A stretch of 34,149 nucleotides of DNA, taken from Candidatus Sulfotelmatobacter sp. (GTDB taxonomy: Bacteria > Acidobacteriota > Terriglobia > Terriglobales > Acidobacteriaceae). Below are positions 1 through 34,149 of the stretch, piece by piece; positions within the stretch are counted from its first letter, which is position 1, and the number at the start of each line of letters is the position of its first letter. The position numbers and the translations under genes are program-made. The notes beneath the pieces were generated by a model. The model was given only the letters and a program-made list of their open reading frames with translations. It was not told the DNA's origin and made no database searches. The DNA is taken from positions 1 through 34,149 of the forward strand of contig JASHPH010000331.1 in the NCBI GenBank assembly GCA_030038255.1, written 5' to 3'.

Positions 1-113
1 GCTGCCTTGGTCTCCAGCAAGCATTCCATAATCAGCTTGCCACTGGCATCCATCACGGCCACGGAGATGGTGGCCTGATGAACATCCATCCCGATATACT
101 TCTCTTGACTCAT
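1..113 (-). mobile_element. IS110-family transposase, N-terminal fragment cut by window edge
   Basis: The minus strand reads from an ATG at 113 out of the left edge without a stop. The product begins MSQEKYIGMDVHQATISVAV and continues to a short LETKA stretch. The GMDVH segment followed by an alternating beta strand matches the first catalytic Asp region of the DEDD (RuvC-like) fold of IS110 transposases. A purine-rich AGGGAG ribosome site lies about 9 bases upstream. Only about 37 residues are visible, so the group (IS110 or IS1111) and the integrity of the element cannot be judged. The flanking region 114-289 would be its non-coding end, which in IS110 elements is where the bridge RNA is encoded. 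Confidence 0.75.
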
Positions 114-186
114 AAAAGGCGCTCCCTTTCGCTAGGTTGGCGATGCGAACAATCACAACCTATCGCAAAAGTGGGCGCCTTTTTAT
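112..186. repeat. Long imperfect inverted repeat upstream of the IS110 transposase
   Basis: Bases 112-139 and 156-186 are near-complementary (ataaaaggcgc...taggttg against its reverse complement) around a 16-base loop. The arms differ by a few mismatches and short bulges. The stem begins at the transposase start codon, so it covers the ribosome site and leader of the transposase. It could sequester translation or form part of the element's structured non-coding end. The pairing is seen directly; the function is inferred. Confidence 0.7.
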
Positions 187-289
187 ATTGCGTGTAAACG
201 CCTGTGGCTGTTGAAAAACTCTTTCGACGGGTTTCCCGATTTCACTCACCACTAATCGGCGCACTCGCGATCTCTGGGAGGACTCCGCT

Positions 290-2062
290 CTAGCCTTCCC
301 CAACCTCCCGATACCGCTCCAGCACATCGCGCTCGGTGACGACGCCTTCGAGCTGGCGGAAGTCGGCGCGGCTTACCACGGGGACCACAGGCCAGCGCTC
401 CACATAGCGCAGTGCGTTCTCCAGTGGATGATCGGGATGCAGGTACGGAATGCCTCGGTTGCTGAGCAAGGAACTCAGGCTGGCGCCGCCCACCTCGTCG
501 TCGACCATGGTTTGAAGTTCCTGCCGGGTGATGCTGCTCCAGCCCGCAGGGTTGAGCCGAACCAGAACGCCGTCGGCGCGGGATGCCTCCGCCTCGCGCA
601 GCGCCTGGTTCACAGTCTCTCTGGCGCCCAGCACCGGAACATTCACCGGTCGCATGGCATCCTCCACGCGCAGCACGCCTTCTTCCCGCAGTTCCTCCAT
701 CGAGGGCAGTTCCAGGCCGTCCTGGCGCGTGAGCATGTCGAAAATGGGGATGGGACGCAGACTGCGGGAGATTACGTAAGCAATCGTATTGGCCACGATC
801 ACCGGCAAAATGATGGAGTAATTGCCGCTGACTTCGAGCACCATGAAAACCGAGGTCATGGGCGCGCGCAGAAATCCAGCGAACAGTACACCCATGCCGA
901 CCAGAGCGTAGGTTCCGGGCGAACCCGCGAGATGTGGCAGCAGCACGCGCTCGGCGCCGCCCACGGCCGCACCCAGCATGGCGCCAATAAAGAGAGTCGG
1001 CGCGAACATGCCGCCGGGCGTGCCGCTTACGAACGAAAGCATGGTGGCGACGATCTTCAGGCCGGCCAGAATGCCCAGCATTTGCCAGGTGAACTGGCCG
1101 TGCATGGCCTGGTCAATGTACTCGTAGCCAGCGCCCATGACCTGCGGCGCGCCCAGAAGGGCAATCATGCCAATCAAAAGCCCTGCAATTGCCGGCTGGA
1201 AATATTGGGTCCAGCGCGGCAAAGCCTTGCAGCGCGGTCGCAATGCAGCGATCCCACTGGCAAACACAACCGACGCAATGCCGCCGGCAACTCCGAGAAT
1301 GGAGTAGGCAATCAGTTCGGAAGGCCGCTGCAATTCCACCGCAGGAATGCGGAACAAAGACTCAGAGCCAAGGAACCAGCGCATGACGACAACGCTCGAC
1401 ACGGCGGAAAGGACGACCGAGCCGAGAATGCCGGCGGTCCAGCGGCCGATGACTTCCTCGATCACGAAAAGCACGGCGGAGATCGGTGCGTTGAAGGCCG
1501 CTGCCAGTCCAGCGGCTGCGCCCACGGGAGCGATCAGACGCATGCGGTCGCGCGATAACTGCATGTATCGGCCCATCGCCGACGCCAGGCTAGCGCCGAT
1601 CTGCAGCGACGGGTCTTCGGGGCCAAGAGAGTGTCCGGATCCGATGGCGAGCGCCGCAGTAATGAACTTGCCCACCGCGGTGCGAATCGGGATGTACCCG
1701 TTGTAGATATACAGCGCAGCCTTGGTCTGATTGACGCCGCTGCCGCGAGTCGTGGGAAAGACGCGCATCACCAGGGTCGCGACGACGAGTCCAGTCAGAG
1801 TCGGCGCCAGCACCAGCCGCCAGGGATTGAGCAGCGCTCCCGAACCCAGCAGATAGATGCGGCACCAGCCAATGGCAAAGCGGAAGCAGACCACGGCCAG
1901 CCCGGAGAATATCCCGATGAACACCGCCAGAACCAGAAACAGATGGTCTTCGCGAAACAGCGGCTGAAGAATCGCGGCTTTGGCGCGCTCGAACAGAGAG
2001 ATCCCGGACTCGGGCGCGCGCTCTGGGAGAACATCAGTCTGCGAGGTGAAGATCAAATCCAC
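290..2062 (-). CDS. ClC-family chloride channel/transporter with C-terminal CBS domains
   Basis: This 590-residue inner-membrane protein is of the ClC anion channel/antiporter family. The anion-pathway motifs are GSGVNQ (107-112), GPEDP (147-151, gating Glu E149) and GTPGGMFAPTL (347-357). The inner proton Glu pair is present as VIEEV (E202/E203), so Cl-/H+ antiport is plausible. Residues from about 465 form a CBS pair. The usual GxEGP gate motif is changed to GPEDP. The start is a GTG that directly abuts the TAA stop of the upstream TPR gene (TAAGTG), so translation is probably coupled. It is the last gene of the MarR-ClC-TPR-ClC unit. Confidence 0.93.
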   Translation of the reverse strand: MDLIFTSQTDVLPERAPESGISLFERAKAAILQPLFREDHLFLVLAVFIGIFSGLAVVCFRFAIGWCRIYLLGSGALLNPWRLVLAPTLTGLVVATLVMRVFPTTRGSGVNQTKAALYIYNGYIPIRTAVGKFITAALAIGSGHSLGPEDPSLQIGASLASAMGRYMQLSRDRMRLIAPVGAAAGLAAAFNAPISAVLFVIEEVIGRWTAGILGSVVLSAVSSVVVMRWFLGSESLFRIPAVELQRPSELIAYSILGVAGGIASVVFASGIAALRPRCKALPRWTQYFQPAIAGLLIGMIALLGAPQVMGAGYEYIDQAMHGQFTWQMLGILAGLKIVATMLSFVSGTPGGMFAPTLFIGAMLGAAVGGAERVLLPHLAGSPGTYALVGMGVLFAGFLRAPMTSVFMVLEVSGNYSIILPVIVANTIAYVISRSLRPIPIFDMLTRQDGLELPSMEELREEGVLRVEDAMRPVNVPVLGARETVNQALREAEASRADGVLVRLNPAGWSSITRQELQTMVDDEVGGASLSSLLSNRGIPYLHPDHPLENALRYVERWPVVPVVSRADFRQLEGVVTERDVLERYREVGEG

Positions 2063-3208
2063 TTAGGCGCCCTCGTGCAATTTTGCGATTAGCAGGAGAG
2101 CCAGATCCGCCCCTTGCGGCGAGCCGCAGGTAGCGCTGGTCTGGCGCTCAATGTTAAACACCAACTCCATGGCCGATTCCACCAGGTCGGGATCTCGCTG
2201 AAGTCTCCACTCGGTGATGCGCGGCTTCAGCTTCGCCCAACTATCCTGCAGGCTCGCGGGCGTCGCTGGAGGCCGCGTAGGGCCGTTTTTCGGAGTGCAA
2301 CTTTTGAGACGTTCTCCGGCAGCGGTGAAGGCTCGCACAACGATCCGCCTTCGGTCCGCGACCGACAGGCCTCGCTGAAATGGATCCATTTGCAGCACCA
2401 TTTCCGTCGTCTTCAGCAGATCTGCGCTCTTTGTGTCCGTTGGGCTGGCAGTCACCGCGGCCTGCAGATACCTCTGCGCGATCGCGTAGCGCCCAAGTTC
2501 GAACGCGGCAAGGCCGACGCCGGCCAACGCCGCCGGATTATGCCGATCCCCTTTCAAGGAAGCACGGTAAGCGGCCAATGCACGTTCGTAGTCCTGCGTG
2601 CGGACGAAAAGATCTCCTGCCTGGACCTGTTCTGACGGTTCGTCGCCCAGATTCGCTTCAAGCGCGATCAATTCCGACTCGGCCTGTACCTTGGCATTGA
2701 TGCCCAGAAGATATTCGATCAGCTCGATGCGGGCGTCGCGCCGCTGCGCTCTTTCTTCATCGCCCGGCCAGCTGGCGTAAATGGCGTTGTGATAGTAGCG
2801 AAGAGCTTGCTGCGAGTCTGACTTCTGTGCCGCAATGCGCGCCAGTTCGAGATTCACCACCCCGTCCTCGGGCTGGCGCTCCCACAAGTTGATCAGGTAG
2901 GCGTAGGCTTCGCTGGTTCGGCCGTCGCCAATCAGCGCGCGCGCCAGGTAGGCTTGATAGGTGTAGTTGCCCCGGGAGTAGAGCAGCGCGGCACGAAACT
3001 CCTTGACTGCGGAGTCAAACTGCTGCGCGTTCAGGTCGGCCACTCCGCGCATAAACCACCGGTTTCCCAATGACGCTTGCTGCGCCTGATACGCGCGCGA
3101 GATTCCGGCGACCGCCACAAAGAGCGCCACCACCACCAGCAAGAGCAACGCCAGCCGGGGAGTTTCGTGGGTGCGATGCAGGGACCGACCCGTCAGGGGA
3201 TGATCCAT
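2063..3208 (-). CDS. Membrane-anchored TPR-repeat protein
   Basis: This 381-residue protein has a short cytoplasmic N-terminus and one hydrophobic segment (about 19-37). TPR-type helical repeats follow, for example around residues 50-85 (FMRGVADLNAQQFDSAVKEF) and 205-250 (ALAGVGLAAFELGRYAIAQR). No catalytic motif is visible. It starts at an ATG preceded by AAGGAG at 6 bases. It lies 23 bases after one ClC gene and directly before the other, which suggests a scaffold or assembly partner for these channels; that role is inferred. The C-terminal part (about 280-381) has no repeat I can recognise. Confidence 0.8.
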   Translation of the reverse strand: MDHPLTGRSLHRTHETPRLALLLLVVVALFVAVAGISRAYQAQQASLGNRWFMRGVADLNAQQFDSAVKEFRAALLYSRGNYTYQAYLARALIGDGRTSEAYAYLINLWERQPEDGVVNLELARIAAQKSDSQQALRYYHNAIYASWPGDEERAQRRDARIELIEYLLGINAKVQAESELIALEANLGDEPSEQVQAGDLFVRTQDYERALAAYRASLKGDRHNPAALAGVGLAAFELGRYAIAQRYLQAAVTASPTDTKSADLLKTTEMVLQMDPFQRGLSVADRRRIVVRAFTAAGERLKSCTPKNGPTRPPATPASLQDSWAKLKPRITEWRLQRDPDLVESAMELVFNIERQTSATCGSPQGADLALLLIAKLHEGA

Positions 3209-3231
3209 CCCGTTCTCCTTTGCACTTCATC

Positions 3232-5019
3232 TTACTTCGACCCCGTGAGCCACCCAGGTTCAAAGACATGTTCGTCGTGAAAGCGGCGCAGCCGCGCGGC
3301 CAGAACGGAGGCACGCCCGAGGTAGCCTACAATTTTTCGCTCATCGTTGCGAGCCACGACGGGCAGCCGGCCAATGCCGAAGCGCAACAGTTTCGCAGCC
3401 GCTTCTGAGACCAGCTCATCCGGATAGGTGACGACAACGTGCGTACTGCCCGCGTCTTGCACCGTCATCGCTCCGGAGGGGTCCGTGTCGAGCGCGGTGA
3501 CGATATCACCCCGGGTAATGATGCCGGAGAGTTGGTTGTTGTCGTCGATGATAAGCAGCGCATGATGGTGGCTTACGGCCGGATCGTGCCGCGCGATGCG
3601 TTCCGCCAGCACGCCGACCTTCGTACCGGCCGCGATGATGGGCGGATCTTTTTCCATGGTCTCGCCGACCGTCGCCTGAGCCAGCGCATCTGCCTCGTAG
3701 TCCTGGTGCACGCGCAGCCCACGCCGCGCGAGTTTTTCGGTCATGATCGAACTCGACGGCATGAACAGCATGGCGATGCCGTCGGCGATCACCGCCACAA
3801 GCATTAGGGGAAGGACAGAGTTGTAGTCACGCGTGATTTCGAAGGCAAAAATGATGAACGAAAAAGTGGCCCGCGATGCGGCGCCGAACACAGCTCCCAT
3901 GGCGACGAGGGCAAAGGCGCCAGGAGACAGATGCGCCGACGGGAAAGCGTGATTGCCCACGATCGCAAACAGGCCGCCCATGGCCGCGCTCCACATGAAG
4001 GTCGGGGCGAGCAAACCTCCGGATGTACCGGAGCCAAGAGAAATCACGAGCGCGGCAAACTTGGCGACCATCACGATGAGCAGCAGCTTCCACGCCAGGT
4101 TGCCGTTCAGAATGTCGCCAATCGTGTCGTAACCCACGCCAAACACGCGGGGCACAAAGAAACCGATGATGCCGAGCGCCAATGCTCCGATCGCCGGCCA
4201 CCACAACTCGTCTACGGGAAGCTTTTCAAACGAGTCCTCTACCCAATACAGCGTTTTGCTTAAAGCTACGGCAGCCAGTCCGCAGAACGGTCCCAACACC
4301 AGATAGAACGGCAACGCCTGCGGGATTCCGAAGTCGACGGCCGACACCTGAAACATCGGCCCAGGACCCAGAAGCTGCATGTGAACGGCAGTCGCCAGCG
4401 TGCTCGCAATGACAAGCGGGATAAACGATCGTGATTTGAACTCAAAAAGCAGAAGTTCGATGGCCAGAATCACACCGGCAACCGGCGTGTTGAACGTTGC
4501 GGACATTCCCGCTGCGGCGCCGCACGCCAACAACACTTTTCTCTCCGCGGCAGTCGTATGGATAATCTGCCCAACCAGCGAGCCGATTGCACCGCCGGTC
4601 TGAATGATCGGTCCCTCTGCACCGAACGGGCCGCCGGTCCCGATCGCGATGGCGGCGGAAATCGGCTTCAGCAGCGCGACGCGCGGTGCAATGCGGCTGC
4701 GGTTGATCAGGACGGCTTCCATGGCCTCTGGAATGCCGTGGCCTTTGATCTTCGACGTGCCATATTTCGCCATGACCCCGACGATCAATCCACCGAGCAC
4801 CGGAACGCCAATCACCCACGCGCCGAGATGGTGCGAGCTCACGCTCACGAAACTGGTCGACCAGCGATGAAAGAAGAAGAGGTTGGTGAATAAACCGATC
4901 AGCTTATAGAGGATGTAGGCCACCACGCCGGCGACGAGGCCGATTGCCGCCGACAGGAAAGAGATCAGCACGATGCGAAACTGCGCCGGTTGCGCCAACG
5001 GAGAGTGGTTGGTGCTCAC
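3232..5019 (-). CDS. ClC-family chloride channel/transporter with C-terminal CBS domains (second copy)
   Basis: This 595-residue ClC protein is clearly diverged from the one at 290-2062. Family motifs are GHGIPE (93-98), GAEGP with gating Glu E135 (133-137) and GSGTSGGLLAPTF (329-341). CBS domains occupy about 440-570. At the inner proton-transfer position the sequence is AIELL: the first Glu is kept (E188), but the residue aligned with E. coli ClC E203 is Leu189. Proton coupling may therefore differ from the other copy. The start codon overlaps the stop of the marR gene by 4 bases (ATGA), so the two are co-translated. Confidence 0.93.
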   Translation of the reverse strand: MSTNHSPLAQPAQFRIVLISFLSAAIGLVAGVVAYILYKLIGLFTNLFFFHRWSTSFVSVSSHHLGAWVIGVPVLGGLIVGVMAKYGTSKIKGHGIPEAMEAVLINRSRIAPRVALLKPISAAIAIGTGGPFGAEGPIIQTGGAIGSLVGQIIHTTAAERKVLLACGAAAGMSATFNTPVAGVILAIELLLFEFKSRSFIPLVIASTLATAVHMQLLGPGPMFQVSAVDFGIPQALPFYLVLGPFCGLAAVALSKTLYWVEDSFEKLPVDELWWPAIGALALGIIGFFVPRVFGVGYDTIGDILNGNLAWKLLLIVMVAKFAALVISLGSGTSGGLLAPTFMWSAAMGGLFAIVGNHAFPSAHLSPGAFALVAMGAVFGAASRATFSFIIFAFEITRDYNSVLPLMLVAVIADGIAMLFMPSSSIMTEKLARRGLRVHQDYEADALAQATVGETMEKDPPIIAAGTKVGVLAERIARHDPAVSHHHALLIIDDNNQLSGIITRGDIVTALDTDPSGAMTVQDAGSTHVVVTYPDELVSEAAAKLLRFGIGRLPVVARNDERKIVGYLGRASVLAARLRRFHDEHVFEPGWLTGSK

Positions 5020-5474
5020 TGCGCGGTCTTCCTCCGCTCCCGTCGGGGAGCTTTCGCACCGTCGCCGCTTTGCATGAGGCGCCGCAAGGCGGCGACCAGA
5101 GTGGGGGCAGAGCTGCGCAGTTCCTCGTGATGATGCAGCGCTAACTCCGCCAGCACGCGTTCTCCTTTAGGAGTTAGCGAGAGCAGCACCTCGCGGCGGT
5201 CGTCCTGCGCGCGATCGCGCCGTACGTATCCTCCGGCTTCCAGGCGATTGATCAATTCCACGGCGCTGTGGTGCTGGATCTGCATGCGGTTGGCCAGTTC
5301 GCGGATGCGTGGACGAACTGCATGTGGCATTCCCTTGATGGCCAGCATGAGCTGGTATTGGCCGCGCTCCAGACCTGCCTCCTGCACGGCGCGCTCGCTG
5401 AAGTGCAGGAATTTGCGAATCTGGTACCGGAACTCGGCCAGAGCTTGATAATCGGACAGGGTGAGTCGTTTCAT
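5016..5474 (-). CDS. MarR-family transcriptional regulator
   Basis: This winged-helix regulator has 152 residues from the preferred start MKRLTLSDYQ. It contains a recognition-helix region (RIRELANRMQIQHHSAVELI) and a wing with the typical DDRREVLLSLTPKGERVL segment. An upstream in-frame start at 5561 would add 29 residues. I reject it because it would place both operator-like palindromes (5485-5499 and 5513-5531) inside the coding region. The gene leads a four-gene unit with two ClC transporters, overlapping the first by 4 bases. It probably represses its own operon until an anion, acid or aromatic signal is bound; the ligand is unknown. Confidence 0.9.
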   Translation of the reverse strand: MKRLTLSDYQALAEFRYQIRKFLHFSERAVQEAGLERGQYQLMLAIKGMPHAVRPRIRELANRMQIQHHSAVELINRLEAGGYVRRDRAQDDRREVLLSLTPKGERVLAELALHHHEELRSSAPTLVAALRRLMQSGDGAKAPRRERRKTAQ

Positions 5475-5484
5475 GCCGCGATTG

Positions 5485-5531
5485 TATCGTGCCGCGATAA
5501 TCTCACTATCATTATATCGTGTAACGATATA
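5485..5531. promoter_or_regulatory. Tandem MarR operator-like palindromes
   Basis: A perfect palindrome TATATCGT-gta-ACGATATA spans 5513-5531. A second, TATCGT-gcc-GCGATA, spans 5485-5499 with one mismatch. Both fit TATCGTnnnRCGATA, and their centres are 30 bases apart, close to three helical turns, so two dimers would sit on the same DNA face. They lie 11-57 bases upstream of the marR start at 5474. Autoregulation is the natural reading. Confidence 0.75.
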
Positions 5532-5621
5532 TAAGAAAAATGCTCCCGTGGTAATCGTCACCTTCTACGGCCTGTCATGCTGAGGCGGGCGCTTTTTGTC
5601 CGCCGAAGGACCCGGGCGAGC

Positions 5622-5662
5622 CGCGCGAATCGCCGCGTACTTTGCGGCGAACGAATCGCGCG
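5622..5662. promoter_or_regulatory. Two-tier hairpin in the purB leader / marR-purB intergenic region
   Basis: CGCGCGA (5622-5628) pairs with TCGCGCG (5656-5662), and inside it TCGCCGC (5630-5636) pairs with GCGGCGA (5644-5650) around a gtacttt loop. It sits about 95 bases before purB, between divergent genes, and has no following T-run. It may be an RNA leader structure or a dispersed intergenic repeat; the surrounding tgtcatgctgaggcgg text resembles such repeats. Confidence 0.5.
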
Positions 5663-5754
5663 TTTGGTTCGCATCCTTACTGGCCTCTTTCCTTCCATCC
5701 ATTTAGAATCCTCTGTCCATACATTTCGGCTTTTCGCATCAGGAGGAGTCCCTT

Positions 5755-7122
5755 GTGATCCCGCGCTACACCCGGCCCGAGATGGCCCGCATCTGGAGCG
5801 ATGAAAACCGCTTCCGCACCTGGCTGGCCGTCGAAGTCGCCGCCACCGAGACGCTCGCCGAGGCCGGTCTAGTCCCGAAAGACGCCGCCAAGGCCATCCG
5901 CGAGCGTGCCGACTTCCGGGTCGAGCGCATTCACGAAATCGAAGCCGAAGTCCGCCACGACGTCATCGCCTTCACCACCGCTGTGGCTGAAATCGTCGGG
6001 CCGCACGCTCGCTGGTTCCACTACGGCCTGACCTCTAACGACGTCGTGGATACGGCGCAGGCTTTGCTGATACGGCAGGCCTCGCAGGTCATTGCGCAAG
6101 ACCTGCAGCGGCTGGCGGAAGTGCTCGAACGCCGAGCCTGGGAGTTCAAAGACACGCCCATGGTCGGCCGCACCCACGGCATTCACGCCGAGCCGATCAC
6201 TTTCGGATTCAAGCTGGCGAACTGGTATTCGGAGACGCAGCGCAACATCGCGCGCTTCGCTGCGGCAGCGGAAGATATGCGTGTGGGTAAATTTTCGGGC
6301 GCGGTTGGAATTTTTGCCCACCTGACGCCGGAACTCGAAGAAAAAATCTGCGACCGCCTGGGACTGAAAGCTGCCGCGGTATCGTCGCAGGTGATCCAGC
6401 GCGACCGCCATGCCCACTATCTTGCGACGCTGGCCGTCATTGCCTCCACGCTCGACAAGATCGCCACCGAGATTCGCCACCTGCAGCGCACCGAGGTGCG
6501 CGAAGCCGAGGAATTCTTCAGCGAGAAGCAGAAGGGATCATCGGCCATGCCGCACAAGCGCAATCCGGTCAATGCCGAGCAGATCAGCGGCCTGGCTCGC
6601 GTGGTGCGCTCGAACGCACAGGCGGGATTCGAAAACGTCGCGCTTTGGCATGAGCGCGATATTTCTCATTCCTCGGTTGAGCGCGTCATTTTGCCCGACT
6701 CAACCACACTCGCAGACTACCTGCTGGCGAGAACCACAAACCTGATCGACACGATGTTCGTCTACCCCGACCGCATGCGCGCCAACCTAGACTCCACGCG
6801 CGGTTTGATCTTCAGCGGGCAATTGCTGCTGGATCTAGTCGAGCATGGAGTGAGCCGGGAAGACGCCTACCGCCTCGTGCAATCCCATGCCATGCGCGCG
6901 TGGAAAGAAGGGTTGGACTTTCACCACCTTGTGCTGGCCGACAATGAGATCACCAGCCGCGTCTCGCGAAAGACGATCGAGCACGCGTTCGATCTGAAGC
7001 GGCAGCTGAAGAACGTGGACAAGATTTTTGCCCGTGTCTTCGGCGCCAAAAAAACGTCAGAAAAACGGTCCTCCAAGAAGGCAGTGGGGAAGCGCCCGAC
7101 CAAAAAGTCTGCGAAGAAATAA
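5755..7122 (+). CDS. purB: Adenylosuccinate lyase
   Basis: This 455-residue fumarase/aspartase-superfamily enzyme splits SAICAR and adenylosuccinate, releasing fumarate in purine and AMP synthesis. The signature GSSAMPHKRNP (261-271) carries the catalytic Ser on its mobile loop, and GRTHG (138-142) supplies the general-acid His141. TSNDVVDT (93-100) is the first conserved region. The length fits the short bacterial type apart from a Lys/Ser-rich tail of about 25 residues at the C-terminus. The start is GTG with an AGGAGG site at 5741-5746. It converges with the YheT gene 13 bases downstream. Confidence 0.95.
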   Translation: MIPRYTRPEMARIWSDENRFRTWLAVEVAATETLAEAGLVPKDAAKAIRERADFRVERIHEIEAEVRHDVIAFTTAVAEIVGPHARWFHYGLTSNDVVDTAQALLIRQASQVIAQDLQRLAEVLERRAWEFKDTPMVGRTHGIHAEPITFGFKLANWYSETQRNIARFAAAAEDMRVGKFSGAVGIFAHLTPELEEKICDRLGLKAAAVSSQVIQRDRHAHYLATLAVIASTLDKIATEIRHLQRTEVREAEEFFSEKQKGSSAMPHKRNPVNAEQISGLARVVRSNAQAGFENVALWHERDISHSSVERVILPDSTTLADYLLARTTNLIDTMFVYPDRMRANLDSTRGLIFSGQLLLDLVEHGVSREDAYRLVQSHAMRAWKEGLDFHHLVLADNEITSRVSRKTIEHAFDLKRQLKNVDKIFARVFGAKKTSEKRSSKKAVGKRPTKKSAKK

Positions 7123-7135
7123 GGGTGCGGCATCT

Positions 7136-8182
7136 TCAGGCCAACTGCCGCAGAAATTCCACCACTTGGCGCTCGGCCCAGCGGCCGTCATCGCCCTTAC
7201 CATTCGCCTCACCCATAAACGCACAGTGGCCTCCGTCCTCGGGCTGCAGGTAAGTGATGTTTGGATTCCCCGCAATCTTCTTCAGAGTTTCCGGCTGCAC
7301 ACGAATGAAAGGGTCATTCGCAGCGTGAATGATGAGCGTGGGCACCGCCACGCGCTCCACCACGTTGGCTGCCGCCGCCCGCCCGTAGTAGTCGTCGGCG
7401 CCGGTGAAGCCGCAATAATAGGCAGTGACGCGGTCGTCGAACTCGCGCACGCTGGAAACTCCTCTTAGCCGCGAAGCGTCGAACTGTCCCGGAAACAATT
7501 TCGCCTTGCGCCGCAGCCGCCGGAACAGCTGTATCAGGAAATAAAGTTCATAGATACGGTTGGCGGGCTCGTGCAGCGCATCCGCTGACGGCGCCAAATC
7601 CACAGCGGGACAAACCGCCGCCACCGCGCGAAACTGCGGCGGCCCATCACTTCCCCATTCCCCTGCGAGTTTCAGCACCAGGTTCCCGCCCATGGAGAAA
7701 CCGGCCAGCGCGAGCCGCGACACGCCGTCTTTTTCAATCAACTCCCGCGCCACCGCGGCCACATCGCCCGAGAGGCTGGAATTGTAAAGTGTGGGCGCAA
7801 GGTGGTCCATGCCCCCGCAGTTGCGCTGGTTCATGAGTACCACGTTCATGCCAGCGTCCAGCCCATGCCGTGCCAGGCCCTGCATGTACTGCGAATCGGA
7901 CGATCCCTCAAGCCCGTGCACGGCGACCATCGTCAGGGCTATGGCCGCATTTTCCTTTCGGCCCTGGTGCCAGTAGCACAGACAACGCACCTTAATGTCC
8001 GGCGCGACCTCGACCAGCCGATCCTCCGGCGCCGGCAAATGAATTCGTCGCGGCAGCAGGAAGCTGGCAATCGTTTGCACGTGCCCGCCGCGGAGCCAGC
8101 GATGCGGCCGGAACGGCGGACATTGCCACTGACGATTCTTTGATTCCCCGGCCGGAGCCCCGGCCAATTGCGAAGTCCCCAC
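7136..8182 (-). CDS. YheT-family alpha/beta hydrolase
   Basis: This 348-residue hydrolase belongs to the YheT/ABHD1-3 (COG0429) group. The N-terminal FRPHRWLRGGHVQTI segment (24-38) is typical of the family. The catalytic triad is readable: Ser163 in GFSMGGN, Asp290 in AANDPF and His319 in GGHCAF. HGLEGSS (89-95) forms the oxyanion region. Substrates are probably acyl esters, but this is not established for this subgroup. It starts at a GTG and has no signal peptide. It is divergent from the small FmdB-like gene and convergent with purB. Confidence 0.9.
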   Translation of the reverse strand: MGTSQLAGAPAGESKNRQWQCPPFRPHRWLRGGHVQTIASFLLPRRIHLPAPEDRLVEVAPDIKVRCLCYWHQGRKENAAIALTMVAVHGLEGSSDSQYMQGLARHGLDAGMNVVLMNQRNCGGMDHLAPTLYNSSLSGDVAAVARELIEKDGVSRLALAGFSMGGNLVLKLAGEWGSDGPPQFRAVAAVCPAVDLAPSADALHEPANRIYELYFLIQLFRRLRRKAKLFPGQFDASRLRGVSSVREFDDRVTAYYCGFTGADDYYGRAAAANVVERVAVPTLIIHAANDPFIRVQPETLKKIAGNPNITYLQPEDGGHCAFMGEANGKGDDGRWAERQVVEFLRQLA

Positions 8183-8230
8183 AAATTGATTCTAATAGAG
8201 ACTGATCTCGATCCTGACCGGAGTCATCGC

Positions 8231-8458
8231 ATGCCGATTTTTGAATACATCTGCGAGGAATGCCATCACCAGTTCGAAGCGCTCGTTTACGGCAAGCAGA
8301 AGACCGAGTGCCCCAAATGCCACGCGACGAAGCTACAACCACAGCTATCGGTATTCGCAGTACCGGCCAAAAGCTCTACGTCGTCGGCTCGTCCGGCGGG
8401 TCCTTGCGGATCGTGCGGCGATCCGCGCGGTCCGGGCGCCTGCTCGCTCGACAATTAA
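8231..8458 (+). CDS. FmdB-type small zinc-ribbon protein
   Basis: This 75-residue protein begins MPIFEYICEECHHQFEALV and has a CxxC pair at Cys8/Cys11 and another at Cys27/Cys30. This is the FmdB/CxxC-CxxC regulatory-protein zinc ribbon. A Gly/Cys-rich tail (GPCGSCGDPRGPGACSLDN) adds further Cys residues. The start at 8231 is chosen because the family always begins MPxYEY; an in-frame extension to 8168 is not supported. Family members are suspected regulators, and no target is known. It stands 108 bases before the nicotinate phosphoribosyltransferase gene. Confidence 0.88.
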   Translation: MPIFEYICEECHHQFEALVYGKQKTECPKCHATKLQPQLSVFAVPAKSSTSSARPAGPCGSCGDPRGPGACSLDN

Positions 8459-8566
8459 TCTGATCCTCCGCTGGGATCCAATCTTGAGCCGCGAACCGCG
8501 CTTTTCTTCTACACTGTCATCTTCGGGGCGGACCGTTCAACTGAGCATGCCGACCGCTCTCCTCGC

Positions 8567-9952
8567 ATGATCGTTAACTTCGCTGAACGCGCGCACAATC
8601 ACAACTGGGAGCTCGATCCCGTCATACGCTCGCTGCTCGACACCGATTTCTACAAGCTCCTGATGCTGCAATTCATCTGGAAGCACTTTCCCAAAACGCG
8701 CGTCGAGTTCTCGCTCTCCAATCGGCACCCGGCCGTCCGCATGGCCGACATCATCCATATTGAGGAACTCAAAGTGCAGTTGCAACACGTCCGCGGACTG
8801 CGTTTCCGCAAATCGGAATTGGTATGGCTTGCAGGCAACACGTTCTATGGCCGCCGCGGCATCTTCGAGCCGGCATTTCTTGAGTGGCTGGAGCGCGACT
8901 TCCGCCTGTCGGACTATCACCTTTCCGTGCACGACGGCCAGATTCATCTTTCCTTCGACGGCCCTTGGACCGAGACCACGATGTGGGAGCTGTACTCGCT
9001 CGCGATTCTCGACGAAATGAAGACCCGGGCGAATCTAAAGACGCTGAGCGAGTTTGGCCTCGACATTCTGTACGCCCGTGCCAAAACGAAGCTCTGGAGC
9101 AAGATCGAGCGCCTGCGCGGCGTTCCCGGACTCAACGTCGCCGACTTCGGCACGCGCCGTCGCCACAGCTTCCTGTGGCAGGAATACGTGGTCGTAGCCA
9201 TGGCCGCCGATCTGGGCCCGAGTTTTATTGGCACGTCGAACGCGTTTCTCGCGCACAAACACGACCTCGAGGCCATCGGAACCAACGCCCATGAAATTCC
9301 CATGGTGATGGCCGCGCTCGCGCCTGACGATGTGGCCTTGAGAGCGTCGCAGTATCGCGTTCTCGAACTCTGGCAGCAAACCTACGATGGCGCCCTGCGC
9401 GTCATGCTGCCCGACACTTTCGGCACCACGCAGTTTCTAGCAGGAGCGCCGGACTGGGTCGCGGATTGGACCGGCCAGCGCGCCGATAGCAAGGATCCGT
9501 ATGTGGCCGGCGACGAATACATCGCATGGCTCAGGGAGCGCGGAAAAGATCCGCACGAAAAGCTTTTGATCGCCTCCGACACTCTCGACATAGACCCGAT
9601 TCTCGGGCTGCATGCATACTTCGGCGGAAGTCTAGCTCCGGGCGTAACGGCCCGAGATTTTCGCAGCGCAGCGGACTTTCTGGATCGCAGCAAATGGACA
9701 CCCGGACGCCGCATCCGTTTCAGTGCCGGCTGGGGAACGCTGCTCACCAACGACTTCCGCGGCTGCAATCCCAACGACGGAGGCGGGTTCGATCCTATCG
9801 GCCTGATCTGCAAGGTTTCGACGGTCGAGGGCCGCCCCGCGGTCAAACTCTCCGACAATTACTCCAAGGCCCTCGGGCCGCCGTCAGAGATCGAGCGCTA
9901 CCGGCGCGTCTTCGGCACCGCTGGAATCGGCAACGCTCCGGTCGTAGCCTAA
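8567..9952 (+). CDS. pncB: Nicotinate phosphoribosyltransferase
   Basis: This 461-residue enzyme converts nicotinate and PRPP to nicotinate mononucleotide in the NAD salvage (Preiss-Handler) pathway. LLDTDFYKLLML (23-34) is the family N-terminal signature. FGTRRRHS (194-201), GTSN (222-225) and GTNAHE (238-243, with the conserved phospho-accepting His242) line the active site. The C-terminal GGGFDPIGLICKV region is also typical. The ribosome site before the ATG is weak. The product feeds NaAD, the substrate of LarB, encoded about 14 kb downstream. Confidence 0.94.
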   Translation: MIVNFAERAHNHNWELDPVIRSLLDTDFYKLLMLQFIWKHFPKTRVEFSLSNRHPAVRMADIIHIEELKVQLQHVRGLRFRKSELVWLAGNTFYGRRGIFEPAFLEWLERDFRLSDYHLSVHDGQIHLSFDGPWTETTMWELYSLAILDEMKTRANLKTLSEFGLDILYARAKTKLWSKIERLRGVPGLNVADFGTRRRHSFLWQEYVVVAMAADLGPSFIGTSNAFLAHKHDLEAIGTNAHEIPMVMAALAPDDVALRASQYRVLELWQQTYDGALRVMLPDTFGTTQFLAGAPDWVADWTGQRADSKDPYVAGDEYIAWLRERGKDPHEKLLIASDTLDIDPILGLHAYFGGSLAPGVTARDFRSAADFLDRSKWTPGRRIRFSAGWGTLLTNDFRGCNPNDGGGFDPIGLICKVSTVEGRPAVKLSDNYSKALGPPSEIERYRRVFGTAGIGNAPVVA

Positions 9953-10058
9953 GGCGGAACGCGGTTCGAGGCCCTGCTTCACCGCGGGTCATGGCCTTCC
10001 GTGTCGACTGGTAACCTTGTGATCCTGCCCTTAGACTGCCAACATCGAACGGGGCAAC

Positions 10059-10979
10059 ATGAAAATCCTGCTGGTGGAAGACTCTTACATCGAACGCCGC
10101 AAGCTCGCGAGCTATCTCACCGACTGGGGATTCGACCACGTCGCCGTGGGTAGCGGCACGGAAGCGGTCAAGCTGCTCGAAGGCGAAAACCCACCCGATC
10201 TCGCGCTGCTCGACTGGCTGCTGCCGGGTCTGGACGGCATTGACGTGCTGCGGCGCATCCGCAAGATCGGCCGCGAAAACTACATCTACACCGTCATGTT
10301 GACGGCCAAGAGCCACAAACAGGATCGCATGACGGCGATGGAGGCCGGGGCCGACGATTATCTCTCGAAGCCCATCGATCCGGCGGAACTGCGCTCCCGC
10401 ATCATGGTCGGCAAGCGGATCCTCGAGCTGCAGCAATCACTGCGATTCGCCGCGACGCACGACTTCCTTACTAACCTTCTGAACCGCTCGGAAATTCTCG
10501 CCGCGCTCGACCGCGAGTTCTCCCGCGCAGGACGCGAAAACAAGCCTACGACTGTCATTCTTGCCGACATTGATCACTTCAAGCGCGTGAACGACACTCT
10601 CGGCCACGCCGCGGGCGACGAGGTTCTGAAAGAAGTTGCGCGGCGGCTCAAGCTCGATCTGCGGCCGTACGACGTCGTGGGCCGTTACGGCGGCGAAGAA
10701 TTCCTCATCATTCTGCCCGGCTGCAACCTCACCGCCGGCGCACGCCGCGCAGACGGCATTCGCCATCTGATCGAGAAAGATCCCATCAACACTCCGTTTG
10801 GTTCGACTTCGGCCACGGTCAGCATGGGCGTGACCGCGACCCACTCCAGCCGCGACCGCTCCGTCGCCGAGTTCCTGCACGAGGCCGACATCAGCCTGTA
10901 CGAAGCGAAGAATAAGGGCCGAAACCGCGTGGAAATTTTCTCCGGAGACGTAAGATCCACGGGCGCCGGCCAGAGCTAA
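10059..10979 (+). CDS. Response regulator with GGDEF diguanylate cyclase domain
   Basis: This 306-residue protein has an N-terminal receiver domain (acidic E7/D8, phosphoacceptor Asp52 in LLDWLLPG, Lys104 in LSKPID) followed by a GGDEF domain from about residue 135. The active-site loop is intact as GGEEF (211-215), so it should make cyclic di-GMP. An inhibitory I-site RPYD (202-205) sits exactly five residues before it, which predicts product feedback. The layout is that of PleD/WspR-like signalling proteins with a single receiver. No partner kinase gene is adjacent. Confidence 0.93.
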   Translation: MKILLVEDSYIERRKLASYLTDWGFDHVAVGSGTEAVKLLEGENPPDLALLDWLLPGLDGIDVLRRIRKIGRENYIYTVMLTAKSHKQDRMTAMEAGADDYLSKPIDPAELRSRIMVGKRILELQQSLRFAATHDFLTNLLNRSEILAALDREFSRAGRENKPTTVILADIDHFKRVNDTLGHAAGDEVLKEVARRLKLDLRPYDVVGRYGGEEFLIILPGCNLTAGARRADGIRHLIEKDPINTPFGSTSATVSMGVTATHSSRDRSVAEFLHEADISLYEAKNKGRNRVEIFSGDVRSTGAGQS

Positions 10980-11041
10980 AGTCAGAACTTCCCTGCAACT
11001 GAGGCCGCTGCCGAGGTCGCAAAGCCATTTCTGTCCAGGCA

Positions 11042-12025
11042 GTGAACAATTCCCGCCTATTCTGCGTATTGTTATGTGTGGCCGCGACGCAACAATTGAA
11101 CAGAGCTAGTCTTACGCGCTTGGGCACACTGCTACTCGCCGCCTATCTTGCCCTGTACGCGGCGCTGCTGCTGGCGATGCGCCAGTCGAGCAACTTCGAT
11201 ATCTCCGAGCCGCTCGTGGTCCTCGCCATCGTTGGCGTGGGATTTTCTCTGGCTGCATGGCTGGTGACCGCTCGCGCAACGCCGCTCGCCTATTCCGTCG
11301 CGAACCCGGTGGGCGAACTAGCCGTGGCCGCCACGTTCCTGCTGGCTGCCGTGGCATTCATCACATGGGGCCTTCCGGGGCTGCACCGTTACTTCCCGTA
11401 CGATCCCGCACAAGCGATCGCGATCCTGGTTGCCAAGCTGGCTGTCTTCGTCATCCTCCCCGCGGCAATTCTGCGAGCGCAATTCGGTTGGACGTGGCGC
11501 CGTCTGGCACCGGTATCGGTGCAGCCGCGCCATCTGCAAGCTGCCGTGGCCATGTCTATGCTGCTGCTCGCGTTTCAGGCGATTTTCGGGCGAGGCCTGC
11601 GCGATATTTCCGCCGCGCATGTGCCGGCCGTGATGCTTCTGTACGGCGTGCCGCTCACGTTTGTGTGGATGGCGGTTGAGGCCGGCGTGGTCGAAGAATT
11701 CTTTTTTCGCGTGCTCCTGCAAGGAAGACTTGCCGCTGTCTTCAAGTCTGAACTGGGCGCGGTCGTCCTCAGTTCGCTGATTTTCGGGCTGGCCCACGCT
11801 CCTGGCATCTATCTGCGAACGGGTCTCACGCAGGAGGGGCTTAAGAATCCCTCGCTTCTGGTCGCAATCGGCTACTCGGTGGTCATGATCTCGGTCACCG
11901 GCTTCTTTCTCGGGGTGCTGTGGGCGCGTACTCGCAACTTCGGCCTCTTGGTGGTCGTGCACGCCATGGGCGACCTGTTGCCCAATCTGCTGCCAACACT
12001 TCGCTCGCTCCACCTGATCGGCTAA
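11042..12025 (+). CDS. CPBP-family intramembrane metalloprotease
   Basis: This multispanning membrane protein of up to 327 residues carries the three CPBP (type II CAAX/bacteriocin-processing) motifs: EEFFFR (Glu218, Glu219, Arg223), FGLAH (248-252, His252) and HAMGD (307-311, His307 and Asp311). These form the glutamate/histidine active site inside the membrane. About eight hydrophobic segments are visible. The GTG at 11042 is the longest start, and a start further in is possible because the first 25 residues are not conserved-looking. The substrate is unknown. Confidence 0.86.
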   Translation: MNNSRLFCVLLCVAATQQLNRASLTRLGTLLLAAYLALYAALLLAMRQSSNFDISEPLVVLAIVGVGFSLAAWLVTARATPLAYSVANPVGELAVAATFLLAAVAFITWGLPGLHRYFPYDPAQAIAILVAKLAVFVILPAAILRAQFGWTWRRLAPVSVQPRHLQAAVAMSMLLLAFQAIFGRGLRDISAAHVPAVMLLYGVPLTFVWMAVEAGVVEEFFFRVLLQGRLAAVFKSELGAVVLSSLIFGLAHAPGIYLRTGLTQEGLKNPSLLVAIGYSVVMISVTGFFLGVLWARTRNFGLLVVVHAMGDLLPNLLPTLRSLHLIG

Positions 12026-12069
12026 CCCGCCAGTGCACATTCAGGCTTTCTATGTCACATTAGTCGTTC

Positions 12070-13347
12070 ATGCCCGCCCCCGCCGACGCTCGAGCCGGAC
12101 GCGCCGCCTTCACGCATCCCAGCTTCGTACTGTTCCAGATCGCCCGGTTTCTGACCGTCGCCTCGGTTGAAATGCAGGCCGTGGCCGTGGGATGGCAGGT
12201 TTACGAAATCACCAAGCGCCCGCTCGATCTCGGCCTGGTCGGCCTGGCGCAGTTTCTCCCGGGGATTCTCCTGTTCCCCATCTCGGGCCATGCTTCCGAC
12301 CGCTTCGAACGCCGATCTGTGCTCTCCACTTGCTACGCGGGCTTCGCCGTCTGCTTCGCGCTGCTTCTCACGCTCGCTCACCGGGGCCTTCATTCCGTGG
12401 AGGCAATTTATGTCGTGCTGATATTGCTGGGGATGGTCCGATCATTCAACAGCACCGCCGCGCGCTCCATCCTGCCGCAACTGGTTTCCGAAGAACATTT
12501 CCCCAACGCCGTGGCCTGGAACGCCAGCATTTTTCAGGCAGCCACGATTCTGGGACCGTCGTTCGGAGGCGTGCTGTACGCCGCGTCGCATGGGCCTTCG
12601 GCCGTTTATGCGGTAGCGATGCTGACTGCGATCGGCGCCATGATCACGACGTTTCGCATCAAGCCGGAAGTCAAGGCGCGGCCGCGCGAGCCCATGACTT
12701 TTAAAACTGTCTTCGCCGGATTGCACTTCATCTGGACGCGGAAGCTGGTTCTCGGCGCGATTTCGCTCGATTTGTTCGCCGTTCTGCTGGGCGGCGCGGT
12801 CGCCCTGCTTCCGGTCTATGCACGGGAGATCCTCCGCACCGGCCCCTGGGGACTGGGCCTGATGCGCACCGCGCCCGGAGTTGGCGCCGCGCTCATGGCT
12901 ATTCTTCTGGCGCACCGCCCGTTGCGTGGGAAATCCGGGCCGACGCTGTTGTGGGCCGTCGCCGGCTTCGGCGTCTTCACTATCATTTTCGGCCTGTCGC
13001 GCAGCCTGGCGGTCTCGCTCGCCGCCCTCGTGCTGCTTGGTGCCAGCGACATGATCAGCGTGATCATTCGCGCCACTCTGGTGCAACTGGCTACTCCCGA
13101 TGAAATGCGTGGCCGCGTCAATGCGGTCGACATGGTTTTCATAGGGACGTCGAACGAACTCGGCCAGTTCGAGTCGGGCGTGACCGCACAGTGGTTCGGG
13201 ACGGTCCCGGCAGTCATTTTGGGAGGAGTTGGAACGCTGGTCGTGATTGCGGTATGGGCGTCGCTGTTTCCGGAACTGCGGCACGCCGGGGACCTGCGTG
13301 CCATCAGCAGTTCAAGCTTGCGGGAGGCTTCGGAGAAGCCGGCTTAA
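12070..13347 (+). CDS. MFS transporter, MFS_3/EntS-like
   Basis: This 425-residue protein has about 12 hydrophobic segments. Motif A of the major facilitator superfamily is at residues 73-83 (GHASDRFERRS) between segments 2 and 3. The N-terminus AFTHPSFVLFQIARFLT and the VGWQVYEIT stretch match the MFS_3 group that includes the enterobactin exporter EntS. Substrate export is likely, but the substrate cannot be read from the sequence and no siderophore genes are nearby. It begins 45 bases after the CPBP gene on the same strand and may be co-transcribed with it. Confidence 0.9.
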   Translation: MPAPADARAGRAAFTHPSFVLFQIARFLTVASVEMQAVAVGWQVYEITKRPLDLGLVGLAQFLPGILLFPISGHASDRFERRSVLSTCYAGFAVCFALLLTLAHRGLHSVEAIYVVLILLGMVRSFNSTAARSILPQLVSEEHFPNAVAWNASIFQAATILGPSFGGVLYAASHGPSAVYAVAMLTAIGAMITTFRIKPEVKARPREPMTFKTVFAGLHFIWTRKLVLGAISLDLFAVLLGGAVALLPVYAREILRTGPWGLGLMRTAPGVGAALMAILLAHRPLRGKSGPTLLWAVAGFGVFTIIFGLSRSLAVSLAALVLLGASDMISVIIRATLVQLATPDEMRGRVNAVDMVFIGTSNELGQFESGVTAQWFGTVPAVILGGVGTLVVIAVWASLFPELRHAGDLRAISSSSLREASEKPA

Positions 13348-13368
13348 TCAGCAATTCGCAATTGCGCT

Positions 13369-15645
13369 TTACTTCGACCGCAACACCGTCTTCGCCGCGG
13401 CCAGATTGTCGTATTTGTCGTAGACCCTCACGACGACGACATGTTCCGGGGCAGCGTCTTTGGCTTCGACAGCAATCGTGAAATCGTAGTCTTCCGCTTT
13501 TGCGTCTGACAATTGCCCCACCGGCTCCACGTACTTCCAATCGCTCGCATCGACCGAATACTCGGCGCGCTTGATGGTGGAGAAGGCGTCTTCGGCGCGG
13601 AAGCGCACATGAATCTGCGCGCCCTCGACCGAAGCCGTCAAATTGGTTATGCGAGGCGGCGTGGTGTCTACCTCAAACCGGCGACTCACCTTCTCCGCTG
13701 TCAGGGCCTCGCCCGGAGAATGCGACGGCGCGTCCGAGGCCACGATCTTTACGGTGTATCCGCCATCGGGAAGCAGGCTGGCGTCGAACGAATAGGTCTT
13801 GTCGGTGAGATTGTCCTTCAAGAGCAGCCAGCGGCTCTCGCCGTCGCCGCGATAGTAGATCGAATAGACAAGTTGATCGTCGTTGTCGTCGTGCGCACTC
13901 CATTTCACGCCGATCGCATCCCGGTCGTGTGTGGCGGTTGCGGGTGGCTCGAAATGCGGAGTCAGCGGTCCGCTCGGCTCTATGCTCACTCCGATTGCCG
14001 GCGTTTTCGGCGGCGGCTGATAACGCGTGCCCACCTGCACCAAAACTTCGTCAATCTCGGGGGCTACATTTCTCGGTAAATAGTTCAGCGTGACACTCTC
14101 CACCTCCGGCCTCGTGCTCCCGCTGTGCAGCACGGCTTTCCACTGGGCATAGCGCGCCGCCGGAACTCCCATCTCGGCGTCCTTCGCAAGGTCCACCGTC
14201 TTCCACGGACTCCAGTTGCGGTCCGGATTGTCCACGTTGCCGCTGCGCGTCAGCAGGTCCACATGGCCGGAGCCGCGGAATTCGACTCGCCCCCAGCGGG
14301 AGAAAATTCTCGCGTCGAAGACATCGCTCTCGTAGGTTCCTTCGTTCTCCGGGCCGGGACCAAGCAGGAAAATCTTCCCGAGATTGCTGCTGGCGACATA
14401 AAGGCCGCCGCCAGACGCCTTGGCCAATCCGGTGATCTGCGAGGCGGAGGCTTTCAGCAAGTCCAGGTATTCGTCCGGCCCTGTGATAGCGAAGATATGC
14501 CCGCGATTCCCGGTTCCGGCGAGCAGCCGGCCTTGCGCGTCGAATGCGAGGGCGTAGACGATGTCCTCATGGGCCGTCCAAATGCGCGACGGAGATCCGT
14601 CAGCGGCGATGCGGTAAACATCCGATCCGCCGGCGGAAGCGCCGCCGGCCACCGGAAGCGGACTTAACTGGACCAGCGACGGCGCAGGTGAAATGGTCAG
14701 ACCGGGCGTCTGCGGGCTGCTGATTGTGGGAGCGGTCAGCCCCATCATGATGGGCGGAGATGTCATTGAACCGGAGCTCGTGATACTTTTCTTCTCTCCC
14801 ACGCCCGCTGCATAGATGTTGCCGTCGCGGTCAAGTGCCAGCGCCGTAATTTCCTTCTTGGGAGCGCTGTAGAGCACGAATCCCTCACCGGCCGGAGAAA
14901 TCCGATAAATGAGGCCGCTGCCGTCCGTGCCCGCGACCATGTTCCCTCGCGCATCGAGCGCCAGCACGCGAATGTGGGTTTCATCGCTCTTGAAGAAAAG
15001 CGAGTGCTCGCCCTTGGGAGTGACTTTATAAATTTCGCCGTGATCTCCGGTGGCAACGTACAGATTTCCCGCCTTGTCGAGCGCCAGATTCCAAATGTAC
15101 TTCGTGCCCGGCTCGAAATAGACCGACGAAGTCCAGGTCGGATCGAGTGCCGGCTTGGCCGAATCTTTGGCCGCCTTCTCGGAATCATTCTCGGCCTTGC
15201 GCGAATTCTTTTTCGGCTCGATCTTGTACACCTTGCCGTCAGGCGCCGTTCCGGCGTAGATCGCGCCGCCGGGCGCAACTTCGAGCGCCTGCACCTGCAG
15301 CTCCTGCGGTTCGAAAATGATGGTGGCTGTGCCCTCGGGCGTGATGCGGTAGACGCGCGCGGGCGATCCCGTGGCAGCGTAGATGTTGCCGGCGTCGTCG
15401 GCGGCCAAGGCCCAGATGTAGGTCGAGGGTGTCGTGTAGATGAGCTTGAATGCGGGAGCCAGTTCCAGTCCGCCCTCGCTGCGAAGCGCAACGCCGGTGG
15501 CTGTGCCCTTGGTGAGATCGTCGAACTTCGATTGCTCCCAAGTCTTGGTTCCGTCGGCAAAGGCGGCGGTGGCGAGGGCGAAGGCTGTGAGGACGAAGCT
15601 GGCTAAACGAGAAAAGAAAAATGAACGTGGATAAAGCAATTTCAT
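13369..15645 (-). CDS. Secreted beta-propeller protein with C-terminal Ig/FnIII-like region
   Basis: From the ATG at 15645 the product is 758 residues with a signal peptide (MKLLYPRSFFFSRLASFVL, cleavage near ATAAFA). A TTG five codons upstream (15660) has a GAGG site and is the alternative start. Residues about 60-400 carry repeats with D/A-x-G-N-I/L-Y-A/V-A-T/G cores (DDAGNIYAATG, DKAGNLYVATG, DRDGNIYAAGV), as in NHL or two-component-regulator propellers. The C-terminal third has sandwich-like strands (DGGYTVKIVASDAPS, RRFEVDTTPP) ending in PEHVVVVRVYDKYDNLA. A Lys/Glu-rich insert (about 148-170) and a Pro/Ser-rich linker interrupt the propeller. It has no catalytic motif; an outer-surface or periplasmic binding role is inferred. 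Confidence 0.8.
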   Translation of the reverse strand: MKLLYPRSFFFSRLASFVLTAFALATAAFADGTKTWEQSKFDDLTKGTATGVALRSEGGLELAPAFKLIYTTPSTYIWALAADDAGNIYAATGSPARVYRITPEGTATIIFEPQELQVQALEVAPGGAIYAGTAPDGKVYKIEPKKNSRKAENDSEKAAKDSAKPALDPTWTSSVYFEPGTKYIWNLALDKAGNLYVATGDHGEIYKVTPKGEHSLFFKSDETHIRVLALDARGNMVAGTDGSGLIYRISPAGEGFVLYSAPKKEITALALDRDGNIYAAGVGEKKSITSSGSMTSPPIMMGLTAPTISSPQTPGLTISPAPSLVQLSPLPVAGGASAGGSDVYRIAADGSPSRIWTAHEDIVYALAFDAQGRLLAGTGNRGHIFAITGPDEYLDLLKASASQITGLAKASGGGLYVASSNLGKIFLLGPGPENEGTYESDVFDARIFSRWGRVEFRGSGHVDLLTRSGNVDNPDRNWSPWKTVDLAKDAEMGVPAARYAQWKAVLHSGSTRPEVESVTLNYLPRNVAPEIDEVLVQVGTRYQPPPKTPAIGVSIEPSGPLTPHFEPPATATHDRDAIGVKWSAHDDNDDQLVYSIYYRGDGESRWLLLKDNLTDKTYSFDASLLPDGGYTVKIVASDAPSHSPGEALTAEKVSRRFEVDTTPPRITNLTASVEGAQIHVRFRAEDAFSTIKRAEYSVDASDWKYVEPVGQLSDAKAEDYDFTIAVEAKDAAPEHVVVVRVYDKYDNLAAAKTVLRSK

Positions 15646-15692
15646 GATGTGAATTTTCAATGTGGAATAACCTCAGAGTAACACGGCCATGA

Positions 15693-15887
15693 GTCATCCC
15701 GAGCGTAGCCGTTCTTCAGGCGGAGCGAGGGATCTCGCGCGAGAGTGCAACGGTGACGCGCGCGAGATCCCCATTCGACTCCTCCTCGCTCCGCTCGTCG
15801 TGCGCTCAGGGCAGGCTCTCAGCCCGCGGCTACGCCGCCCTCGGCTGAAGCCGAGGGTCTACAAAAAACGCGGGCCTTCGGGATGAC
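15693..15887. repeat. 195-bp non-coding element bounded by inverted repeats
   Basis: The element is bounded by GTCATCCCGA (15693-15702) and its exact reverse complement TCGGGATGAC (15878-15887). Inside are a 13-bp perfect stem (15729-15741 with 15759-15771) and a 20-base palindrome CCCTCGGCT-GA-AGCCGAGGG (15838-15857). No ORF of credible composition lies within. It resembles a MITE-like or REP-type intergenic element. A related fragment, CTCGGGGCAGGCTCT, occurs near 33400. Confidence 0.65.
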
Positions 15888-15934
15888 CCCAGCATCCGAC
15901 CGCGTCTGATCTTCCCGTGATATGGTTAAAGTTT

Positions 15935-16528
15935 ATGCCCTCCGCGCGGCAGAAGCTGTTGAGGACGCTGGCTCACAAATCGTTTCGCCTTGGCGAGTTC
16001 AAACTCTCGTCGGGCGGGACCAGCGACTACTACATCGACTGCCGCACCACCACGCTCGATGCCAAAGGATCGCGCCTGACGGGAGAGGTTTTTCTCGAAG
16101 AAATCCGCGCGCGGGGATGGAAGCCGCAGGCGATCGGCGGGCTGACGATGGGCGCCGATCCGATCGTCGTTGCAGTCTCGGTGGTCAGCGGCGAACTGAA
16201 CGGATTTCTGGTGCGTAAGGCAGAAAAGCAGCACGGCTCCGGGCAGCGCATTGAAGGATTCCGCGAGAAGGGCGCCCGTGTTGTGATTGTGGACGACGTT
16301 TGCACCACCGGCGCGTCGACGATTCAGGCGATCGAGGCAGCGCGCGAATTCGGATTCGAGATCGTCGGCGTAATGTGCCTGGTAGAGCGGGAAGAGGCCA
16401 AGGGCCGGCCGAACGTGGAGAAAGCCGCGGCTCCGGCGCCGTTCGTTTCCATCTTCACGGCGAACGACGTGCGCCGGGAACACATTCTGCAAACCGAGGA
16501 GACGGCAGAACACAAAGTGATCCATTAA
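15935..16528 (+). CDS. pyrE: Orotate phosphoribosyltransferase
   Basis: This 197-residue enzyme makes OMP from orotate and PRPP in pyrimidine synthesis. FKLSSGGTSDYYID (22-35) is the orotate-site signature, VRKAEKQHG (93-101) holds the catalytic loop Lys, and VVIVDDVCTTGAS (116-128) is the PRPP-binding motif. The ATG at 15935 is preferred over one 6 codons upstream because the family N-terminus fits it. It starts 47 bases after the inverted-repeat element and is followed by mtnA after a microrepeat hairpin. Confidence 0.94.
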   Translation: MPSARQKLLRTLAHKSFRLGEFKLSSGGTSDYYIDCRTTTLDAKGSRLTGEVFLEEIRARGWKPQAIGGLTMGADPIVVAVSVVSGELNGFLVRKAEKQHGSGQRIEGFREKGARVVIVDDVCTTGASTIQAIEAAREFGFEIVGVMCLVEREEAKGRPNVEKAAAPAPFVSIFTANDVRREHILQTEETAEHKVIH

Positions 16529-16530
16529 GT

Positions 16531-16603
16531 TATTGAGCCATTCAGTCATTGAGTCATTGAGCCAAAACGGTTTTCAATGATTCAATGACTCAATCATTCA
16601 ATT
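16531..16603. repeat. TCATTGAG microrepeat forming a 30-bp stem
   Basis: Bases 16531-16560 contain tandem variants of TCATTGAG. Bases 16574-16603 contain the reverse form (TCAATGATTCAATGAC...). The two arms match at 24 of 30 positions as an inverted repeat around a short GCCAAAACGGTTT loop. It fills nearly all of the pyrE-mtnA gap and ends 6 bases before the mtnA start. It could act as a terminator-like or translation-controlling structure, or be a dispersed repeat. Confidence 0.75.
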
Positions 16604-16609
16604 CCTATC

Positions 16610-17665
16610 ATGATTCAAACCCTCGAATGGACCGACCAGGGCGTGCGCTTCCTCGATCAGACGAAGCTGCCGACCGAAGAAACCTACGTCACCTGCAAGA
16701 CGCATGAGCAGGTCGCGGACGCGATCCGCACCATGGTGGTGCGCGGCGCGCCGGCCATCGGCGTGGCCACAGCCATGGGCATTGCGTTGGGCGTGAGCAA
16801 TTCCAAAGCTGAAACCACCGGCGACCTGAAGCGCGATTTCGACCAGATCTGCGACATCATGGGCAAAACGCGCCCAACGGCGGTGAACTTGTTCTGGGCG
16901 ATCCGCCGCATGCAGGAAAAGTTTGAGCGCATCCGCATCCGTCCCATCGCCCAGATCAAGCGCGACCTGATCGAAGAAGCGCAGCGCATGCACGCCGAAG
17001 ACATCGCCGCCAACCAGGCCATGGGACGCCACGGCGCGACGCTCCTGCCCTCCGAGGGAGGCGTGCTCACGCACTGCAATGCCGGCGCGCTCGCCACCGC
17101 GGGATATGGCACTGCGCTCGGAGTGATTCGCGCCGCGGTCGAGCAGGGCAAAAAGATTCACGTGTACGCCGACGAGACCCGGCCCTTCCTGCAAGGCTCG
17201 CGCCTCACCGCATGGGAACTGATGAAAGACGGCATCCCGACCACGGTTATCTCTGACAACATGGCTGGCGCCATGATGAAACAGGGCAAAATTGGCGCAA
17301 TCCTGGTTGGCGCCGACCGCATCGCGGCCAATGGCGACGTGGCCAACAAAATCGGCACGTATACCGTCGCCATTCTGGCCAAGGAGCACGGCATTCCGTT
17401 TTACGTGGCCGCGCCGATCTCCACAGTCGATCTGGCCTGCCCTGATGGCAGCCATATCCCGATTGAGCAGCGCAACGCCAGTGAGGTCACGCACATAGCG
17501 GGAAAGCAGATGGCTCCGAACGGCGTGGGGATCGAAAACCCCGCCTTCGACGTGACGCCGGCCAGGTACGTCGCAGCCATCATCACCGAACGAGGCGTCG
17601 CGCGTGCCCCTTACGAAGAGTCCCTGCGCAAGCTGGCGGCGCAGGAAGTGGAAGTACATCCGTAG
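16610..17665 (+). CDS. mtnA: S-methyl-5-thioribose-1-phosphate isomerase
   Basis: This 351-residue enzyme converts methylthioribose 1-phosphate to the ribulose form in methionine salvage. [11 protein letters not shown] (42-52) is the substrate-phosphate region, HCNAGALAT (155-163) holds catalytic Cys156, and VGADRI (233-238) holds catalytic Asp236. [17 protein letters not shown] (188-204) and [10 protein letters not shown] (241-250) are further signatures. It is full length for the family, which is related to the eIF2B alpha/beta subunits. No other methionine-salvage genes are in the window. It follows pyrE with 81 bases between, mostly the microrepeat stem. Confidence 0.95.
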
Positions 17666-17829
17666 GGTAAGAGGCTGCTCGGCAAGGTTTTGTGGCGATT
17701 CTTTACAATCAAAATATTTTCTGCTTCCGCGCTACTTATTGCTCAGGTTCGGGTTGTATGGAGTGATACGGTCTCGTGCTAACCTCAAGTAGACCCAGCT
17801 CTCGAAAACTCGTTCGTCAGGGGGATGTC

Positions 17830-19551
17830 ATGTCGTTGCGCAATCGGCAAGTTCCATCCTGCGTGGCTGTGAAGTCGGTTCTCGCCATCTTCGCTGTTCT
17901 GTCCCTTAGTTTTCTGGTCGCCTGCGGCAGCAGTTCGCCCCACGGCACGCCCCCGCCGACCGGCGGTTTCAGCAACAGCAACCTGAGCGGAACGTATGCG
18001 TTCTCCGTTGTAGGCGAAGACATTAACGGAGGCATTATCGCCTTTGCGGGCACGTTTACTGCCAACGGCAGCGGCGGGATCACGGGCGGCACGATCGACG
18101 TGGTCGAGCCCGCAGGCCCCTTGGGCTCGCTGCAGGGCGTGGGTGTCACTGGCGGCGGCTACAACGTCGGCGCTGATGGCCGCCCCGAGAGCAAGTCCGG
18201 CCTGCTTACCCTCGTAACTGCGAATGGGTCCTTTGCGTTCGATTTCGTGCTTTCCTCCAGCAACGGCGGCCTGATTACGTACTACTCGACGAATGAAAAT
18301 TACGGCGGCTCGGGCAGCGGCAGCTTCCAGCTGCAGACGTCGGTCTCGCAGAGCAGCATCAATGGGCAGTCTTACACGTTCAGTACGAGCGGCGCGTCGT
18401 CAACGGCTTCTGTCGCGACGGCCGGGGCGTTCACGCTCAACGGGAGCGGCAGCGTAGCTACGGGCATAGAGGACCTCACCAGCGTGAGCAACACCGGTGT
18501 GGTCGATGTGCCGTGCGGCGCGAGCGGCTGCACCATGACCGCAGGGAACATTACGCTCTCCAGCACCGCCGGGGCTCCCGGCACCGCGTCCTTTACCACT
18601 ACCCCGGGCACGTTTACTTTCGACGTGTATCCGGTGTCGCCGAGCCAATTGATCTTCATCGAAACTGACGGGACATTCTTCACCACGGGAAATGCGTTCA
18701 GCCAAGCGACATCCATCCCTGCGGGCAACAATGTCTACAGCGTCGCTGGAATAGACATCAGCGACGACGAGCCGACGGCTTCCGTCGGCCTTCTGGTCAC
18801 CAACGGCAGCGGAGGAATCACCAGCGGCTATCAAGACTACAACGACGCCGGCACCTCTCCAGTGTCGCCGGACACGTTCACGGGCAGCTATACCACGCTG
18901 ACCTCCGGGCGCTCGGTCATCACCTTGGTCGGCTTCGTGAATGAAAGCGGACTCGGATGCTCCAGCTGCTCCTTCGCTGTTTACCCCTTCGTCAGCGGAG
19001 GTGTGAGCGGGATGGAGATCCTCGAGATCGATGGTGGAGGAATTACCGGCGGGGTCGCCTACGCCCAAACCGCCAGCCCGACTTTCGCTTCCGGGCAGGG
19101 CTACGGCATGAATTTGACTGGGAGCAACCTGAGCCTTGCAGAGGAAGTAGAGGAGCCAGTAGAGGAGGACGATATCGCCGAGTTCACCAACAGCAGCGGC
19201 ACATTGACCGGATTGATCGACTTCAACGACGCGTACCAGGGCCAGGTAACGACGGCCTTCGCTCAGAAGTACACGGCCACATATGCAGCCGACAGCACAG
19301 GCATCTCGGGCCGCGGAACGGTGACAACGCCAACGCCGGGAACAACCGGGTATGGCATGGCCACGTATGTTGTTGACAGCTCCACTTCGCTGGCGGTTGT
19401 GAACGACGGCAGCGGCATGGTTGCCCTCGGTATGCTGGACACGCAGAGCGCGACCACCGCCGCGAGCGCGAACGCAGCCCAGCAGCACCTGGTTGCGATC
19501 CGGGCAGCCATGATGGCCGGGAAGCACCTGAAAAAGGGCAAGAACCACTAA
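17830..19551 (+). CDS. Lipoprotein with four internal beta-rich repeats
   Basis: From the ATG at 17830 this is a 573-residue lipoprotein. A Lys/Arg-containing N-terminus leads into a hydrophobic stretch and a lipobox LVAC (Cys32) followed by GSSSPHG, which predicts outer-membrane anchoring. Four repeats begin at about residues 51, 178, 298 and 420, a spacing of roughly 120-127. Each contains an NGSGgiTxG-x-D core: ANGSGGITGGTID, LNGSGSVATGIED, TNGSGGITSGYQD and the weaker NSSGTLTGLID. The composition is rich in Gly, Ser and Thr, and the tail is Lys-rich. The repeat family is one I associate with acidobacterial surface proteins; its function is unknown. An in-frame extension to 17776 is unsupported. 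Confidence 0.85.
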   Translation: MSLRNRQVPSCVAVKSVLAIFAVLSLSFLVACGSSSPHGTPPPTGGFSNSNLSGTYAFSVVGEDINGGIIAFAGTFTANGSGGITGGTIDVVEPAGPLGSLQGVGVTGGGYNVGADGRPESKSGLLTLVTANGSFAFDFVLSSSNGGLITYYSTNENYGGSGSGSFQLQTSVSQSSINGQSYTFSTSGASSTASVATAGAFTLNGSGSVATGIEDLTSVSNTGVVDVPCGASGCTMTAGNITLSSTAGAPGTASFTTTPGTFTFDVYPVSPSQLIFIETDGTFFTTGNAFSQATSIPAGNNVYSVAGIDISDDEPTASVGLLVTNGSGGITSGYQDYNDAGTSPVSPDTFTGSYTTLTSGRSVITLVGFVNESGLGCSSCSFAVYPFVSGGVSGMEILEIDGGGITGGVAYAQTASPTFASGQGYGMNLTGSNLSLAEEVEEPVEEDDIAEFTNSSGTLTGLIDFNDAYQGQVTTAFAQKYTATYAADSTGISGRGTVTTPTPGTTGYGMATYVVDSSTSLAVVNDGSGMVALGMLDTQSATTAASANAAQQHLVAIRAAMMAGKHLKKGKNH

Positions 19552-19566
19552 CGGCCTGCTTTGGGG

Positions 19567-19591
19567 AGGGCCCCTTCCACAGGGGGCCCTT
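19567..19591 (+). terminator. Terminator-like GC hairpin after the lipoprotein gene
   Basis: AGGGCCCC (19567-19574) pairs with GGGGCCCT (19583-19590) around a short cttccacag-type loop, just 16 bases after the lipoprotein stop. The following T-run is short (ttt), so it may be a weak intrinsic terminator or a 3' mRNA stabiliser. Confidence 0.6.
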
Positions 19592-19644
19592 TGATAGAGA
19601 ACGAGTAGCTCTCGGCGCTCTCTTTGCAACCAGCGGCATCTTCA

Positions 19645-19682
19645 TTGCGCGCTTCGCGCGCAACCTCGGACGAATACGTCCG
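19645..19682. repeat. Two adjacent perfect hairpins between convergent genes
   Basis: TTGCGCGC-TTC-GCGCGCAA spans 19645-19663, and CGGACG-AATA-CGTCCG spans 19667-19682. They lie in the gap between the lipoprotein gene and the end of the histidine kinase gene on the other strand. They may stop transcription from both sides or be REP-type sequence. Confidence 0.55.
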
Positions 19683-19692
19683 GGGCTACGCA

Positions 19693-22266
19693 CTATCCCA
19701 GCACTTCCCTCACTTTGCGGGACAGGTTTTGCAGGGTGAAGGGCTTCTGCAGGAAGGCAGCACCCATCTCGATCGTGCCCTCGCCGCCGATCGCATCTTC
19801 AGTGTAACCGGAAAGATAGAGCACCTTGGTCTGGGGCCGCGTTTCCGCCAGCCGCTTGACCAGTTCGCGCCCGCCGATGCCGGGCATGACGACGTCGGTG
19901 ATCACCAAGTCGATTTTTCCTTCGTGCTTCGCGGCGGCGGCCAGGCCCTCTTCGCCGTTCTCCGCCTCAATCACCTGATAGCCTTTCGCAGTGAGCGTTT
20001 CCCGCACCAACTGCCGTACTGACTCTTCATCTTCGACCAGCAGAACCGTCTCGGTGCCGCCCACGGCAGTGCGCGCCACGGGAGCAGCATGGCTCTCGGC
20101 CGGCGCATCCACCCGCGGCAGGTAGATGTGGAAGCTGGTGCCGCGGCCTTCTTCGCTCTGCACCATGACATAACCGCCGCTCTGCTTGACAATGCCGTAC
20201 ACAGTGGAGAGCCCCAGGCCAGTCCCCTTGCCCTTCTCTTTGGTGGTGAAAAATGGCTCGAAGATGCGCGACTGGGTCTCCTTGTCCATGCCCATGCCCG
20301 TGTCGCTGACGGTCAGCAGGACGTAGCTGCCGCGGCGGATGAAGGTCTGTCCCCAGCGATGGCTGTCGTCGACGGATATTCTCTGCGTCTGGATGGTGAG
20401 CGTGCCGCCGTCGGGCATGGCGTCTTTGGCGTTGACCACCAGGTTCATCAAGACCTGCTCGAGTTGCCCGGCATCGGCGCGGGTGTGGCCGGCGTCGGGC
20501 GCCAGCTTCGTGACCAGGTCGACGTTTTCGCCGATGAGCGGGCGCAACAGGCGCTCCATGTCCTCGACGATGGTGTTGACGTCGACCACTTTCAATTCGA
20601 GCAACTGTTTTCTGCTGAAGGCCAGCAGCTGGCGGGTTAAAGTCGTTGCGCGGTCGGAGGCCTGCTGGATGGCGCGCGCCTTCTCGTGCAGCGGATTCGC
20701 CATATCCAGTTCCGCGAGAATGACTTCGGCGTAGCCGCTGATGACCATGAGCAGATTGTTGAAGTCGTGTGCCACGCCGCCGGCCAGGCGGCCGACGGCC
20801 TCCATTTTTTGCGCCTGCCGAAACTGATCCTCGAGCACACGGCGGTCAGTGACGTCTTCGGCGATGGCTTCCAGAACGTCGGCCGGCTCGTCGGCGCTGC
20901 TGACGGCGCGTCCGCTGATACGCACAGTGATCAGTTTGCCGTCCTTGCGTTTCCACTTCACCTCGATGCCGTCCAGCCGCCCAGTGCGGCGGAATTCGTC
21001 GATGAGATGGGTGTGTTCTTCGGCGCGCGCGAAGACGTCTTTCTCGGGATCGAGCAGCAGGACCTCTTCCGCCGATGCATAGCCCAACATCGTAATGAGC
21101 GCGGGATTTACATCCAGGAAACGGCCTTCCAGACTTGAGCGGTAGATTCCGTAGACCGAACTCTGCACCAGGGACCGGTAACGAGCTTCGGAACGGCGCA
21201 GCGCCTGCTCATTTCGCTTGATCTCGACTGCACTGGCGACCTGGCGAGCGACGAAGGTGAGAATCTCTTTGTCGCGCTCGCCGTAGCGGATGTTCTTCGT
21301 GTAGGTCTGGACTACTAACGCTCCGAAAGTGTGGTTGTTGACTTTCAACGGCACGCCCATCCAGTCGAGCGAGCGCGAACCGTTGCGCTCGACCTCGCCC
21401 CGGTCTTCCATGCCCTGCAGCACTTCGGGCGTGGCCAGCAGAGGCTCGCCGCTGCGGATGAGGAAGTCGGTTAGCCCGCGGCCCATTTTCTTGGGGGGCG
21501 GAGCGGCGTCGTGTTCATCAACGAAATAGGGGAAGGTGATGAGATCATTGGCCTCGTCGTACAGGGCGATGTAAAAGCTGCGCGCGTACATCAGCTCATC
21601 CACAATGCTGTGCACGGCGGCGAAGAATTGCTGCAGGTCGTGCGCGCTGCTGCTCTTCTCGGCAACGCGGTAGAGCGCCGAGCTCAGCGCTTCCATGCGC
21701 TTGCGGTCGGAAATGTCGCGGTAGGTGGCGGAATATCCGGCGATCTTTCCTTCCCAAAACAAGGGCACAATGGAGAGAGTGACATCGATGCGCTGTCCAT
21801 CTTTCTTGCGCCTCTGAGTTTCAAGCGTGATGTTCTGACCTTTGGCTATGGCTTCGATGGACCATTGCACTTCGGCTAGACGCTCCGAAGGCACAATCAT
21901 ATTCTCCAGCGATTGCCCATGTACCTCAGCGTGATCGTAGCCGAACAGTGTGAGAAACGCGTCATTCGCCCAGAGCACGTGGTTGTCGCAATCAACGATG
22001 CTCACACCATCGGGTGAAGCTTCCGACATCTGCCCGATAAATTGCAGCCGGATTTCTGAGTTGGCGAAACCCTGATTGGCAAAATCTGCGGAGGAACCGT
22101 TGGGCGGGGCCGGAGCCGGACACGAAGCCGCCGAGCAGGAAGTACTTGCCGCGGGCCGATCCTGAGGGTTTAGAAAAGCGGGGGCGGCGCCGCTCTCCAA
22201 GGCGTCCTGCAGACGCCGAGCGTGCGCGAGCTGGTCCTGCCGGGATTGGGTGACACGATCACCCAT
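19693..22266 (-). CDS. Hybrid sensor histidine kinase (PAS-GAF-PAS-HisKA-HATPase-REC)
   Basis: This 857-residue protein has no clear membrane segment, so it is probably cytosolic. Domains in order are PAS at about 75-190 (SPDGVSIVDCDNHVLWANDA), GAF at about 195-350, PAS at about 360-475, HisKA with HDFNN (phospho-His500), and an ATPase domain with N-box Asn612, G1 DTGMGM (655-660) and G2 GTGLGLS (681-687). A C-terminal receiver has Asp791 (TDVVMPG) and Lys841. All catalytic residues are present. The first 65 residues are low-complexity. An AGGGGG site precedes the ATG. It converges on the lipoprotein gene. Confidence 0.94.
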   Translation of the reverse strand: MGDRVTQSRQDQLAHARRLQDALESGAAPAFLNPQDRPAASTSCSAASCPAPAPPNGSSADFANQGFANSEIRLQFIGQMSEASPDGVSIVDCDNHVLWANDAFLTLFGYDHAEVHGQSLENMIVPSERLAEVQWSIEAIAKGQNITLETQRRKKDGQRIDVTLSIVPLFWEGKIAGYSATYRDISDRKRMEALSSALYRVAEKSSSAHDLQQFFAAVHSIVDELMYARSFYIALYDEANDLITFPYFVDEHDAAPPPKKMGRGLTDFLIRSGEPLLATPEVLQGMEDRGEVERNGSRSLDWMGVPLKVNNHTFGALVVQTYTKNIRYGERDKEILTFVARQVASAVEIKRNEQALRRSEARYRSLVQSSVYGIYRSSLEGRFLDVNPALITMLGYASAEEVLLLDPEKDVFARAEEHTHLIDEFRRTGRLDGIEVKWKRKDGKLITVRISGRAVSSADEPADVLEAIAEDVTDRRVLEDQFRQAQKMEAVGRLAGGVAHDFNNLLMVISGYAEVILAELDMANPLHEKARAIQQASDRATTLTRQLLAFSRKQLLELKVVDVNTIVEDMERLLRPLIGENVDLVTKLAPDAGHTRADAGQLEQVLMNLVVNAKDAMPDGGTLTIQTQRISVDDSHRWGQTFIRRGSYVLLTVSDTGMGMDKETQSRIFEPFFTTKEKGKGTGLGLSTVYGIVKQSGGYVMVQSEEGRGTSFHIYLPRVDAPAESHAAPVARTAVGGTETVLLVEDEESVRQLVRETLTAKGYQVIEAENGEEGLAAAAKHEGKIDLVITDVVMPGIGGRELVKRLAETRPQTKVLYLSGYTEDAIGGEGTIEMGAAFLQKPFTLQNLSRKVREVLG

Positions 22267-22430
22267 GCGCGAATTTCCCCCTAAGATTCGCCTTGGGAAT
22301 GGTAAAACGCCCGGTACTTGCCAGAAAGTTACGGGGGTAATCCCATAGGGGGAAAACCCAATCTGGGCGCGGATTTTGAGCCTTTAGTAACTTGGACGGC
22401 CGCTGCCGGCTCTTTATGCTCTATGCTGGA

Positions 22431-22453
22431 AGCACGCGCCTTGCCGGCGTGCT
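22431..22453 (+). promoter_or_regulatory. Hairpin in leader of the small membrane protein
   Basis: AGCACGC (22431-22437) pairs exactly with GCGTGCT (22447-22453) around a gccttgccg loop. It ends 15 bases before the ATG at 22469. No T-run follows, so it is a leader structure or a repeat rather than a terminator. The rest of 22267-22430 holds no recognisable feature. Confidence 0.4.
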
Positions 22454-22468
22454 CCATCCCGCAGAAAA

Positions 22469-22825
22469 ATGTCTCCGCTGGTAAAACGAACACGAGCAAA
22501 CCCCGCCCGGCCCGAACCTGCCGATCAGCACTGGGGCATGCTCTTATTCGAGAGCCTGTCGGCGGGCGCTTTGGCGCTGGCCGTCGGCATTGCTGCAGTG
22601 CTGGCGGTGGTGGGGGTCTACGGACTGCTCGTGTGGCCGCTTACGTTCTGGGACCTCGCGCACCTCGGCCTGGAGAAGTACAGCTCTTGGGGCAACACTG
22701 TCTTGTGGTCGGTCTTTGCGGGCGGATCGCTGGCAGGATACTGGTGCTTCAGCGGGGCAGCTTTCAAGAATCGGCCCAAGCGGAAGAATGGCGCTCCTGT
22801 TCGTGCAGGCCAATCACGGCGCTAA
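22469..22825 (+). CDS. Small two-helix membrane protein, function unknown
   Basis: The product is 118 residues with a basic N-terminus, two hydrophobic segments (about 30-58 and 76-97) and a basic tail (KNRPKRKNGAPVRAGQSRR). The charge pattern suggests both ends are cytoplasmic. I do not recognise a family. The coding frame has neighbour-like GC-rich third positions, and the start at 22469 lies after a purine-rich stretch (GCAGAAAA) with only a weak ribosome site. It is divergent from the histidine kinase and precedes the BON protein. Confidence 0.6.
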   Translation: MSPLVKRTRANPARPEPADQHWGMLLFESLSAGALALAVGIAAVLAVVGVYGLLVWPLTFWDLAHLGLEKYSSWGNTVLWSVFAGGSLAGYWCFSGAAFKNRPKRKNGAPVRAGQSRR

Positions 22826-22929
22826 ACCAGCTCTCGAAACCAAATTGAAAAGCTGCGGTCCAGGCCAGAGCAGATCGCAAATATCTTTGTTTCTTGCGGT
22901 GCATCTTTCGGCGGCTGCCGTTCATCGAA

Positions 22930-22951
22930 GAATTAACCGAATGGTTAATTC
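22930..22951. promoter_or_regulatory. Perfect palindrome upstream of the BON gene
   Basis: GAATTAACC-GAAT-GGTTAATTC is a 9-bp perfect inverted repeat with a 4-base spacer, ending 30 bases before the BON start. Its AT-rich content stands out from the GC-rich surroundings. The symmetry and position fit an operator for a dimeric regulator. Confidence 0.55.
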
Positions 22952-22981
22952 GTAAAGATTCGTCAACGACGGAGGTGAAAG

Positions 22982-23788
22982 ATGTTCACAAGAAAAATGT
23001 TCGCAAGAAAGACACTGGTACAACTGGCGAGTTCTCTGTTGGCAGTGGGGCTGTCGGGCGCGACGCTCTCCGCCGAGCCCACCGCGGCGGCCCGCTATGA
23101 CAATCAGATTCAGGCCGCGGTAACCAAGAAGCTGGCGGCCAAGAGCCAGTTCAGCGACGTGAAGTCGAGCACGGAAGACGGCATCGTGACCCTGACGGGC
23201 ACGGTCGAACTCTACCAGCGCAAGCTGGACGCCGCTAAAGCTGCGCGCAAAATCGCAAACGTCGAGGGCGTGCGCAACCTGATCGCGGTTGCCGGTCCCA
23301 GCGTTCCCGACGCTCAACTCGCAGCCACGCTGGCAAAGAAGATGCGCTACGTGCGCGAGGGCTATGACAGCACGTTCGACTACTTCGCCCTCGACGTGAA
23401 AGACGGTGTGGTGACGGTCGAAGGCCAGGACCGCACCGGAGTGGGCCGTGACGAAGCTCTGGCTGACATCGCGAACATGCCCGGCGTGAAGGACGTCATC
23501 GACAACGTTTCGGTGGCGCCGGTTTCGCCGATGGATGACAGCTTGCGCCTGCGGGCGGAACGCGCCATCTACCGCGACTCCGTGCTGAGCAAGTATGCTC
23601 TGGACCCGGCACGGCCGATTCGCATCATTGTGGCCAATGGCCATGTGACGCTTTACGGCTCCGTCGACAACGCGACGGATAAAGCAGTTGCCGGTCTGAG
23701 GGCCAATCAGATCTTTGGCGCGTTCACCGTGGAGAACAAGCTGCAAGTCGCGGGCGCGGGCCAGCAGGGTGTGCAACAGGGAATGTAA
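22982..23788 (+). CDS. Periplasmic protein with three BON domains
   Basis: This 268-residue protein has a signal peptide (1-31, cleavage near ATLSA). Three BON-type units cover about 40-110, 112-180 and 185-262. Each has the alpha-beta pattern ending in GxVxLxGxV (DGIVTLTGTV, DGVVTVEGQD, NGHVTLYGSV). BON domains occur in osmotic-stress periplasmic proteins (OsmY) and are thought to bind membranes. GGAGGTGA at 22971-22978 is a strong ribosome site for the ATG. A Gln/Gly-rich tail ends the protein. Envelope-stress protection is inferred. Confidence 0.88.
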   Translation: MFTRKMFARKTLVQLASSLLAVGLSGATLSAEPTAAARYDNQIQAAVTKKLAAKSQFSDVKSSTEDGIVTLTGTVELYQRKLDAAKAARKIANVEGVRNLIAVAGPSVPDAQLAATLAKKMRYVREGYDSTFDYFALDVKDGVVTVEGQDRTGVGRDEALADIANMPGVKDVIDNVSVAPVSPMDDSLRLRAERAIYRDSVLSKYALDPARPIRIIVANGHVTLYGSVDNATDKAVAGLRANQIFGAFTVENKLQVAGAGQQGVQQGM

Positions 23789-23893
23789 CTAGATGTAGGT
23801 TGATGTAGCGGTGTCAGCGGTACGCAGAGGCGCAGCGCAAGCCGCGCCCTGTTTGTTTGAAAAGCCTTTTGCCGGCATGTGCTCTAAGGAAAT

Positions 23894-24643
23894 TTACGGC
23901 AGGCGGTTGATCAGCGACGCGACGTAACCAGCCCCGAAGCCGTTATCGATGTTGACGACACTCACGTTCGATGCGCACGAGTTGAGCATGCCGAGGAGCG
24001 CGGCCAGACCCTTGAACGACGCGCCGTAGCCGACGCTCGTGGGTACGGCAATCACGGGCACGCCGACCAGGCCACCGACGACACTGGGCAGGGCACCCTC
24101 CATTCCGGCGCAGACGATAACCACACGTGCCCGGGCCAGCGCTTCGCGATTGGCGAGCAACCGGTGGATACCGGCGACGCCGACGTCGTAGAAATGTTCG
24201 ACCTCGTTGCCCATCACCTCGGCGGTGACGACCGCTTCTTCGGCAACGGGAATATCGCTCGTCCCGGCTGAGACGACGGCGATGACACCTTTCCCGTATT
24301 TTGCATGATCGCGCGCGAGGACAATGGCTCGGGCGAGCTCTTGAAATTCGGCGGTGCGAACCTTCTTTCTCACCGCAGCGAACTGCTTCGCATTGGCTCG
24401 CGTCGCCAGAACATTTCCGCCATGCCTGGCGAGCCTTGCGAAAATGGTGGCGATCTGCGCCGGCGTTTTGCCTTCCCCAAGGATGACTTCGGGCATGCCG
24501 ACGCGCAGCGCGCGGTGATGGTCGACTTTTGCAAAGCCGAGATCCTCGAAGGGCAGGTGGCGCAGGCGGGCGATTGCGTCGTCGGGCGCGAGCTTGCCGC
24601 TACGGACCTGTTCGAAAATCTGGCGGATGGATGCGGCGTTCAA
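23894..24643 (-). CDS. larB: LarB, nickel-pincer cofactor biosynthesis carboxylase
   Basis: This 249-residue protein is of the LarB family, related to PurE. LarB carboxylates and hydrolyses nicotinate adenine dinucleotide to pyridinium-3,5-biscarboxylate mononucleotide, the first step to the nickel-pincer cofactor of lactate racemase-type enzymes. Motifs are [20 protein letters not shown] (about 40-59), [11 protein letters not shown], the GAGMEG-like [16 protein letters not shown] stretch, and a C-terminal NSCAS (Cys223) in the expected catalytic Cys position, followed by [11 protein letters not shown]. larC, larE and larA are not visible here. It lies 61 bases after the ChaN-like gene and may share its transcript. 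Confidence 0.92.
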
Positions 24644-24704
24644 GAAGCACTCAGCAATCAGCGTTAATCCGGGCGGGGTCTAGATTAGCAGATGAGAGCG
24701 TCTA

Positions 24705-26315
24705 CTACGCGTGGGCAGCGCGCGCCGAAGGACGCGAGATGGCGCGCAGCTTTGCGATCACTGCCGCGCAGACTCTGCGCGCCATTCCAGCCTCGCCGAG
24801 GCGGGCGAGGAAGAGCCGGCGCACTCCGCTGGGCGCAACTTTGCCTCCGAGATAGGCTTCGTAGATCTGGCTCCCAATGCGGTAACCCCACTCCTGCGCT
24901 GAAGATTCGGCTTTATTGTCGCCGGCACGGCTGGCGGTTTGCGCAGCTTTTTCCAGCGCGGCGCGCGACAGCTGCAGCGAATCATCGGCGACTGGCGCCG
25001 CCCGCGAAGGATGCAGCACGCGCGAGCCAAAGTCCGCGACCGCGTGCTCGATCACGCGCGCGTAAAAGGCATCCATCGAATTTCCGCGCTCATTGCCGTT
25101 CCCGTTGGCGGCATTTCCCTCGGGCGCGTGGCCATTCAGAAGTTGCGGCAGACCCTGGCAGGCATGATGCAGGAAGCGGGCGGCATCTTCGGTGGCGTGC
25201 ATCATCTGAATTTCCCGAATGTAGAAGGCGTTAATCAGCGGCAAATAGGCGCTGCCGCGTTCCTCAACCATCGCCAGGAGCGATTGGCACTCGGCTTCCG
25301 TCATCCCCTTACGGCCAAGCAGGCGACGCAGCATCGCGTCAGAAGATCTGCCGTGGACTTCGGGAAGCATGTCCACCAGGAATTTGGGCTGGGTGCCGTT
25401 GTGCGCGGCGTAACGGTTGATTTCGAGGAAGCTGGCCAGGCTGTCGATCAGGTTGTAAATGGTGGGAGCGAAGTCGGGGCCTTCGTCGGCGCGGCTCCAT
25501 TGATCGAGATACAAACGATAGCTTTCGTATTTTTCCAGTGGCGTGGCATTGAATACGCACAGGACGTCGTCCTTGACGCGAACGGCTTCCACCTTGTCCG
25601 AGCGCTCGCCAGCAGCCCGCCAATAAAGCGCGTCAATGTTCTGGAGAACGGTGAGTATCTTCGCCCCAGGCATTTGTTTCTCGAGAACACGCGGCAGGTG
25701 GCCGGGAGCGAGATGCGACTCGCCAAAGAGCACAAAGATCACGGCATTGGGATGGCGCTCGCTGATTTCGGCAATTTTGATGGCGGCGTGGCGATCGCGG
25801 GCTCCGATCTTGCGCAGGTCTTCGCGCGGCATGCAGTCCAAGCCGTAAAGAGCTTCGGCGTGGTCACGCGCCGCCGCGAGCAATTCGTGGAAGGGAGCCC
25901 AATCGTATCCCCAATCGAGATCGAAGCGGATGCGATGGCGCAGCTCCGTCTCATCGATTTCGCGCCGCCACCATACGTCGAGAATGTGCTGGTCGCGCGC
26001 GAAAATGGTTTCGACGCCCAGCACAACCGGGCGGTCACCGGCAAGGGCGCGCTGCTCAAGCAAAGACGCGGCATAGCGCTGAGCTGCGGCCAAGGCATGA
26101 TAGTCGCCGATGAGCACAACATCGCCGGCGCGCAGAGCGTTCTGAACCTGCTCGGAATCAAGAATGGAATCGTAGTTGCGGAAGGCCTGATTGAACTCGC
26201 GCAGATACTTGCGCCGGTTGTGCGAATCCTGGCTGCGGATTTCGCGCTCCACCCCGGCCAGCGCTTGCAGTTGGGCGGCGTTACGGCGCGACCGGAGATT
26301 GGTGGGCGATGCCAT
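24705..26315 (-). CDS. ChaN/Tiki-superfamily protein with long C-terminal region
   Basis: This 536-residue protein contains the ChaN-like fold in its first half: VVLIGDYHAL (66-75), LGVETIFARDQ (100-110), and FGESHLAPGHLP (198-209) with the conserved Glu/His residues. ChaN relatives bind haem or iron or act as TIKI-like proteases. Here there is no signal peptide or lipobox, so a cytosolic location is likely. Residues about 230-536 are mostly helical (for example FYIREIQMMHATEDAARFLH) and match no domain I recognise. ChaN alone is usually near 280 residues. The gene is divergent from ubiX. Confidence 0.8.
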   Translation of the reverse strand: MASPTNLRSRRNAAQLQALAGVEREIRSQDSHNRRKYLREFNQAFRNYDSILDSEQVQNALRAGDVVLIGDYHALAAAQRYAASLLEQRALAGDRPVVLGVETIFARDQHILDVWWRREIDETELRHRIRFDLDWGYDWAPFHELLAAARDHAEALYGLDCMPREDLRKIGARDRHAAIKIAEISERHPNAVIFVLFGESHLAPGHLPRVLEKQMPGAKILTVLQNIDALYWRAAGERSDKVEAVRVKDDVLCVFNATPLEKYESYRLYLDQWSRADEGPDFAPTIYNLIDSLASFLEINRYAAHNGTQPKFLVDMLPEVHGRSSDAMLRRLLGRKGMTEAECQSLLAMVEERGSAYLPLINAFYIREIQMMHATEDAARFLHHACQGLPQLLNGHAPEGNAANGNGNERGNSMDAFYARVIEHAVADFGSRVLHPSRAAPVADDSLQLSRAALEKAAQTASRAGDNKAESSAQEWGYRIGSQIYEAYLGGKVAPSGVRRLFLARLGEAGMARRVCAAVIAKLRAISRPSARAAHA

Positions 26316-26320
26316 GTATA

Positions 26321-26339
26321 GCTTCTAGCTACTAGCTGG
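26321..26339. repeat. AGCTA/CTAGC microrepeat in ChaN-ubiX gap
   Basis: TAGCTTCTAGCTACTAGCT is built of overlapping 6-9-base palindromic units in the short divergent gap, close to both starts. It is self-complementary and resembles the microrepeats at 16531 and 31386 in style, though not in sequence. Confidence 0.4.
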
Positions 26340-26404
26340 TGCGGCTTGACTTCTGCCGAGCGGTCTCCCTATGCTCCAAACTTCCCGACGCCTCTGGAGG
26401 CGAT

Positions 26405-27019
26405 TTGCCGAACCATCCGCCGCAAAATCTGACCGTTGCCACAACCGGAGCCAGCGGAGCCATCTTCCTGCGGCATTTTCTGCTTGCCGTCGAACGCGAC
26501 CAGCGCATTCAGACGGTGAATTTCATTGCTTCCGACAGCGCCCTGCGCGTCATGGCCGAAGAACTGAACGTGAAGGGCCGAGCCACCTTGATCGCCCGGA
26601 TTCTCGGCTCTACCGGCAAACCCTCTGCCAAGAAAATCCATCTGCAATCGAACGACGACATCGGAGCCAACGTGGCCAGCGGTTCCTATCCCGCCGACGC
26701 CATGGTCGTCATCCCGTGCAGCGTTGGCACGCTGGCTCGCATCGCCAACGGCGTCGCCTCTCACCTGATCGAGCGCGCGGCCGACGTCACGCTGAAGGAG
26801 AAGCGCCCGCTGGTGTTGTGCGTGCGCGAGACGCCGCTCCACAAAATTCACATCCGCAACCTGTATCGAGCCGCCGACGCCGGGGCCACGATCTTTCCTC
26901 TTATCCCGGCTTTTTATTACCTGCCTGCTTCCTTGGATGACATGGCGCGCGAGTTTGCCTATCGCGTTCTGGCTCATCTGGGGCTGCCGCAGCCCGATGC
27001 CTTTCGCTGGAAAGGCTGA
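26405..27019 (+). CDS. ubiX: UbiX-type flavin prenyltransferase
   Basis: From the TTG at 26405 the enzyme has 204 residues. It prenylates FMN to give the cofactor of UbiD decarboxylases, used for ubiquinone or aromatic acid decarboxylation. VATTGASGAIF near the N-terminus is the FMN-phosphate loop. PCSVGTLARIANGVASHLIE and ERAADVTLKEKRPLVLCVRE are the family's flavin/prenyl-site segments, and PAFYYLPAS is typical near the end. GGAGG (26396-26400) supports the TTG. A GTG at 26339 would add 22 residues without a ribosome site. No ubiD gene is adjacent. Confidence 0.9.
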   Translation: MPNHPPQNLTVATTGASGAIFLRHFLLAVERDQRIQTVNFIASDSALRVMAEELNVKGRATLIARILGSTGKPSAKKIHLQSNDDIGANVASGSYPADAMVVIPCSVGTLARIANGVASHLIERAADVTLKEKRPLVLCVRETPLHKIHIRNLYRAADAGATIFPLIPAFYYLPASLDDMAREFAYRVLAHLGLPQPDAFRWKG

Positions 27020-27244
27020 AAAATCAGCAGCTTGCCGCCGCGGCAAAATCACACCCTCGTCTGAAGCCATCGGCCAAGTTGTTTCCTGCAATCAGGGGAG
27101 AATTTCAGTGTAGAGAGCCGAAAGTCCCGGCGTCAGATATCCGGCGGACATGTCCAGCGGGATTTTCTACCAAGCTTCCAAGATTTCCAAAGCTCGAAGC
27201 GCGATTGGTTGGCGTAGAATGCGTGGAATTTCTCCAGGTGATGC

Positions 27245-28075
27245 ATGGGCAGACGATGGTATTTGACGCTGGTCGTTACGATGTTCCTCGCGACCGCTGC
27301 CTACACGGCGGACGATCGTAATCCCCTCGCAGGCGACCCCAAGGCTGCGAAGGCCGGCGAGTATGAGTTCCGCATTAACTGCGCGCTCTGTCACGGTCTC
27401 GGCGCGCGCGGCGGAGGGCGCGGGCCCGACTTAACGCGGGCAGTGAAGAAGCACACGCACTCTGACGCGGAGATGTTCCAGGTCATCAGCAACGGCATTC
27501 CGGGCACGGCGATGCCGGCGAACGGCACAAACGGCCAGGGCGTCGGCATGACTGACGAGGAAATCTGGCAGATCATCACTTACATCCGCAGCCAGGAAGT
27601 GAAGGCACCGGCGAAGGCATTGGGAAACGCAGGACGCGGCAAAGACCTGTTTTTCGGCGACGCGAATTGCTCGCTCTGCCACATGGTTGAGGGCAAAGGC
27701 GGCAGGCTTGGCCCGGAGCTCACTGGCGTAGGCGGATCGCGCACGCGCGAGGCGATCATCGACTCGGTGCGCAATCCCAGCCGGCGGCTGGCTTGGGGAC
27801 TGACCGAGGCGACGAAGGAGTTCCCGCAGGAGTATGAAAGCGTGACTGTCGTGACGGCGGACGGGAAAGAAATCAAAGGCGTGACGCTGAACGAAGACAG
27901 TTTCAGCGTGCAGATCATGGACGCGAACGAGAAGATTCATCTGCTCGAGAAGAGCACGCTGCGGTTGTTTCAGAAGTCGAGGCAGTCGGCGATGCCGAAG
28001 TACGACGCCGATGTCTTGAGCGATAAGGAACTGGAAGACATCGTGGCGTTTCTGGTGAGCGTGGGGGCGAAATGA
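27245..28075 (+). CDS. Diheme cytochrome c, periplasmic
   Basis: This 276-residue protein has a signal peptide (about 1-22) and two haem-c motifs, CALCH (46-50) and CSLCH (142-146). The first domain has a GTAMP axial Met near residue 90. The second is interrupted by a strand-rich insert (VTVVTADGKEIKGVTLNEDSF) and ends with an SAMPKY Met. This resembles the Planctomycete/Verrucomicrobial haem-binding arrangement. It overlaps or directly precedes the PQQ dehydrogenase and probably carries its electrons. An AGGTG site precedes the ATG. The preceding 225 bases (27020-27244) show nothing recognisable. Confidence 0.9.
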   Translation: MGRRWYLTLVVTMFLATAAYTADDRNPLAGDPKAAKAGEYEFRINCALCHGLGARGGGRGPDLTRAVKKHTHSDAEMFQVISNGIPGTAMPANGTNGQGVGMTDEEIWQIITYIRSQEVKAPAKALGNAGRGKDLFFGDANCSLCHMVEGKGGRLGPELTGVGGSRTREAIIDSVRNPSRRLAWGLTEATKEFPQEYESVTVVTADGKEIKGVTLNEDSFSVQIMDANEKIHLLEKSTLRLFQKSRQSAMPKYDADVLSDKELEDIVAFLVSVGAK

Positions 28076-28120
28076 GTATGCGCGCTCGGCGAGACAGCCG
28101 CGAAGTGGCGGGATATGAAA

Positions 28121-28142
28121 GCCCGGCACGGCAGTGCCGGGC
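28121..28142. repeat. Perfect REP-like palindrome at the cytochrome-dehydrogenase junction
   Basis: GCCCGGCAC-ggca-GTGCCGGGC is a 9-bp perfect stem with a 4-base loop. It lies 46 bases after the cytochrome stop and would code for part of the dehydrogenase only if that gene started at 28072. Its type fits dispersed acidobacterial hairpins. Confidence 0.6.
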
Positions 28143-28191
28143 CCGGTCAGACGTGAGTGCGAGTCCCGTAAGGACGACACAATGCCGATTC

Positions 28192-29784
28192 GTGTCCGTA
28201 AATTCAATTGCGACTTTATTTCTGCTTTTCTTGGTCGCGGGCATCGCGATTGCCTCCCACGCCCAGGTCACGTTCGAGAGGCTGGTCAACGCCACGAAAG
28301 AGCCCCAGAACTGGATGACTTACTCCGGCGATTACTCGGGAAGACGCTTCAGCAAGCTTGACCAGATCAACCTCGGAAACGTGCGTTCGATGGTGGCGAA
28401 GTGGGTGTATCAGACTGCCGCGACGGGAAAGCTCGAAACTACGCCGCTGGTCGTCGACGGAATCATGTACGCGACTGCGCAGGACGATCGTGCCTTTGCG
28501 CTCGACGCCCGGACCGGGCGGCCGATCTGGATGTATCAGCGTCAAATTCCGTCAGACATTCGCCCGTGCTGCGGACACGTGAATCGAGGACTGGCCATCT
28601 TGGGTGACAAAGTTTTTCTGGGCACGCTCGACGCGCATGTGATCGCACTCGATGTAAAAACCGGCGCGGTCATCTGGGATGCGACCGCAGCCGACTATCG
28701 TACTGGGCACAGCTTCACCGTCGCGCCGCTGGCGGTGAAAAATCTGATTGTGATCGGCATTTCCGGCGGCGAATACGGCGTACGCGGCTTCATCGACGCC
28801 TACGACGCCGACACTGGCGCGCGCAAGTGGCGCTTCTACACCGTGCCCGGGCCGGGCGAGCCGGGACATGACACCTGGGAAGGTGATTCGTGGAAAGTTG
28901 GCGGCGCGCCCGCGTGGAACACGGGCACGTACGATCCGGCGACGAATCAGATTTTCTGGCCGACGGGGAATCCTTCGCCGTCGAATCGCGGCGAGGGCCG
29001 CGCCGGCGACAATCTGTACAGCAATTCCCTGCTCGCGCTCAATGCCGACACGGGCAAGCTGAACTGGTACTTCCAGTTCACTAAACACGACGAGCACGAC
29101 TGGGACGCGACGCAGGTTCCGGTGATGATTGATGCGGGCGGCAAGCACCTGATTGCGCAGGCCAATCGCAATGGATTTTTCTACGTGCTCGATCGTACGA
29201 CGGGAAAGCTGATCTCGGCGACAGCGTACGGCAAGCAGACATGGAATGACACGAAGGACGCCGATGGGCGGCCGATCGCTAACAAGAACGCGTCGCCGAC
29301 GCTGGAGGGGCACACGGTGTGCCCGGGAGCGTTGGGCACGACTAATTTCATGGCGCCGACCTACGATCCAGTGACGGAGTGGTTCTACGTCACGGCCCGC
29401 GATCAGTGCGACACGTTCTCGACCGCTCCGCAGCCCTACGAGGCGGGACACGCGTTCTACGGCAGCGCATATTTTCCGTCGGAGGAAGCCGAGCCGTATC
29501 TGGGATTTCTAAAGGCGATCGATCCGGCGACTGGCGAAGTGAGAGAAAAATTTCAGCACACTTCGCCAACGTGGTCGGGCGTTCTCTCGACTGCCGGTGG
29601 CCTGGTGTTCAGCGGAGACGCGGAAGGAAACTTTATCGCCTTTCAGGACAAGACGCTCAGTCCGCAGTGGCACTTCCAGATGGGAGCGGCGGTCTATGCC
29701 GCGCCGATGGCCTTCGCCGTCGACGGGAAGGAATATGTAGCAATCGCGGCGGGAAGCGCAATCTACGCGTTCGGACTCCCTTAG
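28192..29784 (+). CDS. PQQ-dependent alcohol dehydrogenase (quinoprotein), lanthanide-type metal site
   Basis: This quinoprotein dehydrogenase propeller oxidises alcohols in the periplasm using PQQ. Taking the GTG at 28192 gives 530 residues with a clean signal peptide (TLFLLFLVAGIAIASHAQ). An ATG at 28072 (overlapping the cytochrome stop) would add 40 arginine-rich residues that include a palindromic repeat. Key residues are the vicinal disulfide CC (126-127), metal ligands E194 (GGEYGVRG) and N260 (TGNPSP), catalytic Asp303, and Asp305 at +2 (EHDWD). An Asp at +2 is the XoxF/PedH mark of lanthanide binding. Tryptophan-docking repeats (AFALDARTGRPIW, ALDVKTGAVIW) are present. Its electron partner is probably the adjacent cytochrome c. 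Confidence 0.9.
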   Translation: MSVNSIATLFLLFLVAGIAIASHAQVTFERLVNATKEPQNWMTYSGDYSGRRFSKLDQINLGNVRSMVAKWVYQTAATGKLETTPLVVDGIMYATAQDDRAFALDARTGRPIWMYQRQIPSDIRPCCGHVNRGLAILGDKVFLGTLDAHVIALDVKTGAVIWDATAADYRTGHSFTVAPLAVKNLIVIGISGGEYGVRGFIDAYDADTGARKWRFYTVPGPGEPGHDTWEGDSWKVGGAPAWNTGTYDPATNQIFWPTGNPSPSNRGEGRAGDNLYSNSLLALNADTGKLNWYFQFTKHDEHDWDATQVPVMIDAGGKHLIAQANRNGFFYVLDRTTGKLISATAYGKQTWNDTKDADGRPIANKNASPTLEGHTVCPGALGTTNFMAPTYDPVTEWFYVTARDQCDTFSTAPQPYEAGHAFYGSAYFPSEEAEPYLGFLKAIDPATGEVREKFQHTSPTWSGVLSTAGGLVFSGDAEGNFIAFQDKTLSPQWHFQMGAAVYAAPMAFAVDGKEYVAIAAGSAIYAFGLP

Positions 29785-29825
29785 TGCGAGCCTGTTACTT
29801 TCGGTGGTACGCCACTTTCGCGCGA

Positions 29826-29853
29826 TTGACGGCGCGGCGTGTTCCGTAATACT
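29826..29853 (+). promoter_or_regulatory. Sigma70-type promoter of the structured RNA locus
   Basis: TTGACG (29826-29831) and TAATAC (29847-29852) are separated by 15 bases, slightly short but with two strong hexamers. Transcription would start near 29859, about 12 bases before the Shine-Dalgarno sequence. It stands outside any gene, 42 bases after the dehydrogenase stop. Confidence 0.65.
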
Positions 29854-29883
29854 CTGCGCTTACACCGGAAAGGAGGTGGTCTG

Positions 29884-29946
29884 ATGACAAGTTCTGAAGG
29901 CAGTAGTAGAGGTACTCATAGACCAGGTGAGGTGGCTGAGACTTAG
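29884..29946 (+). CDS. Candidate 20-residue leader peptide
   Basis: An ATG follows AAAGGAGGTGG with optimal spacing and encodes MTSSEGSSRGTHRPGEVAET. The codons used (AGT, AGA, ACT, CAT, TCT) are unlike the GC-rich usage of the neighbours, which suggests the nucleotide sequence is constrained for RNA structure. The stop codon lies inside the CTTAGAGC stem. It may be a regulatory leader peptide whose translation changes downstream folding, or a chance ORF in an ncRNA. Confidence 0.45.
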   Translation: MTSSEGSSRGTHRPGEVAET

Positions 29947-30132
29947 AGCAGGTCGCTCTAAGCGGGGCTTCGGGCGCGGCGTTTGAACCATGCGCCGGAA
30001 GCTACAGCCCGCATACTACCGGCGAATAAGGATTGATTCCGCCCGGCGGGAAGGTCGCGCCGGGATCCCGGAGTTGCCGTAGAGGCCACGTAGAGTGACC
30101 ACCTCTTGGTCAATCCCAAACAGTCCACCGGG

Positions 30133-30171
30133 CGGCCCACGAGCTTCGTGCTTGTGGGCCGTTCTGTTTTT
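30133..30171 (+). terminator. Rho-independent terminator
   Basis: CGGCCCACGAGC (30133-30144) pairs with GCTTGTGGGCCG (30150-30161) at 11 of 12 positions, loop TTCGT, followed by TTCTGTTTTT. It ends the structured RNA well before the next gene. The remaining 30172-30384 shows nothing I recognise. Confidence 0.88.
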
Positions 30172-30384
30172 GCGTGAACTTCCTTCGCCGCGGATTGACG
30201 CGGATTCAAACAGATTTTCGCGGATCACCGGCCAGAATCAGTTCGTCGGACTTGATCTGTCGGCGCACTTCGCGCCACGAGCAACGAGCCGCCGATCAGC
30301 TTCATTACAAAAACAGTTGTTGATTGTCTGGGCATCGGCGTATTCTGTTCGACTTACGTTTGCGATCTCATGGGGAGGACCACA

Positions 30385-30906
30385 GTGAAACTTAGGGGGA
30401 GCATTATCATACTTCTGGCGGCGGCTCTATTGGTCGCCGCGCTGCCCGGTATCGCAATAGGGCAGGACAAAGCGACCGCACAGGAGGTTATCGCCAAAGT
30501 CCGGGAAGCGGCCGTTGCCTTGTCGAAAAGCGGCGACGTAGCTCAGTTCAACAAGAGGCCCAGCCCGTGGATCTGGGCAGATACTTATATTTTCGTTCTC
30601 GACTGCGACAAGAAAATCACCGCCGCTCATCCTTTAAGACCGGATACGATCGGCGCACCACTGGCGTCGGTGAAGGACGTGAAGGCCAAGAATGTCTACC
30701 CGAATCCCGGCCACTTCTGCGAGGATGCCCGGAAGCCCTCGGGCACATGGATTGAGTACTCCTGGGTGAAGCCGGGTGAGACCGAGCCCTCGCGCAAGAT
30801 CAGCTTCGCCTTGGGGGCCGCGGGAACGCCGTATGTGGTGTCGGCCGGTATCTTTGACGATGCCGCGACCATCGCTGATCTGTCGAAGCTGCGCACACCG
30901 CAGTAG
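30385..30906 (+). CDS. Secreted single-Cache-domain protein
   Basis: From the GTG at 30385 the product has 173 residues: a signal peptide (MKLRGSIIILLAAALLVAAL, cleavage near GIAIG) and one sCache_2-like domain (about 30-170). Typical segments are WIWADTYIFVLDCDKKITAAHP, split here by its WADTYIFVLD core, the GTWIEYSWVKPG strand pair, and KISFALGAAGTPYVVSAGIF. GGGGAGGA at 30372-30379 with a 5-base gap fits this GTG better than the ATG at 30370. There is no transmembrane or signalling domain, so it is a free periplasmic ligand-binding protein. The ligand is unknown. Confidence 0.82.
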   Translation: MKLRGSIIILLAAALLVAALPGIAIGQDKATAQEVIAKVREAAVALSKSGDVAQFNKRPSPWIWADTYIFVLDCDKKITAAHPLRPDTIGAPLASVKDVKAKNVYPNPGHFCEDARKPSGTWIEYSWVKPGETEPSRKISFALGAAGTPYVVSAGIFDDAATIADLSKLRTPQ

Positions 30907-30916
30907 CGCGCTCGAA

Positions 30917-31348
30917 TCATGGGCGAAACTTCTCGAATCCCTTGCGGATCACATCCAGCGTGTCTTCGGCTAGCGTCAGCGCGGGCAATTCTTCGCGCGT
31001 GAACCAGCGCACTTCGGCGGCGTCGCTGGCCGCCAGCAGTTTTCCTCCCACCGGGCGGCAGAGAAAATCGATCAAGACGTAATGGTACTGCACGCGCTCT
31101 TCGGCATCATATAAAACGCGATCGTAGACGCCCAGCAACTCGCCGGCCTCGACGATGAGTCCGGTTTCTTCGCGGGCCTCGCGGACTGCGGCGTCCCGGA
31201 CCAATTCCCCTACTTCGAGCACGCCACCGGGGATCGACCACTGGCCCTGAATCGGCGGGTGTGCCCGCCTCACGAGAACGACGCGCGAGTCCTGAATAAT
31301 GATCGCGCCGATGCCGACAAACGGTTGCTCGGGATATTCGCGTTTCAT
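30917..31348 (-). CDS. NUDIX hydrolase
   Basis: This 143-residue protein carries an intact NUDIX box, GGVLEVGELVRDAAVREA followed by REETGL, with the REXXEE metal-binding glutamates. It would hydrolyse a nucleoside diphosphate linked to another group; the substrate is not predictable. The preceding VGIGAIIIQDSRVVLVRR and WSIPGG are typical of MutT/ADP-ribose-pyrophosphatase-like members. The start MKREYPEQPFVG (31348) is preferred to an upstream one at 31396 that adds non-conserved sequence. It converges with the sCache gene. Confidence 0.9.
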   Translation of the reverse strand: MKREYPEQPFVGIGAIIIQDSRVVLVRRAHPPIQGQWSIPGGVLEVGELVRDAAVREAREETGLIVEAGELLGVYDRVLYDAEERVQYHYVLIDFLCRPVGGKLLAASDAAEVRWFTREELPALTLAEDTLDVIRKGFEKFRP

Positions 31349-31385
31349 GTCGGAGGAATTGTAACCGCATTTATCACTACCGAGA

Positions 31386-31450
31386 CACAGAGTCACGGAG
31401 AAATGCTTGCGGCTACTCGTGGCAAAATGAAGCTCCTCTGTGACTCCGTG
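31386..31450. repeat. CACGGAG microrepeat inverted pair before ligD
   Basis: CACAGAGTCACGGAG (31386-31400) and CTCTGTGACTCCGTG (31436-31450) are inverted copies at 13 of 15 positions. A further CCTCCGTGG unit follows. The 35-base spacer includes an ATG. It lies between the divergent NUDIX gene and the ligase start at 31475 and resembles widespread 'accacggaggcacggag' intergenic repeats. Confidence 0.6.
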
Positions 31451-31474
31451 CCTCCGTGGTTAAAATGGAGCCCA

Positions 31475-33361
31475 ATGGTGCTTGAAGAATACAAACGGAA
31501 GCGGCGGTTTGAAGAGACGCCCGAGCCTCCGCCGGAGGTAGCGAGCAAACCGGGGAACCGCTTCGTGGTGCAGATGCACGATGCCACGCGGTTGCATTAC
31601 GACTTTCGCCTGGAAATGGAAGGAGTGCTGAAGTCGTGGGCCGTGCCGAAGGGACCGTCGCTCGATCCGGCCGATAAACGGCTGGCCATGCAGGTCGAGG
31701 ATCATCCGGTTTCCTATTTCGATTTCGAGGGCAACATTCCCGAGAACAATTACGGCGCGGGCACGGTGCTGGTGTGGGATGTGGGCACGTGGGAACCGCT
31801 GTCGCCGGTGCAAAAGGACGGCGAGTATCTGCCGGGCACAGACAAAGACGCAGCGGCGATGCTGGCCAAGGGTGATCTGAAATTCCGCCTGAACGGGAAG
31901 CGGCTCAAGGGAGATTTCGCGCTGGTCAAGATGAAAGGCCGGCGCCCGGGGAGCAAGGGCAACGAATGGTTGATGATCAAGAAGCACGATCAGTATGTCG
32001 TAGAGGGCTACGAGATCGAAGCGTATGACACATCGGTACTGACCGGACGCACCCTCGATGAAATCTCCGGAGATGCGGGATCCAAAGAGTGGAAAAGCCG
32101 GCCCACAGGACGAGGAAAACTGAAGGCGGCATGGCTGGCAGATGCGATCGCAAGAGTCGAGCAAAAAAAAAAGCAAACGCCAAGCCCAACCGCCGAGGCC
32201 GCAAAGGGCGCCGACCAAAATAAAGCAAAGAAGACCGAGATGAATGAAGTCGCCGGGTCGGCCGCGGTCGCTGTGTCCGATGTGCCAACGACCGAGAATA
32301 AACTAGCGAAGCCCTTGGCGACCTCGGCGCTCTCGGCGGTGAGCACTTCATCCGGTCCCGTAAAGCGGCCCATGCCCACGACGATCCACCCCATGCTAGC
32401 CGAATCGGTCGACGAGCCGTTTGACGGCGACGACTGGCTATTTGAGATCAAGTGGGACGGCTATCGTGCGATCACATTCATCGAAAACGGGAAGGCGCGC
32501 CTGGTGTCGCGCAATCAGAATGACCTGACGCCGCGATATCCCGAGTTGAAAGATCTGCCGCAATTCGTCAAGGCGAAGAATGCAATCCTCGACGGTGAAG
32601 TGGTTGCGGTCGATGAAGAAGGCCGGGCATCGTTCAGCCTAATGCAGCAACGCACGGGTTTTCGTCCAGGCGGCCGGCGTTTTGCCGCGAATGCAGACGT
32701 GCCGGTGCTTTACTACGCATTCGACCTGTTGTATCTCGATGGCTACGACTGGCGGCGCGTGCCACTGGAAGAACGCAAGAAAAAGCTGGCGTCGGTGCTG
32801 ACCGCGGGCGACGCACTGCGTTATTCAGACCACTACGAGCGCCAAGGCAAGGCTCTGTTCGAAATCGCGCGGCAGAAGGGCCTGGAAGGAATTCTGGCCA
32901 AGAAACGCAATAGCATCTATGAAGAACGGCGCAGCCGCGAATGGCTGAAGATCAAAATTCGGCATCGCGTAGAGTGCGTGGTCGGCGGCTACACCGAGCC
33001 CGAAGGAACCCGTGCGCATTTTGGATCGCTCGTCCTCGGCCTGTATGACAAAGAAAAACGGCTGGTGCATGTCGGGCAGGTCGGCAGCGGATTCGACCAG
33101 AAGCTGCTGGATGAAATCTGGCAGATGCTGAAAAAACTGGAGACGAAAAAGAATCCATTCTTCGGAGAAGTCGAGGCGCTGCGGAAAACATTCTGGGTCA
33201 AGCCCGAACTGGTGGTGGAAGTCGAATACGCGGAATGGACTAGCGGCATAACTTCCGGAAAGCTCGCCGGCACCGGACCAAAGTTGCGCGCTCCAGTGTT
33301 TCTGGGCCTTCGCGACGACAAGGATCCGAAGGACTGCCTGCTGGAAGAGGCGCTTAAATAG
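31475..33361 (+). CDS. ligD: DNA ligase D without polymerase domain (3'-phosphoesterase plus ATP-dependent ligase)
   Basis: From the ATG at 31475 the product has 628 residues. The N-terminal 3'-phosphoesterase domain (about 25-190) shows HDATRLHYDFRLE (35-47) and EDHPVSYFDFEG (75-86), which hold the metal-binding His and Asp residues. A Lys/Pro/Ala-rich linker (about 210-300) follows, then the ligase with nucleotidyl Lys326 in EIKWDGYRA, DGEVVAVDEEG, and an OB fold with KIKIRHRVECVVGGYTEP. LigD acts with Ku in bacterial end-joining, but no ku gene or polymerase domain is seen here. The linker is encoded partly by a run of ten A's. The upstream in-frame extension to 31259 crosses a repeat and is rejected. 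Confidence 0.9.
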   Translation: MVLEEYKRKRRFEETPEPPPEVASKPGNRFVVQMHDATRLHYDFRLEMEGVLKSWAVPKGPSLDPADKRLAMQVEDHPVSYFDFEGNIPENNYGAGTVLVWDVGTWEPLSPVQKDGEYLPGTDKDAAAMLAKGDLKFRLNGKRLKGDFALVKMKGRRPGSKGNEWLMIKKHDQYVVEGYEIEAYDTSVLTGRTLDEISGDAGSKEWKSRPTGRGKLKAAWLADAIARVEQKKKQTPSPTAEAAKGADQNKAKKTEMNEVAGSAAVAVSDVPTTENKLAKPLATSALSAVSTSSGPVKRPMPTTIHPMLAESVDEPFDGDDWLFEIKWDGYRAITFIENGKARLVSRNQNDLTPRYPELKDLPQFVKAKNAILDGEVVAVDEEGRASFSLMQQRTGFRPGGRRFAANADVPVLYYAFDLLYLDGYDWRRVPLEERKKKLASVLTAGDALRYSDHYERQGKALFEIARQKGLEGILAKKRNSIYEERRSREWLKIKIRHRVECVVGGYTEPEGTRAHFGSLVLGLYDKEKRLVHVGQVGSGFDQKLLDEIWQMLKKLETKKNPFFGEVEALRKTFWVKPELVVEVEYAEWTSGITSGKLAGTGPKLRAPVFLGLRDDKDPKDCLLEEALK

Positions 33362-33430
33362 TCCTACGGAAATCCCCACCTCTTCGGCTCGCTTCGTTCG
33401 CTCGGGGCAGGCTCTAGGCGCAAAGAGCGG

Positions 33431-34149
33431 CTAGGACGGGGCACCCGCGCGACGCATCCCGGCGAACACCGCCGTGACGCGGCCCTTCATCCAGCCCTTA
33501 GTATGCGTGCGCACGTAAGCCAGCCCCAGCATGGCCAGGGTGATCACCAGCAGTCCCACCGAGGCCGTGCCAATCCCCACTCCACGCTTGGGGAGAATCG
33601 AGAAGCGGCCGTAGACGAATTCGATGTGCACCCAGTAGACCACCAGCGACGCCTGGCCCAGTTGGATCAGTGGGCTGAATCGCCACGGGCCAGCTGGCAT
33701 TTTTCCGATGACCCAGCGGCACCACGCATAGCTCGCAGTCAGAATCACCATCAGCATGCCCAAGCGAATCAGAAAGAAATTCGGGCTGGTGTGCCAGTAA
33801 TCGTAGACGGGATAGAGCTGCAATGGCATCGAGTCCAGCCAGCGCGAAAGTTCGACCAGCACGATACCGGCGCCGCCGATGGAAACGAACACTCTCGCTT
33901 CGCGAGCGCGCGCCCAGGGGCTCATCAAAACGAATCCCACGGCGAGGCCGGCGAACGCAAAAGCCGCCCACGGAAATATGGGAAAAAGCCACGCTTGCGG
34001 CTTGCCCAGGTTGTGCACGCCGTCGATGTAGGACTCCAGCGGCCAGGGCAACCAACGCGGACGCCAGGTGGTCCAGAGCAGCGGGGTAAGCAGGGAGATC
34101 AGAAGCGCGGTGGCAGCGGCGGCCAAGATGAGGGATAGCCGCATCTTTG
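33431..34149 (-). CDS. Multispanning membrane protein, acyltransferase-like (C-terminal part, cut by window edge)
   Basis: The frame is open to the right edge, so the ATG at 34142-34144 is probably internal. At least 237 residues are visible, with about seven hydrophobic segments and basic loops. The segment FPIFPWAAFAFAGLAVGFVL and the C-terminal LGQASLVVYWVHIEFVYGR resemble the DUF1624/heparan-alpha-glucosaminide N-acetyltransferase-like (COG3503) or Acyltransferase_3 families. The catalytic His region would lie upstream, outside the window. The substrate is unknown. Confidence 0.6.
   Translation of the reverse strand, partial: KMRLSLILAAAATALLISLLTPLLWTTWRPRWLPWPLESYIDGVHNLGKPQAWLFPIFPWAAFAFAGLAVGFVLMSPWARAREARVFVSIGGAGIVLVELSRWLDSMPLQLYPVYDYWHTSPNFFLIRLGMLMVILTASYAWCRWVIGKMPAGPWRFSPLIQLGQASLVVYWVHIEFVYGRFSILPKRGVGIGTASVGLLVITLAMLGLAYVRTHTKGWMKGRVTAVFAGMRRAGAPS

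Follow-up and report, generated by a model that had tools for sequence, protein, structure and literature searches.

The block at positions 29826 to 30171 of the window (the whole stretch of DNA analysed, 34,149 nucleotides from an acidobacterial genome) is a real free-standing RNA gene with a promoter, a strong fold and a terminator. Judging from sequence and covariance-model comparison, the RNA is a divergent homologue, in Acidobacteriota, of the small RNA (sRNA) Ms_IGR-5 known from Actinobacteria, and this homology is solid. The overall interpretation, to which somewhat better than even chances are given, is that of a regulatory RNA, a divergent Ms_IGR-5 homologue that is usually single-copy, in which a translating ribosome probably gates the fold. 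The features on which the argument rests are as follows.

29826-29831, plus strand: -35 promoter element TTGACG; TTGAC(G) is kept in the genus alignment
29850-29855, plus strand: -10 element TACTCT (relatives' consensus TAATCT; spacer 18), register taken from the genus alignment
29861-30171, plus strand: predicted transcript
29863-29866, plus strand: 5' strand of helix P0, CACC, pairing with GGTG at 29926-29929; based on cross-phylum covariation and the minimum free energy (MFE) fold of the window
29867-29883, plus strand: extended Shine-Dalgarno (SD) sequence GGAAAGGAGGTGGTCTG, assigned by pairing with the 16S 3' end
29877-29882, plus strand: 5' strand of helix P1, pairing with 29920-29925 in a hairpin around the start codon; based on pairing probabilities
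29884-29946, plus strand: micro-ORF, translation MTSSEGSSRGTHRPGEVAET, ATG to TAG; conserved open frame
29929-29934, plus strand: second SD-like motif, GAGGTG, within the ORF and 6 nt ahead of its last sense codon; recognised by sequence
29931-29938, plus strand: 5' strand of helix P2, GGTGGCTG
29940-29948, plus strand: 5' strand of helix P3, GACTTAGAG, including the stop codon and pairing with 30103-30111
29949-30102, plus strand: variable hairpin domain, including the helix 29962-30012
30099-30111, plus strand: alternative partner CCACCTCTTGGTC of 29921-29935, genus-invariant; its pairing excludes P1, P2 and P3
30112-30117, plus strand: conserved unpaired segment AATCCC of the 3' box
30121-30129, plus strand: 3' strand of helix P2, CAGTCCACC
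30130-30171, plus strand: intrinsic terminator with a 15-bp stem and a T tract

The block is intergenic and lies between a PQQ dehydrogenase gene (28072-29784) and a Cache-domain gene (30370-30906; domain identified by Pfam). The first-pass annotation had described it as a structured RNA with its own promoter and terminator, and the promoter-like hexamers, the hairpins and the terminator (15 pairs and a T tract) are found where that annotation had placed them. Its claim that such a density of structure is unlikely by chance is borne out by folding: the plus strand of 29826-30180 reaches -160.4 kcal/mol vs -135.4 (sd 6.5) for dinucleotide shuffles, which corresponds to a z of -3.8, with none of 100 shuffles as good. 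Of the promoter it had proposed, the TTGACG element is conserved in the genus and stands, whereas TAATAC at a spacing of 15 does not, the conserved -10 element being TAATCT/TACTCT with a spacer of 18. The transcript start, near TACACC, is predicted from the promoter spacing and from the point at which conservation begins. Homologues outside the strain, on which the proposal of a conserved RNA gene depended, are found by blastn in 33 of the 61 genomes searched (its own genome counted), all in the window's genus. Compensatory changes in the stems are likewise present: the pairs of the helix at about 29962-30012 are kept in same-genus relatives, with changes on both sides.

No matching family had been recognised at first. 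This part of the annotation has to be revised, as RF02471 (Ms_IGR-5) aligns with the window over model positions 1-184, its full length, in a cmscan search (26.8 bits, E 2.3e-4). The Rfam comparison thus yields a family match that falls below the RF02471 gathering score of 45 bits; no Rfam family matches the locus at gathering level, and the window copy is outside RF02471 by Rfam's own cut-off. Two further covariance models were used. The first, R1, describes the 5' module and includes acidobacterial rows, and for this reason a separate model, R2, was built from 21 sequences, all actinobacterial. R2 confirms the relationship, finding the window at 29861-29946 with 44.9 bits (E 1.6e-11). The RF02471 model is above its threshold at Zixibacteria loci and at one acidobacterial locus, with 55.9, 52, 50.9 and 50.3 bits at L065, L270, L222 and L165, respectively. 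The homology is regarded as solid because the full-length alignment, the R2 match and the above-threshold loci outside Actinobacteria all point to it.

The two RNAs are collinear over the full length of RF02471. Both contain the 5' block ACAC..GGAGGUGGUC, the GUGAGGUGGCUG block and the AAUcCC-CAGUCACC box ahead of the terminator, and both are standalone genes. They differ in that the variable domain of the window RNA is longer, its P2 carries a bulged U, and its ORF has 20 codons and starts with ATG, in contrast to about 12 codons and TTG, GTG or ATG in Ms_IGR-5. The host is a member of Acidobacteriota, whereas the family description of RF02471 names Actinobacteria, and the micro-ORF and P2/P3 are absent from the Rfam structure. 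Ms_IGR-5 was reportedly found in Mycobacterium smegmatis by Li et al. in 2013. RF02471 is filed as an actinobacterial sRNA without assigned function; in the few papers accessible here, it is treated as an annotation entry. The RNA is produced in Streptomyces (PMC8780764, PMC8079986).

The distribution of the RNA was followed with a pattern built from the shared blocks, GGAGGTGGTCN{22,52}GTGAGGTGGCTG, and with R1. The pattern, applied to 84,980 species, returned at least 120 stretches; among the matches listed, 110 are actinobacterial, 9 acidobacterial and 1 from Zixibacteria. R1 places the RNA in three phyla: 83 of the 396 sampled genomes of Acidobacteriota, 130 of the 296 of Actinomycetota and 35 of the 98 of Zixibacteria. 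In these counts, some of the weakest matches may be false, and the strict filters applied when scoring the phylum samples may have passed over weak copies. Two model matches, L285 and L194, were excluded as probably false; the latter probably lies within a protein gene. Most of the genomes with the RNA have a single copy, and in the window's own family nearly every member sampled possesses it. By these sequence criteria, the RNA is homologous across at least three phyla. A phage or plasmid origin was also considered and rejected, with no pattern match in viral contigs and no blastn match in plasmids.

Genomic context bears on whether the RNA acts on its neighbour. A comparison of neighbour genes across phyla found none shared except in one two-locus cluster; clade-specific neighbours do occur, among them a THAP4/nitrobindin-like gene that lies downstream of the RNA in 40 actinobacterial loci and is convergent, on the opposite strand. 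Consequently, the RNA is considered free-standing and likely to act in trans. If the RNA were a cis-acting leader or attenuator controlling the gene that follows, in the window the Cache-domain gene at 30370, this would account for its short ORF, its alternative helices and its terminator. These are the parts of leader-peptide attenuators, where translation of a short ORF chooses between helices beside a terminator, as it would here. Unlike in those systems, the terminator of the window RNA ends a free-standing RNA. This explanation is very unlikely and was rejected on synteny: there is no conserved same-strand downstream gene, the only neighbour family shared between phyla being confined to the two-locus cluster, and in the 40 actinobacterial loci the next gene faces the other way. 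As a separate observation, the RNA adjoins GCV_T-like (YgfZ type), class IV aminotransferase (PabC type), THAP4/nitrobindin-like and rhodanese genes in L044, L049 and about 40 actinobacterial loci, an arrangement that is clade-specific.

A free-standing, single-copy, structured RNA also invites comparison with 6S RNA and Ms1, which share these properties, and Ms1 is one of the actinobacterial free-standing structured sRNAs that have a comparable length. Binding to RNA polymerase in the manner of 6S or Ms1 is, however, extremely improbable for the RNA studied here. Rfam gave no match to a 6S or RNA-polymerase-binding family up to E 10, M. smegmatis Ms1 and IGR-5 are listed as separate sRNAs, and Ms_IGR-5 is not named in the main text of the mapping of polymerase-bound RNAs in M. 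smegmatis, M. tuberculosis and S. coelicolor. Membership in this class was rejected, there being neither a sequence nor a covariance match.

The 5' module also shows complementarity to 16S rRNA. The extended SD GGAAAGGAGGTGGTCTG forms 17 contiguous pairs, 4 of them G-U, with the 16S 3' end ..GGCTGGATCACCTCCTTTCT, which is that of the window's family; a search for 16S in the window's own draft genome gave no match. It is the strongest 16S-tail site in a scan of the window limited to stretches with an SD-like core. Among 204 distinct relatives, the complementary run measures 15-20 nt in 186, and the median 16S duplex is -30.8 kcal/mol vs -18.2 when the GGAGG core alone is kept, values that refer to a set partly chosen by a pattern containing GGAGGTGGTC and to the acidobacterial tail applied to all phyla. 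In the same-family relatives L176-L189, the SD block reads GGAGGATGATCCAGCC, and its 16S complementarity, interrupted by one inserted base, reaches further toward the 3' strand of helix 45.

The micro-ORF, which begins directly 3' of the SD, reads ATG ACA AGT TCT ... GAG GTG GCT GAG ACT TAG. It had been overlooked in the first-pass annotation, according to which no protein explained the block. Its conservation is that of a reading frame: at loci found by the pattern, the frame with the start is open in 151 of 151, vs 7 and 0 for the other two frames. The 115 loci found by the model are not bound to the exact search pattern, and the frame is open in all of them (other two frames: 48 and 16). 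Start codons are ATG, GTG or TTG in 98 of these 115, and all 17 remaining loci have AUU, AUC, AUA, CUG or ACG 7-9 nt past the SD. Stops in relatives include TAG, TAA and TGA, and lengths range from about 10 to 23 codons, so that start, stop and length differ while remaining in frame; indels within the ORF in the genus alignment are multiples of three. A ribosome-profiling study of M. abscessus found that MS_IGR-5 homologues carry ribosomal reads both in this species and in M. smegmatis, and cautioned that sRNA footprints need not signify coding (PMC4974804). Frame conservation and these mycobacterial footprints indirectly support the view that ribosomes probably read the micro-ORF.

In one alternative, the long SD could serve as a decoy that binds the 16S 3' tail and withholds 30S subunits, translation of the micro-ORF being incidental. 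Family-wide complementarity of about 17 contiguous nt, far past an ordinary SD, fits such a function, as do the weak or near-cognate start codons of many relatives. Nevertheless, a decoy leaves unexplained why the frame and the stop are so strictly kept and why a covarying P2/P3 helix and a 3' box are conserved, and it is judged unlikely.

The structural evidence concerns helices P0 to P3, all of which are present in the window's unconstrained MFE. P0 joins the 5' end to the GUG ahead of AGG, and its fourth pair covaries across phyla (GC, AU, CG, UA). P1 has pairing probabilities of 0.77-0.96 in the window. The 3' half of the ORF pairs at long range with the conserved 3' box directly ahead of the terminator: in P2, the ORF codons GGUGGCUG pair with CAG..ACC of the 3' box, and in P3 the stop-codon region pairs with the strand immediately 5' of AAUCCC. 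In 33 diverse sequences, P0, P1 and P2 are 87% paired vs 29-41% when the strands are slid, and both-side-changed cells number 19 vs 9.4 in shuffles, less variation being possible in P2 because the pattern search fixed one of its strands. In the enlarged set, own P2 and P3 strands pair markedly better, scoring -3044 vs -2427 (sd 37) for swapped strands. Within each of the three phyla, the same comparison gives z values of -6.5, -6.7 and -10.3, from permutations that ignore phylogeny below the phylum level. Unconstrained folds of 143 relatives give P2 a mean probability of 0.55, with values above 0.5 in 80. These comparisons of sequence argue that the ORF codons pair with the 3' element and that covariation conserves P2/P3.

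Two further pairings were considered. The alternative helix between 29921-29935 and 30099-30111 is equally invariant in the window's genus and weaker by only 2.6 kcal/mol; it is compatible with an RNA that has two states, but may also be fortuitous. A feedback in which the 3' box would cover the SD is energetically possible in the window. It was rejected as a conserved feature because the strand-swap test found no covariation between SD and 3' box in any phylum (z -1.4, 0.2 and 0.1).

Whether the codons of the micro-ORF are kept for their amino acids or for their pairing can be judged from the codon after GTG. The Ala codon GCT is replaced by Pro (CCT) together with the 3' box CAGGCCACC, by Ser (TCT) with the matching boxes CAGACTACC/CAGATTACC and by Thr (ACT) with the matching boxes CAGTTCACC/CAGATCACC. 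In one actinobacterial group (L240, L242, L247, L248 and L253), GGAGGTGGC is read in another frame, giving SGGGSS and not EVA, with the ORF open and the stop at nearly the same place. As the amino acid shifts with the pairing and this group is frame-shifted, the comparison favours translation as a physical act over a peptide product. The RNA could otherwise be a stable mRNA for a micro-protein of 10-23 amino acids with a conserved C-terminal (R)EVA motif, in keeping with a frame, start and stop preserved in every relative and with the ribosome protection of mycobacterial MS_IGR-5 (PMC4974804). However, the N-terminal half is variable, the core residue may be A, P, S, T or H, of which P, S and T track the 3' box, and the SGGGSS group retains the RNA motif in a different frame, which makes a peptide product distinctly unlikely.

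The preferred interpretation, a fold gated by a translating ribosome, would operate as follows. The long SD would capture a 30S subunit, and initiation would be weak because the start codon is folded in P1 and, in many relatives, is not AUG. A ribosome translating as far as the stop codon would melt P2/P3 and could pause at that point, its anti-SD paired with GAGGTG, for which a duplex with the 16S tail of -11.7 kcal/mol is calculated. Opening of P2/P3 would free the 3' box AAUCCC..CAGUCCACC for pairing in trans or for protein binding, and the state of the RNA would therefore report whether ribosomes initiate on it. A broader proposal, tentative and on the doubtful side, is that across phyla the RNA senses translation initiation as such: the whole 16S tail would be captured in front of a start codon that is poor, being folded and often near-cognate (AUU, AUC, AUA, CUG or ACG), and only successful initiation would open P2/P3 and free the 3' box. 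If this is true, the RNA would gauge, for the whole cell, how stringent initiation is or how many 30S subunits are free.

SgrS and RNAIII are dual-function sRNAs, in which one small transcript is both structured and translated, and the window RNA resembles them as a small structured transcript with predicted translation. Unlike in SgrS and RNAIII, its own ORF codons supply one half of a conserved long-range helix, and at the positions where pairing is conserved the amino acids vary. The protein gene infC starts at AUU, and some relatives of the window RNA similarly start at AUU, AUC, AUA, CUG or ACG behind a strong SD. In contrast to infC, the window RNA and its relatives are structured sRNAs with a frame of 10-23 codons, and the start codon of the window copy is ATG. 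The analysis widens the range of the Ms_IGR-5 RNA to Acidobacteriota and Zixibacteria, mostly as a single copy per genome. It also describes a newly recognised family anatomy, in which a micro-ORF is combined with a sequence complementary to nearly all of the 16S 3' end and with a long-range helix that is partly coding. An sRNA without assigned function thereby becomes a candidate, testable ribosome-gated switch.

Two observations concern the sequences flanking the RNA. Immediately 3' of the terminator, at 30189-30216 on the plus strand, lies the repeat CGCGGATTGACGCGGATT, which is above chance; GGATT repeats resembling it also occur 3' of the RNA in the related loci L009, L016 and L020. On the minus strand, at 28096-28141, an Acido-Lenti-1 RNA (RF01687) scores 41.9 bits, above threshold. 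Since this RNA overlaps the opening codons of the PQQ dehydrogenase ORF when that ORF is taken to run from 28072, the protein probably begins further downstream.
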